A stretch of 64,000 nt of DNA from Undibacterium paludis (lineage in GTDB: Bacteria > Pseudomonadota > Gammaproteobacteria > Burkholderiales > Burkholderiaceae_D), in assembly GCF_022568815.1 (NCBI RefSeq), contig NZ_JAKZHX010000001.1, positions 310,001-374,000 on the forward strand. Reading direction: 5' to 3'. The first letter of the stretch is position 1. Each line of letters starts with the position of its first letter. The translations under genes were made by a program, and so were the position numbers. The notes below the pieces were generated by a model that did no database searches, had not been told where the DNA came from, and was given only the letters and a program-made list of their open reading frames with translations. This document shows, piece after piece, positions 1-64,000 of this stretch.

Positions 1-270
1 CTTGAGCAAATTGGTTTGCAGGGAGTCCTGCTCCTGCGAAGGTGCATACACGTGTGAACGCTGGCTTTCATCGCGCATCAGGATACCTTTGCCGTGCATG
101 ATCTGCAGATGGCGCAAGACTGTGGCATAGGCCAGATCGGGGCGCTCTTCCTGTATGGTTTCATGCAGTTGCTTGGCGCTCATGGGGCCGTGCTGCCACA
201 AAACCTTGAGCAAGTTCAGCTCGGATGCCGTGGGCTTGGGGATAGATGATTTTGCAATAGAGGAAGACAT
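1..270 (-). CDS. BlaI/MecI/CopY-family transcriptional repressor, C-terminus cut by window edge
   Basis: The first 90 codons read on the minus strand give an N-terminal winged-helix domain typical of the BlaI/MecI penicillinase-repressor family: a serine-rich lead, then ELNLLKVLWQHGPMSAKQLH, a YATVLRHLQIMHGKGIL recognition-helix region and a wing ending in SHVYAPS. The C-terminal dimerisation and protease-site half lies outside the window, so completeness cannot be judged. Family members usually repress a downstream M56 (BlaR/MecR) sensor peptidase, which would be expected just left of the window. Directly upstream sit an 11-bp inverted repeat touching the start codon and three evenly spaced TCTAGA palindromes, consistent with autoregulation (inference). 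The start ATG is at 268-270. Confidence 0.8.
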   Translation of the reverse strand, partial: MSSSIAKSSIPKPTASELNLLKVLWQHGPMSAKQLHETIQEERPDLAYATVLRHLQIMHGKGILMRDESQRSHVYAPSQEQDSLQTNLLK

Positions 271-304
271 ATTCTGCATCCAGTTTCAAGAATGGATGCA
301 GAAT
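271..304. promoter_or_regulatory. 11-bp inverted repeat abutting the repressor start codon
   Basis: ATTCTGCATCC at 271-281 is matched by its exact reverse complement GGATGCAGAAT at 294-304, with a 12-base loop. It ends immediately before the repressor ATG, so it would form a hairpin over the ribosome binding site or act as an operator. Its function is inferred from position only. Confidence 0.45.
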
Positions 305-310
305 AAATGT

Positions 311-344
311 TCTAGAAACTTTTGTCTAGAACTTTTTTTCTAGA
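311..344. promoter_or_regulatory. Triple TCTAGA palindrome array, probable repressor operator
   Basis: TCTAGA occurs at 311-316, 325-330 and 339-344, each start exactly 14 bp from the last, separated by A/T-rich spacers. BlaI-family repressors bind short palindromes near their own promoter as dimers. The regular spacing in the upstream region of the BlaI-like gene suggests an autoregulatory operator, but no binding is shown. Confidence 0.5.
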
Positions 345-370
345 CAATCAATCCGGATACTCTTGCCTGA

Positions 371-804
371 CTATCCTGCCTGCAGTGCAGCAAGTCTTTC
401 TGCCACTTCCCGTTTTAATTCATGTGCGAATACATCATTGAACTGTATATTCATGCCACGGATTTCGGGATCGGTGATGCCATTGGCGAGACGGAATTCG
501 CGGGCATGGGTACGCAACCGATTTTCAAATTCTTCTATGTCGGCCAGCCTGCTGACAGGCCTGACTTCAACACCTGGTTCTCGGGCCAGGTGGGCATGTA
601 ACCTGGCCTCATGCAAGGCCAGCATGTCGGTCACAGGTGTAGATTTGAACAGCGCAAAACTGTGCACATGGGGCCGCTGAGGTAATACGTGCTGCTGCGG
701 GCATCCGAAGTCAGCAATAGACTGCCATCGCTAAGCAGGCTGATACAGCGCTTCAGACATACGTTGCCCGCTGCTTCTATGAGCAGGGCAATATCCTGCT
801 TAAA
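371..804 (-). pseudogene. Unknown ORF apparently broken by a frameshift
   Basis: A 98-codon reading frame (GTG at 665-667, stop at 371) encodes a charged, helical C-terminal part with LADIEEFENRLRTHAREF and ELKREVAERLAALQAG. Just upstream, a different frame is open from the AraC stop region at 804 down to about 670 and reads smoothly as LLIEAAGN ... SLLLTSDARSSTYYLSGP. Adding one C to the CCCC run near 670-673 would join the two frames into one protein of about 140 residues. The upstream frame has no ATG or GTG start. It could be a decayed gene, a sequencing error, or a genuine short GTG-started gene at 371-667. I do not recognise the family. Confidence 0.35.
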
Positions 805-1654
805 TCATGCTGCGCAGCCGCGACTGGCTGGGAGTCATGCCGAAAACGGAACGGAAGCTGGAGGTGAAATGGCTGTGGCTGACAAAGCCGCATGCATGGG
901 CTATCTGCGTCAGGTCATGGCGTGTTGCCTGCATGGCGCGCAGGGCTTTCGCCAGTCGGGTACGTATCAGGTAACGATGGACAGGCAAACCGACTTCTTC
1001 TCTGAATACCCGTGCCAGGTGAAACGGCGATGTATGTACCTGACGGGCCAGTTCATCAAGTGCCCATTCCTGCTGGGGATACAGCGAGATCAGTTCTTTG
1101 ACGGCCTCAACTTGCTGGCGTCTGCGACGCTGTGTCTCGGTGTGCCTGACACGGTCCAGTTGCCGGCGCTCAAAACAGGCCGCCTGTACAGAGGCAGTCA
1201 GCACTGTGACACTGATTTCCTGTACCGCCAGAGTATCGATGACTGGTTCATGCAGATGTCGCCATAAAAGTTCGCGGCTCAGCACGCTGGCTGGGGGTAG
1301 CAGGCTATGCGGCCTCAATGCGGGAGCATACAATTGCTGTACTCCTGCGGCATCGATCAGCATTTGCGTAAGTGCCTCCTTTGAAAAATCCAGCACCAGG
1401 GCCTCGTCCCCTATATCGCCAGGGAAGGTGATGCGGTAAGGTTTGCCCTCCCCCAGAAAAATCGCATGATTGGCATTCGCAATGACATGCTGTTTCGGAC
1501 CATCATGCTTGGCCAGCACGCCGGCAATGGGCAACAATACCAGGTCGGCAGTCTCGCACTCAAGCTCATCTGTATCATCAGGCGCGGGCTTTGCCATACC
1601 GTGCCGTATGGACAGGAGTTCGCTTTGAAAAAGAGTACGCAGCACTAAAGACAT
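800..1654 (-). CDS. AraC-family transcriptional regulator
   Basis: This 284-residue protein has the usual AraC layout: an N-terminal cupin-like ligand-binding part (about residues 10-160, including GEGKPYRITFPGD) and a C-terminal double helix-turn-helix (about 185-280) with WALDELARQVHTSPFHLARVF and ITQIAHACGF-type motifs, then the signature SHSHFTSSFRSVFGMTPS. The ligand and target are unknown. It is followed by the broken ORF on the same strand and is divergent from the P-type ATPase gene across a 254-bp gap, so it may control either side. That link is inference. Confidence 0.85.
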   Translation of the reverse strand: MSLVLRTLFQSELLSIRHGMAKPAPDDTDELECETADLVLLPIAGVLAKHDGPKQHVIANANHAIFLGEGKPYRITFPGDIGDEALVLDFSKEALTQMLIDAAGVQQLYAPALRPHSLLPPASVLSRELLWRHLHEPVIDTLAVQEISVTVLTASVQAACFERRQLDRVRHTETQRRRRQQVEAVKELISLYPQQEWALDELARQVHTSPFHLARVFREEVGLPVHRYLIRTRLAKALRAMQATRHDLTQIAHACGFVSHSHFTSSFRSVFGMTPSQSRLRSMI

Positions 1655-1908
1655 TTTTGGAAACCGGTAAAATCAATGTTATAAAATCCCTGAAACAGTT
1701 CTACAAGCACAATTTTCAGCTTATCCTGACTTTCGTGAATGATGATTTTGATTTAAACGTATTTACTGAACAAGCTATTGGTCACACTGCGGGAATTGAG
1801 ATAACTGCTATTGTATGCTTCAATGCAGCAGCTTTGAGATTGATCAATATACCAGCCTGCTTATCTCTGTAAAGCTATAGTCACGAACTATCACTGGGCA
1901 GTGCTCAC

Positions 1909-4491
1909 ATGGCTACACCTGAACTCGCAACAACGACCGGACTGAGTTCTGCCGTCTCAAAAGAGCGGCTACAGGCTGTTGGTCCCAATGAGCTGCCCTC
2001 AGCCAGGCCCCGCAATATCTGGGCAATTGCCTGGACGGTATTAAGCGAACCTATGCTCTTGCTGCTGATCGCCTGCGGCAGCATTTATCTGGTGCTGGGC
2101 GACATACATGAAGCGCTGGTGCTGCTGGCTTTTGTGTTTGTCATCATCACTATCACTTTTTATCAGGAACACAAGACTGAGCGTGCGCTTGAGGCCTTGC
2201 GTGATTTATCGAGCCCGCGTGCGCTGGTCATCAGGGATGGTCAACAAATACGTATTGCAGGCCGGGAAGTGGTTCCTGGCGATGTGATGGTACTGGCAGA
2301 AGGCGACAGGGTAGCTGCAGATGCTGTGTTGTTGTCTTGCCTGAATATGACAGTCGATGAATCCCTGCTGACTGGTGAATCCGTTCCTGTCAACAAAGCT
2401 GCTCAGGACAATTTGCCAGCAGCGATGGGACAAGCTGGTGGCGAAGATACACCTTTTGTCTTTTCTGGCAGTCTGGTGGTGCAAGGTAAAGGGCTGGCCC
2501 AGGTTATGGCAACGGGCAGCCAGACTGCTATCGGCAGGATAGGTACAGCCTTGTCATCGGTCGATACCGAGCCCACGCGTGTACAAGTGGAAACCCGCAA
2601 GGTAGTCAAATATGTCGCCCTCTCCAGCCTGGGCGTGGCTGTGCTATTGGCGACCTGGTATGGGTTCAGCCGCCAGCTTTGGCTGGACGGGGTGCTGATC
2701 GGTCTTACTTTTGCAATGGCCTTGATACCAGAAGAATTGCCTGTCGTTTTAACCCTGTTCCTGGGTATAGGCGCATGGCGCATGGCCAGACAGCAGGTAT
2801 TGACGCGAAGAGTGCCTGCCATCGAAACGCTTGGAGCAACGACGGTACTCTGTACGGACAAAACCGGCACGCTGACGCAAAATAAAATGGAGGTCGTGCA
2901 ATTGTTCGCAGGAAATAAAGTCATTGACTGCCAGCAGCCAAGAGCTGATTTGCCTGAAGAATTTCATGAAGTCCTCGAGTATGCCATTTTAGCCAGTCAC
3001 CGTGAGCCTTTTGATCCCATGGAGGTAGCCATTCAAGGAGCAGGAATAAACATGCTCAGCAAGACTGAGCATTTGCACGCCGGCTGGGGGCTGGTTGAAG
3101 AATATCCCCTGTCAAAGGAATTGCTGGCCATGTCCAGAGTCTGGGCTTCAGAGGACAGGGAACAGTATGTCATTGCCACCAAAGGCGCGCCCGAGGCAGT
3201 TGCCGATCTTTGTCATTTGCTGCCCAATGACGCAAAGACATTGCTGGAACAAGTCAACCTGATGGCTGAAAAAGGACTGCGTGTACTCGGTGTCGCCAAA
3301 GCAAAATTCAAGGCTTCCCATGTGCCTATTGCCATCGAGAACACGACGGAAGATGAACTACCCGACATCCAGCATGATTTTGATTTTGAACTTGTCGGCC
3401 TGATTGCCATGGCAGACCCGGTACGCGCCGGTGTGCCGGCGGCCATCCATGAATGCCAGACGGCTGGGATACGGGTGGTGATGATTACCGGTGACTATTC
3501 TGCAACCGCAAAAAATATAGCGGCGCAGTGTGGCTTGCCAGTAACCGGCGGCGTTATCACCGGTGCAGAACTCAATGAGATGGATGAAGCGCAATTGCAG
3601 CAACGCATTGCTGACGTCGCCATATTTTGCCGGGTCGCACCGGAACAAAAACTGCGCCTGGTCAATGCCTACAAAGCTGCCGGAGAAGTCGTTGCGATGA
3701 CCGGCGACGGTGTGAACGATGCACCGGCGCTGAAAGCTGCAAATATAGGAATAGCGATGGGCAAGCGGGGCACGGATGTGGCGCGTGAATCTGCAGCCCT
3801 GGTGTTGCTGGACGATGAGTTCTCCTCTATCGTGGCAGCCGTCAAATCAGGTCGACGGATATTTGACAACCTCAGGAAAACCATTTGCTTTATCGTTGCC
3901 GTTCATATCCCCGTGATTGGCATGTCAGTTATCCCCGTCGTGCTGGGCTGGCCCGTCATGTTGATGCCTGTGCATATCTTGTTTCTACAACTCATTATCG
4001 ATCCCACCTGTTCGCTGGTATTTGAGGCCGAAGTGGAAGAAAGAGATGTCATGCAGAGACCACCCCGGGCCACCCGAGCGACGATTTTTAATCGCAAAAC
4101 CTTGTTCAAGGGTTTGCTGCAAGGCTCGGCATTATTACTGACCATCTTGATGATTTACCACCTCGCATTACAACAAATGGAAGTGAATCAGGCCAGGACC
4201 ATGGCATTCACGGCCATGGTGACTGGCAATATAGGTTTAATCTTTATTAACCGCAGTTTGTCTGCCAATATCCTCCATAGTTTGCGCCTGCCCAATCCCG
4301 TGCTGTGGTGGGTGGTGACCGGCGCCATGGCAGTGTTGTCTCTGGCACTGTTTTTACCTGGATTGTCCAGGCTGTTTTACTTTGCCAGCATAGCATCCAC
4401 GCAATTGGCTATCAGCCTGCTCGCCGCGTTGCTGTGCATCAGCCTGATGGCTGCACTCAGAGTATTTACAAGCAGCAAGACGACAACTTGA
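1909..4491 (+). CDS. P-type cation-transporting ATPase
   Basis: This 860-residue integral membrane ATPase moves a cation at the cost of ATP. Diagnostic motifs are present in order: TGES actuator motif near residue 154, PEELP in transmembrane helix 4 near 274, phosphorylation motif DKTGT with Asp near 317, nucleotide-binding KGAPE near 425 and hinge TGDGVNDAP near 598, followed by a C-terminal bundle of hydrophobic segments. The layout resembles Ca2+-ATPase-like P2 enzymes and lacks N-terminal heavy-metal CXXC domains, so a copper or zinc role is unlikely. The PEELP rather than PEGLP helix-4 motif places it in a poorly characterised bacterial subgroup. The transported ion cannot be read from sequence. 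It stands alone, with no partner gene on the same strand. Confidence 0.88.
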   Translation: MATPELATTTGLSSAVSKERLQAVGPNELPSARPRNIWAIAWTVLSEPMLLLLIACGSIYLVLGDIHEALVLLAFVFVIITITFYQEHKTERALEALRDLSSPRALVIRDGQQIRIAGREVVPGDVMVLAEGDRVAADAVLLSCLNMTVDESLLTGESVPVNKAAQDNLPAAMGQAGGEDTPFVFSGSLVVQGKGLAQVMATGSQTAIGRIGTALSSVDTEPTRVQVETRKVVKYVALSSLGVAVLLATWYGFSRQLWLDGVLIGLTFAMALIPEELPVVLTLFLGIGAWRMARQQVLTRRVPAIETLGATTVLCTDKTGTLTQNKMEVVQLFAGNKVIDCQQPRADLPEEFHEVLEYAILASHREPFDPMEVAIQGAGINMLSKTEHLHAGWGLVEEYPLSKELLAMSRVWASEDREQYVIATKGAPEAVADLCHLLPNDAKTLLEQVNLMAEKGLRVLGVAKAKFKASHVPIAIENTTEDELPDIQHDFDFELVGLIAMADPVRAGVPAAIHECQTAGIRVVMITGDYSATAKNIAAQCGLPVTGGVITGAELNEMDEAQLQQRIADVAIFCRVAPEQKLRLVNAYKAAGEVVAMTGDGVNDAPALKAANIGIAMGKRGTDVARESAALVLLDDEFSSIVAAVKSGRRIFDNLRKTICFIVAVHIPVIGMSVIPVVLGWPVMLMPVHILFLQLIIDPTCSLVFEAEVEERDVMQRPPRATRATIFNRKTLFKGLLQGSALLLTILMIYHLALQQMEVNQARTMAFTAMVTGNIGLIFINRSLSANILHSLRLPNPVLWWVVTGAMAVLSLALFLPGLSRLFYFASIASTQLAISLLAALLCISLMAALRVFTSSKTTT

Positions 4492-4532
4492 ACAAGCAGC
4501 ATTGCCAGGTGCCGTATTCAGGCTGACGGTCA

Positions 4533-5264
4533 TTATTTTGGCAACAGTTTGCGCCGCTCATACTCAAGCTGGTTGATGTGGCGCTGGATTGCCACATCCA
4601 TTTCATGCGGCAATTTAACAAAACTGATCCCTATGCGATAACGGCCCTGCTTGTTTTTTTCTATCTGTGTTACATGGCGTATCACTCCGGCACAGCGCAC
4701 TACATTGCGTATACCCAGGACAATATGGGCAATAGCAATACGATCCTGCACTTTCAGTTGCGGAGGACCAGAGACCTGTACGCTGAAGCCACCCACGCAA
4801 ATATCATGGATGGGTAAATACGCCAGGGTCTCTCCGTGCTCGTCATACAGCCTGGCCTTGAGCGGATCAACAATGGGTAACTGGTTACGGAAAAATTCAC
4901 GGCGCTGCATGCGTACCACGCGCTGGGGTATCGATACCCAGAAGGCATCCTGCCCTCCCCACAAAAACCGTTGAGGATTGAGACCGGTAAACTGCACACG
5001 TATGCCGTCGGGATAAGCCAGCAAAACACATGAACTGGCTTTTTCCAGCAATTTATTGGCGCGTGCATCACCGCCAATATCAAAAACGAGGCCATCTTCC
5101 CTGGCTGACAGTATCTGGGTAACGATAAATTCGCGTCCTTCATTGAAGTAGACGGTAACCGGCTCGCGCCTGTGCGCAAGTTCGTTCAGGATACCAAGAA
5201 TCTCTCGCTGACCCAGCAAGAAAAATTTATCTTCAATTTCTTCGTTACTGAATGAAGCCGACAT
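4533..5264 (-). CDS. YcgR-like flagellar brake / PilZ-domain c-di-GMP receptor
   Basis: This 243-residue cytoplasmic protein has an N-terminal YcgR domain (about 1-110) and a C-terminal PilZ domain (about 115-235). The c-di-GMP-binding signatures are visible: RxxxR at R122-R126 (in RREFFR) and a D-x-C-x-x-G variant of the D/NxSxxG motif at D154-G159. YcgR proteins bind c-di-GMP and slow the flagellar motor or alter its direction. No flagellar genes flank it here; the gene is monocistronic, with its end facing the P-type ATPase gene. Serine replaced by cysteine in the second motif is conservative. Confidence 0.85.
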   Translation of the reverse strand: MSASFSNEEIEDKFFLLGQREILGILNELAHRREPVTVYFNEGREFIVTQILSAREDGLVFDIGGDARANKLLEKASSCVLLAYPDGIRVQFTGLNPQRFLWGGQDAFWVSIPQRVVRMQRREFFRNQLPIVDPLKARLYDEHGETLAYLPIHDICVGGFSVQVSGPPQLKVQDRIAIAHIVLGIRNVVRCAGVIRHVTQIEKNKQGRYRIGISFVKLPHEMDVAIQRHINQLEYERRKLLPK

Positions 5265-5463
5265 CCATCATCCTTCTTATATGTTTTTTTTAAAATAATC
5301 TCCTTATTGCCTTTGGTCAATCAAAGAATGCTTGCACACCGCCTGACGAAGTTCATCAGTTGCTTTTTTGGCTCATCAAGCCTGATTCCCCCTACGCCTG
5401 TATAAAGTCCCGATTTGTTGCATAATGGCAGCTTTGCAAAATACAGGCTGCGGTTTGATTGCG

Positions 5464-6012
5464 ATGAACATACTTGCCATTTGCGGCAGCCTGCGTGCTG
5501 CGTCCCTCAATGCCATGCTGATACGCGCCTTGTGCAAGCTGGCATCTGACGATATCAGGATCAACACTTATGCCGGAATGGCGGCACTGCCCCTGTTCAA
5601 TCCGGATCTGGATCTAACACCACCCGCATCTGTCGTTGAATTGAAAACGCAGATACGAGCGTCAGATGTCGTGCTGATCGCCAGCCCTGAATATGCGCAT
5701 GGTATTACCGGTGTCATGAAAAATGCCCTGGATTGGACCGTCAGCAGCGATGTGTTTGTCAACAAGCCCGTCATTGTCTTGAACACTTCACCCAGGGCCA
5801 CGCATGCAGATGCTGCGCTAAGGGAAATCCTGAGCGTCATGTCCGCACATATCATGGAAGGAGCCTCAATCAAGGTACCTGTCGTCGGTGCTGGCCTGGA
5901 CGAGGACGGCATAGTGAGTGATCAGATAATAGCAACCAGCCTGAGAATAGCGCTAATAGCGGCCAGGGCAGAATGGAAACTGTATCAAAACAGACTGGAC
6001 TCAGGACACTAG
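5464..6012 (+). CDS. NAD(P)H-dependent FMN reductase
   Basis: This protein of about 182 residues has a flavodoxin-like fold and belongs to the NADPH-dependent FMN reductase family (the ChrR/ArsH/azobenzene reductase group). The phosphate-binding loop ICGSLRAASLN sits at the N-terminus, and SPEYAHGITGVMKNALDW is the family flavin-contact and dimer motif. I chose ATG 5464 because the family begins MxILAICGS; an in-frame ATG at 5425 would add 13 unrelated residues. Neither start has a strong Shine-Dalgarno. Its last codons overlap the convergent thioredoxin gene by 12 bp. Confidence 0.82.
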   Translation: MNILAICGSLRAASLNAMLIRALCKLASDDIRINTYAGMAALPLFNPDLDLTPPASVVELKTQIRASDVVLIASPEYAHGITGVMKNALDWTVSSDVFVNKPVIVLNTSPRATHADAALREILSVMSAHIMEGASIKVPVVGAGLDEDGIVSDQIIATSLRIALIAARAEWKLYQNRLDSGH

Positions 6013-6522
6013 AGCTTGCTCCAGCAAGTGATGCAATTCGGTGAATGAGGGTTCGCCGACGTAACGCTTGAGAATGTTGCCCTGCCTGTCAATGACATAG
6101 GTGGTCGGCGTCAGTTTGACGTCGCCAAATGACTTGGCCAGCTTGCCTTGCACATCAAGCGCGACATGGAAAGGCAGTTTGCGGGTTTCTGTGTAGTTGA
6201 GCACGTAATTGGGCGGATCATAGCTCATGGCGACGGCAACAAATTCCAGCCCCTGTTTGTTGTACTTATTATAAGTCTCTATCATCTTGGGCATTTCGCC
6301 GACACAGGTCGTGCAGGATGTTGCCCAAAAATTCACCATGACGACTTTGCCACGCAGGCTTTGTGTGGAAATTTTTTCGCCCTTTATATTGGTAAAACTC
6401 ACCTCAGGCATGGGCGTCTTTGCCTTGTACGTCATGAAGAACGTCACTGCCAGGGCAATCAGGGCAGTAGCGGCGATGACAGAGAAAATGGCAAATTTGC
6501 GCGGTGAAGAAGGGGCCAACAT
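6001..6522 (-). CDS. TlpA/ResA-family membrane-anchored thioredoxin
   Basis: This 173-residue protein has an N-terminal membrane anchor (about residues 10-30) followed by a periplasmic AhpC/TSA-like thioredoxin domain. The redox motif is CTTC at C70-C73 in FWATSCTTC, with the cis-proline region TPTTYVID further on. Such proteins reduce periplasmic disulfides, for example in cytochrome c maturation. Start ATG 6520-6522 is preferred; a TTG at 6546 would extend it by eight residues. CTTC differs from the CPxC found in most TlpA proteins and in the second copy at 10438. Confidence 0.82.
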   Translation of the reverse strand: MLAPSSPRKFAIFSVIAATALIALAVTFFMTYKAKTPMPEVSFTNIKGEKISTQSLRGKVVMVNFWATSCTTCVGEMPKMIETYNKYNKQGLEFVAVAMSYDPPNYVLNYTETRKLPFHVALDVQGKLAKSFGDVKLTPTTYVIDRQGNILKRYVGEPSFTELHHLLEQALVS

Positions 6523-6627
6523 AGCGTTTCCAGAATCAAGGGACAAATCGAATGTTCACATTATACGACGTTACAGTCATGCAGTTTTCCCCAAGGCTTG
6601 ATCCGCCCCAAACGTCACCATAGAAAG

Positions 6628-7410
6628 TCACCATAGTTTGGCCACTGGTATCACAACACCGGCAAACCATGAGCGATCCGACGAACTTGAAGTCAACCCC
6701 TTGATCAACCCTGCATCAAAGGTCAGGCGTTTGTTCGGACTATAGGTAAATGCCAGCAACGCCTGGCCCTGGTTCCTGGTGCCGGCACGATGCCAGCCCG
6801 CCCATTCTGCCGTTACCCCGCATTGCTCATTGAGTGCTGCTGAAAACGAGCCCGACAGGCCGGTTTGCCAGTGCGAAGTATTATCCTCAGCAAAGCCCTG
6901 GTGAGTCAGGTTCAGGTTGATGTCGGCATGCAGCTTGCCAAAATCCTGACTATAGATGCTGTTCAGTGTCCAGTCGGGCTTGCCGCTGCCCAGAGGTTCT
7001 TTGGCTGTCGGGAATTTATTGCCAAACTCCAGACCAAAGGCGGTATCGTCATCCACGATAAAAGCGCGTTTGATAGTCAGTGAAGTATCACCAAAACCCT
7101 GGTTGCGCTGCCCGGCTTCATCATTGATGACCCTGGCTTCACCACCGAGCAACACACCCCATTCTTTGGAGAAAGCCAGTTTGAACAGATAAGGCAGGCT
7201 CTGGCGACGGGAACCATCGTCCTTGCTGACGTTGACACCCATTTCCAGTTCCAGTTGCCCGGTTACTGGCAGCTGGGCAGAATTAGATACCGAAGGCCGG
7301 TAGGGTGTAATCGGGTTTTCAACATCATCAGCCGCTTGCGCAAGCAGACTGACCTGGCATGTCAACATTGCCAGCAAACCAAGGCAGGACAGGCGTATTC
7401 TGGACATCAT
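6628..7410 (-). CDS. Predicted outer-membrane beta-barrel protein (transporter-like)
   Basis: The 260-residue product starts with a classical signal peptide (about 1-27, ending LLAQA). It continues with alternating amphipathic strands rich in aromatic and glycine residues (GQLELEMGVNV, FGLEFGNKF, ALLAFTYSP) and ends in a C-terminal aromatic residue (KLW), as outer-membrane barrels do. It resembles the MetA-pathway/phenol degradation transporter-like family in length and layout. The start ATG at 7408-7410 is set by an AAGGAAG ribosome-binding site just upstream. It lies 7 bp downstream of the Lrp-type regulator on the same strand, so the two are probably co-transcribed. The substrate is unknown. 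Confidence 0.65.
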   Translation of the reverse strand: MMSRIRLSCLGLLAMLTCQVSLLAQAADDVENPITPYRPSVSNSAQLPVTGQLELEMGVNVSKDDGSRRQSLPYLFKLAFSKEWGVLLGGEARVINDEAGQRNQGFGDTSLTIKRAFIVDDDTAFGLEFGNKFPTAKEPLGSGKPDWTLNSIYSQDFGKLHADINLNLTHQGFAEDNTSHWQTGLSGSFSAALNEQCGVTAEWAGWHRAGTRNQGQALLAFTYSPNKRLTFDAGLIKGLTSSSSDRSWFAGVVIPVAKLW

Positions 7411-7417
7411 CTTCCTT

Positions 7418-7867
7418 TCATTCCGGCAGGGGGGCGCTGATGGCTTTACCAGCCACATGGGTAGTCAAGACAATGGCCGTGGAAGTTGAACCAAAGGCAT
7501 TGAGTTCATTGATAATACGCTGCAAATGCTCTACATCGGTGGCCAGCACGCGCATGACCGCACCGTCTTCACCGGTGACAGTATAACAGTCTATGATTTC
7601 AGGGCAGCTTGCCACATACTGGACATATGGTCGCCCCTGCTGGGTGGACAACCTGATCATGGCTGTGATTTGATAACCCAGGGCCTTGGGATTGATGTCG
7701 GCTCTGTAAGCACGGATGACCTGACCAGCTTCCAGGCGCTTGATGCGCTCTGACACGGCTGGCTGGCTGAGGTGAACCTGACGCCCGATCTCTGCATGTG
7801 ACATACGAGCATCCTGTTGCAATAGTTGCAGGATTTTTTGGTCAAACTGGTCGAGTCTATAATTCAT
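7418..7867 (-). CDS. Lrp/AsnC-family transcriptional regulator
   Basis: This 149-residue protein has an N-terminal helix-turn-helix (LDQFDQKILQLLQQDARMSH, then LSQPAVSERIKRLE) and a C-terminal RAM/ligand-binding domain with the TGEDGAVMRVLATDVEHL segment. Lrp-type regulators sense amino acids as octamers. It is divergent from lysA across 133 bp, so it is a good candidate for controlling lysine synthesis (inference). Two in-frame ATGs, at 7873 and 7867, lie close to a weak AGGA; I use 7867, which gives the usual family N-terminus. Confidence 0.85.
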   Translation of the reverse strand: MNYRLDQFDQKILQLLQQDARMSHAEIGRQVHLSQPAVSERIKRLEAGQVIRAYRADINPKALGYQITAMIRLSTQQGRPYVQYVASCPEIIDCYTVTGEDGAVMRVLATDVEHLQRIINELNAFGSTSTAIVLTTHVAGKAISAPLPE

Positions 7868-7944
7868 AAGCATATTGTCCTGATTTCCAATCAAATCCTT
7901 GGCTGTGCCGGTGATTCCTTATGAGTTCCCATTCAAACTGGCGC

Positions 7945-7972
7945 TTGCACTTGTTAAAGTAGAGCTTATACC
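7945..7972 (+). promoter_or_regulatory. Candidate sigma-70 promoter of lysA
   Basis: TTGCAC (7945-7950) and TATACC (7967-7972) are separated by 16 bp and lie about 28 bp before the lysA start. The position between the Lrp-type regulator and lysA makes it a plausible regulated promoter. It is called from motif similarity only. Confidence 0.45.
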
Positions 7973-8000
7973 AAACTTTGAACCACTCTGGAAAACCGCC

Positions 8001-9260
8001 ATGACAAACACGACAACGACAGGCATTACCGCTGCCCAGCTTGCCACCATCGCCCAGGATTTTCAAACCCCTTGCTGGGCATATGATGCCACAATTATAA
8101 GATCACAGATTGCCCGCCTGCGTCAATTTGATGTCATCCGCTTTGCCCAAAAGGCATCAAGTAATATCCATCTTTTGCGTCTGATGCGCGAAGAAGGCGT
8201 CATGGTCGATTCTGTCTCTCTGGGTGAGGTGGAGCGTGCCCTGGCCGCCGGCTATGCCAGCCAGGCTGAGCATGGTGGTCACGCCCCTATCGTCTTTACT
8301 GCAGACCTGCTTGATCGCGCCACCTTGAAGCGTGTGGTGGAATTGAATATCCCGGTCAATTGCGGCTCGCCACAGATGCTGGAACAACTGGGCCAGGCCC
8401 ACCCTGGCCACGCTGTCTGGCTGCGCATCAATCCTGGTTTTGGCCATGGCCATAGCCGCAAGACCAATACCGGCGGTGAGCAAAGCAAGCATGGCATCTG
8501 GCATGAAGAATTGCAGCATGCGCTGGCGATCATTGATCAATACGGACTGACGCTGGTGGGGCTGCACATGCATATAGGCTCAGGCGTGGACTATGGCCAT
8601 TTGCAAAGCGTCTGCGATGCCATGATAGCGCAGGTGAAAATCTGCAATCGCGATTTGCAGGCAATCTCTATCGGTGGCGGCTTGTCCATCCCTTATCGCG
8701 GCGAAGAAGCAGTGGTCGATACAGCGCATTATTTCGAGATCTGGGACAAGGCCAGGAAAGAAATCGAGACCCTGCTTGGTCACAAGATCAGCATGGAGAT
8801 TGAGCCTGGCCGTTTTCTGGTGGCGCAATCAGGCCTGCTGATTTCTGAGCTGCGCGCACAAAAACAGGTAGGCAATAATTTCTTCGCCCTGGTTGATGCC
8901 GGTTTCAATGACCTGGTGCGCCCTTCCATGTATGGCAGTTATCACCGCATCAGTTGCCATGCGCCAGATGGCAGTTTGCGCACTACTGCCACCCGCCCAA
9001 CTGTGGTGGCCGGCCCCCTGTGCGAATCAGGTGATGTATTCACGCAAGAAGATGGTGGCGTCGTCACGACCCAGGCTTTGCCGGCCTGTGAAATTGGCGA
9101 CCTGTTTGTCTTCCATGACGCCGGCGCCTATGGGGCCAGCATGTCGTCCAACTATAACTCACGCCCGCTGATACCGGAGGTCCTGGTTGACGGTGACCAG
9201 ATCAGGCAAATCCGCCGCCGCCAGACAGTGCAGGAACTGATCGCGCTGGAAAATATCTGA
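8001..9260 (+). CDS. lysA: Diaminopimelate decarboxylase
   Basis: This 419-residue PLP-dependent fold-III decarboxylase converts meso-diaminopimelate to L-lysine, the last step of lysine synthesis. PLP-lysine motif FAQKASSN (K51), HIGSG phosphate-binding loop near 193, EPGR near 273, and CESGD with an active-site cysteine near 338 are all visible. Alanine/ornithine decarboxylase-like relatives share the fold, so a related decarboxylase cannot be fully excluded. The start ATG 8001 gives the usual N-terminus; an upstream in-frame ATG at 7899 lies inside the promoter region. It is divergent from an Lrp/AsnC regulator. Confidence 0.85.
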   Translation: MTNTTTTGITAAQLATIAQDFQTPCWAYDATIIRSQIARLRQFDVIRFAQKASSNIHLLRLMREEGVMVDSVSLGEVERALAAGYASQAEHGGHAPIVFTADLLDRATLKRVVELNIPVNCGSPQMLEQLGQAHPGHAVWLRINPGFGHGHSRKTNTGGEQSKHGIWHEELQHALAIIDQYGLTLVGLHMHIGSGVDYGHLQSVCDAMIAQVKICNRDLQAISIGGGLSIPYRGEEAVVDTAHYFEIWDKARKEIETLLGHKISMEIEPGRFLVAQSGLLISELRAQKQVGNNFFALVDAGFNDLVRPSMYGSYHRISCHAPDGSLRTTATRPTVVAGPLCESGDVFTQEDGGVVTTQALPACEIGDLFVFHDAGAYGASMSSNYNSRPLIPEVLVDGDQIRQIRRRQTVQELIALENI

Positions 9261-9294
9261 AGCGTGAGGAAGCTGCCAGATCAATCCGGCTCGT

Positions 9295-10155
9295 TTAATG
9301 CAGTTCTTCAATCAGGCCTGCCTTTCTGGCCTTGATGATGGCATTATTGAGTTTGGCAATAATGCCGTCATCCTTGTCTGCCCTGACTGCGAAATGAGTG
9401 GTGTCGATCAACAGGGGTTTGGGTAAAGCCACCAGCCTGACATCGTCCATCGACGGCAGGCCACCATCATATTCATCTCTGATGGCCTGCAATCTGTGTT
9501 CCACGACCCTGGGGTCTTTGCGCATGGCGCCAAAGGTAGCTGCATCCATGCGGCGGAACAGGAGTTTATAGATCCTGGATATCGGCAAGGGGTTGTCTGC
9601 CTCAACCTTGAACAAATTGTCTTTCATGGCATCAAATTCATCGCCATAACTATGGCCCCTTGGTATGCCTATGGTCTTGCCCTTGAGATCGGCATAGGAG
9701 TTGAAAGGGAATGTGGCGTCACTTCTGGTGACCAGAAAAATGTACCGGGATTGCACTGGCAATGAAAAATGGAAGTTTTTTTCCCGCTCTCTGGTTTTGC
9801 TGACGCCATACAAGATACCTTCACCGTTTTCCATCGCCCGCAACGCTCTTGGCCAAGGGTTACGCTGTTGTTGTATCTGTATATTTTCTGTTCTGGAGAT
9901 GAAGTCGAAAAGCTTGTCCAGCTTTTCCATAGGGATTTGTTGTCCGCGATGATCGATGGGGTCGGAGGTCAGGATGACAATTTCTTTTGCGAAGGCAGGC
10001 GGGAAGGCAAATAACAGACAAAACAGACAAGTCAGTAAACAAGGCCAGATGCCATATCGCGACAAGCGGAAAAGCAGGTCAGGACGTCGATAGCGCCACG
10101 GTCGACTTTGGTAAGACTGGCTGGTTTCTCGCTTCATTGGCACGATCCGTATCAT
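9295..10155 (-). CDS. Periplasmic solute-binding protein, amino-acid type (SBP_bac_3-like)
   Basis: The 286-residue product carries an unusually long basic N-terminus before a hydrophobic signal segment (about 33-56, ending PPAFAKE), then a type-II periplasmic binding fold with YADLKGKTIGIPRGHSYG, a hallmark of this family. No ABC permease or ATPase is adjacent, so it may be an orphan receptor or feed a distant transporter. ATG 10135-10137 would remove six residues; no strong ribosome-binding site favours either start. The ligand is unknown. Confidence 0.65.
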   Translation of the reverse strand: MIRIVPMKRETSQSYQSRPWRYRRPDLLFRLSRYGIWPCLLTCLFCLLFAFPPAFAKEIVILTSDPIDHRGQQIPMEKLDKLFDFISRTENIQIQQQRNPWPRALRAMENGEGILYGVSKTREREKNFHFSLPVQSRYIFLVTRSDATFPFNSYADLKGKTIGIPRGHSYGDEFDAMKDNLFKVEADNPLPISRIYKLLFRRMDAATFGAMRKDPRVVEHRLQAIRDEYDGGLPSMDDVRLVALPKPLLIDTTHFAVRADKDDGIIAKLNNAIIKARKAGLIEELH

Positions 10156-10437
10156 CCACAGTAAACCTGGCGTACACCTTTACCTGCACTGAGCACGCCT
10201 ATATCCCGTCCCCTGTTCTATCACATGAGGGACAGCCTTTATCTTGAGGGGGTAAAACAGGCAACAAGCAAACTCCAGCTTGTCGGAGAATTGCAAAATC
10301 GAAATGATGAAATCGATAAAGAATAATAACGTCAATATACTGCTACAGCAAGTACGATGACTGATGACAAAAATAAAAACCGCAGCCTGACATCAGCCGT
10401 GCTGCGAATTTTATTCCAGTAAGTTTTTTTAAGGCAC

Positions 10438-10980
10438 TTAACCTTTGGCAGCGGGGGCAGGTGCATCAATTACCGCCTTGATATGCGTCCATTGCGCCGG
10501 TTTGATGGCTCCCTTGAAAGATTCGATGACCTTGCCGTCGCGACCGATCAAAAAGGCCGTTGGTGTGGCAAAGACCTTGCCAAAATTGTCCTTGTAGCTG
10601 GGGTCATTACGCCACAGGGAAGGGAAATTCTGGTTGGTCTTGGTCATCCAGTTGGACAGCCTGGAGTATTCGTCAATGTCAGACATGGCATCATCTATGC
10701 TGACCGTTACCATTTCAAAGCCGGATTTTTTATTGGCTTCGTAAAATTTGCGGAAGGTTGGCATTTCTGCGCGGCAAGTCGGACACCAGGTTGCCCAGAA
10801 AGTCACCAGCACCACATCCCCCTTGGCAGGATTGAGTTTATAGGCTTTACCATTCAACATGGTGCCAGACAAAGCAGGCTTGGCTGGAAACTCTTCCTTG
10901 CCGGCGGCGTGGCTCAATTGCACTGACAAGGCAGCAGCCAGAATACTGGCAGCAACAAAAAACTGTTTCATTCGGAACAT
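10438..10980 (-). CDS. Periplasmic TlpA-like thioredoxin
   Basis: This 180-residue protein has a signal peptide (about 1-26, ending LSHAA) and a TlpA/ResA-type thioredoxin fold with redox motif CPTC at C66-C69 (FWATWCPTCR) and the cis-proline segment FATPTAFLIG. It most likely acts in the periplasm as a disulfide reductase. ATG 10978-10980 is chosen because GGAG sits seven bases upstream. An alanine/proline-rich tail (DAPAPAAKG) ends the protein. It appears monocistronic and is the second TlpA-like gene in the window. Confidence 0.82.
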   Translation of the reverse strand: MFRMKQFFVAASILAAALSVQLSHAAGKEEFPAKPALSGTMLNGKAYKLNPAKGDVVLVTFWATWCPTCRAEMPTFRKFYEANKKSGFEMVTVSIDDAMSDIDEYSRLSNWMTKTNQNFPSLWRNDPSYKDNFGKVFATPTAFLIGRDGKVIESFKGAIKPAQWTHIKAVIDAPAPAAKG

Positions 10981-11109
10981 GGTCTTACTCCATTCTATAT
11001 CGTATGCGGGACTGACGAAAACAAGCTGTTACAGCTTGGTCGTAAGACTCCGATAAATCTTACAATTGATTTATTCATGATAGCCCAGTTCAGGCAAAGC
11101 TGGTTTTTA

Positions 11110-11868
11110 CTACAGCGCTATCTCGGGATATGCCGCCGACCGTGTACCAGGTCTCGCCGGATTGTCTGCCGCGCGATAAGTAAATACCATGGAAAACTTG
11201 GTCGCCGCCGTCTGGTTCTTGCCAGCGGCATGAAACAGGTTGCTATGAAAAAGCAGCACATCTCCCTGTTGCAACGGTACCGGCACGGCCTGTGCCAGCA
11301 AGCCCTGGTTCTGTGGCAGGTCGCTGCGCAGAAACTGCGCCTGATCCAGTTGCCCTGCATCAATATCGAGCTTGTGGGACGCCGGTATCACCAGCAGGCA
11401 ACCATTTTCCAGGGTCTCGTTGCGCAGCGCCAGCCAGGCTGACACCAGTTCTGCTTTTTGAAAATTCCAGTAACGGCTGTCCCTGTGCCAGCCAGTCGCG
11501 GTTGAATACTGCGGCTGCTTGGTCATGATGCAATTATGATGCGCCTGGGACAGGCAAGCCCCCTGCCCCAGCAATTGTAATAATGGTTCCGCCAGGACCT
11601 TGCCGGTGGCCCACTGTGCCAATCTGGCATCGCGGGCATAAGCTTGCAACAGACGCCTGGCCGTCAGACCACCTTCTGCTTCTCGCGAAGCCGGGGCGCC
11701 TGGGTAGCGGGTATCGGCTTCGTATTCTATGGGCTGGGCATGGGCGGCCAATTGCTGTTCAGTAAACTGCAACACTTCCTGGCAAAAAGCAGGGCTGGCT
11801 TGTTGTCTTAAAACCAAAAACCCTTGTTCCGCAAATTCTTGTAACTGTTGGGTACTTAACATGGTCAT
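11110..11868 (-). CDS. Phytanoyl-CoA dioxygenase (PhyH) family oxygenase
   Basis: This protein of about 252 residues belongs to the non-haem Fe(II)/2-oxoglutarate PhyH family. The iron ligands are visible as WHRD (His-x-Asp) in the middle and FHAAG later, followed by an arginine-rich segment (RAADNPARPGTRS) expected to bind 2-oxoglutarate. An N-terminal EFAEQGFLVLR segment is typical. The substrate is unknown: the family covers lipids, natural products and phosphonates. It is divergent from aroG and has no pathway partner nearby. GTG 11871, ATG 11868 and ATG 11862 are possible starts; 11868 has the best spacing. Confidence 0.75.
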   Translation of the reverse strand: MTMLSTQQLQEFAEQGFLVLRQQASPAFCQEVLQFTEQQLAAHAQPIEYEADTRYPGAPASREAEGGLTARRLLQAYARDARLAQWATGKVLAEPLLQLLGQGACLSQAHHNCIMTKQPQYSTATGWHRDSRYWNFQKAELVSAWLALRNETLENGCLLVIPASHKLDIDAGQLDQAQFLRSDLPQNQGLLAQAVPVPLQQGDVLLFHSNLFHAAGKNQTAATKFSMVFTYRAADNPARPGTRSAAYPEIAL

Positions 11869-12053
11869 CACAATTCTCGGTGAGCAAGTCTCTATTCTGC
11901 CAGCATCCGAACAATACTGCTCCAGAATGGTGCAGGTGTGCCTTCAGCAAATAGGGCAAGCTTGTACTGCGTTTTGTGTATGACAGGCAAATTGCGATAA
12001 ATATCCTGGTTTGGGTCATAATGTAGGTCATCTTTTTGCTTTTTTTACCAACC

Positions 12054-13109
12054 ATGACACATACCATATTAGAAAACATCAACGTCAGTTCTTTCGAGAA
12101 CATGCCTACCCCTGAAGAATTGCACACCCGCCTGCCTCTGAGCGACCTGGCCGGTGATGTCGTCGAACAAAGCCGTGAAAGCCTGCGCAACATACTGGAA
12201 CGCAAGGACAAGCGCCTGTTCGTCGTGGTTGGTCCCTGCTCCATCCATGACCCGGTGGCCGGTCTGGATTATGCACGCCGCCTCAAAGCCCTGCAGGAAG
12301 AAGTCAAGGACGTGATGCTGCTGGTCATGCGCGTGTATTTTGAAAAACCACGTACCACGACGGGCTGGAAGGGTTATATCAATGATCCATATATGGATGA
12401 TTCTTTCCGCGTCGATGAGGGCATGGAAAAAGCCCGCAAGTTCCTGCTCGATGTCTGCGAACTTGGCCTGCCGACCGGAACGGAAGCGCTCGACCCGATC
12501 TCGCCGCAATACCTCGGCGACCTGATCGCCTGGACTGCAATCGGTGCGCGCACCACAGAATCACAGACCCACCGCGAAATGTCGTCCGGCCTGTCTACCC
12601 CTGTGGGTTTCAAGAACGGTACAGATGGTGACATCAGCATCGCCATCAATGCCATTTTGTCGGCATCACATCCGCATTCTTTCCTCGGTCTGAATGGTCA
12701 GGGCCGTGTCTCTATCGTACGCACCAGTGGCAATCAGTATGGTCATGTGGTCTTGCGTGGTGGTGGTGACCGCCCGAATTACGATACCGTATCCGTCGCC
12801 ATGGCCCAGCAGGCGCTTGTCAAAGCCAAGCTGCCACCGAATATCGTGGTCGACTGCTCGCACGCCAACAGCTACAAGAAACCGGAACTGCAACCGCTGG
12901 TCATGGCCGATGTCGTCAACCAGATTGCCAATGGCAACAAGGACATCGTCGGCGTCATGATCGAATCCAACATCGTTGCCGGTAACCAGCCTATCCCCGC
13001 AGATTTATCGCAACTCAAATACGGCTGCTCGGTCACTGATGCCTGTGTGGATTGGGAAACGACAGAGAAGATGTTGCGGGATGCGGCGGCGAGATTGCGT
13101 CAACAATAA
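12054..13109 (+). CDS. aroG: 3-deoxy-7-phosphoheptulonate (DAHP) synthase, class I
   Basis: This 351-residue enzyme joins phosphoenolpyruvate and erythrose 4-phosphate in the first step of the shikimate pathway. Family signatures are clear: VVGPCSIHDP, MRVYFEKPRTT, PTGTEALDPISPQY, GARTTESQTHREM, VGFKNGTDG and VDCSHANSYKK. Length and motifs match the E. coli AroG/AroF/AroH type; which aromatic amino acid inhibits it cannot be assigned from motifs alone. The start MTHTIL at 12054 is preferred over an in-frame ATG at 12036. A hairpin ends the transcript. Confidence 0.93.
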   Translation: MTHTILENINVSSFENMPTPEELHTRLPLSDLAGDVVEQSRESLRNILERKDKRLFVVVGPCSIHDPVAGLDYARRLKALQEEVKDVMLLVMRVYFEKPRTTTGWKGYINDPYMDDSFRVDEGMEKARKFLLDVCELGLPTGTEALDPISPQYLGDLIAWTAIGARTTESQTHREMSSGLSTPVGFKNGTDGDISIAINAILSASHPHSFLGLNGQGRVSIVRTSGNQYGHVVLRGGGDRPNYDTVSVAMAQQALVKAKLPPNIVVDCSHANSYKKPELQPLVMADVVNQIANGNKDIVGVMIESNIVAGNQPIPADLSQLKYGCSVTDACVDWETTEKMLRDAAARLRQQ

Positions 13110-13129
13110 TCTGGCAAAGTGACTATTGA

Positions 13130-13159
13130 AACAGGCGCAGCATTTCGTATGCGCCTGTT
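13130..13159. terminator. Hairpin between convergent aroG and hutF
   Basis: AACAGGCGCA (13130-13139) pairs perfectly with TGCGCCTGTT (13150-13159) across a 10-base loop. It lies between the 3' ends of aroG and hutF. The following T-run is short on both strands, so it is a weak or bidirectional terminator. Confidence 0.55.
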
Positions 13160-13187
13160 CATTCTTTAGATGGGCATTCAGAAAATT

Positions 13188-14549
13188 TTATAGTGCGCGC
13201 AGGCTGCGAATGCAAGCACCATAGGCTGACTGTATCTCTGCTTGCTGCAGGTGCTTGCCATTTTGAACGACCAGCTTTCCCCCGACATAAACATCCCGCA
13301 CCAGATTATCATTGCCCGCAAATATCCAGGTATTGAGTACATCTGCACTACTGATACCTGCGAGATTCGGATGCTCATCATCAAGTACCACGATTTCAGC
13401 GCGGTAACCAATACTTAGCTGCCCAAGTTGACGCCCGCTGGCTTGCGCACCACCTTGCAGGGCAGCCTGATACAGAAAATCACCTACCTTGCGCTGTGCC
13501 GGAATACTTGCAATATTGCGACCTTGCAGGCGCAGGCGCTGTCCATATTCCAACCAGCGCAATTCTTCCACCGGGCTTTGCGACACATGGCTGTCACTGC
13601 CTACACCAAAGCGGCCACCGGCGGCGATGTAATCTGGCAAATCAAAAAATCCATCACCGAGATTACCTTCTGTGGTCGTACAGATGCCGGCTACTGCACC
13701 ACTGCTGGCGATACCCTGTACCTCTGCCTTGTTCAGATGGGTGGCATGCACCAGGCACCAGCGTTCATCGACCAGGCCGGTATCGAGCAAGAGTTCTACC
13801 GGACGCCTGCCTGAATAGGCAATACAGGCATCGACTTCTTTTTGTTGCTCAGCGATGTGGACATGGATGGGACGAGCGCCAGGGAGTGCCGCCACCAGTT
13901 CACGTATCTGGCTGATGCTGGCGGCACGCAGTGAATGCGGTGCAACGCCGATTTCAACCTGGGCACTGCGTTTACCTTCCAGCGCTGTGATCAATTGCAT
14001 GATCTCGGTCACATTGGTAGAGAAGCGACGTTGATCATGACGCAGCATCTGTTCGCCAAAATCAGCATAGCTGTACAACACGGGCAGCATGCTGATACCC
14101 ATACCAGCCTGCTCTGCCGCAGCGATCACGCGTTCTGCCATCTCGGCTGGGCGGGCATAAAAACTACCGTCCTGATCACGGTGCAAATAATGGAATTCGC
14201 AGACGGCGGTATAGCCGTGGCGCAGGCATTCCGCATACAGCTGCGCGGCGATGGCCTGGATTTGCTCGGGGGTGATATGCAGAGCATAACGGTACATCAG
14301 ATCACGCCAGGTCCAGAAGCTGTCCTTGCCCTCGCCCGCCATTTCTGTCATGCCAGCCATGGCGCGCTGGAAGGCGTGCGAATGCAGATTGGTCATGCCA
14401 GGCAAGGCAAACTGCACCTGATTCTCGTATGCCTGCAATTCTGTATTTTGTTCTATCTGATTGAAGTCGCCATCATCATTCCAGTGCAGGCGGACATTGC
14501 TGACCCAACCTTGCGGCAGCAAAGCATTGTGTGCAAATAAACTGCTCAT
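13188..14549 (-). CDS. hutF: Formimidoylglutamate deiminase
   Basis: This 453-residue amidohydrolase-superfamily enzyme removes ammonia from N-formimino-L-glutamate to give N-formyl-L-glutamate in histidine degradation. Metal-binding LHSHAFQR (H56, H58), HVHIAEQQKEV, VHATHLN and GSDSHVSQSPVEELRWLEY match HutF. Its start overlaps the stop of hutG by four bases (ATGA), showing translational coupling; HutG uses its product directly. The hutU, hutH and hutI genes are not in the window. Confidence 0.92.
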   Translation of the reverse strand: MSSLFAHNALLPQGWVSNVRLHWNDDGDFNQIEQNTELQAYENQVQFALPGMTNLHSHAFQRAMAGMTEMAGEGKDSFWTWRDLMYRYALHITPEQIQAIAAQLYAECLRHGYTAVCEFHYLHRDQDGSFYARPAEMAERVIAAAEQAGMGISMLPVLYSYADFGEQMLRHDQRRFSTNVTEIMQLITALEGKRSAQVEIGVAPHSLRAASISQIRELVAALPGARPIHVHIAEQQKEVDACIAYSGRRPVELLLDTGLVDERWCLVHATHLNKAEVQGIASSGAVAGICTTTEGNLGDGFFDLPDYIAAGGRFGVGSDSHVSQSPVEELRWLEYGQRLRLQGRNIASIPAQRKVGDFLYQAALQGGAQASGRQLGQLSIGYRAEIVVLDDEHPNLAGISSADVLNTWIFAGNDNLVRDVYVGGKLVVQNGKHLQQAEIQSAYGACIRSLRAL

Positions 14550-15361
14550 GCAGCGCTCCCTTGTGTCTTGTTCCAGTCCAGGCAGGATTGCAGCAATTGT
14601 CTGAGCAAAGGCTGCACCCGTGTTGCCAGGTCGGGTCTGTACGCATAGGGAGCTGCTTCATCCATGTAGATGCATTGGCTCATTTCCAGCTGCACGGCAT
14701 GGATGTGCCTGTGCGGCTGGCCATAATTGCGGGTGATAAAACCGCCCTTGAAACGGCCATTGAAAACGTGCGTATAGGCTTGCGCATGGTTAGAGTCTTG
14801 CAAACATGCTTGCAGTGCATTCTGCATGCCGGTAGCACAGGATTTCTGGTCAGCGGTACCAAAATTAAGGTCTGGCAATTTGCCTGCAAAAAAACGTGGC
14901 ACCAGTGAGGCGATGGAATGCGCATCCCACAGGATGACGCTGCCATGCAGGCTCAACAAGCGTTCCAGCTCTTGTTGTAATTGCTGGTGATAAGGCTGCC
15001 AGTAAGCAGTAATGCGACGCTGGACTTCCGCCTCTGTCGGCAGGCTATCAAGTGCGTACAGCGGCTGTTTGGCAAAGGTGTCGACCGGGCACAAGCCGGT
15101 TGTATCCTGACCAGGATACAGATTGGCATTATCAGATGAGCGGTTGAGGTCGATCACATAGCGTGAATATTCTGCTGCGATGGTGGATGCCCCCAGCTCT
15201 GCCGCCATATTGTAGAGGCTGCACAAATGCCAGTCAGTATCGGCTTTTTCTTGCGCGACTGGCAGCATCTGGCTGGCAATATCATCCGGTATGCAAGTGC
15301 CGACATGGGGCATGGAAATCAGTAGGGGCACGCTGCCCTGTTGAAAGTGATAAGCAGTCAT
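14546..15361 (-). CDS. hutG: N-formylglutamate deformylase
   Basis: This 271-residue zinc hydrolase splits N-formyl-L-glutamate into formate and glutamate, the final step of the five-enzyme histidine route. SMPHVGTCIP, NRSSDNANLYPGQ, LWDAHSI and GRFKGGFITRNYG are characteristic of HutG/FGase. It sits between the IclR regulator (13 bp upstream) and hutF (overlapping), so the three probably form one transcript. Confidence 0.92.
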   Translation of the reverse strand: MTAYHFQQGSVPLLISMPHVGTCIPDDIASQMLPVAQEKADTDWHLCSLYNMAAELGASTIAAEYSRYVIDLNRSSDNANLYPGQDTTGLCPVDTFAKQPLYALDSLPTEAEVQRRITAYWQPYHQQLQQELERLLSLHGSVILWDAHSIASLVPRFFAGKLPDLNFGTADQKSCATGMQNALQACLQDSNHAQAYTHVFNGRFKGGFITRNYGQPHRHIHAVQLEMSQCIYMDEAAPYAYRPDLATRVQPLLRQLLQSCLDWNKTQGSAA

Positions 15362-15374
15362 GATGTCTTCCGTT

Positions 15375-16139
15375 TTATGGATGTTGTAATTTGCGGCTGA
15401 GCCTGTCAGCTGCTTTTAAAGTCATGTTAATCAATTCTTGCTTGCGGTCTTGTATGCGTTGTGCCGGTGCCATCAGGGACAGGGTGGCTTCGAGTTTGTT
15501 GCGACCAGAAAATACCGGGGCGCTGACACCCCAGATGCCGAGGTCAATTTCATTTTCACTGGTCGCGTAGCGTTGCTCGCGTATTGTTTGCAGTTGATAG
15601 AGCAAAGAGTCGCGCTGCCCCTCTGAACCCGGCACATCCTCAAGAAAATTTTCGGCAATCAGTGCTTCTTGTGTAGCTGGTGGCAAGAATGCGAGCAAGG
15701 CTTTGGCAGAAGCACCGCGCACGCTGGAGCTGGCTCGCCCTTTGGCAAATGAGCAGCGCAAGGCTTGCTGGCTTTCCTGCATATCCAGGCAAACGACCTG
15801 CCCGTTCACATAAGCGAGCAAACCTACGCTTTCGGCTGACTTCTGCACCAGTTCAGCCAGTTCGTCACGGGCAGCGCTCATCAGCCAGGAGTGCTGGTCA
15901 AAACCGCGTGCCAGTTGTACTGCCAACGGGCCGGGTTCGTATAAGCCGGTTTGCGCGTGTTCCTGCACCAGCCCCCACTTCTTTAAAGGAGCAAGCTGGC
16001 GATACAGTGTGCTCAGTGGCAAACCGGTTTGTTCCACCAGTTCACGTGCGGACAGCGCTTCACCATGGCGAGCGATACAGGCCAGTACCTGCAGCACGCG
16101 TTCGCTTTGAGGAATACTATCTTTGTGAAATACAGTCAT
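15375..16139 (-). CDS. IclR-family transcriptional regulator
   Basis: This 254-residue protein has an N-terminal winged helix (SERVLQVLACIARHGEALSA, then LPLSTLYRQLAPLKKWGLV) and a C-terminal IclR ligand-binding domain (GVSAPVFSGRNKLEATLSLM). It is the first gene of a likely operon with hutG and hutF and is probably their regulator, in place of the usual GntR-type HutC. That role is inferred from position; the ligand may be a histidine-pathway intermediate. Confidence 0.85.
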   Translation of the reverse strand: MTVFHKDSIPQSERVLQVLACIARHGEALSARELVEQTGLPLSTLYRQLAPLKKWGLVQEHAQTGLYEPGPLAVQLARGFDQHSWLMSAARDELAELVQKSAESVGLLAYVNGQVVCLDMQESQQALRCSFAKGRASSSVRGASAKALLAFLPPATQEALIAENFLEDVPGSEGQRDSLLYQLQTIREQRYATSENEIDLGIWGVSAPVFSGRNKLEATLSLMAPAQRIQDRKQELINMTLKAADRLSRKLQHP

Positions 16140-16295
16140 GATGCCTGAGCCAGAAAAGCATTGTCAGGCTTATTTTAGCAATCAAATGGGAAACATCAAG
16201 AATTGATTCTCGTCTGATGAGAATCAATCCCCAGTATTTTCCCCTTATTTTTTACAAAAAGGTTAATGTTTCTAGAAAAACAGATTCAACAGATT

Positions 16296-16595
16296 TCAGT
16301 CATGATTGTCATGACTACCGGCATGACCTTTATTTGACAGAGAAAATTCGATGAGGTCCTCGTCAGGAATAGTATCGCTGTCTACATATTTTCCGCTTGG
16401 CGGCCCGAGGCTGGGTTGTACAAAAACATAACAAGCCAACGCATCAATGACTGGCAACAACCAGATCAGCCCACATTGTGCATATTTTTGGACAGGCTCA
16501 TAGAAGTCACTCTTCGCCAGCAAATACGTTACATATAAATTCATTGCCAGCAAAACGCTGACAATGAATATGGCGACAACGACGAGGGTATTCAT
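16296..16595 (-). CDS. Small membrane protein of unknown function
   Basis: The product of about 99 residues has two hydrophobic segments, one near the N-terminus (LVVVAIFIVSVLLAMNLYVT) and one around the middle (CGLIWLLPVIDALACYVF), followed by an acidic then histidine-rich tail (GHAGSHDNHD). ATG 16593-16595 is preferred over a TTG at 16616. It follows the SPOR-domain gene by 42 bp on the same strand. I do not recognise a family. Confidence 0.5.
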   Translation of the reverse strand: MNTLVVVAIFIVSVLLAMNLYVTYLLAKSDFYEPVQKYAQCGLIWLLPVIDALACYVFVQPSLGPPSGKYVDSDTIPDEDLIEFSLSNKGHAGSHDNHD

Positions 16596-16637
16596 ATTTA
16601 CAGAATGACAGGGCAAAGGGACTGGCCGTGAGAGCGC

Positions 16638-17318
16638 TTAACTCCTGCTATAGGCCGTTGCCTGGCAATTGCGGTTTTCCTGCGCCGGGAATTCTGCCTT
16701 GATAGCGTCATACTTTGCTTTTTCGTCGCTGCTCAAAGTACGCAACTGGTAGGCAAATTTATTGGTGCTGACGGTACGCGGGCCAACGCGGGCAGAGCGT
16801 ACGCCTTTATTATTGAGATTGTTCAAGTGTAATTTTGCTGCCTCTTCAGTCTTGAATACCCCCAAAGAGATACCGAAACGCATACTGCTCTGATCCTGAA
16901 TCACATAAAAATCGGTGATGCCCAGGCGACGCAGCTCCCCGGCTTTTTTATCCGCCCCTTCTTTGGATCCCTGGGAGGGGATGAATACCATGTGAGTCGC
17001 CACATCCACGACATTGATGCGTGATTGCCTGTCACCAAGAGCCAGGGTCTTGAGCTTGTCTTCTATCCTGGGCAGATCAGTCTGCAAAAAATTGCCGACT
17101 TCAAGGCAGGCAATGACTTCCGGTTTTTTGTCGTGCCCGGGTTCAGTGGGTGTTGCCGCTTCGCTGGCAGTGATAAGTTTGAGCTGGTCAGCATGGTGCT
17201 GCTTCTTCAGTCGCTCGGGCTCATGGGTATCGAGGGACCAATGTCCCAGGTAACCAAGATTGAAGGCCAGCAAAAAGCCATTCAATAACAGCAAGCTCCA
17301 GAATAAGAATCGCAGCAT
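16638..17318 (-). CDS. SPOR-domain membrane protein
   Basis: This 226-residue protein has one N-terminal membrane helix (about 3-22) and a C-terminal SPOR fold (about 100-180; HMVFIPSQGSKEGADKKAGE and FGISLGVFKTEEAAKLHLNN). SPOR domains bind denuded peptidoglycan glycans at division sites. It lies 15 bp after coaX on the same strand, an arrangement common in Burkholderiales. Its exact role in the envelope is unknown. Confidence 0.75.
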   Translation of the reverse strand: MLRFLFWSLLLLNGFLLAFNLGYLGHWSLDTHEPERLKKQHHADQLKLITASEAATPTEPGHDKKPEVIACLEVGNFLQTDLPRIEDKLKTLALGDRQSRINVVDVATHMVFIPSQGSKEGADKKAGELRRLGITDFYVIQDQSSMRFGISLGVFKTEEAAKLHLNNLNNKGVRSARVGPRTVSTNKFAYQLRTLSSDEKAKYDAIKAEFPAQENRNCQATAYSRS

Positions 17319-17333
17319 GGTAAGTAAGTGTAA

Positions 17334-18116
17334 TCAGCCCGGGCTTGATTGTGCCACGACAAACAGCCCCGTCAAGACCAGATTATCGACATAGTGGTAA
17401 GGAATACCTAAATGCCCCGTCAGGTATGGAGCCGCACCACCAGAAATCACGCAATGGATAGCCCGGTTTTCTTGCTGCGCCAGGCTGTGTACTGCATGCT
17501 GGATGGCGCCTACCTGGGCACTGATACAGCCACTGACAATGGCCTGGTCGGTATTGTCGGCGAAGATTTTACTGATGTCAGTTGACTCTGCCACCTGTGG
17601 CAGCTGGGCAGTATTGCGGGCCAGCGATTGCGCCATCAGCTTCAGGCCCGGCAAGATCATGCCGCCCTTGAACTTGCCGTCGGCAGTCACGGCGTCGACT
17701 GTGGTAGCCGTTCCACAGGTAGCGACGATCAGGTCTTGTTGTGGGAACAGGTAGTGGGCCGCGATAGTCGATGCCAGTCTGTCGCAACCTAATTGAGCCG
17801 GATTGCGGTAGGTATTATGGATGCCCGCTATCTGGGCCTGCGAAGTGAACCAGTCTAGTCTGATGGCAGGCTGCAGGCTTTGCAAGAGGCCGGTCAGTTT
17901 TTCACGCACGGATGCACCGGCCACATTGGAGATCAGGGCAGAGTCGAAGGGCAAGCCCTGCCAGGCCAGCGCTAGGCTATCCATGTCTGCATGACTGACC
18001 GAACCGATATGCTGCCAGACCGGTGCAGCCCCCGCTGCCACTGCTGGTCCGGGTAGTGCCCATTTTATGCGAGTATTACCGGCATCAATCAATAACTGCA
18101 TCCTGGTTGTTTCCAT
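17334..18116 (-). CDS. coaX: Type III pantothenate kinase
   Basis: This protein of about 260 residues phosphorylates pantothenate in the first step of coenzyme A synthesis. Type III (ASKHA-fold) motifs are present: DAGNTRIKW phosphate loop at the N-terminus, GCDRLASTIAA, CGTATTVDAV and GGMILPGLKLM. ATG 18101 (MQLLIDAGNT) is an equally good start. It follows birA by 24 bp, forming a cofactor-related mini-operon with birA and the SPOR gene. Confidence 0.92.
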   Translation of the reverse strand: METTRMQLLIDAGNTRIKWALPGPAVAAGAAPVWQHIGSVSHADMDSLALAWQGLPFDSALISNVAGASVREKLTGLLQSLQPAIRLDWFTSQAQIAGIHNTYRNPAQLGCDRLASTIAAHYLFPQQDLIVATCGTATTVDAVTADGKFKGGMILPGLKLMAQSLARNTAQLPQVAESTDISKIFADNTDQAIVSGCISAQVGAIQHAVHSLAQQENRAIHCVISGGAAPYLTGHLGIPYHYVDNLVLTGLFVVAQSSPG

Positions 18117-18140
18117 CGTGTTTTGTTGGTTCCGTTCTAT

Positions 18141-18935
18141 TCAAGCTGGTCGTAAAGAAACATCGCCGGCCAGCACGCTGACTTGCCCTTGCTCGGTCTG
18201 CAAAACCAGGCAACCATGCAGGTCCACGCCGAGTGCAATACCGGTGTGTACAATCTGGTCACGGTCAAGAATATTGACTGTCTGACCAGCATAGGCATGC
18301 AAGGCATTCCAGCGTGGCAGCAAGGGCGCAAAACCCTGCTCGCCAAATTGTGTCAGCGCCTGCACCAGGGCATTCAATATCTGCGCCAGCAAGACATTTC
18401 TATCCATTTGCGCCAGCCAGGGTGCATCAGCCAGTGAACGGCCTACCTGGACTTCCAGTTCATCTGAAACTTGCAGGTTCAAACCTATGCCGACGACGAC
18501 CCAGGTGCCGCCGTTACCGGCTGCTGCCGATTCAACCAGGATGCCCGCCAATTTCTTGCCTTCACGCAAGACATCATTGGGCCATTTCAATGTGACGTTC
18601 TGGTTCAGCACATTCAGGCATTCTGCCAGTGCGACACCAACAGCCAATGGCAAGCCCAGCAGGTTATGTGGCGCTTGCGGCAGATGCCAGGCCAATGAAA
18701 AGGTCAGCATGCCACCAGGTACAGTCAACCAGGGGCGACCGGCACGGCCACGGCCGGCCGTCTGATTAACGGCGACACGCATTACGGGACACGACAGATG
18801 GAGCAGCCTCGTCATCAGATCAGCATTGGTGGAGCCGGTTTCTGCGACGACTTCAATATCAACATCGCGTGCGGCTGCATCACAAAGTCTCTCTATTGCC
18901 GATGCATTCAATTCCAGGTTTTTGTTCAATTGCAT
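18141..18935 (-). CDS. birA: Biotin--[acetyl-CoA-carboxylase] ligase
   Basis: This 264-residue ligase attaches biotin to carrier proteins via biotinyl-AMP. Visible motifs: ETGSTNADLM, the adenylate loop NQTAGRGRAGRPW, LKWPNDVL, KKLAGILVE and VVGIGLNLQ. It lacks the N-terminal winged-helix repressor domain of E. coli BirA (which is about 320 residues), so it is probably a monofunctional group I enzyme that does not regulate biotin genes. A rho-independent terminator separates it from rpoC upstream. Confidence 0.92.
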   Translation of the reverse strand: MQLNKNLELNASAIERLCDAAARDVDIEVVAETGSTNADLMTRLLHLSCPVMRVAVNQTAGRGRAGRPWLTVPGGMLTFSLAWHLPQAPHNLLGLPLAVGVALAECLNVLNQNVTLKWPNDVLREGKKLAGILVESAAAGNGGTWVVVGIGLNLQVSDELEVQVGRSLADAPWLAQMDRNVLLAQILNALVQALTQFGEQGFAPLLPRWNALHAYAGQTVNILDRDQIVHTGIALGVDLHGCLVLQTEQGQVSVLAGDVSLRPA

Positions 18936-19006
18936 AGTCTGTTTATGGTTACTTGCCTATTGTACTGTGGGACAGCAATGCAAGGTTCAGCCATTTTGTC
19001 CTGGCC

Positions 19007-19033
19007 AAAAAAAAAGGCACCCTTGCAGGTGCC
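19007..19033 (-). terminator. Rho-independent terminator of rpoBC operon
   Basis: Reading the minus strand, GGCACC and GGTGCC arms (19016-19021 and 19028-19033) form a six-bp GC-rich hairpin with a six-base loop. It is followed by nine U residues (A-run at 19007-19015). It begins 25 bp after the rpoC stop codon, the classic layout for operon termination. Confidence 0.85.
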
Positions 19034-19058
19034 GTTTTTTCATTCATCAGGCTAGTGA

Positions 19059-23288
<4,230 letters not shown>

Positions 23289-23518
23289 GTGTATCACTCC
23301 AGTGAAGCGCGCAAACGCTTGGTGGCTCAATGGTGCTGCAACAGAAGCTTCGCCGCTTTACCCTGTTCGCATGAGCGGGAGAGCCAGGTCTTTTTGACGC
23401 AGGTTCCGCTGATACCGGGAACGACATTACTTCCAAACTGCTTGCCAGGTTTAACGGCCATCGCCCGGATGCTATCCGGGCGACGACTTTACTGCAATTA
23501 CATAGAACTAAACTTCTC
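23289..23518 (-). other. rpoB-rpoC intergenic region, non-coding part
   Basis: The gap between rpoB and rpoC totals 372 bp (23289-23660). This part holds no credible gene on either strand; it has a stable hairpin at 23461-23483 and the rpoC ribosome-binding site. The remainder is occupied by the palindromic repeat element at 23519-23661. No clear promoter for rpoC was seen. Confidence 0.6.
23461..23483 (-). other. Perfect 10-bp hairpin in rpoB-rpoC spacer
   Basis: TCGCCCGGAT (23461-23470) and ATCCGGGCGA (23474-23483) form a GC-rich stem with a three-base loop. No U-run follows on the minus strand, so it is not a standard terminator. It may stabilise or be a processing site in the rpoBC mRNA (inference). 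Confidence 0.6.
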
Positions 23519-23661
23519 AGAACCAGTTTCCGATCTTACTGCGCAAGCGTGATCGGGGCTCATGCGCTGCTCAAAATGCTCATGTACTTAAGTACATTCC
23601 GCTTTTTGCGCTGCTCTTCACCCCGCTGACGCCTGCTCGCTACAGATCGCCAACAGGTTCT
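23519..23661. repeat. Palindromic repeat element copy A (AGAACC family), between rpoB and rpoC
   Basis: This 143-bp element has inverted ends AGAACCAGTTTCCGATC (23519-23535) and, on the other strand, AGAACCTGTTGGCGATC (23645-23661), matching at 14 of 17 positions. Its exact centre is the perfect 16-bp palindrome ATGTACTTAAGTACAT (23582-23597), and the arms between are also partly complementary. The outer base of the right end is the last base of the rpoB TAA stop codon. Related copies lie at 37083 and 41701. There is no flanking target-site duplication. Confidence 0.8.
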
Positions 23662-26600
23662 TAGCTGCGTTCGAGATCGATATCGATACCCAAAGAGCGG
23701 ATTTCTTTTACCAGAACGTTGAAAGACTCTGGCATGCCGGCGTCGATCACGTGATCGCCCTTGACCAGGTTTTCATACACTTTGGTACGGCCATTCACGT
23801 CATCGGACTTGACTGTCAACATCTCTTGCAAGACGTAAGACGCGCCATAAGCTTCCAGTGCCCAAACCTCCATCTCACCGAAACGCTGACCACCGAACTG
23901 TGCTTTACCGCCCAGAGGTTGTTGCGTCACCAGAGAGTAAGGACCGGTCGAACGTGCATGCATCTTGTCGTCAACCAGATGATGCAATTTCAGCACGTGC
24001 ATGTAACCCAGGGTGACTTTACGCTCGAACGCCTCACCGGTACGGCCATCAAACAGGGTGACCTGGTTTTTCGATGGTGTCATGCCCAGTTGTTCTGCGA
24101 TATGGTCAGGGAAGGCCAGATCCAGCATGCGACGGATTTCGCTCTCATGCGCACCGTCAAACACGGGGGTTGCAAATGGCACACCGTTTTTCAGGTTGTT
24201 CGTCAACTCCAGGATTTCAGCATCTGTGAAGTTGTCGATGTCTTCCTTCTTGCCGGATTCGTTATAAATCTTCTTCAGGAATTCACGCAGTTCTTCTACC
24301 TTGGCCTTGGCTTTCAGCATTTCGCCTATGCGCAAGCCCAGACCTTTTGCTGCCCAGCCCAGATGCACTTCCAGAACCTGACCGACGTTCATACGTGATG
24401 GAACGCCCAATGGGTTCAACACGATGTCTGCCGGTGTACCGTCAGCCATGTAAGGCATGTCTTCGATAGGCACGATACGGGAAACCACACCCTTGTTACC
24501 GTGACGACCCGCCATCTTGTCACCAGGTTGCAGGCGACGTTTGACAGCCAGGTAAACCTTGACCATTTTTTGTACGCCTGGCGGCAATTCATCGCCTTGC
24601 GTCAGCTTGGTACGTTTTTCCTCAAAAGCCAGATCGAACTGATGACGTTTTTCAGCGATGGAATCTTTCATCGCGACCAGTGCATTGGCTGCTTCGTCCG
24701 ATGCCAGGCGAATGTCGAACCAGTGGTATTTATCCACGCTGGCCAGGTATTCCTTGGTGATCTTGCTGCCTTTAGCCAGTTTGGCCGGGCCGCCGTCAGC
24801 GATCTTGCCATCGAGCATACGTTCCAGACGCTCAAATGCATCGCCTTCAACGATACGCAACTGATCGTTCAGATCGAGGCGATAACGCTTCAATTCATCA
24901 TCGATAATCTGTTGCGCACGTTTGTCGCGTTGTATGCCTTCGCGGGTGAACACTTGTACGTCAATAACAGTACCTACCATGCCGGATGGCACACGCAGGG
25001 ATGTATCTTTCACGTCAGAAGCTTTTTCACCGAAGATGGCGCGCAGCAGTTTTTCTTCTGGTGTCAGTTGGGTTTCACCTTTTGGTGTCACTTTACCAAC
25101 CAGGGTATCACCGGCTGTAACTTCAGCGCCGATGTAGACGATACCGGACTCATCGAGACGCGCCAGCTGGTTTTCTGCCAGGTTGGAGATATCGCGGGTA
25201 ATTTCTTCCGCGCCCAACTTGGTGTCACGGGCAACAACCGACAACTCTTCGATATGGATCGAAGTATAGCGGTCATCCGCCACCACTTTTTCAGAGATCA
25301 GGATCGAATCTTCGAAGTTATAACCATTCCAAGGCATGAACGCGACAAGCATGTTCTGACCCAGGGCCAATTCACCCAGATCTGTGGATGCGCCGTCAGC
25401 CAATACGTCACCTTTGGCAACCAGATCACCAACTTTGACGATAGGACGCTGGTTGATGTTGGTGTTTTGGTTGGAACGGGTGTACTTGATGAGGTTGTAG
25501 ATATCCACACCGACTTCACCAGCCTGTGCTTCAGCATCATTCACACGAATAACGATACGGCCCGCATCAATATAGTCAACCTTACCGCCACGCAATGCCT
25601 GTACTGTTGTACCGGAGTCAACTGCTACGGTGCGTTCAATACCTGTACCAACGAAGGCTTTTTCTGGACGCAAGCAAGGAACAGCCTGACGTTGCATGTT
25701 GGCACCCATCAACGCACGGTTCGCATCATCGTGTTCGAGGAAGGGAATCAAGGATGCCGCAACAGAAACCACCTGCCCAGTCGCCACGTCCATGTACTGG
25801 ATACGTTCTGGAGAAACCAGAATCGTTTCGCCAGCTTCACGGGCAGAGACCAGTTCATCGATCAGTTTGCCTTCGCCGTCGATGGTCGCATTCGCCTGGG
25901 CGATGATGTAACGACCTTCTTCAATCGCAGACAGGTAATCGATCTGGTTGGTGATCTTGCTATCGACCACTTTACGGTAGGGTGTTTCCAGGAAACCGTA
26001 TTCGTTCAGGCGTGCATACAGCGCCAGAGAGTTGATCAGACCAATGTTCGGGCCTTCTGGAGTCTCAATCGGGCAGACGCGACCATAGTGGGTAGGATGA
26101 ACGTCGCGGACTTCAAAGCCTGCGCGCTCACGTGTCAAACCACCAGGTCCCAGGGCGGAAATACGACGCTTGTGCGTGATTTCTGACAATGGGTTGGTCT
26201 GATCCATAAACTGGGACAATTGTGAAGAACCGAAGAACTCACGAATCGCAGCAGAGATAGGCTTGGAGTTAATCAGGTCATGCGGCATCAGGTTGTCGGC
26301 TTCAGCCTGACCCAGACGCTCTTTGACTGCACGTTCAACACGGACCAGACCAGCACGGAACTGGTTCTCAGCCAGTTCACCAACGCAACGTACACGACGG
26401 TTACCCAAGTGATCGATATCATCAACTTCGCCACGACCATTGCGCAACTCAACCAGAATCTTGATCACAGCCAGCACGTCTTCGTTCGACAAAGTCATGG
26501 CGCCAGTCAGTTCATCACGACCAATGCGGCGGTTGAACTTCATGCGGCCCACTGCGGACAGGTCGTAACGCTCTTCACTGTAGAACAAGCCATTGAACAG

Positions 26601-27767
26601 GGCTTCAACAGAATCTTCTGTTGGCGGTTCGCCAGGACGCATCATGCGGTAGATGGCAACGCGGGCGGCCATCTGATCGGCGGTATCGTCCGTGCGCAAA
26701 GTCTGAGAAATGTAAGCACCCTGGTCCAGGTCATTGGTATACAGGGTCTGGATATCCGTGACCTTGGCGTCACGCAGACGGCCGAGCAACTCTTCAGTCA
26801 GTTCATCATTGGCATTGGCAATGATCTCGCCAGTGTCTGCATCAACGATGTTCTTGGCCAGGACGCGGCCCAGCAGGTAGTCTTCAGGCACGGAAATATG
26901 CTTGATGCCGCCAGCTTCGATTTCACGTACATGCTTGGCATTGACACGCTTGTCTTTGGCAACGATGACCTTGCCGGACTTGTCAGTAATGTCGAAACGC
27001 GCAACTTCGCCACGCAGGCGTTCTGCGACGAATTCCATCTCTGCACCTTCACTGTGCAGGTTGAAATTATCGAAAACAAAGAAGTTGGCCAGGATCTGTT
27101 CATTGCTCATGCCTATGGCGCGCAGCAAGATCGTTACCGGCATCTTGCGACGACGGTCGATACGGAAGAACAGGATATCCTTTGGATCAAATTCAAAGTC
27201 CAGCCAGGAGCCACGGTAAGGAATGATCCTTGCCGAGAACAGCAATTTACCGGAAGAATGCGTCTTGCCACGGTCATGTTCAAAGAATACGCCAGGGGAA
27301 CGATGCAACTGGGAAACAATGACCCGCTCAGTACCATTGATAACAAAAGAACCAGTCGTTGTCATCAAAGGCAATTCGCCCATGTAGACTTCTTGTTCTT
27401 TCATTTCTTTGACAACCGGCTTGGTCGGAGATTCTTTGTCCAGGATAACCAGGCGGACCTTTGCACGCAAAGGCGACGCATAAGTCAGGCCGCGCAGTTG
27501 ACATTCCTTGACGTCAAATGCAGGATCGCCTAAAACGTAGGACAGGAACTCCAGACGTGCAAAACCATTGTGCGAAACAATAGGGAAAATCGAGGTGAAG
27601 GCAGATTGCAGGCCTTCATTTTTACGTGTAGGCGGTGTTCTGTCTTCTTGTAAAAAGCTCTGGTACGACTCGATTTGAGTCGCCAGCAAGAACGGAACGT
27701 TGTGGACGTTGGCGCGTTTCGCAAAAGATTTACGAATACGCTTCTTCTCAGTAAATGAGTAGTGCAT
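23661..27767 (-). CDS. rpoB: DNA-directed RNA polymerase subunit beta
   Basis: The 1368-residue beta subunit carries the rifampicin-pocket region ([19 protein letters not shown], then [11 protein letters not shown]), the GRHGNKG motif near the active centre and the C-terminal [19 protein letters not shown] segment. The start [15 protein letters not shown] at 27765-27767 is preceded by GGAG; codons further upstream are not conserved in the family. The stop codon is embedded in the end of a palindromic repeat element. Confidence 0.98.
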
Positions 27768-27908
27768 GGACACTCCGTGAGTGGCAAGGAAGGATAGAGA
27801 ATTCAGGACTTTTGTCACGGATGCAATTTTTGTGACAAAAAACCTCAAGTCTCAACCCTCGGTCTTAATAAACAACTAAACAACCCTGAACGACAAAGAA
27901 GCCAAAGA

Positions 27909-27934
27909 GGAACCCTCTCTTCCAAGAGGATTCC
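27909..27934 (-). terminator. Attenuator-like hairpin between rplL and rpoB
   Basis: On the minus strand GGAATCCTCT and AGAGGGTTCC form a 10-bp stem (one G-U pair) with a six-base loop, followed by a U-rich stretch. It lies in the rplL-rpoB gap, where E. coli has a partial terminator and RNA processing site that lower polymerase-subunit expression relative to ribosomal proteins. The equivalent role here is inferred. Confidence 0.6.
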
Positions 27935-27979
27935 TGTCTTTGACTTGGGCAAATCCGGAGATCTGCCATAATACCTGAA

Positions 27980-28354
27980 TTACTTGAGGTCTGCTTTCGC
28001 GCCTGCTTCTTCCAGTTTTTTCTTAGCTGCTTCAGCATCAGCTTTAGCTACGCCTTCTTTAACTGCTTTTGGTGCGCCGTCAACCAGGTCTTTAGCTTCT
28101 TTCAAGCCCAGACCAGTGATTTCGCGAACTGCTTTAATGACGCCAACTTTGTTTGCGCCAACTTCAGACAGAATTACGTTGAATTCTGTTTGCTCTTCAA
28201 CAGCAGCAGCTGCACCGCCGCCAGCTGCTGGGCCAGCTGCAACTGCTGCAGCGGAAACACCAAATTTTTCTTCGAAAGCTTTTACCAGGTCGTTCAGGTC
28301 CATTACGGACATCGCGCCTACGGCTTCCAGGATATCGTCTTTGCTAATTGCCAT
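27980..28354 (-). CDS. rplL: 50S ribosomal protein L7/L12
   Basis: The 124-residue stalk protein starts [20 protein letters not shown], has the alanine/glycine-rich flexible hinge ([17 protein letters not shown]) near residues 35-55, and ends with the conserved factor-binding C-terminal domain ([20 protein letters not shown]). ATG 28352-28354 is used; GGAG lies just upstream. It follows rplJ in the same operon, and L10-(L7/L12) form the ribosome stalk complex. Confidence 0.97.
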
Positions 28355-28406
28355 TTGAAACTCCAATTAATTAATTACATTGATACGGTATTTGACGGAA
28401 ACAATC

Positions 28407-28943
28407 TTATTCTGCGACAGCTTCAGCAGCCTCAGCTACTGGTGCTGCAGGAGAACCGGATTCTTTCTGTGCTGCGACGGCTGCCAGAGCACGGGCGAAA
28501 GCAGATACAGGTGCCTGCATCATGCCAACGACTTGTGCCAACAGAACTTCGCGGCTAGGAATGCTTGCCAATGCGACAACGCCAGCTTTATCCAGCGATT
28601 TGCCTGCATAGTTACCAGCTTTAACAACCAGTTTGTCATTGCCTTTTGCAAAGTCTTGAACGACTTTAGCAGCAGCAACAGCATCTTCCGAGATTGCATA
28701 AATCAACGGACCAGTCATTTCAGAAGCCAGGCTGGCGAATGCAGTTCCCTCAACAGCGCGACGTGCCAATGTGTTTTTCAACACACGCATGTATACGCCT
28801 TGAGCACGTGCGCTAGCACGCAATTGCGTCAAATGACCGACCTGGATGCCACGATATTCAGCCACGACGATAGTCTGTGCAGTTGCTACTTTTGCAGAGA
28901 CTTCAGCGACGACGGCCTTTTTGTCATTCAGATTGAGACTCAC
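28407..28943 (-). CDS. rplJ: 50S ribosomal protein L10 (GTG start)
   Basis: The product of about 178 residues begins (M)[19 protein letters not shown], contains VAEYRGIQV and the [15 protein letters not shown] rRNA-binding region, and ends with an alanine-rich helix that holds L7/L12 dimers. The start is GTG at 28941-28943, fixed by a full GGAGG Shine-Dalgarno; a TTG six bases upstream overlaps it and is rejected. A long structured leader precedes it, so L10 autoregulation is likely. Confidence 0.95.
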
Positions 28944-28949
28944 GGTCAA

Positions 28950-29200
28950 CCTCCATTAATGATAGTCAGTCCATACATCGGGATGATGTACTTCCCTCAT
29001 ATCGTTTCGAACACGGCGTCCGAAGTTAGGAGTTTCACTGGGGGACCAGTAATCACTACAAAACTTGTTCGGGTACACCATCTGCGTTGGGACCTGTCGA
29101 TTGCTCTCCAGATATTAACCTCGTGTATGGATAAAACTTTCATACACTCAGCCCAACGGTCTTTGACACTCTGGATGTTTATTCAAACATCCAGCCCAAA
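28950..29200 (-). promoter_or_regulatory. L10 leader (rplJL autoregulatory mRNA leader)
   Basis: The 295-bp gap between rplA and rplJ is non-coding and strongly structured on the minus strand. It includes a perfect 10-bp stem (CTGGATGTTT at 29171-29180 with AAACATCCAG at 29185-29194) and several further pairings nearer the gene. In gamma- and betaproteobacteria this position holds the RNA bound by L10-(L7/L12), which represses rplJ translation. Assignment is by position and structure; a covariance-model hit would confirm it. Confidence 0.6.
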
Positions 29201-29238
29201 GATGCGCCCTGCCATTGAGACAGGGACTTAATTCTTGC

Positions 29239-29931
29239 TTAGCCCAGGTTGGCGTGATCTACGCGTACGCCTGCACCCATAGTGGATGAGATCGATACTT
29301 TACGCAGATATACACCTTTGCTGGATGCTGGTTTTGCTTTGTTCAAAGCATCGATCAGCGCAACCAGGTTGGACTTCAGGTCACCATCAGCAAACGACTT
29401 ACGGCCGATTGTTGAGTGGATGATACCTGCTTTGTCCGTACGGTATTGAACCTGACCTGCTTTTGCGTTTTTAACTGCAGTAGCTACGTCTGGAGTCACT
29501 GTACCGACTTTAGGATTAGGCATCAAACCACGTGGGCCCAGGATTTGACCCAGGGTACCGACGATACGCATGGTGTCTGGAGAGGCGATCACAACGTCAA
29601 ATGGCATGTCGCCAGCTTTAACGCGTTCAGCCAAATCTTCCATACCAACAACATCAGCACCGGCAGCTTTCGCTTCTTCTGCTTTTGCACCTTGTGCAAA
29701 TACAGCAACGCGTACTGTCTTGCCTGTACCAGCTGGCAATACCACTGCGCCACGAACTACCTGGTCAGATTTCTTAGGATCAACGCCCAGTTGTACGGAC
29801 ACGTCGATGGATTCATTGAATTTTGCTGTTGCGCATTCTTTGATCAGGGCAATAGCGCTGTCAAAAGGATACACTTTCAGGCGATCAACTTTCGTTGCCA
29901 GCAATTTTGCTTTTTTAGTTAACTTAGCCAT
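29239..29931 (-). CDS. rplA: 50S ribosomal protein L1
   Basis: The 230-residue protein starts [19 protein letters not shown] and contains the L1 signature ([20 protein letters not shown]) and the C-terminal [11 protein letters not shown]1 binds 23S rRNA at the stalk and represses the L11 operon mRNA. Its ATG overlaps the rplK stop (TAATG), so the two are translationally coupled. Confidence 0.97.
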
Positions 29932-30362
29932 TACAGACCCTCCACCGTGATGCCCATGGAACGAGCGGAACCAGCGATAGTACGCACTGCTGCGTCCATA
30001 TCGGCTGCTGTCAGATCAGCGCGCTTGACAGTCGCGATCTCTTCAGCTTGCTGGCGAGTGATTTTGCCAACTTTGTCGGTATGTGGCTTGGAAGAACCTT
30101 TAGTAATGCCAGCTGCCTTTTTGATCATGTAAGTTGCTGGAGGAGTCTTCATCACAAAAGTGAAAGACTTGTCAGCAAATGCAGTAATCACGACAGGGAT
30201 AGGCATGCCTGGTTCCATACCTTGGGTCTGTGCGTTGAACGCTTTGCAGAATTCCATGATATTCAGACCACGTTGACCCAGAGCTGGACCGATAGGTGGG
30301 GATGGGTTTGCTTTACCAGCTGGCACTTGCAGCTTGATAAAACCAATAATTTTCTTTGCCAT
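29931..30362 (-). CDS. rplK: 50S ribosomal protein L11
   Basis: The 143-residue protein begins [20 protein letters not shown] and has [19 protein letters not shown] plus the C-terminal [14 protein letters not shown], all standard for L11. It binds the 23S GTPase-associated centre and is needed for RelA activation. GAAGGAG precedes the ATG at 30360-30362. It is followed directly by rplA. Confidence 0.97.
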
Positions 30363-30490
30363 GTTGGCTCCTTCAATAAATGAGTAGTAGCGCCTGTCAG
30401 TGGGGACTTACACCCCCAACAACAGGCTCCTCCGCCTGCTTTTCCAGTTTCAGCAAATTACTTTGCTACGCACTGGACAACGTTAATTCT

Positions 30491-31084
30491 TTATACTTTT
30501 TCGAGTTGGGAGAATTCAAGTTCCACTGGAGTGGCGCGACCAAAAATGGTAACCGTGACACGCACTTTGGATTTCTCGTAATTGACCTCTTCGACATTGC
30601 CGTTGAAGTCTGTGAACGGGCCTTCCTTGATACGCACGATCTCGCCAACTTCGTACAAGACTTTTGGCCTTGGTTTTTCAACACCGTCCTGCATCTGCTG
30701 CAAGATCTTGTCAACTTCGTGCTGCGGTATTGGCGACGGCTTGTTAGACTTACCACCAATAAAACCGGTCACCTTGCTGGTATTTTTTACCAAATGCCAG
30801 GTATCGTCAGTCATTTCCATTTCGACGAATACATAGCTGGGGAACAAGCGACGTTCGGTAACTACTTTCTTGCCATTTCTTGGCTCAATGACTTCTTCGG
30901 TCGGCACCAGGATCTGACCAAACTTGTCTTGCATCTCTGCGCGCTCTATGCGCTCTACCAACGCACGTTGCACACTCTTTTCCATACCGGAGTAAGCATG
31001 CACGGCGTACCATCTTTTAGCACTTTTAGGCACAGACACCGTTGGCGCTGTACCTTCTTCGTTTTCCTGAATGTTCTCGCTCAT
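30491..31084 (-). CDS. nusG: Transcription termination/antitermination factor NusG
   Basis: The 197-residue protein has a short variable N-terminus, an NGN domain ([34 protein letters not shown]) and a C-terminal KOW domain ([20 protein letters not shown]). It binds RNA polymerase to aid elongation and couples to Rho or ribosomal S10. ATG 31082-31084 overlaps the secE stop (TAATG), showing coupling; an ATG four codons upstream lies inside secE. Confidence 0.96.
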
Positions 31085-31467
31085 TATTTTTTCCATCCGA
31101 GGATTACGTCATACAACAAATATCCGATCGCCTGATCGGTGCACCACAAGAAAATCGCCATAACCAGAACAAAGCCAAATACAACAGCAGTGATCTGACC
31201 AGCTTCTTTCCGGGTCGGCCACACTACTTTCTTGGTTTCGCGGACAGCTTCTTTTGCAAATGCAACAAAGTCACGACCCATTTCTGAAGTCGCAACAAAA
31301 CCAACAGCAACCAACAAACCAACTACCAAGGCAATGGCACGTATCCACGTTGCCTGTCCAGCGAGAATATAAAAAGCAGCAACACCGGCAACTGCAGCCA
31401 CTACCGCCAAAATGACTTTGTACTTGTCATTGGATGTACTAACTGTTTGAACGGGATTATTAGACAT
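31084..31467 (-). CDS. secE: Preprotein translocase subunit SecE
   Basis: This 127-residue membrane protein has two hydrophobic segments near the N-terminus ([19 protein letters not shown] and [18 protein letters not shown]), a conserved cytoplasmic amphipathic part ([20 protein letters not shown]) and a final membrane helix. The three-helix form and length match E. coli SecE (127). It stabilises SecY in the Sec channel. It lies between tRNA-Trp and nusG. Confidence 0.95.
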
Positions 31468-31503
31468 ACTTTATTTACTTTCGGTGGCCTGCGGCCTTGA
31501 TGG

Positions 31504-31579
31504 TGGCAGGGGCGGAGGGAATCGAACCCGCGACCTTCGGTTTTGGAGACCGACGCTCTGCCAATTGAGCTACACCCCT
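31504..31579 (-). tRNA. trpT: tRNA-Trp (anticodon CCA)
   Basis: The minus strand folds as a 76-base tRNA with a seven-bp acceptor stem (AGGGGTG with CGCCCCT), D-loop AGCTCAATTGGCAGAG, anticodon loop GTCTCCAAAAC with CCA, and T-loop GGTTCGATTCC. The 3' CCA is encoded in the genome. It sits between tuf and secE. Confidence 0.97.
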
Positions 31580-31595
31580 ACATCTTGACACTAGC

Positions 31596-31638
31596 TGTAT
31601 GCATTGCGACAACCCGAATCAGATGTGCAATGCATACA
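31596..31638 (-). other. 12-bp perfect inverted repeat between tuf and tRNA-Trp
   Basis: TGTATGCATTGC (31596-31607) and GCAATGCATACA (31627-31638) can form a 12-bp stem with a 19-base loop just after the tuf stop codon. No U-run follows, so it is not a typical terminator; it may protect the tuf 3' end or guide tRNA processing (inference). Confidence 0.55.
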
Positions 31639-31654
31639 TTTTACTACTTATTTA

Positions 31655-32845
31655 TTACTCGATGATTTTAGCAACGACGCCGGCACCGACAGTACGACCA
31701 CCTTCACGGATAGCGAAGCGCAAGCCTTCTTCCATCGCGATCGGGTTGATCAGTTTAACTGTGATAGAGACGTTGTCACCTGGCATCACCATTTCTTTGT
31801 CTTTCGGCAACTCGATCGAGCCAGTTACGTCCGTTGTACGGAAGTAGAACTGTGGACGATAGTTGTTGAAGAATGGTGTATGACGGCCACCTTCATCTTT
31901 GGACAGAACGTAGATTTCGCCTGTGAAGTGGGCGTGCGGCTTGATGGAGCCTGGTTTTGCCAACACTTGACCACGCTGGATGTCTTCACGTTTGGTACCA
32001 CGCAGCAAGACGCCAACGTTATCACCAGCTTGACCTTGGTCCAGCAGTTTGCGGAACATTTCAACGCCAGTACATGTGGTCTTGACTGTGTCTTTGATAC
32101 CAACGATTTCGATCTCTTCGCCGACTTTGATGATGCCGCGTTCTACACGACCTGTCACCACTGTACCGCGACCGGAGATGGAGAAGACGTCTTCTACTGG
32201 CAGCAGGAAGGTGCCGTCAACAGCACGTTCTGGTGTAGGGATGTAGGTGTCGAGTGCGTCAGCCAGTTTCATGATGGCTTCTTCGCCCAATGGACCTTTG
32301 TCGCCTTCGAGGGCCAGTTTTGCAGAACCCTGGATGATTGGCAGGTCGTCGCCTGGGAATTCGTATTTGGAGAGCAATTCGCGCACTTCCATTTCGACCA
32401 GTTCCAGCAGTTCTGCGTCGTCAACCATGTCGCATTTGTTCAGGAACACGATGATGTAAGGAACACCAACTTGGCGTGCCAGCAGGATGTGTTCGCGAGT
32501 TTGTGGCATTGGGCCGTCTGCTGCGGAGCAAACCAGGATCGCGCCGTCCATTTGAGCCGCGCCTGTGATCATGTTTTTAACATAGTCAGCATGGCCTGGG
32601 CAGTCAACGTGGGCGTAGTGGCGACCTGCTGTTTCGTACTCAACGTGCGCTGTGTTGATCGTGATACCACGTGCTTTTTCTTCTGGTGCCGCGTCGATCT
32701 GGTCGTAGGCTTTGGCTTCGCCGCCAAATTTCTTCGACAGGACTGTCGCGATCGCTGCTGTCAGTGTGGTTTTGCCGTGATCAACGTGACCAATTGTTCC
32801 AACGTTTACGTGCGGCTTGGTGCGCTCGAACTTACCTTTTGCCAT
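31655..32845 (-). CDS. tuf: Elongation factor Tu
   Basis: This 396-residue GTPase delivers aminoacyl-tRNA to the ribosome. It begins [20 protein letters not shown] and carries GHVDHGKTT (P-loop), [20 protein letters not shown] and the later SAL-type motif, plus the beta-barrel domains 2 and 3. It is the tufB-type copy by position after tRNA-Tyr-Gly-Thr; a second copy after fusA would be expected elsewhere in the genome. Confidence 0.98.
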
Positions 32846-32926
32846 TTTGGACTCCTAACGATTTTGATGAGAATGCTCAGGCACGCGCCCGACAAATCAG
32901 ACTTGAAAACACCAGACTAAAATATT

Positions 32927-33001
<75 letters not shown>

Positions 33002-33034
33002 AGCATGTTGCGCAAAAAACCGCGCAAGTAAAAC

Positions 33035-33108
33035 TGGAGCGGGTGAAGGGAATCGAACCCTCGTCATAAGCTTGGAAGGCTTCAGCTCTACCATTGAGCT
33101 ACACCCGC
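33035..33108 (-). tRNA. glyT: tRNA-Gly (anticodon TCC)
   Basis: The 74-base minus-strand sequence has acceptor stem GCGGGTG/CACCCGC, anticodon loop CTTCCAAG with TCC, T-loop GTTCGATTCC and genomic CCA. It is the middle gene of the tRNA cluster. Confidence 0.97.
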
Positions 33109-33154
33109 AAAGGCCACCACTTCAGCCGCTAATTTCTTAATTCAATTCTTTACC

Positions 33155-33240
33155 TGGTGGAGAGGGCTGGATTCGAACCAGCGTACTCGCAAGAGGGCAG
33201 ATTTACAGTCTGCTGCCATTAACCACTCGGCCACCTCTCC
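33155..33240 (-). tRNA. tyrU: tRNA-Tyr (anticodon GTA)
   Basis: The 86-base class II tRNA has acceptor stem GGAGAGG/CCTCTCC, anticodon loop CTGTAAATC with GTA, a long variable arm, and genomic CCA. It is the first gene of the tRNA-tuf transcript, directly after a strong promoter. Confidence 0.97.
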
Positions 33241-33254
33241 GCAGGGAACCCCGA

Positions 33255-33283
33255 ATTATGGAGATGTCGACCTCAACTGTCAA
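33255..33283 (-). promoter_or_regulatory. Strong sigma-70 promoter of the tRNA-tuf operon
   Basis: On the minus strand a consensus -35 TTGACA (33278-33283) and a near-consensus -10 CATAAT (33255-33260) are spaced 17 bp. A GC-rich discriminator (TCGGGG) follows, a feature of stringently controlled stable-RNA promoters. The tRNA-Tyr 5' end lies about 15 bp downstream of the -10. The rest of 33284-33538 shows no gene. Confidence 0.85.
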
Positions 33284-33538
33284 GACCTATTTGCGAATTT
33301 CTTGCCACAGCAAAAGTAAAGTCAGCAAAAAATCATAGTAAGTTTTTGATTTCATTGAAATTTACTAATTTGACAATGACAAATATTGATCGTATCAATT
33401 TCAACAGCTGGCATTAGCCAGACCATGAGCCAGACCATGCGTCAAGGATGCTGGTTGTTTTTTCCACACGCTTACCAACGAGATGCGTCGCAAGGTAAGA
33501 TGCAGATAACTGATTGAGCAGCACACACAGACTCGACA

Positions 33539-34171
33539 ATGGCCCGCACACAAGCCTCCGATCATCATTTGCAACGCGACGAAATCCTGGAAAGGGCGGC
33601 CACTGCTTTTGCCTGCCACAGCTACCCTGGCACATCGATGAGTGCCCTGGCACAAGCTTGCGGCACTTCAAAAGCCCGGCTATACCACTACTACCCAAGC
33701 AAGGAAGCGATACTTTTTGATTTGCTGGACCGTTACACCCGTGTATTGATCGGCCTGGCTGAAACACACCGGGAATTGCCGGCGTTGATTGCCGCCTTTC
33801 TGGCCGAATATGAGCATTCGCAAACCCGGCACATCGCCCTGCTGAACGATGTCAAATTTCTGGCCAGGCCGCAAAGCACCCAGATTCTTGACGCACAAAG
33901 AAAAATCGTGGATTTGTTTGCGGCAGCCATACAGCGCAGCTTCCCCGAACGTACGCATGCGCAAAACCGCAGCGCCATTACCATGCTGCTGTTCGGCATG
34001 ATCAACTGGACATTTACCTGGTTAAAACCACATCAAGATAATCAGGATAACAACAGGATGTCGTATGCAGATTTTGCCGTGCTGGTGACAGAAATCTTTA
34101 TGAATGGCATGCAGAGCTTGCCGGAATTTCCGGCTTCGGCAGGCCATGACCTGCCTGGACCAGCTATCTGA
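33539..34171 (+). CDS. TetR-family transcriptional regulator
   Basis: The 210-residue protein has an N-terminal TetR helix-turn-helix (RDEILERAATAFACHSYPGT, then GTSKARLYHYYPSKEAILFDLL) and an all-helical ligand-binding domain. The ligand and targets are unknown. It stands alone, facing convergently the MgtC-like gene with a two-base gap. ATG 33539 starts the recognisable domain. Confidence 0.82.
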   Translation: MARTQASDHHLQRDEILERAATAFACHSYPGTSMSALAQACGTSKARLYHYYPSKEAILFDLLDRYTRVLIGLAETHRELPALIAAFLAEYEHSQTRHIALLNDVKFLARPQSTQILDAQRKIVDLFAAAIQRSFPERTHAQNRSAITMLLFGMINWTFTWLKPHQDNQDNNRMSYADFAVLVTEIFMNGMQSLPEFPASAGHDLPGPAI

Positions 34172-34173
34172 GC

Positions 34174-34923
34174 TCAGTTCCTGGCGTGGGCGAGATTGTA
34201 AAATTCAACACCGTCAAAGGCCCCCAACTCCAGCGACAACTCACTGAGGCGCATGGCTTGTTTGCGATTTACCGCAACAGCCACGAAACGCCATTCTGCG
34301 CGCCCGTCTTTACAGTTGATGTTCAAGGTGCCGGCGGCAATTTCATAGCCGCGCTCCAAGGCCATTTGGCGCAGCGACTCTTCCCTGGGAATATAACCCT
34401 GGCGGAATTGCATGGTAATGGCAATAGCAGGTCTGGATGGCAGCCAGGATTCCAGTCTGGATACCCAGATCATGCATGCGGCCGATAAGAAAGCCAGCAG
34501 TATCGCGGCAGCGTAAAATCCCACGCCTACCAGTACTCCTATGGCCGACGACGCCCACAGTGAGGCTGCCGTCGTCAAGCCGCTGATGGTAAAACCTTCG
34601 CGCATGATCACACCAGCCCCGAGAAAACCTATGCCCGTCACCACGCCCTGTATGGTGCGGGAGGGGTCAAGGTTAACCGGCATCAATGCGCGGGCACCAA
34701 ACCAGAAATCAGGATAGCCGGCAATCACCACCAGTGCTGCTGACGCCATGCAGACCAGGCCATAGGTGCGCATACCGGCTGCGCGTCCATGATAAGAACG
34801 TTCATAACCGACAACAAAGCCCAGCAGCATCGCGCCGGCCAGATTCATGAAGATAATTAAGTTGGCATGTAATTCAGCTGGCGACCAGAAGGTCATGAAA
34901 TAGGAATAAAAAGATTGCATCAT
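34174..34923 (-). CDS. MgtC/SapB-family membrane protein
   Basis: The 249-residue protein has an N-terminal hydrophobic domain with GFVVGYERSYHGRAAGMRTYGL and GVVTGIGFLGAGVIMR, the two signatures of MgtC/SapB. A cytoplasmic C-terminal domain (about 165-249) follows, resembling the ACT-like tail of long MgtC proteins. MgtC members affect Mg2+ homeostasis and the F1Fo ATPase in pathogens; in this genome the role is unknown. It is divergent from the Mn2+-riboswitch gene. Confidence 0.8.
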   Translation of the reverse strand: MMQSFYSYFMTFWSPAELHANLIIFMNLAGAMLLGFVVGYERSYHGRAAGMRTYGLVCMASAALVVIAGYPDFWFGARALMPVNLDPSRTIQGVVTGIGFLGAGVIMREGFTISGLTTAASLWASSAIGVLVGVGFYAAAILLAFLSAACMIWVSRLESWLPSRPAIAITMQFRQGYIPREESLRQMALERGYEIAAGTLNINCKDGRAEWRFVAVAVNRKQAMRLSELSLELGAFDGVEFYNLAHARN

Positions 34924-35082
34924 CGCCCACGCTATAAATCAGCCAGAAATAAGATAAATAATTTACTTGCATCAATTTACCTAATTCAGTGTAGCAAGCT
35001 CACCTTTTATCAACCAGTAAAACATAGTCAAATAACACAGAATGCCGCTTCCCTCCCATATGCGTTATAATTCGCACTCACA

Positions 35083-35208
35083 TTCATTGGGGAGTAGCCC
35101 GCTTCGTCTACAGACGAAGAAAACGCATCAACATACTTGGCCATGCGGTCATGGTGCGTTTGGTTCAGGATTGGCAGAGCCAATATTCGATCGGGCAAGA
35201 CCTTTGAT
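35083..35208 (+). promoter_or_regulatory. yybP-ykoY manganese riboswitch
   Basis: The leader contains the family's landmark sequences: GGGGAGTAGCC at 35089-35099, ATCAACATACT near 35127-35137, and GGGCAAGACCTTTGA near 35193-35207. These form the Mn2+-binding junctions of the yybP-ykoY class. A TATAAT -10 box at 35066-35071 lies just upstream. The aptamer precedes a GDT1-family transporter gene by about 77 bp, matching known Mn2+-exporter control. Confidence 0.9.
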
Positions 35209-35284
35209 AGTTATGTTTCTGCTGACCAGGGATGGGGCGGGATATGACTGTCATTGGTTAATCAGCCTCATCCCGCATACTCAC

Positions 35285-35857
35285 ATGGAAGCTTTCTTCG
35301 TCTCTGCTGTCGCTATCACCGTCGGTGAAATTGGTGACAAAACTCAACTGCTCGCCTTGCTGCTGGCTGCTCGTTATAAAAAACCGGCGCCCATCATACT
35401 TGGTATTCTGATAGCAACATTGCTCAATCACGCTCTGGCTGCCTGGCTGGGGCAATTGGTCGCCGCACACCTTGACGGCCAGTTGTTACGCTATTTGCTG
35501 GCGGCTTCTTTTCTGGCAATTGCGGCCTGGACACTGAAGCCCGATGAAATGGAAGGTGATGGCATCAACGAAAGTCGCTACGGCGTTTTTTTGCTCACCT
35601 GTTTCACTTTTTTTCTGGCAGAAATCGGCGATAAAACCCAGTTGGCAACAGTCGCCCTGGCTGCAAAATATAACGATCTTGCCATGGTGGTCGCTGGCAC
35701 CACGCTGGGCATGCTGATTGCTGATGTACCGGCAGTATTCCTGGGCAAAATTGCGGCACCCAGCTTCCCTTTCAAGTACGTGCGCTGGTGTGCGGCGGCA
35801 CTATTTGCCGTCCTTGGCCTGCTGGTTTTATCGGGTGTGGAATTAAAGTTTATTTAA
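35285..35857 (+). CDS. GDT1/TMEM165 (UPF0016) family transporter, probable Mn2+ exporter
   Basis: The 190-residue membrane protein has two homologous halves, each with the family motif E-x-GDK: VGEIGDKTQLLALLL near the N-terminus and AEIGDKTQLATVAL in the second half, with about six hydrophobic segments. Bacterial members export Mn2+. The manganese riboswitch in its leader supports that role. An in-frame ATG far upstream (35042) lies before the riboswitch and is rejected; MEAFFVSAVAITVG at 35285 is the family N-terminus. Confidence 0.9.
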   Translation: MEAFFVSAVAITVGEIGDKTQLLALLLAARYKKPAPIILGILIATLLNHALAAWLGQLVAAHLDGQLLRYLLAASFLAIAAWTLKPDEMEGDGINESRYGVFLLTCFTFFLAEIGDKTQLATVALAAKYNDLAMVVAGTTLGMLIADVPAVFLGKIAAPSFPFKYVRWCAAALFAVLGLLVLSGVELKFI

Positions 35858-35911
35858 TACTTTCCCTTCTCCCGTGTTGACATATCAAAACCATAGAATG
35901 ATGATACAAGC

Positions 35912-36274
35912 ATGATTACGATCTATCACAACCCGCGCTGCTCGAAGTCGCGCGACACCCTGGCACTGGTGCAGACAATTGCCGATGAACAGAGCCTGCC
36001 CCTGCACATCATTGACTATCAAAAAACCGTGCCTGGCATTGCCGATTTACGGGCAATCATGGCGGCGCTGGGCACAAGGGATGTACAAAGCATCCTGCGT
36101 AGCAATGAAGACGAATACAGCAGCCTGCAGTTACAGGATGCAGACATGGCAACTGCCCTGGCCGCCATCGTTTCTCACCCGCGTTTGCTGCAAAGACCAA
36201 TAGTCACTTATCAGAACAAAGCGGCAATCGGACGTCCGCCAGAACACGTCCTTACCCTGTTCAAGAAAGACTGA
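35912..36274 (+). CDS. arsC: ArsC-family arsenate reductase (glutaredoxin type)
   Basis: The 120-residue protein begins MITIYHNPRCSKSRDTLALV, with the catalytic cysteine in CSKS, followed by RSNE, RPIV and IGRPPEHVL segments supplying the arginines that bind arsenate. It would reduce arsenate to arsenite using glutaredoxin and glutathione. There is no arsB, arsR or acr3 beside it; it is followed six bases later by an unknown gene, so arsenic resistance is not assured and a Spx/YffB-like role remains possible. Confidence 0.82.
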   Translation: MITIYHNPRCSKSRDTLALVQTIADEQSLPLHIIDYQKTVPGIADLRAIMAALGTRDVQSILRSNEDEYSSLQLQDADMATALAAIVSHPRLLQRPIVTYQNKAAIGRPPEHVLTLFKKD

Positions 36275-36280
36275 GCCGCC

Positions 36281-37084
36281 ATGTCAGAATTTAAACTTGC
36301 CGCTGGCAGCCATATCAAATTCGGCTGTATCTCCAGCCAGCTTTACCCCATCCTGCGCCAGGGTTTGGCACAAGACATACCGCGCCAGGGCTTTGAAGAA
36401 GAAAGCAAGTTACCCGCAAAAGGCATCATGGTCGGCGAGCTGATGGCGTATTTTTCTGCCTGTGCCGCCTTTTGCAAAGCAACCAGCAGCCTGCACCAGG
36501 AACACCAGCAAGTGCTGGCAGAATTCGTCAACGCCCTGCAAACCCAGTTGGGCGAAAAACCGCAAATGCCGGAACTGGAAAGCATTGCCGTAGCGGCCGG
36601 TTTGCCAGTGATACTCGAGATTGAACTGGCAGAAGATTGCACACTGCTTGCTGACAGCCACTTTGTCACTGACAGCGAGGCCGAAAAAAGCTGGAAGCTG
36701 TGGCGTAGCGGCGCTCTGCTACGCGAAGGTGGTATACCGGCATCCTGGATCAAGAAATTCTATTTCCCGCGCTTGCTTGATTATCGAGATGTCAGCAATT
36801 CCAGAAGCCAGCGCTCACTGGAGCAAACCACTGATACGGCACTGATGGTCGGTGGCCTCATGCAATCCTGGCACAAGGACACACCTGCCGACCTGCTGCA
36901 TGCCTTCCGCAAGCAATATGGCAGAATCAATTTCTCCCAGCACAGCAGTTTTGATGAAACTGCGCTTGAACGTTTCTTCAATCTGAATCCCATGCTGGAT
37001 CCGGCCACTCGCCTGCTCAATCAAATGACGATATGGCAAGATATTGACGCCCTGGCCAAGAAGCAGCAGATACCACTGACTTAG
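36281..37084 (+). CDS. Hypothetical protein co-transcribed with arsC
   Basis: The 267-residue soluble protein has no signal peptide or membrane segment and no motif I recognise. Features seen: KFGCISSQLYPILRQGLAQD near the start, and a central acidic part (LEIELAEDCTLLADS) before SWKLWRSGALLREGGIPASW. It starts six bases after arsC, so the two are probably co-expressed. Its TAG stop codon overlaps the left end of palindromic repeat copy B. Confidence 0.65.
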   Translation: MSEFKLAAGSHIKFGCISSQLYPILRQGLAQDIPRQGFEEESKLPAKGIMVGELMAYFSACAAFCKATSSLHQEHQQVLAEFVNALQTQLGEKPQMPELESIAVAAGLPVILEIELAEDCTLLADSHFVTDSEAEKSWKLWRSGALLREGGIPASWIKKFYFPRLLDYRDVSNSRSQRSLEQTTDTALMVGGLMQSWHKDTPADLLHAFRKQYGRINFSQHSSFDETALERFFNLNPMLDPATRLLNQMTIWQDIDALAKKQQIPLT

Positions 37085-37208
37085 AACCTGTTGACGCTCT
37101 TACTGCGTTGGAGTGATCGTGGTTCATGCACAGCTCAACATTTATGTTACCCCGAATGTTACCTTGCCACCACTGACGCAAGTTGGCGACAGGTCATGAA
37201 CAGGTTAT
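37083..37208. repeat. Palindromic repeat element copy B (AGAACC family)
   Basis: About 126 bp bounded by AGAACCTGTT (37083-37092) and AACAGGTTAT (37199-37208). Inside, TCTTACTGCG, TTCATGCACAGCTCAACA and CTGACGC line up with copies A and C, but the central palindrome is lost, so this copy looks decayed. The left end overlaps the TAG stop of the preceding gene. Confidence 0.65.
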
Positions 37209-37238
37209 TGGTTGTTTATGTCAGGAGCGCAATTGAAA

Positions 37239-37264
37239 ACACCGCCAGGCAGGCGGTGTTTTTT
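37239..37264 (+). terminator. Rho-independent terminator after the arsC operon
   Basis: ACACCGCC (37239-37246) and GGCGGTGT (37252-37259) form an eight-bp stem with a five-base loop, followed by a T-run to 37264. An A-run precedes it, so it can also serve the convergent LysE gene on the minus strand. Confidence 0.85.
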
Positions 37265-37298
37265 CTATGTGATGCTGCTTTCAGTACATTTCGGTAAA

Positions 37299-37946
37299 TT
37301 AATTCGCCGGGCTACGCTTGACAAAGAACAGGGCTGTACCTATCGCCATCAGAATGCCCCCAAAAAAGCGGTTCTGGCTCTTCAGCCATTTTGGGTCGCG
37401 AAAGTAGCGCTGCATGCTGGAAGCTGCAAAGGCATAACCATGCATGACCACCAGGTCAACAGCGCACATGGTGACGCCGAGTATCAATAACTGCGGCAAC
37501 AAGGGGGCATCATGGGAAATAAACTGGGGTAACACGGCAACCATGAAGATGATTCCCTTTGGATTGGTGGCGTTCGTCATGAAACCGGTCAGAAAACGTC
37601 GTGACATCGCCGGCGCCTGGGTCGCTGCAGCAGTTGAGGTTTCCGCAGAGCTCACTACCTCGACCCTGGCACGCCACTGATTGATGCCAAGATAAATCAG
37701 GTACAGAGCGCCTATCGTCTTGACGACGCCAAATGCAAATTCTGATGCCATCAATATCGACCCCACACCCGCACCGGCGACAGCCAGTATCAGCAATAAA
37801 CCAGCCTGCAAGCCCAAGATGGTGCCAGTCGTTTTTTTCAAGCCATAGTTCAGGCCATGGGACATCGACAGGACAGCACCCGAACCGGGTGAAACGGCAA
37901 TCACACAGGCCGCAAAGAAGAAGGTAAGCCAGGTAGTAAAGTGCAT
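37299..37946 (-). CDS. LysE/RhtB-family amino acid exporter
   Basis: The 215-residue protein has about six hydrophobic segments and the RhtB signature near the N-terminus (VSPGSGAVLSMSHGLNYGLK). Later come IGALYLIYLGINQWR and FLTGFMTNATNPKGIIFMVAVLPQF, both highly characteristic. Members export neutral amino acids or homoserine lactones; the substrate here is unknown. Confidence 0.88.
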   Translation of the reverse strand: MHFTTWLTFFFAACVIAVSPGSGAVLSMSHGLNYGLKKTTGTILGLQAGLLLILAVAGAGVGSILMASEFAFGVVKTIGALYLIYLGINQWRARVEVVSSAETSTAAATQAPAMSRRFLTGFMTNATNPKGIIFMVAVLPQFISHDAPLLPQLLILGVTMCAVDLVVMHGYAFAASSMQRYFRDPKWLKSQNRFFGGILMAIGTALFFVKRSPAN

Positions 37947-38057
37947 ACGTCACGCCTCCGTAAAAAGAGAATGAGGCATTGTAACCCGTCAGTTTAAAAC
38001 CTGCCGTCAGTAGAATCCGCAATGACCTGCCATCAACAGAGGGCAAACAATAAACAT

Positions 38058-39614
38058 TCAGCTGCGCATCATGGCAGCCAGCAACTGGCTCTTGAGGGTC
38101 TTGATGAGGGCAGTTTCATCAGGCGGCACACCTTCATCGGCATTAACAACGCGATCCGCATAAAACAGGCCCAGTGATTTCTTTTGTATCACCAGAGGCA
38201 GGATGATGAAGCTGCGGGCATCCGGCAAGATGGTTTTATGCCACTCTGGCAACAGATTTTTTATCTTGGGCACAGTGGCGTCAGAAATCATCAGGTCAAC
38301 ATTATTCGTCATCGCCAGATGAAACAGCGTTTGGTCAGGCTTACCGCTAAAAGCAAAGCCCTTTTGCCTTTCAGCATAGTTTTCACCGATTGCCAGTCTG
38401 GCGACATAGCGCACGGTTTGCAAATCACGCAAACAGACCGTCGCAAAGCGAAAGCCCATGCTGCTGTACAGGGTTTCGAGCACCAGCAGGATCAGGTCAT
38501 TGAGCTTTAAGTTGTCGGAAGCCAGCATTTGGGTGACATCCTGCACACCTGCCAACAGCAAGTCACGGGCATGCTTGGGCTTGCCGCTGGGATGCCGTTC
38601 ATCACCCTGAATTTCGCCAGCCTCATAATTCTTCAGCAAAAGCTCGTTTAACACGCCATCTGTACTATTGGGGTCTGTCTCACCGATATGGATGTCCGAC
38701 ATGGCGATATCCATGCTCTTGGCCAATTGCCTGGTCTCGGTCTCGACCCTGAGCAGCATGGCGTCAAGTACTGGCTGATCAAGGTCGAGCGCCTTGCCGT
38801 AGCGTTGCAATAGTGACTTGGATTTTTCGCTTAAATTACCGCCCCCTGAATTCATGATCATGGACGCCATCGCATCACTGAAACTGGCCACTTGTCGCAA
38901 CCATTCTGCACGGGTATTGACTTTCTTTAACTCACCCGCTGGCAACGGAGCCAGGGACTGTATGATGGTGTCCGGGATCTTCCACTCCGTCAAGGCCATT
39001 TCCCCAAAACGCTCATAGCTACAGCCTAGCAGAGTGGAGCTGGCATCCTGGATGGTGGTCTGGCCGGTCTGCAGCATGCTTTGTATGCGCGAGTACAAGG
39101 AGTGATCAAAAGAAGCGACCAGTACCTTGCCTACATTTTTGAATAACGCAGCTACAGCCGCCTCTTCACCATCCTGGAAACGTCCCCGCTGCGCCATTTC
39201 TCGTCCGACTATACTGGCGCTCAATGCCTGTACAAGTTCGCGCCTGACACTGTTGGCATGACTTTTATCCTTGAAACAATCAACCAGGAGCATCGCCATG
39301 GCGCTGGTTTTGATACTGTTGAAGCCAAGCAGGAAAATCGCCCTGGAAATTGTCGTCACCGGCGCACCAGAACTGGTACGGTAATGAATGGTATTCGAGA
39401 GACGTAATATTTTTTGCGTCAGCGCCACATCCGCCAGTACAAAATGGGCCAGCTTGGCAACCGGGTCTTCACTCGATGACGTAATCTCCACCACCTTGGT
39501 AATCGACACCCCCAGCGTTGGCAAGCTGCTTTCTTCAGTAATCTGTTTCAGCAGCCGGTCGCGTGGCAATTCAGGTGCATGTTCATCTAAATGGACAGAA
39601 GGTTGGGTTGCCAT
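38058..39614 (-). CDS. HDOD-domain signalling protein with C-terminal GAF-like domain
   Basis: The 518-residue cytoplasmic protein has an HDOD domain (about 25-225; LPTLGVSITKVVEITSS, FKNVGKVLVASFD) and a C-terminal GAF-like domain (about 360-515; LLLVLETLYSSMGFRFATVC, SFIILPLVIQKKSLGLFYAD). The HDOD domain lacks an intact catalytic HD pair, as usual. Such proteins link signals to motility, biofilm or c-di-GMP pathways. It lies 60 bp after a REC-TPR gene on the same strand; the two probably form one signalling unit (inference). Confidence 0.8.
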   Translation of the reverse strand: MATQPSVHLDEHAPELPRDRLLKQITEESSLPTLGVSITKVVEITSSSEDPVAKLAHFVLADVALTQKILRLSNTIHYRTSSGAPVTTISRAIFLLGFNSIKTSAMAMLLVDCFKDKSHANSVRRELVQALSASIVGREMAQRGRFQDGEEAAVAALFKNVGKVLVASFDHSLYSRIQSMLQTGQTTIQDASSTLLGCSYERFGEMALTEWKIPDTIIQSLAPLPAGELKKVNTRAEWLRQVASFSDAMASMIMNSGGGNLSEKSKSLLQRYGKALDLDQPVLDAMLLRVETETRQLAKSMDIAMSDIHIGETDPNSTDGVLNELLLKNYEAGEIQGDERHPSGKPKHARDLLLAGVQDVTQMLASDNLKLNDLILLVLETLYSSMGFRFATVCLRDLQTVRYVARLAIGENYAERQKGFAFSGKPDQTLFHLAMTNNVDLMISDATVPKIKNLLPEWHKTILPDARSFIILPLVIQKKSLGLFYADRVVNADEGVPPDETALIKTLKSQLLAAMMRS

Positions 39615-39674
39615 GATCTCCGCGACTGATTATTTTGCTGCCATTCGCCCACCGGGAAACAGGCTAAGACTGAT

Positions 39675-41303
39675 TTATTTTGCGACACGCATTGTATTGA
39701 TACCGTACTTTTTCTGCAGTTCATCATACAGGCCACGGATCGCTTTCAAGCGCGGATTCATGGGATCAAGGCGACGGGCTGAATCGATCAACTGGCGCGC
39801 CAGTTCGCCGGTAGCATGATCCCAGCCCATGTTTTCCAGGCATTTCAGCGCTGCCAGGGCGGCATTCAGGACAACCTGGGGATTATCCGGTGACTTGCGT
39901 GCCGCTGCGGACATCAACTCAACTGAACCACGGAAATCGCCAGCCTTGGCTTTTTGCACGCCAAGCGCGACCAGGTCCATGACCTCTTTCTGGCTGCGTT
40001 GCGCCAGTTCTTTGGCGATATGCCCTTTGCCCGCACTTTCAAACACCCCCATGGCTTTGGTCATGACCTGCTGGTTGCTGGCGTTCTTCATGACGTCAAG
40101 AATGATCTCGGAGGCACTGCCTTCCTGGTCATTCTCTAGGCAGCTTTTTGCCAGGCCCAGCTTGGCGTCGGTAGACAAGCCTATATCTTCACGCGATGCG
40201 GCAACGGCATTTTCCAGTTCCGTGCTTAACCTGGTATCACCGGTCTTGGCATGCACCATGGCAGCAGAAATCGCCCTGACCGCTTCTGTCTTCTTCAGGC
40301 CAGACATATTCTTTTCGAGATCCCGTATCACCGACTTCGCCTGTTCGGTGTCACCTTTTTTGACCAGGGCATCCACCAGGTTCATGTGATCTTCAGGGTC
40401 GCGGAATTCAGAAAATTTGGCTTTACTGACAACTTTTTTAAACACATTCTCTGCAGTCTCGATATCACCGGTTTCCAATGAAATTTTACCAAGTTTCCGC
40501 AGGCGGCGAACCGCGTGCGGGGATACGCTGACAGCGACATCAAGCACTTCTTTTGCTTCGGGCAATTCACCAACGACTTCATGTGTCTTGGCAAGCCAGT
40601 CATAGGCATCCATGTACTTGCTATTTTCTGCAACCAGGTTTTTCAGTATGTCTTCTGCTTCCTGGTACTTGCCCTGCATGAACAGGGTCTTGGCCAGGCC
40701 CAGACGTGCCCAGGCAACTGCCTTTAATTCGAATAAATATTTATACAGTTCTTCCGCCTCGGCAGCCTCACCCTGTATTACATGCAGTTCTGCGCGCAGG
40801 CGCATGAAGTCGATCGCATACTTGGGATAATCGCGTTCACCATGATGGCAGGCCATGATAGCTTCCGGGATGGCGCCCTGTTCCATCAGATTGTAGACCT
40901 CCACGAAGGCCTTGCGTTTTTCCAGGGCACGAATGACACGCTCAAGCAGCATGTCGGCAGTAAACGGTTTGAGCAGGTAATCAGAAGGTGCAAGTTCGGC
41001 AGCACTGACAACCTTGGCATAAGAGCGCTCTGCCGTCACCATGATAAAGATGGTTGATAGTGGCGCCAGTTTGTGGTGACGTATGTCTTCCAGCAATTGC
41101 TGACCATCCTGGCCGACACCAAGATCATATTCACACAGGATCAGATCAAAGACCTTTGACTGGATGGTGCGAACTGCCGTACCTGCGGACAGCCCGTGTT
41201 CAATTTTGTTGATGCCACATAGATTAAGCATATTGTGCAAACTGACCCGCATGCCTGCATGCGGTTCAACGAGCAATGCCCGGATGTCGCTGAGTTCGCT
41301 CAT
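39675..41303 (-). CDS. Response regulator with TPR output domain
   Basis: The 542-residue protein has an N-terminal receiver domain (about 1-125) with candidate phospho-acceptor D60 (ILCEYDLGVGQDG) and the conserved lysine in YLLKPF. A long array of TPR-like helices (about 140-525) forms the output domain. The acidic pocket normally given by two aspartates after strand 1 is reduced to LLVEPH, which may weaken phosphorylation. The TPR part suggests a protein-interaction output rather than DNA binding. No histidine kinase is adjacent. Confidence 0.85.
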   Translation of the reverse strand: MSELSDIRALLVEPHAGMRVSLHNMLNLCGINKIEHGLSAGTAVRTIQSKVFDLILCEYDLGVGQDGQQLLEDIRHHKLAPLSTIFIMVTAERSYAKVVSAAELAPSDYLLKPFTADMLLERVIRALEKRKAFVEVYNLMEQGAIPEAIMACHHGERDYPKYAIDFMRLRAELHVIQGEAAEAEELYKYLFELKAVAWARLGLAKTLFMQGKYQEAEDILKNLVAENSKYMDAYDWLAKTHEVVGELPEAKEVLDVAVSVSPHAVRRLRKLGKISLETGDIETAENVFKKVVSKAKFSEFRDPEDHMNLVDALVKKGDTEQAKSVIRDLEKNMSGLKKTEAVRAISAAMVHAKTGDTRLSTELENAVAASREDIGLSTDAKLGLAKSCLENDQEGSASEIILDVMKNASNQQVMTKAMGVFESAGKGHIAKELAQRSQKEVMDLVALGVQKAKAGDFRGSVELMSAAARKSPDNPQVVLNAALAALKCLENMGWDHATGELARQLIDSARRLDPMNPRLKAIRGLYDELQKKYGINTMRVAK

Positions 41304-41483
41304 GTTGACCTTTAGCCTAATTATTGTTGATCTCGCTACCAGCCAGGCTGACTTTTCTCCAGGGTCGGCATGGCCTTATCTGCCCAGACAGACAATTTCA
41401 TTATATAAAGTGACGGCGTGATGATGTGAAAACTTTACCCCCAAGCAGCATCAATGTTGCAAGGCTTTAACAAATTTAACGCT

Positions 41484-41681
41484 TTATTTGAATATTCTGG
41501 ACAGGACGAGAACGAATAAAGAGATCAATATCGTAGAAGCGAAGGGAAAAGAAAAGCTGCGACCAAACAATTTGAAGCGTAAATCCCCGGGTAACCGGCC
41601 TATGCCAAGCTTTTCCAGCCAGGGCAGCGCACTGGAAAAAACCACTACAACCAGAAAAATCGTTAATACCCAACGAAACAA
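41484..41681 (-). CDS. DUF2905 small membrane protein
   Basis: The 65-residue protein has two membrane helices (VLTIFLVVVVFSSALPWL and STILISLFVLVLSRIF) joined by the LGIGRLPGDLRFKLFGR loop, which is diagnostic for DUF2905. Function is unknown. It lies alone, upstream of the REC-TPR gene on the same strand, 180 bp apart. Confidence 0.85.
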   Translation of the reverse strand: MFRWVLTIFLVVVVFSSALPWLEKLGIGRLPGDLRFKLFGRSFSFPFASTILISLFVLVLSRIFK

Positions 41682-41700
41682 AGTTTACTCCCGGATTCTT

Positions 41701-41857
41701 AGAACCTGTTTGCGATCTTACTGTAGTTGCGTAGCCGGGTTTACACGGCGCTCATGCGCTGCTCAACATGCTCATGTACTCAATTCCAGCTTTCAGGCTG
41801 CATTTTATGCGGTCCTGACAAAGTTGACGCACGCTCGCTACAAATTAAACAGGTTCT
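41701..41857. repeat. Palindromic repeat element copy C (AGAACC family)
   Basis: About 157 bp with perfect 11-bp inverted ends AGAACCTGTTT (41701-41711) and AAACAGGTTCT (41847-41857). The left part, GCGATCTTACTG and CTCATGCGCTGCTCAA, closely follows copy A; the central palindrome is reduced to ATGCTCATGTACT. It lies between the start of the DUF2905 gene and the end of the methyltransferase gene. There are no flanking direct repeats. Confidence 0.75.
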
Positions 41858-41915
41858 TGCGCCATTAAATTGCCCGGATGCAATTTCCTATGATGGTCAC
41901 CCGGATACCTGGCCA

Positions 41916-43088
41916 TCATAAGCGATGGCTGCGATCCAGTCGCAATAAATCTTCCGGCAGGTCCAACTGCTTGCCAACTATCAACACTTTGAATAACTCC
42001 CCCATCTCTGCCGGCGACACCAGTTTTTGCAGGGCATTTGCCTGCGGCAGGTAATGCATGACCTGCTCGGCAGAAGTCCGCGCCAGCAGGTCAGCTATGC
42101 CAGCCGACATCAGAAAGCTGGCCTGGCTGGTATAGGCCAGCAATTCCAGCCCCCCAAGCAGGGCAGCCCTTGCCATTGCCGTAAAATCAACATGAGCCGT
42201 AATATCCTGCAAGCCGGGCAGGTAAAAAGGATCAGGATGGGCATGATGGCGATAATGGCACATCAGGCTGCCTTGCAGGCGTTGCGGGTGATAATATTCG
42301 GCAGCCGGAAAGCCATAATCGATCAGGATAGCGGCCCCCGCCTGTGGCCCGGCCTGCAGCATGCTCGCCAGGCTGTGCATGAAGGCACTGGCTACCGCAT
42401 GCACTTCTGTCATATAACCGACCGGCAAATCCTCATGCTGCGGGATTTGCGCAATCTTATCAGGATTACAATCAACACCGGTCTGTTCGCGATAAAGCAG
42501 CCTCGGTCCAGCCTCATCTTCCACAACTGCCACACCGATCTCACGCCAGCCCTCGGTGGTCTTGATCACCAGGTCCACGGGCATGGCGTCAAGTACTTCA
42601 TTTCCCAGCACCAGACCGGAAAAAGATGCCGGCATGGCATCCAGCCAGCTCACCTGCGGGAAGTCTTTCAGCAATTCTTCCTGACGTGCACGCAATTCTC
42701 CGGACAATTCCACGATAAAATAGCGGTCCAGAGTGATTCCGGAAAATGTACATTCCGACAAAAAGTCATAGGCAAGCCGGCCTGTTCCCGCACCGAACTC
42801 CATGACCTGGGGTACAGTTTGACGCAACAACTGACTTGCCGTCCTCGCCAGGGTGGCGCCAAATAAGGGCGACATTTCGGGTGCGGTTGTAAAATCACCG
42901 TCTTTGCCTAATTTTGTGGCACCGCCGCTGTAGTAACCAAGATCAGGTGCATACAGAGCCAGTTCCATGTAGCGTGAAAACGGTATCCAGCCCTGTTGCC
43001 TGCGGATATCGTCGATGATCAGTTGCTGTAGCGTCGTGGAAGCGGCCAGCGCATCATCGCCCGGCACAGGTAGAGATAATTTATGCAT
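41916..43088 (-). CDS. SAM-dependent methyltransferase, MidA/NDUFAF7 family
   Basis: The 390-residue protein matches the COG1565/MidA family: an N-terminal PFSRYMELALYAPDLGYYSG segment and GDFTTAPEMSPLFG, then the SAM-binding loop MEFGAGTGRLAYDFL and GNEVLDAMPVDL. The mitochondrial relative NDUFAF7 dimethylates an arginine of complex I; the bacterial target is unknown. It is divergent from the SDR-folB-ttcA group. Confidence 0.88.
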   Translation of the reverse strand: MHKLSLPVPGDDALAASTTLQQLIIDDIRRQQGWIPFSRYMELALYAPDLGYYSGGATKLGKDGDFTTAPEMSPLFGATLARTASQLLRQTVPQVMEFGAGTGRLAYDFLSECTFSGITLDRYFIVELSGELRARQEELLKDFPQVSWLDAMPASFSGLVLGNEVLDAMPVDLVIKTTEGWREIGVAVVEDEAGPRLLYREQTGVDCNPDKIAQIPQHEDLPVGYMTEVHAVASAFMHSLASMLQAGPQAGAAILIDYGFPAAEYYHPQRLQGSLMCHYRHHAHPDPFYLPGLQDITAHVDFTAMARAALLGGLELLAYTSQASFLMSAGIADLLARTSAEQVMHYLPQANALQKLVSPAEMGELFKVLIVGKQLDLPEDLLRLDRSHRL

Positions 43089-43133
43089 AGCTGCATTGTA
43101 TTAAAAACGCACTAACTTCTGTTAAGAATTTCC

Positions 43134-43949
43134 ATGACCGATCTTATTGACAACAATCACAGTTCATCACCACCAGCGCGGATTGCGCTGGTCACCGGTG
43201 CCGCCAGGCGCATAGGGCGGCATATCGCCCTGTACATGGCGCAGCAGGGCTGGGATATAGTTGTCCATTATGGCACTTCAGCCCTGGAAGCAGACCAGGT
43301 CGTTGCTGACATCATCAAACTGGGACGCCGGGCCACGGCCTTGCAATGCAACCTCGCTGACGAACGAGCCACGCGTCAGTTATTGCCGGCCGCGCTTGCT
43401 GCTTTGGGCAGGGTTGATTGCATCGTCAACAATGCATCGCTGTTCGCCGAAGATGATGTCAAGAGCTTCAGTCAGCATAGCCTGGACGCCCACATGCATG
43501 CCAACCTGGCCGCGCCTGTCATCCTGGCGCAAGCCCTGCATGAAGCAACACCAGAGGGCCGACAAGCCTGCGTCATTAACCTGCTTGACCAGAAGCTGTA
43601 CAACCTCAACCCCGATTTTTTGTCTTACACCCTGTCCAAGGCGGCCTTGCAATGCGCCACCACTACCCTGGCGCAAGCACTGGCGCCCAAGGTCCGGGTA
43701 GTCGGTGTGGCCCCCGGCATTACCATGGTCTCTGGCCATCAAAGCACGGCCGATTTTGCGCAGGCGCATCAGGTGACACCGCTGGGCCGTTCCAGCACAC
43801 CTGAAGACATCGCACGCACCATCTGTTTTCTGGCTGACAGCCGCGCCGTGACAGGCACGACGGTATTGGTTGACGGTGGCCAGCATCTAGTTCCAACGCA
43901 GCGCGACATCATGTTTCTGGCGACTGCAAACGTATCCACTTCTTTTTAA
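43134..43949 (+). CDS. SDR-family oxidoreductase, probable pteridine/dihydromonapterin reductase
   Basis: The 271-residue short-chain dehydrogenase has the NADP-binding TGAARRIGRHIA loop (Arg residues favour NADPH), the NNAS motif and the catalytic Tyr/Lys pair in SYTLSKAAL. TGAARRIG and the LLDQKLYNLNPDFLSY stretch resemble FolM and pteridine reductases. Its position 15 bp before folB supports a folate or pterin role (inference). Confidence 0.8.
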   Translation: MTDLIDNNHSSSPPARIALVTGAARRIGRHIALYMAQQGWDIVVHYGTSALEADQVVADIIKLGRRATALQCNLADERATRQLLPAALAALGRVDCIVNNASLFAEDDVKSFSQHSLDAHMHANLAAPVILAQALHEATPEGRQACVINLLDQKLYNLNPDFLSYTLSKAALQCATTTLAQALAPKVRVVGVAPGITMVSGHQSTADFAQAHQVTPLGRSSTPEDIARTICFLADSRAVTGTTVLVDGGQHLVPTQRDIMFLATANVSTSF

Positions 43950-43964
43950 TGAATCAGGTCCACT

Positions 43965-44363
43965 ATGTTATCCATCCTGCACCATCCCCAGCTCGCTGAC
44001 TGCCGCCGCCTGTTTTTGCGCAACTACGAAATCTCCATCAATATTGGCGTGCATGAATTCGAGAAAAAAGGCGAACAGCGGGTATTGATCAATGTCGACC
44101 TGTATATACCGCTGGCGTTGTCCACGCCAAAAGAGGATCATCTCAATGAAGTCGTTGATTATGACTTCATGCGCTGCACGATTGCCGACCGCATCGCCCA
44201 GGGCCATGTGCACTTGCAGGAAACCCTGTGCGACGATGTCGCCCGCATCATGCTGGCGCACCCCCGTGTGCGTGCTGTACGCGTATCCACCATGAAACCG
44301 GATGTCTATCCCGATTGCGAAGGCGTGGGTGTAGAAGTATTCCAGATCAAAAACGAAATCTAA
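43965..44363 (+). CDS. folB: Dihydroneopterin aldolase
   Basis: The 132-residue protein has the FolB fold signatures: FLRNYEISINIGVHEFEKKG near the start, the catalytic Glu/Lys environment (VVDYDFMR), and DVARIMLAHPRVRAVRVSTMKPD. It cleaves dihydroneopterin in folate synthesis. It lies between the pteridine-reductase-like gene and ttcA on the same strand. Confidence 0.85.
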   Translation: MLSILHHPQLADCRRLFLRNYEISINIGVHEFEKKGEQRVLINVDLYIPLALSTPKEDHLNEVVDYDFMRCTIADRIAQGHVHLQETLCDDVARIMLAHPRVRAVRVSTMKPDVYPDCEGVGVEVFQIKNEI

Positions 44364-44390
44364 ATCCTGAGCACGAATTAAAAGCATATC

Positions 44391-45347
44391 ATGCAAGCAC
44401 TGAATGAAACACTGATGGAGGCAACACCGGCCATCGCGACCTCAAAGCAGGACAGCCCAGGCAAGTCGCAAGAAAAAATCACTTATGAAAACAATAAGCT
44501 GCACAAGCGCCTGTGTCGCCTGGTCGGCCAGGCCATAGGTGATTTCAATATGATAGAAGAAGGCGACAAGGTGATGGTCTGCCTGTCAGGCGGCAAAGAC
44601 AGCTATGCCCTGCTCGACATATTGATGACCTTGCGTGAACGGGCGCCGATCAATTTTGACATCATTGCCGTCAACCTTGACCAGAAGCAGCCCAACTTCC
44701 CGGACCATGTACTGCCAGCTTACCTGGAAAAACTGGGGATTCCCTATCACATCGAGAACCAGGATACCTATAGCATCGTCAAGCGCCTGATCCCGGAAGG
44801 GAAAACCACCTGCTCACTGTGTTCGCGCCTGCGTCGCGGCATCCTGTACCGGGTTGCCGATGAACTTGGCGCCACCAAGATTGCCCTTGGCCATCATCGT
44901 GACGACATTCTGGAAACTTTCTTCTTGAACATGTTCTTTGGTGGCAAGCTCAAGGGCATGCCCGCCAAATTGCAATCAGACGATGGCAGGCACATCGTCA
45001 TCCGCCCTTTGGCCTATGTGAAAGAAAGCGATACGGGGCGCTATGCCGAGGTCAAGCAATTCCCCATCATCCCCTGTGATCTTTGCGGCTCACAAGAGAA
45101 TTTGCAGCGCAAGCAAATCAAGGGGCTGATGCGTGAATGGGAGAAGAAATTCCCCGGGCGTGTGGACAATATTTTTGCATCATTGTCCACCGTTGCACCA
45201 TCACATCTGATGGACAGGAATTTGTTCAATTTCACTGATTTACAGATCAGCGGCGAGGCCAATCCCAATGGTGATATCGCCTTTGATGATGAACCTTGTG
45301 CGACACCTGCGGCAGGTGTCATTTCCCTGCATCTGGATCAGGATTAA
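44391..45347 (+). CDS. ttcA: tRNA 2-thiocytidine biosynthesis protein TtcA
   Basis: The 318-residue enzyme adds sulfur to cytidine 32 of certain tRNAs. The PP-loop SGGKDS, two iron-sulfur CxxC pairs ([12 protein letters not shown] and [12 protein letters not shown]) and [15 protein letters not shown] are diagnostic. The N-terminal 25 residues are variable. It is the last gene of the small operon starting at 43134. Confidence 0.92.
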
Positions 45348-45362
45348 ACCATATACTGCAAA

Positions 45363-45390
45363 GCAAAGGCTGCCAACGAGCAGCCTTTGC
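45363..45390. terminator. Hairpin between convergent ttcA and phnM
   Basis: GCAAAGGCTGC (45363-45373) and GCAGCCTTTGC (45380-45390) form an 11-bp stem with a six-base loop, 16 bases after the ttcA stop. U-runs are weak on both sides. It probably acts bidirectionally for ttcA and the phn operon. Confidence 0.6.
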
Positions 45391-45415
45391 CTTATTCACA
45401 TTTTACCCGAAGCAG

Positions 45416-46552
45416 TCAGGCAATCTGCACGCCCGCCTTCCAGACACCAAGCACCACCGGTATTCCCTGCACCACACGTACCCGCAAGAAGTCCGCACGC
45501 AAACCAACAGCCAGTTCGCCCCTGTCATGCAAGCCTATCATGCGGGCCGGATTACGGCTAACGGTTGCCATGGCCTTGGGCAGGTCGAAACCCTGATCCT
45601 GCAGCAGGAAAGCAGCATGCAAAAGACTGGCCGGCACATAATCGGATGACAAGACGTCAAGCAAGTCTGCCCTGGCCAGTTCAGCTGCCGAGACATTGCC
45701 GGAATGCGAACCGCCACGCACCATATTCGGCGCCCCCATGATGATGCCCAACTGCTGTTCGCGTGCAGCGCGAGCGGCAGCAACCGTGGTCGGGAATTCG
45801 GAGATCGTTACGCCATCACCGACACCTTCACTCACATGTTCTATGGTTGTGTCATCATGAGTTGCTAGCGGTACCGGTCTATCAAGATTGCGACAACTGG
45901 CAACGATGCTGCGGCGGTTGGCTGCAGCATAGGTTTGCTGGCGCACCAGCAAACGCTCCAGCATGGATTCAACCTTGTCTTCACTCCAGCCACGCTTGCC
46001 CGACACATAAGTACGGTAATGGGTCAGGTCTGTCCACTGCCTTTGCCCCGGCGTATGGTCCATCAGCGAGACCAGTTTCAGTCTGTCGTCATTGAGGTAT
46101 GGGGCAAACATGTCGAGCAGGTTTTCTTCTGCCAGTTCAAGTCGCATGTGCAAAAAATGGTCAGCGCGCAAGATGCCAGATTCTGCTGCCAGCCGCAAGC
46201 CTTGCGTGCAGGCCTCCAGCGTGTCATTGCGCATGCTGTCTGAATCAATATCACCGACAGAAATCGCATCAAGCACGGTCGTGATGCCGGATGCAGCGAC
46301 CTGGGCGTCATGCGCCATGATGGCCGGCAAGGTGGGCCAGTTGACCTTGGGCCTGGGCATCAGATGTTTTTCAAGATTGTCAGTATGCAGTTCCACCATG
46401 CCGGGCAAGAGGTAATCACCATTCCAGTCATCGCCGCCAGGCAGGCTGGCAGGCGCACCAAGTGTAGCTATTGCACCGTTCTCTACAGTCATCTCACCTT
46501 GCAGGACCTGATCGGCCAGCACCAGTTGTGCATTCTTTATTCTGTTCATCAT
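45416..46552 (-). CDS. phnM: Alpha-D-ribose 1-methylphosphonate 5-triphosphate diphosphatase
   Basis: The 378-residue amidohydrolase removes pyrophosphate from ribosyl-phosphonate triphosphate in the C-P lyase pathway. The metal-binding ELHTDNLEKHLMPRP (H56), ADHFLHMRLE, LATHDDTT and MGAPNMVRGGSHSGN match the E. coli enzyme, including its length. It is the last gene of phnGHIJKLM and overlaps phnL by four bases. A second, divergent PhnM-like gene lies at 51402. Confidence 0.92.
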   Translation of the reverse strand: MMNRIKNAQLVLADQVLQGEMTVENGAIATLGAPASLPGGDDWNGDYLLPGMVELHTDNLEKHLMPRPKVNWPTLPAIMAHDAQVAASGITTVLDAISVGDIDSDSMRNDTLEACTQGLRLAAESGILRADHFLHMRLELAEENLLDMFAPYLNDDRLKLVSLMDHTPGQRQWTDLTHYRTYVSGKRGWSEDKVESMLERLLVRQQTYAAANRRSIVASCRNLDRPVPLATHDDTTIEHVSEGVGDGVTISEFPTTVAAARAAREQQLGIIMGAPNMVRGGSHSGNVSAAELARADLLDVLSSDYVPASLLHAAFLLQDQGFDLPKAMATVSRNPARMIGLHDRGELAVGLRADFLRVRVVQGIPVVLGVWKAGVQIA

Positions 46553-47259
46553 GCTGCCACCAGGTTAACGGATTGCGCTGCGGGTATGGAAAAAATCCGG
46601 GTCGCCAGAGCCTGGCGTACTGCTTCATCATGAAAGATGCCGACAATGGCTGCGCCACGCTCTCGCGCAGCATTGATCATGTTGATGACTGTGGCGCGGT
46701 TGGCTTCATCAAGCGAAGCAGTGGGTTCATCAAGCAAAAGTATGGGATAGTCATAGATCATGGTACGGGCGATATTGACACGCTGCTGCTCCCCGCCGGA
46801 AAAAGTCGCCGGCGGGATGTGCCACAGACGTTTTGGGATGCGCAGGTGCACCAGCAATTCTTCTGCTCTTTCATCTGCCTGCTGTTTTTCTACACCACGC
46901 ATCACCAAGGGTTCTGCCACCAGGTCCACAGTGGAAATGCGCGGTATCACACGCAGGAACTGTGTGACAAAACCGAGTGTATCATGGCGTACTGCCAGCA
47001 CCTGTTGTGCTGCTGCCGATTGCACGTCCACCCAGGCGTTGTCATGCCAGATATTGACGCTGCCGCTGCTGGCACGGTAGTTGGCGTACAGACAGCGCAG
47101 CAATGTCGATTTGCCTGCACCGGACGGCGCATGGATAACCACGCATTCGCCGGCATCCACCTGCATGTCTATGTTCTGCAAGATGGACATTTCCTGCCCG
47201 CCTTGCAGGTGCAGGGTAAAGTCCTTGGACAGGCCCTGTACTTCTATACGTCGCAACAT
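46549..47259 (-). CDS. phnL: C-P lyase accessory ABC-type ATPase PhnL
   Basis: The 236-residue soluble ATPase has a Walker A (HAPSGAGKSTLL), a signature (FSGGEQQRVNIART), Walker B (PILLLDEPTAS) and the H-loop. PhnL works with PhnGHI in forming the ribose-phosphonate intermediate. Gene order after phnK and before phnM matches E. coli. It has no membrane partner of its own. Confidence 0.92.
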   Translation of the reverse strand: MLRRIEVQGLSKDFTLHLQGGQEMSILQNIDMQVDAGECVVIHAPSGAGKSTLLRCLYANYRASSGSVNIWHDNAWVDVQSAAAQQVLAVRHDTLGFVTQFLRVIPRISTVDLVAEPLVMRGVEKQQADERAEELLVHLRIPKRLWHIPPATFSGGEQQRVNIARTMIYDYPILLLDEPTASLDEANRATVINMINAARERGAAIVGIFHDEAVRQALATRIFSIPAAQSVNLVAA

Positions 47260-47268
47260 AATCTTTCC

Positions 47269-48063
47269 TCAAGCCTGCAATACTGATGAGACCAGCAACT
47301 GTGTGTAAGGATGCTGAGGATCATCAAGCACCTGGTCCGTCAAGCCCTCTTCCACCACCTGTCCCTGGCGCATCACCATCAGACGGTGAGCCAGCAGACG
47401 CGCCACTGCCAGGTCATGGGTGACGATGATCGCCGCCACCTGCAATTGAGACACCAGTTGACGCAACAGGTCGAGCAGACGCGCCTGTACCGACACATCA
47501 AGACTGGCAGTCGGTTCATCCATAAAAATCAGGCGTGGCCTGGTGACCAGGTTACGTGCTATCTGCAAGCGCTGCTGCATGCCGCCGGAAAAATCACGCG
47601 GCAGGTCGTCGATACGGGCAATGTCAATTTCCACTCTTTGCAGCCAGTCAGATGCTTCTGCACGTATCTGCCCATAATGACGGGCGCCGACAGCCATCAG
47701 GCGTTCACCAACGTTAGCGCCAGCCGATACGTCACTGCGCAGACCATCCCTGGCGCTTTGATGGACAAAACCCCAGTCTGTACGTGACAGCAGGCGGCGG
47801 CGCGCCTCACTGATACTGAACAGATTTACCACGCCTTCATTGCGGGTGTGGAACAAGACCTCGCCCTGCTCTGGCACCAGTTGCCCGGCCAGGCAATTGA
47901 GCAGGGTCGATTTGCCGGACCCCGATTCGCCGACGATGCCCAGCACTTCACCCGGATACAGGCTGAGATTAACATTGCCGCAGGCGACTTTGCCGCCATA
48001 TATCTTGCTGACATTGCGCGCTTCCAGCAAAGGCTGCGAAACTTGCTGATCTTGAGCACTCAT
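47269..48063 (-). CDS. phnK: C-P lyase ATPase PhnK
   Basis: The 264-residue ABC-type ATPase has Walker [12 protein letters not shown], signature FSGGMQQRLQIARN and Walker B RLIFMDEPTAS. PhnK binds the PhnGHIJ core and aids the C-P lyase reaction. ATG 48061-48063 overlaps the phnJ stop codon (ATGA); an upstream ATG at 48105 lies inside phnJ and is rejected. It resembles peptide/nickel transporter ATPases but lies in the lyase operon. Confidence 0.92.
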   Translation of the reverse strand: MSAQDQQVSQPLLEARNVSKIYGGKVACGNVNLSLYPGEVLGIVGESGSGKSTLLNCLAGQLVPEQGEVLFHTRNEGVVNLFSISEARRRLLSRTDWGFVHQSARDGLRSDVSAGANVGERLMAVGARHYGQIRAEASDWLQRVEIDIARIDDLPRDFSGGMQQRLQIARNLVTRPRLIFMDEPTASLDVSVQARLLDLLRQLVSQLQVAAIIVTHDLAVARLLAHRLMVMRQGQVVEEGLTDQVLDDPQHPYTQLLVSSVLQA

Positions 48064-48983
48064 GCATCCGCCTTCTGTTCCTGTTCGTCCCTCCGGGTAC
48101 GGCAATAGTCCGTATCACTGCATACATACATCCGTGATCCCTGGTCATCAACGATCACTTCATCAAGGAAACTGTGGGCGGCATCACACATTGCGCAACG
48201 GTGGTCCCATTGTTCTATCTCGAAGGGGTGATCTTCAAAATCCAGGCTTTTGACCCGCGTATAAGGTGGCACGGCATAAATGCGCTTTTCACGCCCGGCA
48301 CCGAATAATTGCAAGGCCGGGTTCATGTTCATCTTGGGATTATCGAATTTGGGAATAGGTGAAGGACGCATCAGGTAGCGCTCATTGACAATCACCGGAT
48401 AATCGTAGGATGTTTCTATCTTGCCCAGGCGCGCGATGTCTTCATAGAGCTTGACGCTCATCAGGCCATAATCTGCCATCGCATGGTATTTGCGAGTCTC
48501 CGTCTCGCTGGGTTCCAGCCAGCGCAATGGCTCCGGGATGGGTACCTGATACACCATGATCTGTCCGGCAGACAAGGGAGTTTCAGGAATGCGATGACGT
48601 GTCTGTATCACCGTTGCCTGCGTGGTTCTTTCTGTCGTCGCCACACCGGTGGTGCGGCGGAAGAAGCGGCGTATGTTGACCGCATTGGTGGTATCGTCTG
48701 AGCCCTGGTCAATGACTTTCAATACATCATCCTGCCCGATGATGGCAGCAGTCACCTGTATGCCGCCCGTACCCCAGCCATACGGCAGAGGCATTTCACG
48801 CCCGCCAAACGGCACCTGATAACCGGGTATGGCAACAGCCTTCAGGATAGAGCGGCGTATCATGCGCTTGGTCTGCTCATCAAGATAGGCAAAGTTATAA
48901 CCTGCTTCAGGTTGTGCAGTATGCTTCTGTGTTGCCTGTTGCAATTCTGCCGGCCTGGCAAGATCGGAGTTCGCTTCCATCAT
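48060..48983 (-). CDS. phnJ: C-P lyase catalytic subunit PhnJ (radical SAM)
   Basis: The 307-residue subunit cleaves the carbon-phosphorus bond using a 4Fe-4S cluster and SAM. The cysteine set is visible near the C-terminus: RCAMCDAAHSF, then YVCSDTDYC, matching the non-CxxxCxxC cluster site of PhnJ. GYNFAYLDEQTKRMIRR and VPFGGREMPLPYGWGTGG are family-typical. GTG 48986, ATG 48983 and ATG 48980 are possible starts; 48983 overlaps the phnI stop (TGATG). Confidence 0.93.
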   Translation of the reverse strand: MMEANSDLARPAELQQATQKHTAQPEAGYNFAYLDEQTKRMIRRSILKAVAIPGYQVPFGGREMPLPYGWGTGGIQVTAAIIGQDDVLKVIDQGSDDTTNAVNIRRFFRRTTGVATTERTTQATVIQTRHRIPETPLSAGQIMVYQVPIPEPLRWLEPSETETRKYHAMADYGLMSVKLYEDIARLGKIETSYDYPVIVNERYLMRPSPIPKFDNPKMNMNPALQLFGAGREKRIYAVPPYTRVKSLDFEDHPFEIEQWDHRCAMCDAAHSFLDEVIVDDQGSRMYVCSDTDYCRTRRDEQEQKADA

Positions 48984-50140
48984 CACGCTGCCTTTTGACT
49001 GGTTGGTTCTGCGGCCTTTTCTTCCGCTCCGGTTTCGTTGCCCTGCTCTTCCAGCCTGGCATTGATGGCTGTGCGCAGGCTGCGCAAGACATTCAATTCT
49101 GACTGGAAGTCAACATAGTGCGGTAATTTCAGATGTTGCACAAAACCTGATGCCTCGACATTGTCGGCATGGTAGAGAACGAATTCTTCCATTTGCGCCG
49201 GTGCGGTAATTTCCTCCTTCAGCTCCGGCGCACGCAGCGCGCGATCAACGATGCCCATGGCCATGGCCTTGCGTTCACCATGACCAAAGCTCAGTCCATA
49301 GCCGCGGGTAAATTTCGGCGCTTCGGTTTGCGAACCGATAAACTGGTTAACCATCTGGCATTCAGTCAGTTCTATCTCGCCTATGTCGATGGCAAAACCA
49401 AGCTCTTCCGGCACGACTTCGACAGCCACCTTGCCATAACGGATTTCGCCTGCAAAAGGATGGTTGCGGGCATAGCCGCGCTGGGTCGAATACGCCAGCG
49501 CCAGCAGGAAGCCTTCATCGCCACGGGCCAGGCTTTGCAGCCGCAGGGCGCGACTGGCAGGGAATTGCAGAGGTTCGCGGGTCAGGTCGAAAGGCTCAGG
49601 ATCGCCTTCCGGTATCAGCTCATGTTCGATCAAACCTTCCTGGTTAAGAAAATCCAGCACACGCGGGCAGGTTTCTGCCTCTTTACCATCGACGACCGAC
49701 GCTGGCATGGATTCGGCCACATTCGTCATCGCCTGCGCCGCCAGGGAGAAATCGAGCAGGCGCTGGGTATAGTCATACGTGGCGCCAAGCACCTGACCAC
49801 CTGGCACGTCCTTGAAAGTGGCTGAAATACGTCTTTGTATCAGCATTTTCGACGTATCGACAGGTACGGTCGCCAGCAGGCGCGGCAAAGTAGTGCGGTA
49901 AGCACGCAGCAAGAAAATCGCTTCTATCAAGTCACCACTGGCCTGCTTGATGGCGAGGGCAGCCAGGTCCTTGTCATACAGCGATGCCTCACTCATCACG
50001 CGGGCAACGGCCAGCGACATCTGTTCACGGATCTGGGCTATGCTCAATTCTGGTATACCGGTATCACCACGACGCATTTTTGCCAGCGCCAGATAGGATG
50101 CGGCGATCGCTTTTTCACCACCTTTTACAGCTACATACAT
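48983..50140 (-). CDS. phnI: C-P lyase core subunit PhnI
   Basis: The 385-residue subunit is the nucleosidase that, with PhnG, PhnH and PhnL, replaces adenine of ATP with phosphonate. It starts MYVAVKGGEKAIAASYLALAK and contains QIREQMSLAVARVMSEA, GYGLSFGHGERKAMAMGIVD and NVEASGFVQHLKLPHYVDF, all typical. Its start overlaps phnH by ten bases. The alanine/glutamate-rich tail extends past the usual end by about 20 residues. Confidence 0.93.
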   Translation of the reverse strand: MYVAVKGGEKAIAASYLALAKMRRGDTGIPELSIAQIREQMSLAVARVMSEASLYDKDLAALAIKQASGDLIEAIFLLRAYRTTLPRLLATVPVDTSKMLIQRRISATFKDVPGGQVLGATYDYTQRLLDFSLAAQAMTNVAESMPASVVDGKEAETCPRVLDFLNQEGLIEHELIPEGDPEPFDLTREPLQFPASRALRLQSLARGDEGFLLALAYSTQRGYARNHPFAGEIRYGKVAVEVVPEELGFAIDIGEIELTECQMVNQFIGSQTEAPKFTRGYGLSFGHGERKAMAMGIVDRALRAPELKEEITAPAQMEEFVLYHADNVEASGFVQHLKLPHYVDFQSELNVLRSLRTAINARLEEQGNETGAEEKAAEPTSQKAA

Positions 50141-50781
50141 AGAGGCTCCTGCACTTTTCCAGCCCGCAGTTCTTCCTGCAGGCGGCTGGTACGAGGCAAG
50201 CCGAGTACCCTGTCACCACAGCAGAAAATCACATCAACGCCTTGAGGGAAAGACTGGTGATTCTGGCGCCATTTGCTGACAAAGTCTGCCGGCAGGCCGC
50301 TCACACGAAAACTGGTTTTATCCTTGATACCGGGACCACTGAGCCAGCATTGCGGGCCATTATCCAGGTCATCGACCTGTATCAGCAAAGTCGCTGACTT
50401 GTCGGGGTAAGTCATGCTGCCCTGGGCGTAGACATCCAGGTCAAGGTGTTCAGGCATGCCGCGCAAGACAGCAAAATTCGCCTGTGACTTATCTCCCACC
50501 AGAGGCAAGCCACAATGGAAGCGCAGATAGGAACGTACCGCATCATTGTCGAGTTCGGGCGCCAGCCATGCCGTGGTTTCAAAGTCCATCAGGGCAAGAC
50601 AACTGGCAGCCGTTGCCATATGCAGAGGGGGAGGCGCTTTCAGCTCAACCATAAGGCGTTGTATGCTACCCGGTTCAGACAAGGCCTTGAGCAAACTGCG
50701 AAACACCAGTTGCGCATCCTGCACAGTGTCGTTCCAGGCGGGTAACATATTTTTCAATCCCTGATCATGGGGGAAACTCAT
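50131..50781 (-). CDS. phnH: C-P lyase core subunit PhnH
   Basis: The 216-residue protein is a non-catalytic core subunit of the PhnGHIJ complex. It contains FRSLLKALSEPGSIQRL and AALLIQV-like and GPGIKDKTSFRVSGL segments typical of PhnH, plus FPQGVDVIFCCGDRVLGLPRTSR near the C-terminus. It overlaps phnG by four bases (ATGA) upstream and phnI downstream. Confidence 0.9.
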   Translation of the reverse strand: MSFPHDQGLKNMLPAWNDTVQDAQLVFRSLLKALSEPGSIQRLMVELKAPPPLHMATAASCLALMDFETTAWLAPELDNDAVRSYLRFHCGLPLVGDKSQANFAVLRGMPEHLDLDVYAQGSMTYPDKSATLLIQVDDLDNGPQCWLSGPGIKDKTSFRVSGLPADFVSKWRQNHQSFPQGVDVIFCCGDRVLGLPRTSRLQEELRAGKVQEPLCM

Positions 50782-51269
50782 GTATCTTCTCCTCTTACCA
50801 TGGTCATGAATTCGACCCTGGTCGCTTGTGCCTGTGCTCTTGAATAAGCTTCTTGCCTGTCCAGAAATTCTTTCAGCGGCTTGATGATTTTTTCTTCCAC
50901 TCTTGCCCTGGCGTCGCCCTGCATCAAGGCATCAAAAATGGCTGCCCATTCAGCATGACGGGCGTCACGGCCCGCTACATAGGCAACACCGGTTTCACCG
51001 GTATCAAGCCGTAATGCACAACGTGTCAGCGACATTTCTCCAAGATTGAACTGGGCGCCGCTGCCACCAGCTCTCGCCCTGACCATGGCCAAGCCGGTTT
51101 CTGGTTTTCTCAACCACAGGTAACCTGGCAAATCACCAAACTCCTGCACACTGGCTGCCAGGTTTGCGGAAGGGATTTTAGCCAGGACAGACATCCAGCC
51201 AGCCCTTTCCTGCTGAGCGGGATTGGTGTCTTGAGTGGCACTTGACTTCGGACTTTGATCTGCGTTCAT
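50778..51269 (-). CDS. phnG: C-P lyase core subunit PhnG
   Basis: The 163-residue protein starts the C-P lyase operon. RPETGLAMVRARAGGSGAQFNLGEM and CALRLDTGETGVAYVAGRDARHAEWAAIFDAL contain the PhnG family core. The first 25 residues are polar and probably disordered. It is divergent from the second PhnM gene across 132 bp, which contains direct repeats of TGACAT/TGTCA type. Confidence 0.9.
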   Translation of the reverse strand: MNADQSPKSSATQDTNPAQQERAGWMSVLAKIPSANLAASVQEFGDLPGYLWLRKPETGLAMVRARAGGSGAQFNLGEMSLTRCALRLDTGETGVAYVAGRDARHAEWAAIFDALMQGDARARVEEKIIKPLKEFLDRQEAYSRAQAQATRVEFMTMVRGEDT

Positions 51270-51304
51270 GGTGCAACATTACAGCAGCATTAAATGAAGT
51301 CTTG

Positions 51305-51370
51305 ATGACATCCTTGTTGACATCAGGTGAAGTTTTCAACATGTCAATTTCCAGTCATATTTACTGTTTA
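51305..51370. promoter_or_regulatory. Candidate regulatory repeats in the phnG/phnM2 divergent region
   Basis: ATGACAT (51305-51311) and TTGACAT (51317-51323) are spaced 12 bp; CAGTCAT (51352-51358) and CTGTTTA (51364-51370) are also spaced 12 bp. They resemble Pho-box half-sites (CTGTCAT type), but the canonical spacing is 11 bp, so PhoB control is possible rather than shown. The region probably holds divergent promoters for both operons. Confidence 0.3.
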
Positions 51371-51401
51371 AGATGAACTGACATCATCAGGAAAGCCGAC
51401 A

Positions 51402-52610
51402 ATGGAAACGCATATTTCAATTCAGGGTGGCAAACACTTGCGGCAAGACAGTCATGCGCTTCCATACTGGGCTGAAGACAGCATGCATCTGCACGCTGAT
51501 GGCATCACCCATACCGGCAAGGCTGGTTTCTTGCACGCTGGCAAGAACCCGGTATTCGATGCCGAAGGTTTGCTGGTGTTGCCTGGCCTGGTTGATATCC
51601 ATGGCGATGCCTTTGAGCGTCAGTTACAGCCGCGTCCAGCCACCAGCTTTGCCTATGATATTGCGTTTGCCGATACAGACAGGCAATTGATAACCAATGG
51701 CATTACCACCGCTTGCCATGGTCTGACATTTTCCTGGGAAGGCGGTTTGCGTGGCCGTGAAGCAGCACTGTCCACCATAGAACAGGTGGCAAGGCAAAAA
51801 GCCAGTGTACATGCTGATCACCGTATCCATCTGCGTTTTGAAAATCATCATATCGATGGTTTGCATGATGCCCTTTCCTGGATAGAGTCTGGCATCGTTG
51901 ATTTTTTCGCCTTCAATGAGCACTTGCCATCGATATTGAAAAAAAGCACTGTGCCTGAGAAACTGGCCAGCTATGCTGAACGCGCCCGTTGCGATGTTGC
52001 CAGTTTTCTCGAGCGTCTGCACAGGGCACAGGCGCGCTCCACCAAAGTTGCGCAGGCAATCACACAACTGGCAGCTGCCTGCCGTACGCATGGCATCGCC
52101 ATGGCTTCGCATGATGATGAAAGCCGTACTGACCGTGAACGCTTCCAGTCCCTGGGGGTCGATGTCAGTGAATTTCCCAAGACAGAGGAAGCATTGCAAG
52201 CCGCCGAAGCCCTGGGTAATCATGTGATCATGGGCGCGCCAAATATCCTGCTTGGTGGCAGCCATTGCGGTGGCTTGTCAGCCAGCGATGCCGTGCGCCG
52301 CGGCCTGTGCGACATACTGGCTTCAGATTACTACTACCCGGCAATGTTGCATGCGCCGTTTCGCCTGGAACAGGACGCTGTCTGCAGCCTGGAGCGCGCC
52401 TGGCAGCTGGTGTCTTATAACCCGGCACAGGTATTGGGTCTGCATGATCGCGGGCAGCTTGCCAGCAACCTGCGTGCCGATCTGATCATGGTGGAAAGAC
52501 AAACCGATGGCAGCCCACGCCTGATTGCCACCATCGCTGCCGGTAAACTGGTATTTTGCGCTGAACCTGAGCGTTTGCGCTACATGCCACACCTGGAAAT
52601 GGCTGCATAA
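51402..52610 (+). CDS. Second PhnM-like amidohydrolase
   Basis: The 402-residue protein is a paralogue of PhnM. Instead of the canonical ELHTDNLEKHLMPRP it has DIHGDAFERQLQPRP (H67), and later HADHRIHLRFE, ASHDDES and MGAPNILLGGSHCGG, so the metal centre is complete. It overlaps by one base the DUF1045-PhnN fusion and is divergent from phnG. It may trim alternative ribosyl-phosphonate triphosphates, or be the main enzyme; this cannot be read from sequence. Confidence 0.85.
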   Translation: METHISIQGGKHLRQDSHALPYWAEDSMHLHADGITHTGKAGFLHAGKNPVFDAEGLLVLPGLVDIHGDAFERQLQPRPATSFAYDIAFADTDRQLITNGITTACHGLTFSWEGGLRGREAALSTIEQVARQKASVHADHRIHLRFENHHIDGLHDALSWIESGIVDFFAFNEHLPSILKKSTVPEKLASYAERARCDVASFLERLHRAQARSTKVAQAITQLAAACRTHGIAMASHDDESRTDRERFQSLGVDVSEFPKTEEALQAAEALGNHVIMGAPNILLGGSHCGGLSASDAVRRGLCDILASDYYYPAMLHAPFRLEQDAVCSLERAWQLVSYNPAQVLGLHDRGQLASNLRADLIMVERQTDGSPRLIATIAAGKLVFCAEPERLRYMPHLEMAA

Positions 52611-53875
52611 TGCGTTATGCCCTGTATTTCTCCCCCGCGCCCGATAGTCCATGGTGGCAAGCTGGCGCCAGCTGGCTGGGCCGCGACCCCATGCATGCCG
52701 GCAAAATCCAGCAGGGCCATATCCCCGGTGTGCCTGATATCCTGTTATCCGGGCTGACGGCTGAAGCGCGTCGTTATGGCTTCCATGCCACCCTGAAAGC
52801 ACCATTCAATTTGCTCGAAGGTTTTCACGAAGCAGATCTGATCAGCATGGCGAATGCCTTTGCCAGACTCCAGCCTGTCATCAGCATCTCTGAATTGCAG
52901 ATACGCATGATGGGTGATTTCCTGGCCTTGCGGCCACATGGCAATGAAGCTGAAATCAATGCCCTGGCCATGCGCTGCGTCAGCTTTTTTGACATGCTGC
53001 GCAGCGCCCCTGATGCTGCCTATCTGGCAAAGCGCCGCCATGCAGGCCTTAGCGCCAGACAGGAAAGCCTGTTGCAACAATGGGGTTACCCTTACACTGA
53101 AGAAGAATACCGCTTCCACCTGACGCTGAGCGACGACCTGAGCGACACCGATGCCGATCTGCACTATGCCTTGCGCAAGGCTGCCGAACATCAATTTGGC
53201 AAATTGATGGAAGTCGCACCATTGGCGATCGATGCATTGACGATATTCAGGGAAGAGCGTCCAGGCCTGCCATTCAATTTCTGGATGCGCTTCCCTTTCC
53301 AGGCAAAATTCCAGCAAAAGACCTTGCCTGCCAGCGGCCGCCTGTTCTTCGTGGTTGGCCCTTCCGGCGCCGGCAAGGATACGCTCTTGCAATGGGTCAG
53401 GGATAATCTGCCTGCCAATGCCGAACTGGACTTTGCGCAAAGGACAATTACCCGCCCTGCCCATGACAGCGAGGGACATGAAGCACTGAGCCAGGAAGCC
53501 TACTGGCAGGCCGCAGCCGCCGGTCATTTTTGCATGCAATGGCAGGCCAATGGGCTGTGTTACGGCATACGCCGGCATATCGAGGTCAAGCTGAAATGCG
53601 GCCATGATGTCATCGTCAATGGTTCACGCGAATACCTGCCCCAGTTGAAACAATTATTCCCTGACGCGAAAATCATCTGGATCATGGCAGACCCGGAACA
53701 GATCAGGCAAAGGATGGAAAAACGCCAGCGCGAATCGGGCGCCGCCTTACTGAATCGCATAGACAGGGGTTTGAAATTCTCTGTTCCTGAAGACCAGAAC
53801 ATCATCTGCATAGACAATAGCGGGGCAATCCATATAGCCGGCCAGAAACTGCTGAAGATACTGACTCAGGATTAA
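52610..53875 (+). CDS. phnN: DUF1045 (2H phosphoesterase-like) fused to PhnN ribose 1,5-bisphosphokinase
   Basis: The 421-residue protein joins two domains. Residues about 1-228 are a DUF1045 domain with the paired HxT motifs of 2H phosphoesterases (FHAT at H59, FHLT at H170). Residues about 243-421 are PhnN, with the P-loop GPSGAGKD (250-257). PhnN phosphorylates ribose 1,5-bisphosphate to PRPP. 2H enzymes hydrolyse cyclic phosphates, and no phnP gene is present, so the first domain may open the cyclic phosphate made by C-P lyase before PhnN acts (inference). It follows the second PhnM gene directly. Confidence 0.85.
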   Translation: MRYALYFSPAPDSPWWQAGASWLGRDPMHAGKIQQGHIPGVPDILLSGLTAEARRYGFHATLKAPFNLLEGFHEADLISMANAFARLQPVISISELQIRMMGDFLALRPHGNEAEINALAMRCVSFFDMLRSAPDAAYLAKRRHAGLSARQESLLQQWGYPYTEEEYRFHLTLSDDLSDTDADLHYALRKAAEHQFGKLMEVAPLAIDALTIFREERPGLPFNFWMRFPFQAKFQQKTLPASGRLFFVVGPSGAGKDTLLQWVRDNLPANAELDFAQRTITRPAHDSEGHEALSQEAYWQAAAAGHFCMQWQANGLCYGIRRHIEVKLKCGHDVIVNGSREYLPQLKQLFPDAKIIWIMADPEQIRQRMEKRQRESGAALLNRIDRGLKFSVPEDQNIICIDNSGAIHIAGQKLLKILTQD

Positions 53876-53948
53876 GCCGTTTTCCGACGTGTGGGAATGA
53901 CTTCTCTCAAATAGCCTGGCTCTGGGCAATCTGAATTTGAATTAAATG

Positions 53949-54527
53949 TCACGCAGCTGCGGACTGTTCCGAGCGCACATGCCGGCTATATTTTTCCATC
54001 AAGGCAATCAGTGTATCAAGTGCTGGCATCTCTGCATCGACCAGTTTTGCAGCATCATCCCACAGACGCAGGCGTACGGCGTCTTCTGCATAATGCTGCT
54101 CCATGAATTCTGTTGCCTGTGCGACAGAGTAAGGGCCACCCTGCCAGATCAGGCTGCGCTGCGATGCCGGTGACAGACCTGACCAGTACAGGGGATCTGC
54201 CGCACACAGATAACGCTTGGCGTCCACATGCAGGCGTATTGGGCCGGTCACATCATGATCAAACAGGTCTGCCAGCAATTCTGCAGCGAATTCACCATGC
54301 GGGAAAGTCTCATCGGTCTCGCCATCCGCCAGATGCGCTATATCGTGCAGCAGGGCTGCAATGATCATGGCATCGGATGCCTGCTCTGCCATGGCCAGAC
54401 CGGCGCATTGCAGGGCATGTTCAAGCTGGGTGATCGTTTCACCGCCATAACAACCGCCAGCCCGGGTTTGCAACCAGTCGATGACGGTAGGCAGATCAAG
54501 GCGCTGGACAGGATGGCGAGTATGCAT
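53949..54527 (-). CDS. PhnZ-like HD-domain protein of phosphonate operons
   Basis: The 192-residue HD-domain protein carries a Y-x-x-E pair (Y27, E30) in CYGGETITQLEHALQ, then H37, HD at H61-D62 with H65, PHGE at H77 and H100/K104 in RLHVDAKRY. This set matches the mixed-valence di-iron oxygenase PhnZ, in which the Tyr/Glu pair is part of the active site. PhnZ splits hydroxylated 2-aminoethylphosphonate. The family associated with C-P lyase clusters has no proven substrate. It lies 31 bp after phnE. Confidence 0.8.
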   Translation of the reverse strand: MHTRHPVQRLDLPTVIDWLQTRAGGCYGGETITQLEHALQCAGLAMAEQASDAMIIAALLHDIAHLADGETDETFPHGEFAAELLADLFDHDVTGPIRLHVDAKRYLCAADPLYWSGLSPASQRSLIWQGGPYSVAQATEFMEQHYAEDAVRLRLWDDAAKLVDAEMPALDTLIALMEKYSRHVRSEQSAAA

Positions 54528-54558
54528 GGCGATGTATTCAATAAAGATAATGATGAAC

Positions 54559-55368
54559 TCAAATGAAGATTTTCCTGAGTCGGGAAGACAAGACGTCGAT
54601 GATACTGACGGTCACGACTATCATCAACAAGACGGCGCAGGTTTGCGCATATTGGAAAGCGCGTATGACTTCCCACAGGATGACACCTATGCCGCCCGCA
54701 CCGACCATGCCAACCACGGTAGCCGAGCGCACATTTGATTCGAAACGATACAGGGTGAAAGATATCCACAAAGGCATCACTTGTGGCAATACTCCATAGA
54801 CAATTTCTTCCAGCGCATGGGCGCCGGTGGCGCGTATGCCTTCCACAGGCTGCGGGTCTATGGCCTCTACCGCTTCGGAAAACAATTTCGACAAAATGCC
54901 TGTAGTATGCACGAACAGGGCGAGCACACCGGCAAATGGCCCCAGGCCCACCGCCACCACGAACAGCATGGCAAACACCATTTCATTGATGGCACGAGCA
55001 GCATCCATCAGGCGACGCACAGGCTGACTGACCCAGGCTGGTGCGATATTGGAAGAACTGAGCAAACCCAGGGGGATCGCGCAAACCACCGCCAGGGCAG
55101 TACCCCAGGCGGCGATCTGCAAGGTCACCAGCAGCTCTTGCAGGTAAATACGCCATTCGTGGAAGTCTGGCGGAAAAAAGCTGGCCACATAAGTCACCAT
55201 ATTGCCGCTGTCACGTAACAATTCAAGAGGGCGCATATCTGCTCCCGTCCATGACATGGCGAGTATAGCCAGGACGATGCCCCAGACCAGTAATTTGCCG
55301 GTATCACGCCCGGGTGCTGCAGGCAAGTTCATGACGGTTTGCGGACGAGTTGCTGGTGTACTGTTCAT
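54559..55368 (-). CDS. phnE: Phosphonate ABC transporter permease PhnE
   Basis: The 269-residue inner-membrane permease has an N-terminal membrane segment and a cluster of helices with the cytoplasmic EAA-like loop ([21 protein letters not shown]), typical of PhnE. It forms the channel for PhnD-delivered phosphonates. ATG 55366-55368 is used; a TTG at 55386 lies inside phnD. It follows phnD with a four-base gap. Confidence 0.9.
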
Positions 55369-55372
55369 GCTG

Positions 55373-56353
55373 TCAGGACTTGCCAATATCGTTCAGCTTG
55401 CGATTGATGTCGTCAAGCCTGGCTTTCTTTTCGTCAGCGTTCAAAGCCACATCTGCCTCGATCTTGATTTTTTCCTTGAACAATTCGAGCTGGCGTATCG
55501 GTTTTAACTGTGCATTGGAAGATTCCTGGAAACCACCCAAGGTCAGTTTTGCCAACTGCGTTTTTTCACGTGCGGCATCGGTGCCATTCTTGCCATAGCT
55601 GACAAAGAAATCCTTGATCTTGTTTTTCACGTCGGCAGGCAAGTCCTTGCGCCACACCAGTGGGTCAGCCGCGATCAGGGGAGATTTCCAGACCTGACGC
55701 AATTGGCTCGCCATTTCCGGCTGGCGTGCCTTGATGCGGTCAAGCACGTCAGAACTGTGCACCGCGGCGTCGACTTGTTTGTTGGCAACGGCCAGTATAT
55801 TTGCCTCATGGTTGGCGCCACGAACTGTCTTGAAAGCAGTCTTGGGATTGATATTGTTTTGTGCAAACACATAATAACTGGGCACCAGGAAGCCAGATGT
55901 GGAGTTAGGATCGCCTATGCCAAAATTGAGATTCCTGGCATTTTTCAAAACGTCGTCCAGTGTCTGATAAGGACTATCTTTATGCACAGAGATCATGCTG
56001 TAGTAACCAAGCGTGCCATCCGCATTAACGGTTTGTGCAAATACTTCTGCACTGGAACGGTCAACAGCTTCAATGGCTGATTTGTTACCTACCCAGGCGA
56101 ATTGCACTTTGTTGAAGCGCATGCCTTCGATCACGCCGGCATAGTCAGGGGCAAAGAAGGCATTGATCTTGATGCCGAGCTTTTTGCTCATGTCGTCGAG
56201 CACGGGCTGCCAGTCCTGTTTCAGGTTTTGTGATGATTCCGTGGAGATAATGCCAAAGTTCAGCGTCTTGACTGCCTCATCTGCCGTCACGCTTGCAGCA
56301 GATGCCGCCATCGCCAGACCCAGTGAGAAATTGAGCATGAATTGTCGAAACAT
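55373..56353 (-). CDS. phnD: Phosphonate-binding periplasmic protein PhnD
   Basis: The 326-residue protein has a signal peptide (about 1-25, [12 protein letters not shown]) and a type-II binding fold with [45 protein letters not shown] and [19 protein letters not shown], the typical phosphonate-binding features. ATG 56351-56353 follows AGGAG at good spacing; codons further upstream do not form a signal peptide. It lies between phnC and phnE. Confidence 0.92.
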
Positions 56354-56381
56354 GGGAATACTCCTGATGCGAAAAGAAAAC

Positions 56382-57227
56382 TCAGGCGGCAGCCGCAAGA
56401 GTGGGGAGGGAAATGGTCTCGGCGGCAATGCTGTCGTGACCGGTTTTTACAGGTGCCGGGCTCAGTAGTTCTTCTGCTTCAGCACCATACAAGTCGCGCA
56501 GCATGGGTATGCTCAGTTCGCTGGACGGACCGTCATACACGACGCGCCCACGCGACAAGGCCACGGTACGCGGGCAAAAACGCAGGGCGATATCAACCTG
56601 GTGCAATGACACCAGTACTGTCGTACCATCCTGTCGGTTCAAATCAGCCAGGGTCTGCATGACACGACGTGCAGATTCAGGATCCAGCGAAGCGATCGGC
56701 TCATCCGCCAGTATCACCCTGGCTTGCTGGACGATGGTGCGGGCAATCGCCGCCCTTTGCTGCTGGCCGCCAGACAAGGCAGATGCACGTTTGTAGGCAT
56801 GCTCGGCAATACCTACCCGTGCCAGTGCCGCCATGCCCAGGGCTTTTTCTTCACGGGTAAAAATGCGCAGGCAACTGCGCCACAGGGGGATGCGGGCGAT
56901 GCCGCCTGTCAACACATTGGTCAGGACAGGCAGGCGTCCGACCAGGTTGAATTGCTGGAAAACAAAACCAATTTGCGAACGCAAGCGACGTATATGCTTG
57001 CCGGCAACACCGTTTGCCTGCACGATCTGTTCACCCACCCTGATGTCATTCTTATTGTTGTCTGCCGTGATCAGGGCAGAGATATGGCGCAACAGGGTAG
57101 ATTTGCCAGAACCGGAAGCACCGATAAGGGCCACCATTTCACCGGGTGCAAACTGCAACTCAATATTGTCGAGCGCCTGATAGCCGCCTTTGAAGGTTTT
57201 GGAAATGCCATTGATTTCTATCTTCAT
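56382..57227 (-). CDS. phnC: Phosphonate ABC transporter ATPase PhnC
   Basis: The 281-residue ATPase has Walker A ([14 protein letters not shown]), signature ([15 protein letters not shown]) and Walker B ([17 protein letters not shown]). It begins [21 protein letters not shown]. With PhnD and PhnE it imports phosphonates. It is the first gene of the phnCDE-HD transcript, with a Pho-box-like sequence 69 bp upstream. Confidence 0.92.
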
Positions 57228-57295
57228 TGCCTGCGCCCCATTTGTCCAGGATTGAACTCATCCACGGGAGTATTAGGCAGGAATATGTCAGGCGT

Positions 57296-57313
57296 ATGAA
57301 AGCCAGATTACAG
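57296..57313 (-). promoter_or_regulatory. Candidate Pho box upstream of phnC
   Basis: The minus strand reads CTGTAATCTGGCTTTCAT. It has two seven-base half-sites with the canonical four-base spacer, each matching CTGTCAT at six of seven positions. The position about 69 bp before phnC fits PhoB activation under phosphate starvation. No binding evidence is available. Confidence 0.45.
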
Positions 57314-57402
57314 GATGATGAAACAGCATGTAAAGTTGAAATGGCGGGCAATCGTCTGACCGGTCCGCCATTTCTTTTCAAAACTTGATGATAAAAATCA
57401 AC

Positions 57403-57819
57403 TCAGGCTTTTCTGCCATCGAGGCTCCAGCCACCGCTGCCATGTATCAATACATACAAAAGACCACCGGCCATGGAGATATTTTTCATGAAATGTATCA
57501 TCTGGTTTTGCGCCTGCTCGGCAGGTACGCCCCAGAAATGATGAAAGATAAGAGCCGCAGCCAGGGTGAACAGGATCATGGCTGCAGCGGCCCAGCGTGC
57601 CCGCCAGCCAATAATCACCATGATGCCACCGCCTAGTTCAACCGCGATGGCGGCAATGGCTGCCAGCGCCGGCAATGGCAAACCCTTGCTGGCGATATAG
57701 CCTACCGTCTGTTCAAAACCGGCAATTTTGCCGGCACCGGATGCCACGAAGATCAGGGCGATCAGTACACGGGCGATGAAGGAGCCGAAGACGGGCCCTA
57801 TGGTTTCTGCTTGTTTCAT
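57403..57819 (-). CDS. DoxX-family membrane protein
   Basis: The 138-residue protein has four hydrophobic helices and the DoxX/DoxD-like layout (FIARVLIALIFVASGAGKIAGF, then VELGGGIMVIIGWRARWAA, AAALIFHHFWGV and FMKNISMAGGLLYVLIHG). ATG 57817-57819 follows GAGGGAC. Members interact with superoxide dismutase or sulfur oxidation in some bacteria; here the role is unknown. It lies downstream of pirin on the same strand, separated by a palindromic element. Confidence 0.82.
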   Translation of the reverse strand: MKQAETIGPVFGSFIARVLIALIFVASGAGKIAGFEQTVGYIASKGLPLPALAAIAAIAVELGGGIMVIIGWRARWAAAAMILFTLAAALIFHHFWGVPAEQAQNQMIHFMKNISMAGGLLYVLIHGSGGWSLDGRKA

Positions 57820-57882
57820 TTTGTCCCTCAAATGTAAATTTTGATTCTGCTTAATCGACATGCTCTTGTGATCGCTGAATGC

Positions 57883-57975
57883 GTGTGGCGAGCGACGCCA
57901 GTTTGAGACAGGACACGCAGTCGTACTGTAAGTACGACGAACATCGCAGGCTCAAAACCGCGCCGCGCAGCAACT
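57883..57975. repeat. Palindromic intergenic element E between pirin and doxX
   Basis: The centre is GTCGTACT (57920-57927), a three-base spacer, and AGTACGAC (57931-57938), and the flanking arms are partly complementary (GCGACGCC...TTTGAG against GCGGCGCG...TTTTGAG). It begins at the pirin stop codon. The layout is like copy A (long palindrome centred on a GTACT/AGTAC core), but the AGAACC ends are absent, so this is a related or second family. Confidence 0.6.
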
Positions 57976-58880
57976 CAATCAGCACTCACCAGCTTGCCTT
58001 CACGAAAATCGCTGATGGCCTTGAATATCTCTGCCTGGCTATTCATGACAAAGGGCCCGTACTGGACGATGGTTTCATTCAGGGGTTGACCGGCAATCAG
58101 CAGCAACCTGCTGTCTTTTACTGCATTGATGAACACACCATCGGCATCTGAGGCTTTTTTCAAGATCGCCATTCTCTGCTCCGGCACGGCACGTTCTGCA
58201 ATCTGCACCTCACCCTCATAGACATAGGTGAAAGCATTCATGCTGGATGCCAGTTGCTGCGAGAAACTGCTGCCCGCCGGCATATGTACGTCCAGATACA
58301 GCGGTTCAGTCACCTGGCGCTGCACCGCACCGTCCACGCCATGACTGTGGCCAGCAATCACACGAACCTTGACGCCGGCATCAGTCACAAACTCGGGTAT
58401 GGACTCGCTTTGTATATCGCGGTACCAGGGTTCTGTCATCTTGTCTTTGGCCGGCAGGTTCAGCCACAGCTGGAAACCTGCCATACGGCCTTCCTGTTGC
58501 TCGGGCATTTCGGAATGGATCACACCACGTCCGGCTGTCATCCATTGCACACCACCGTTTTGCAGCAAACCTTCGTTACCGGCACTGTCACGATGACGCA
58601 TGCGGCCTGCCAGCATATAAGTGATGGTTTCAAAGCCACGATGCGGATGGCTGGGGAAGCCGGCAATATAATCACTGGCCTCATCACTGCCAAAAGCATC
58701 AAGCATGAGAAAAGGGTCCAGCCGGTATTGCAGTGGCTGCGTCAATACCCGCGTCAGCTTGACACCGGCACCGTCTGAAGTTGGCTGCCCTGCCACCAAT
58801 TGCTCGACGACTCGTGATTGTGTGACGCTGTCAGTTGCCTGCGTCTGGACTTGAAGCAAAACTGTGTCTGTGGTTTCCAT
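57975..58880 (-). CDS. Pirin-family cupin protein
   Basis: The 301-residue protein is a bicupin of the pirin/YhhW family: FLMLDAFGSDEASDYIAGFP, FPSHPHRGFETITYMLAGRM and GLLQNGGVQWMTAGRGVIHSE carry the metal-binding histidines and glutamate. Some pirins have quercetinase activity; others bind protein partners. ATG 58878-58880 is preferred over ATG 58887-58889. It is immediately upstream of doxX and follows azoR, 37 bp apart. Confidence 0.88.
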   Translation of the reverse strand: METTDTVLLQVQTQATDSVTQSRVVEQLVAGQPTSDGAGVKLTRVLTQPLQYRLDPFLMLDAFGSDEASDYIAGFPSHPHRGFETITYMLAGRMRHRDSAGNEGLLQNGGVQWMTAGRGVIHSEMPEQQEGRMAGFQLWLNLPAKDKMTEPWYRDIQSESIPEFVTDAGVKVRVIAGHSHGVDGAVQRQVTEPLYLDVHMPAGSSFSQQLASSMNAFTYVYEGEVQIAERAVPEQRMAILKKASDADGVFINAVKDSRLLLIAGQPLNETIVQYGPFVMNSQAEIFKAISDFREGKLVSAD

Positions 58881-58917
58881 GATCCTCATTCCTGGTGATT
58901 TTCAAACTACTCCAATA

Positions 58918-59520
58918 TCAGGCTGGCAATAAGTCATTCATTTGCTGATATGCTGAAGCCAGCGATGCTTTTTCAGCATCAGGGCCCATGGCCAGGCCTT
59001 CAGCATAGACAAACTCAACGTCAGTCATACCCAGAAAGCCAAAGAAAGTTTTCAGGTAAGGCATTTGCGTGTCATTTGGCGTATTGCGATACAGGCCTCC
59101 GCGTGTCAGCACCACATAGACCTTCTTGCCGGTCAGCAAACCTTCAGGACCATTGGCGGTATAACGGAAAGTCACCTGGGCGCGCGAAATCGCATCTATC
59201 CAGTTTTTGAGCTGTGCAGAAATACCAAAGTTGTACATCGGAGCACCGAGTACCACGACATTGGCAGCCTGGATCTCGGCAATCAGGGCATCGTCAAGAG
59301 CGACACGGGCTTGCTGTTCGGCATTGCGCTGGTCGGCCGGGGTAAACAGTGCCTGCAATGCTGTTTCATCAAGTATGGGATGTGGATTGCGGCCCAGGTC
59401 GCGTACCTTGACTTCAGCGCCAGAGGTGGTTTCGAGCAGGCGTTGCACCAGGGTGTTGGCCAGTTGAGTGGAATGGGAACCTTCGGCACGGGCGCTGGAG
59501 TTGATTTGCAGGATGTTCAT
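58918..59520 (-). CDS. azoR: FMN-dependent NADH-azoreductase
   Basis: The 200-residue flavodoxin-like reductase begins [22 protein letters not shown] and has [20 protein letters not shown] and TRGGLYRN, both typical for AzoR. It reduces quinones and azo compounds using NADH and FMN. It is divergent from a LysR regulator with a 14-bp palindrome between, and probably is its target. The azoR-pirin-doxX set likely forms one stress-responsive unit (inference). Confidence 0.9.
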
Positions 59521-59605
59521 TTTGAGTCCTTTTCAAAAAAGTGTTGATGGACGTACTTTAATCATTCCACAATCGATACAGAAGCCCATAAAATGGATAT
59601 CATTG

Positions 59606-59619
59606 TTCCAAATTTGGAA
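59606..59619. promoter_or_regulatory. 14-bp perfect palindrome, probable LysR operator
   Basis: TTCCAAATTTGGAA is a perfect dyad with the T-N11-A spacing of LysR-type binding sites. It lies 22 bp before the LysR start and 85 bp before azoR, fitting a shared regulatory site for the divergent pair. Confidence 0.6.
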
Positions 59620-59641
59620 AAATAAAACCAAGAAAGTTATC

Positions 59642-60595
59642 ATGAGCATGGAAGCCAATGACTTGTTGCTATTTGCCCGTGTGGTGGAAGAAGGCAGCTT
59701 CAGCAAGGCGGCTGAACGCCTGGGCGTACCCAAGTCCACGCTGTCGCGCCGCATCTCTGCCCTGGAGGCCGAGCTCGGTGAGCGTCTGATCTTGCGTACG
59801 ACGCGCAAGCTGAGCGTGACTGACCTGGGCCAGAATGTCTTGCTGCATGCCCAGCATGTGCAGGAAGAAGTCAATGCCGCCCTGGCCCTGACCCAGCACC
59901 GACAGGCAGAGCCGAATGGCCGTCTCAAGGTATCGATGCCGGCTGACTTTGCCAATCATGAAATGGCAGAGTTGCTGGCCAACTTCATCGCCCGCTACCC
60001 GGCGGTCAACCTGGAGCTCGACCTGTCGCCGAGACGGGTGGACTTGATAGGGGAAAATTTTGATGTCGCCATCCGCGTCGGTGATTTGCCCGACGATGCC
60101 TCGCTGGCTGCCCGCCGGCTGGTACGCTTCACCATAGGTCTGTATGCCTCACCTGCCTATCTGCAAAGCCACGGCCTGCCTGCTGAACCAGAAGCACTGA
60201 TGGACCATGACTGCCTGCGCCTGCTGGCGCGCAACGGTGAAGCCTCACTGTGGCGCCTGCAAAAAGACGAGGCGGTGTGGGAAGGCATACCGCCGGGCAG
60301 GGCCAGTGCCAATTCACCGGAAATGCTGACCAGGCTGGCCGTGCACGGGCGTGGCATCATCATGCTGTCAGATCATTTTGCCGACCACCATGTCGCCAGC
60401 GGCGAATTGCTGCCGATACTGGAAGACTGGAAAATACCAGACATTGATGTCTGGGCAGTGTTCCCCGGCCGTCGCCTGATGCCGGCGCGCACCCGGGCCT
60501 TCCTCGACGCCTTGCAGGCTGAATTCAATCAATCACGCTGTGAAACGATCAAGGACCGGATCAATGCGACCAAAGCGGGAATGCTGAAGAAATAA
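59642..60595 (+). CDS. LysR-family transcriptional regulator
   Basis: The 317-residue protein has an N-terminal winged helix (DLLLFARVVEEGSFSKAAERLG, VPKSTLSRRISALEAELGERL) and a C-terminal periplasmic-binding-type sensor domain. It is divergent from azoR and close to the quinone- or thiol-stress type of LysR regulators in layout. ATG 59642 is used; codons further upstream overlap azoR. Its TAA stop is overlapped by an 11-base match to the end of the AGAACC repeat family. Confidence 0.85.
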   Translation: MSMEANDLLLFARVVEEGSFSKAAERLGVPKSTLSRRISALEAELGERLILRTTRKLSVTDLGQNVLLHAQHVQEEVNAALALTQHRQAEPNGRLKVSMPADFANHEMAELLANFIARYPAVNLELDLSPRRVDLIGENFDVAIRVGDLPDDASLAARRLVRFTIGLYASPAYLQSHGLPAEPEALMDHDCLRLLARNGEASLWRLQKDEAVWEGIPPGRASANSPEMLTRLAVHGRGIIMLSDHFADHHVASGELLPILEDWKIPDIDVWAVFPGRRLMPARTRAFLDALQAEFNQSRCETIKDRINATKAGMLKK

Positions 60596-60605
60596 AACAG
60601 GTTCT
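60595..60605. repeat. Isolated 11-bp end of AGAACC repeat family
   Basis: AAACAGGTTCT fills the nine-base gap between the convergent LysR and DUF4272 genes. It is identical to the right end of copy C at 41847-41857. Read on the minus strand, AGAACCTGTTT begins at the last base of the DUF4272 TAA stop. No second arm is present. Confidence 0.5.
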
Positions 60606-61258
60606 TACGACCCGGTCTCTGTACTGACCTTGTCCCAGTCATCTTCCTCTTCATACTGGCAGATCCAATTGACCGCCTGATGCCATTCACGCACAGCCAC
60701 TGCATACAGGTTGCCAGGTGCTTCACGTGCGGTCAGGTGAGCATGGCGCACCGCCCAGTGCAGGCGATACAGGAGGTCAGACCAGTCCAGCAGTTCTGAC
60801 TTGCGGCGCATTTTCAGGGCCGCCTGCAGGCGTTGCGGTGGCTCCATACCCTGCGGGAAGAGTTTCAGGCCCTGCTTCAGATTGGCCGCCTGGGTGGGCA
60901 CCGCCAGCTTGTCCAGCAAGCCTGCAGCCCAGCACAGGAAATACAGGGACTCGGTGCGGTCTGTAAATGGCTGGCGCATCTCATCGCTGACTTCATCCGC
61001 ATACAAAAACAGATGCTCCTGTGCAGACAGACAGGCTGTCAGCCCATGCGCATCGAGATAGGCACGATAATGTGCTGCATCGCCACCGGCGGCCACAGTG
61101 CTGACAGTCCACAGGGCCAGTAGGCGCTGCAATAATTGTTCAGGTGTTCGTAACACCACTTCGTCATCTGATTCAATCACATGCAATTGCACATTGATGC
61201 GTATGCCACGCTTGTGCAATATCAATTCCGATGCTTCCTTGCGCTGCTCTGGGCTCAT
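60605..61258 (-). CDS. DUF4272-domain protein
   Basis: The 217-residue soluble protein matches DUF4272: MSPEQRKEASELILHKRGIRIN near the start and FTDRTESLYFLCWAAGLLDKL in the centre, then a late W-rich segment (LDWSDLLYRLHWAVRHA). Function is unknown. ATG 61256-61258 is used rather than a TTG at 61270. The stop codon touches the AGAACC repeat end. Confidence 0.8.
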   Translation of the reverse strand: MSPEQRKEASELILHKRGIRINVQLHVIESDDEVVLRTPEQLLQRLLALWTVSTVAAGGDAAHYRAYLDAHGLTACLSAQEHLFLYADEVSDEMRQPFTDRTESLYFLCWAAGLLDKLAVPTQAANLKQGLKLFPQGMEPPQRLQAALKMRRKSELLDWSDLLYRLHWAVRHAHLTAREAPGNLYAVAVREWHQAVNWICQYEEEDDWDKVSTETGS

Positions 61259-61411
61259 TATTCTATTCAATCTTGTTAATCAAACTACGCGAGACTGCTC
61301 TTTCCTGTCGAGCAGATGGATTATCCCAGATTTCCCGGTCAGCAGGCGAATGAAGACACCAGGTAAGGTGTGGCATTAAAATGTCTGTCTGCTGGCTATA
61401 GTTAATTTTTT

Positions 61412-61960
61412 ATGTCCGAACCTGTACCTTTCCCTTCACTCGAAACTGCAAGCTATCGACTGCGCCGCATCGTCGCTGCCGATATGCCCGCCATTTTTTC
61501 CGGTCTGTCCGACCCGCGTGTCACTGAGTACTACGGCATCAGTTATGACACGCTGGAATCGACCCAGGCACAAATGGATTATTACGAACTGGTCTGGCAA
61601 ACCGGCATAGGCATATGGTGGGGCATATGCAGCAAAGAGAATCCGGACCAGCTGATAGGTAGTTGCGGCCTGCATGAATGGGAACAGGAACATCATTGCG
61701 CCGAAACCGGTTTCTGGATTTCCCCAGAATATTGGGGCAAAGCCGTCATGCGCGAATGCCTGGCTGTCATGTTTGCCCATTGCTTCGGTCACCTGGGCCT
61801 GCACCGGCTGCAAGCCATGGTAGAGCCAGAAAATATTCCCAGTTGGCGTCTGCTGGAAAAAATGGGCTTCCGGCTCGAAGGCGTATTACGCGAATGCGAA
61901 TACAAGCATGGCCGTTATGTCGACCTTAAGTGTTATTCCATGCTGGCGACAGAATTTTGA
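61412..61960 (+). CDS. GNAT-family N-acetyltransferase (RimJ/RimL type)
   Basis: The 182-residue protein has a GNAT fold of the ribosomal-protein acetyltransferase type: LRRIVAADMPAIFSGLSDPRV, an acetyl-CoA pocket region (CAETGFWISPEYWGKAVMRE) and the RLQAMVEPENIPSWRLLEKMGF motif that is common in this subgroup. The substrate is unknown. It is monocistronic. The 259 bp after it contain no gene I can support. Confidence 0.85.
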   Translation: MSEPVPFPSLETASYRLRRIVAADMPAIFSGLSDPRVTEYYGISYDTLESTQAQMDYYELVWQTGIGIWWGICSKENPDQLIGSCGLHEWEQEHHCAETGFWISPEYWGKAVMRECLAVMFAHCFGHLGLHRLQAMVEPENIPSWRLLEKMGFRLEGVLRECEYKHGRYVDLKCYSMLATEF

Positions 61961-62219
61961 CTTTGCAAGAACGGCAGGCCACCAAGGCACGGGGAGTGAA
62001 CATTGATGGCCCGCCGGTTTGCAAAAACGATCAGTGGACTATCACAGTGGAATCGAGAGTGAAAAACATGTGCACGGCGCATCAGGGCAAGGCAAGGTGT
62101 TGACAAATAAACACAGCGATAGCGGGACTATCGCGAGTATTTGCAACGCAGCCATGATCGTCGCGCACATGGCAGGCGCTCCGATTTTCACTGTGACAGT
62201 CCACCAGGATGTGAAGCCG

Positions 62220-63284
62220 CTAAGACTTCCCTCTCAAGCGCCCGACTATCCCCGTCGGGAAAAAATAAATCGACACCACAAATAATACCCCCAGCCACAG
62301 CATCCATCTGTCTTCGTGAAAAGCATTGGCCAGCAGGGGGATGCCAGACAATGAAGATGACGTTGCCGCCATCAGGGTCTTCAGGTAATTCTGCGCCAGC
62401 ACAAACAGGGTTGCGCCAACAACAGCGCCATACATGGTTCCCATGCCGCCTATCACGACGATCAGCAAAATATCGGTCATGACTTCAAAACTCAACATGG
62501 TCTTGGGCCCGACATAGCGCAACCACAGGGCCATCAGGGCGCCAGCCAAAGCAGCCACCAGGGCAGCGATACAGTTTGCCAATATGCGGTAATGCACAGT
62601 GCGGTAACCCAGCGCTTCTGCACGAAAATCATTTTCACGGATGGCCTGCAAGACCCGGCCAAATGGAGAATTGACTACACGCAGCATGAACAGGAATAAC
62701 AGCACACTTCCTGCAAAAACCAGGTAGTAAGTGATGATCTTGCCATCAACTACACGACCAAAAATCTCTGATTCAAACAGGCGGTAAGCTGGTGAAAGCA
62801 GAGCCGGCACACTGAAAGTCTTGCCATCTTCACCGCCGGTCAGGTCAGACATCTGCGAAGCCAGTACGGCAAAAGAAGATGCCACGGCCAGAGTGATCAT
62901 GGCGTAAAAGATGGCGCGGACACGCAGGGCAAACAGGCCGACAACCAGGGCCAGCACCAACGTCAGTAACAGCGCGAGCAACAAGCCGGTGATCGCCACC
63001 CACCAGGATGGCGAGGCGCTGGCCAGTGACAAACCTATGCCATAGGCGCCTATGCCGAAGAACATGGTATGGGCAAATGAAACGATGCCGGTATAGCCAA
63101 GCAATAAATCATAGGAGGCGACCAGCACCACATAGACGCAGATGGTCGCCGCCGTATTCAGGGGGCGTGCGCCACTGGTGATGAAGGGTGCACCCGCCAG
63201 TCCAAGAAGAATCACCATCAGCATCAGCGCCAGCCAGCGGTTGCGTGGCAGGTCGTCTGATAATATCTGTTTCAGTAAGCTCAT
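62220..63284 (-). CDS. livM: Branched-chain amino acid ABC transporter permease LivM
   Basis: The 354-residue membrane permease has many hydrophobic helices, with SYDLLLGYTGIVSFAHTMFFGIGAYG and AIRENDFRAEALGYRTVHYR, which are family signatures. It pairs with LivH to form the channel for leucine, isoleucine, valine or related compounds such as urea or amides. It lies 15 bp after livH on the same strand; no ATPase or binding-protein gene is in the window. Confidence 0.9.
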   Translation of the reverse strand: MSLLKQILSDDLPRNRWLALMLMVILLGLAGAPFITSGARPLNTAATICVYVVLVASYDLLLGYTGIVSFAHTMFFGIGAYGIGLSLASASPSWWVAITGLLLALLLTLVLALVVGLFALRVRAIFYAMITLAVASSFAVLASQMSDLTGGEDGKTFSVPALLSPAYRLFESEIFGRVVDGKIITYYLVFAGSVLLFLFMLRVVNSPFGRVLQAIRENDFRAEALGYRTVHYRILANCIAALVAALAGALMALWLRYVGPKTMLSFEVMTDILLIVVIGGMGTMYGAVVGATLFVLAQNYLKTLMAATSSSLSGIPLLANAFHEDRWMLWLGVLFVVSIYFFPTGIVGRLRGKS

Positions 63285-63299
63285 GATTGACTTGTCCTA

Positions 63300-64000
63300 T
63301 CAGCGTCTGACTACGGTGTACAAACCTGTCGGCCGCCACAGCAATACGGCTATCATCAGCAGGATATTTGACACCAGGGCCAGCTTGGGCGCCAGGAAAC
63401 CGGCATAGTTGGCCACCAGGGCCATCAGCAGGGCGCCGATAAAGCAGCCGCCGACAGAGCCAAGACCGCCAATGATGATGACGATAAACACCATCACCAT
63501 GATGTCGCCACCCATGGCGGCAGTCAGGCTTTCCTTGTACAAACCCCACATGACACCACCCAGTCCAGCCAGGGCGGAACCGGCAGCAAATACCATGATG
63601 AACAGGCGGCGTATGCGATAGCCCAGGGCTTCCACCATTTCACCGTTTTCCACACCGGCGCGTATCAGCAAACCAATTTTTGTACGGTTCAGGATAAGGA
63701 ACATGGCGACGAATACCAGCATCCCGACGACAACTGCAATCAGGCGGTATTTTTCTATGGCAGCGTCGCCCAGCAGGATAGAGCCACGCAGACTGGTCGG
63801 CAGCGGCAGCGGTATCTGTTCTGCCCCCCAGATCACGTTGATCATTTGTTCTGCGACGATCATGCCGCCCATGGTGATCAGGATTTGCTTCAGGTGCTGA
63901 CCATATACCGGCATGATAATAAGGCGCTCAAAAGCCCAGCCCAGCAGGCCGGTTGCCAGCATGGCCAGGGCAACGGCCAAGCCAAGTACCGCCAGGTTCA
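63300..64000 (-). CDS. livH: Branched-chain amino acid ABC transporter permease LivH, N-terminus cut by window edge
   Basis: The last 233 or so codons of a LivH-type permease are present; the true start lies beyond the right edge, since the frame is open to 64000. Membrane helices and FMVFAAGSALAGLGGVMWGL, plus MVFIVIIIGGLGSVGGCFIGALL, are typical. An unusual insert is the ENGEMVEALGYRIRRL loop, which is the conserved cytoplasmic EAA-type loop. It precedes livM. Confidence 0.88.
   Translation of the reverse strand, partial: NLAVLGLAVALAMLATGLLGWAFERLIIMPVYGQHLKQILITMGGMIVAEQMINVIWGAEQIPLPLPTSLRGSILLGDAAIEKYRLIAVVVGMLVFVAMFLILNRTKIGLLIRAGVENGEMVEALGYRIRRLFIMVFAAGSALAGLGGVMWGLYKESLTAAMGGDIMVMVFIVIIIGGLGSVGGCFIGALLMALVANYAGFLAPKLALVSNILLMIAVLLWRPTGLYTVVRR

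Follow-up and report, generated by a model that had tools for sequence, protein, structure and literature searches.

The window, i.e. the whole 64,000-nucleotide stretch of Undibacterium paludis DNA that was analysed, carries rpoB (23661-27848; TIGR02013, start codon putative) and rpoC (19059-23288; TIGR02386, ATG from 23288) on the minus strand. The gap between them is 372 nt, as given in an earlier reading of the bare sequence, here called the original prediction. Read on the minus strand, rpoB is followed by its TAA stop codon (23663-23661), a palindromic element running from GAACCTGTTGGCGATC to GATCGGAAACTGGTTC, a TGA triplet (23519-23517), GAAGTTTAG, a hairpin, a conserved RNA and the rpoC ATG.

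The limits of the element (23520-23660, 141 bp, minus strand) were set by aligned copies from the same genome and from relatives, by the ends of these copies and by an empty site. The original prediction of a 143-bp palindrome was therefore right about the existence of the element, but each of its limits was one base off. The ends of the element are GAACCTGTTnnCGATC, and its 17-bp terminal stretches pair by eye at 14 of 17 positions, as had been claimed. When the element is aligned with its own reverse complement, 104 of 144 columns are identical (72%) compared to a maximum of 57% in 200 letter shuffles; in other words, the arms are indeed partly complementary. The 16-bp palindrome ATGTACTTAAGTACAT is present at 23582-23597, but by eye it is central only to within half a base, not exactly. 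The minus-strand RNA of the element is predicted to fold strongly (-65 kcal/mol, z -6.9), and none of 200 shuffles folded as well. No terminator-like or promoter-like sites were found in 23250-23720, and an intrinsic terminator (GC stem, then T run) was rejected as a candidate, with no instance in the same interval. That the foldable repeat might alter the expression of rpoC or the stability or processing of the RNA, as the original prediction suggested, is a possibility.

The element belongs to a multi-copy family. A search of its own genome (G000) with a 161-bp query gave 46 matches at E<=10, including self-matches of the palindrome on the other strand and fragments, and the best other copies are 92-93% identical over most of the query. 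At E<=0.001, five of 41 sampled genomes match, i.e. the window's own, G004 and G019 strongly, G013 and G028 weakly; G275, G310 and G320 have 36, 18 and 7 matches at E<=1e-5. Counted from the rpoB stop, the first 350 nt of G019 equal those of U. umbellatum (L116), the first 350 nt of G275 those of U. pigrum (L115) and the first 240 nt of G004 those of U. hunanense (L136). Paired ends were sought in 107 loci of G000, G004 and G019, which are part of the places listed by the pattern, so the copy totals are at least those of the strict set. This set (at most 4 end mismatches in total, length 90-200 bp, plus two longer copies) holds 78 copies from these three genomes of the genus, among them at least 23 from the window's genome.

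The strict copies have terminal inverted repeats (TIRs) in common. Identical 3-bp target-site duplications (TSDs) flank 48 of the 78, as against 2-4 in controls with shifted positions, and the flanks of the other 30 are non-identical. The flanking triplet is TNA at 129 of 156 flanks, with CTNAG as the preferred context. Dispersed copies, TSDs at the level of the family and the empty site of a relative identify the element, as judged from sequence, as a non-autonomous transposon (MITE) with predicted mobility. Two further copies lie in the window. One (37084-37207, plus strand) completes with its first base the TAG stop of a gene at 36281-37084 that has no match in Pfam or NCBIfam; the other (41702-41856, minus strand), recognised by the family search and its ends, is diverged. 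Separately from these copies, a yybP-ykoY manganese riboswitch (68.6 bits) is found at 35077-35204 on the plus strand and overlaps the listed start of the reading frame 35042-35857, the true start of which is probably further downstream.

REP/BIME repeats are palindromes of 20-40 nt that lack TSDs and are moved by a REP-associated transposase (RAYT); TIRs, TSDs and IS5-like ends are not known as REP features. Our element resembles them in the GTAG within its arms, and a half copy in another locus (L028, 1501-1700) lies beside a degraded reading frame that, judging by its motif, is presumably RAYT-like. However, a length of 141 bp is excessive for such a repeat, and further arguments against it are the TIRs, the TSDs of 3 bp and the existence of IS5-type elements whose ends are similar. 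We have rejected this assignment on account of the length and the TSDs, and regard it as highly improbable.

The left TSD of the rpoB copy is the stop codon of rpoB itself (TAA, 23661-23663, minus strand), as judged from the ends of the copies and the empty site. The right TSD, placed by the ends of the copies, is TGA (23517-23519, minus strand), which differs in its middle base, i.e. the two are alike at 2 of 3 bases. The empty site is found in G310, a close relative from the same genus with a 6.7-Mb genome: here rpoB is followed by GTTAAGAAGTTTAG, where the window has GCTAA-[141 bp]-TGAGAAGTTTAG, and it is because this site shows TAA as the target that the stop codon can be read as the left duplication. 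The stop codon had been thought to share its last base with the element; in fact there is no overlap, and the two are flush. We conclude that the MITE, to all appearances of the aligned sequences, landed on the rpoB stop codon and that the duplicated TNA target preserved the stop.

The spacers of relatives tell the same story. Spacer starts, 420 nt long and counted from the rpoB stop, were obtained from 116 of 123 loci (7 gave none, and several genomes are represented twice). BLAST found the element in only two of the 116, both of them the window's own place, and gave no match in the other 114. One could suppose instead that the palindrome is native to the rpoBC operon, either a conserved leader or a regulatory hairpin, which its good fold and its location in the spacer would allow. 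Against this stand the 114 spacer starts without a match, the many copies elsewhere and the empty site in G310; the copies and the empty site led us to reject the idea, and we give it practically no credence. The inserted element that had been proposed is thus supported by other copies, TIRs, TSDs, its absence from other spacers and the empty site; BLASTN against the genome and its relatives gave many copies elsewhere, and neither a leader conserved in all relatives nor a lack of further genomic copies was seen. Two points go beyond the original prediction: the stop codon is the target duplication, and a conserved RNA lies about 90 nt downstream of the element.

The family shares with the bacterial MITEs Correia/NEMIS, Chunjie, QMITE and RUP, as far as they are described in the accessible part of a review (PMC10969869), the short length, the lack of a transposase, TIRs, TSDs, many copies and a strong RNA hairpin. 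It differs from them in the TNA target and in the location of 41 of 101 sites on stop codons; the term 'stop codon' does not occur in the accessible part of that review. Insertion of Chunjie into an operon without disturbance is indicated by a title cited there, and the accessible parts of two other papers report a QMITE2 copy at the 3' end of enhC in Coxiella (PMC5896051) and a MITEAba12 fused to the 3' end of a gene (PMC6382973). We found no name for the sequence family of our MITE.

There is also a partial likeness to sX9 (RF02228), an sRNA of Xanthomonas that ranks, in the part of the source available, among the most abundant sRNA families in bacteria (PMC9029176). The plus strand of the element aligns with this model end to end at 23582-23655 (32.6 bits, E 3e-4), and two of eight further loci scanned match it with 35.9 and 30.6 bits. 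All these matches lie under the gathering score of 44, so membership in sX9 is not indicated, and three copies from the window's own genome (L002, L004, L008) have no sX9 match at E<=1. Conversely, some sX9 annotations may be MITE sequence.

A possible source of the transposase is suggested by elements of the IS5 family, in which the subgroups IS1031/ISL2 use TNA targets. The end GAACCTGTTCGAGATCTT of a longer element was found at three contig ends of G019, three places of G275 and nine places of G310. By their end pattern, two of six G310 loci examined are a complete IS of 872 bp with GAACCTGTTCGAGATCTT as TIR, and their TSDs are TTA/TTA and TAA/TAA. This IS has two frames, OrfA with DUF4096 (PF13340) and OrfB with DDE_Tnp_1 (PF01609), and its transposase scores 142.3 bits with NF033580 (cut-off 110), which places it in the IS5 family. 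The likeness to our MITE consists of the TNA duplications and the ends: over its first 17 bases, the rpoB copy agrees with each of the two IS ends at 15 positions. The difference is that the similarity of the MITE to the G310 IS stops at these ends, beyond which no alignment is better than E 0.17, and that this IS was not found in the genome of the MITE. A 125-base IS end has no match in G000 or G004, so we infer, rather than observe, that such an IS mobilised the rpoB copy. The IS interior was not found in the contigs of G019. An IS5 copy in the window's own genome (at C5, the single DDE_Tnp_1 match of G000) was rejected as a partner, having other ends by eye. In one G310 locus (L297, near 1499) an IS end is flush with or inside a MITE copy, its flank CGCAGTAA being as inside the MITE.

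The distribution of the family over stop codons was compared with simulated expectations. A copy was counted as stop-sited if the TNA itself is the stop codon, or if the last two target bases plus the first base of the element form it; the genes are predictions of a codon-usage caller made for this analysis. In the weighted null, insertion is allowed equally at all noncoding and stop sites within 400 bp, which are weighted by the target preference. In the three genomes 32 of 76 sites (the 78 copies minus two shared insertions) are on a stop codon. The expectations are 20.2 for the weighted and 18.1 for the unweighted noncoding null, and 4.0 if all sites are open; only one of 200000 simulations of the weighted null was as high. 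The second set was drawn from 40 stretches among the better matches of G310, G320 and G275, from which 33 copies were kept (none from G320), 7 of them at sites shared with the first set. Here 11 of 33 are stop-sited, with 7.2 (weighted), 8.1 (unweighted) and 0.9 (all open) expected and 2818 and 8084 of 100000 simulations as high under the weighted and unweighted nulls, respectively. When the sets were merged by similarity of the flanks, 41 of 101 sites were on the stop codon of a gene, as against 25.2, 23.1 and 4.8, and none of 100000 simulations was as high under each null; a weakly similar pair (L014/L240) is merged in the count of 76 and separate in that of 101. An earlier run, in which crude reading frames filled the intergenic space, gave 28 of 76 with 21.4 expected and 1746 of 200000 simulations as high.

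The positions are sharply defined, i.e. offset 0 from the stop holds 32 copies and offset -1 holds 11, while no other offset from -12 to 60 holds more than 2. Counted over 100 sites, the gene faced is in tandem for 24 of the 41 stop-sited copies, convergent for 15 and unknown for 2. The end that faces the stop is GATCTT in 31, GATCTG in 9 and another sequence in 1 (binomial p 0.0007 for 31/40). The rpoB copy is a member of the rarer orientation class.

For the most part, the excess at stop codons is what a TNA element gives in a compact genome under selection: TNA holds TAA and TGA, and a TAG is restored by the G with which the element starts, therefore survivors at stops are expected. A 1.6-fold rest remains. 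It could be taken to mean an active choice by the transposase of stop codons, or of something associated with them, over TNA at large, and both the merged count, which no simulation reached, and the two conspicuous offsets would fit such a preference. Yet the excess over the noncoding null is just 1.6-fold, the second set is weak by itself and shares sites with the first, and the cruder gene caller gave a smaller difference. Moreover, selection against insertions into promoters, which is outside the null, would push the expectation higher. We thus consider an active preference unlikely. Our literature search, which included PMC6337395 and PMC2229807 as far as accessible and had subscription papers mostly outside its scope, found no report of a stop-codon preference of MITEs or of an RNA between rpoB and rpoC.

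The place behind rpoB is occupied by other palindromes as well. In G019 and G275 a different palindrome lies at most about 10 nt behind the rpoB stop, with ends GGAGnATCTGA and a core that is similar by eye, and this second family is also multi-copy, each of six genomes giving 7-13 matches. The stretch directly behind rpoB looks like a tolerated landing site. A member of the second family is also found in the window at 57885-57982 on the plus strand (78% identity over query positions 20-116), and the spacer of G009 carries a third, unrelated palindrome of about 140 bp by eye (L078, 1828-2231; also L141).

The presence of two families at one place bears on the question of whether the hairpin has been co-opted, i.e. 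kept by selection for a role in processing, stabilisation or attenuation between rpoB and rpoC. The strong fold on the transcript strand and the RNase III cleavage of Correia MITE transcripts, reported in the accessible part of the review (PMC10969869), are further points in favour of this. On the other hand, the element is absent from G310 and from the other extracted spacers, there is no terminator-like site, and two families at one place may merely mark a tolerated spot. Co-option therefore seems to us rather doubtful, and the MITE is most likely a tolerated passenger, the hairpin of which may, by analogy with the Correia elements, be an RNase III site.

Structured leader RNAs are known in ribosomal and RNA polymerase operons, the L10 leader being an example. 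The RNA downstream of the MITE (23355-23427, minus strand, 73 nt; 79.4 bits with our model R2) resembles the L10-type leaders in being a covarying spacer RNA of the same operon, but it lies between rpoB and rpoC, and a search at E<=5 gave no Rfam covariance-model match for 23355-23427. In the window some 66 nt separate the end of this RNA from the rpoC start codon, and it was left intact by the MITE. A hairpin lies upstream of it (23457-23487, minus strand), with changes on both sides in 4 of 10 pairs and 94.7% of the cells paired in 19 sequences of the genus.

The spacer motifs CCCGGTA and CTCTCCCG occur in 20 of 21 genomes of the genus with an rpoB match, and are absent from G011 and from nine loci of nine other families. 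The pattern CTCTCCCGNNNNTGCGAACAGGG was found in 71 stretches of the contig collection, 69 of which adjoin rpoB or rpoC and span Undibacterium, Herbaspirillum, Noviherbaspirillum, Herminiimonas, Oxalicibacterium, Paucimonas, Sapientia, Solimicrobium, Keguizhuia and unnamed Burkholderiales/Oxalobacteraceae; the remaining two have no CCCGGTA upstream and were set aside as looking like chance. With filters stricter than usual, at which weak matches may be lost, model R2 gave one match per genome in 83 of 294 genomes of the family (12 of 44 genera, all E < 2e-9) and matched 4 of 300 genomes of the order, all four from the same family. The scores among the matches listed range from 60 to 80.3 bits, and neither G011 nor G320 has an R2 match. 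The spacer of G011 is 98 nt long and has an inverted repeat in place of the spacer RNA (L085, 1388-1497).

The structure was examined in 60 distinct cores (69 rpoBC loci, the window and three relatives, identical ones counted once). In helix P2, if one bulge is allowed in rows with an insertion, the four variable pairs form 3.45 times out of 4 on average, as against 2.65 with shuffled partners (0 of 2000 shuffles as good), and 53 cells are doubly changed versus 19.5 (0 of 500); these shuffles ignore relatedness. Counted by pairs, the double changes (4 versus 3.8) do not differ noticeably from the shuffled level. If the partners are slid by 1-3 columns, pairing falls from 84% to 32-50%, and P2 is present in the single-sequence folds of 55 of the 60 cores. 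Helix P1 as drawn pairs in 77% of cells, with a shifted pairing in Herbaspirillum by eye, and P3 is variable in length and sequence but beats the shuffled mean fold in 56 of 60. On alignment A3, RNAalifold favours two short hairpins without covariation, which may be an alternative structure or a loop-loop form of P2. Two structures tried on alignment A2 (19 of 20 genus spacers, since L088 equals L086) score about alike because they share helices. Most likely, the spacer RNA would act in cis on rpoC, i.e. on translation or mRNA processing.

To return to the MITE, we hold it very probable that an IS5-type MITE with a TNA target was inserted at the TAA stop codon of rpoB by a transposase of the G310 kind, that it was tolerated and that its effect on the mRNA is at most mild. 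The transposase would have cut at the TNA formed by the stop codon, and the 141-bp palindrome would have been inserted with duplication of the TAA. The left TAA still terminates rpoB, and the right copy is now TGA, presumably by a later mutation. Since rpoB, rpoC and the conserved spacer RNA all stayed whole, the insertion was presumably tolerated inside an essential operon. The transcript now has a strong predicted hairpin right after rpoB, the effect of which could be a site for RNase III cleavage or a protection of the rpoB 3' end, with no intrinsic termination expected.

A broader reading is put forward tentatively, at somewhat short of an even chance. According to this, Undibacterium, Herbaspirillum, Herminiimonas, Noviherbaspirillum and their kin would have in the spacer between rpoB and rpoC a cis-acting RNA so far undescribed, present once in each genome, by which the synthesis of beta-prime is set relative to beta; MITEs able to land on or just behind stop codons would repeatedly settle upstream of it because their entry breaks neither gene nor RNA. 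The spacer RNA is more novel than the MITE.

The locus shows how an essential operon can take up a transposable element and stay unbroken: a TNA target together with an element that starts with G rebuilds TAA, TGA or TAG, therefore stop codons are safe landing sites. It also raises the question of whether some of the widespread sX9 sRNA annotations are in fact MITE sequence. Furthermore, it exposes a conserved, covarying RNA within one of the most studied operons, and the empty, first-family and second-family alleles upstream of this same RNA are a natural experiment that bears on how the structure of the spacer relates to the beta:beta-prime ratio.
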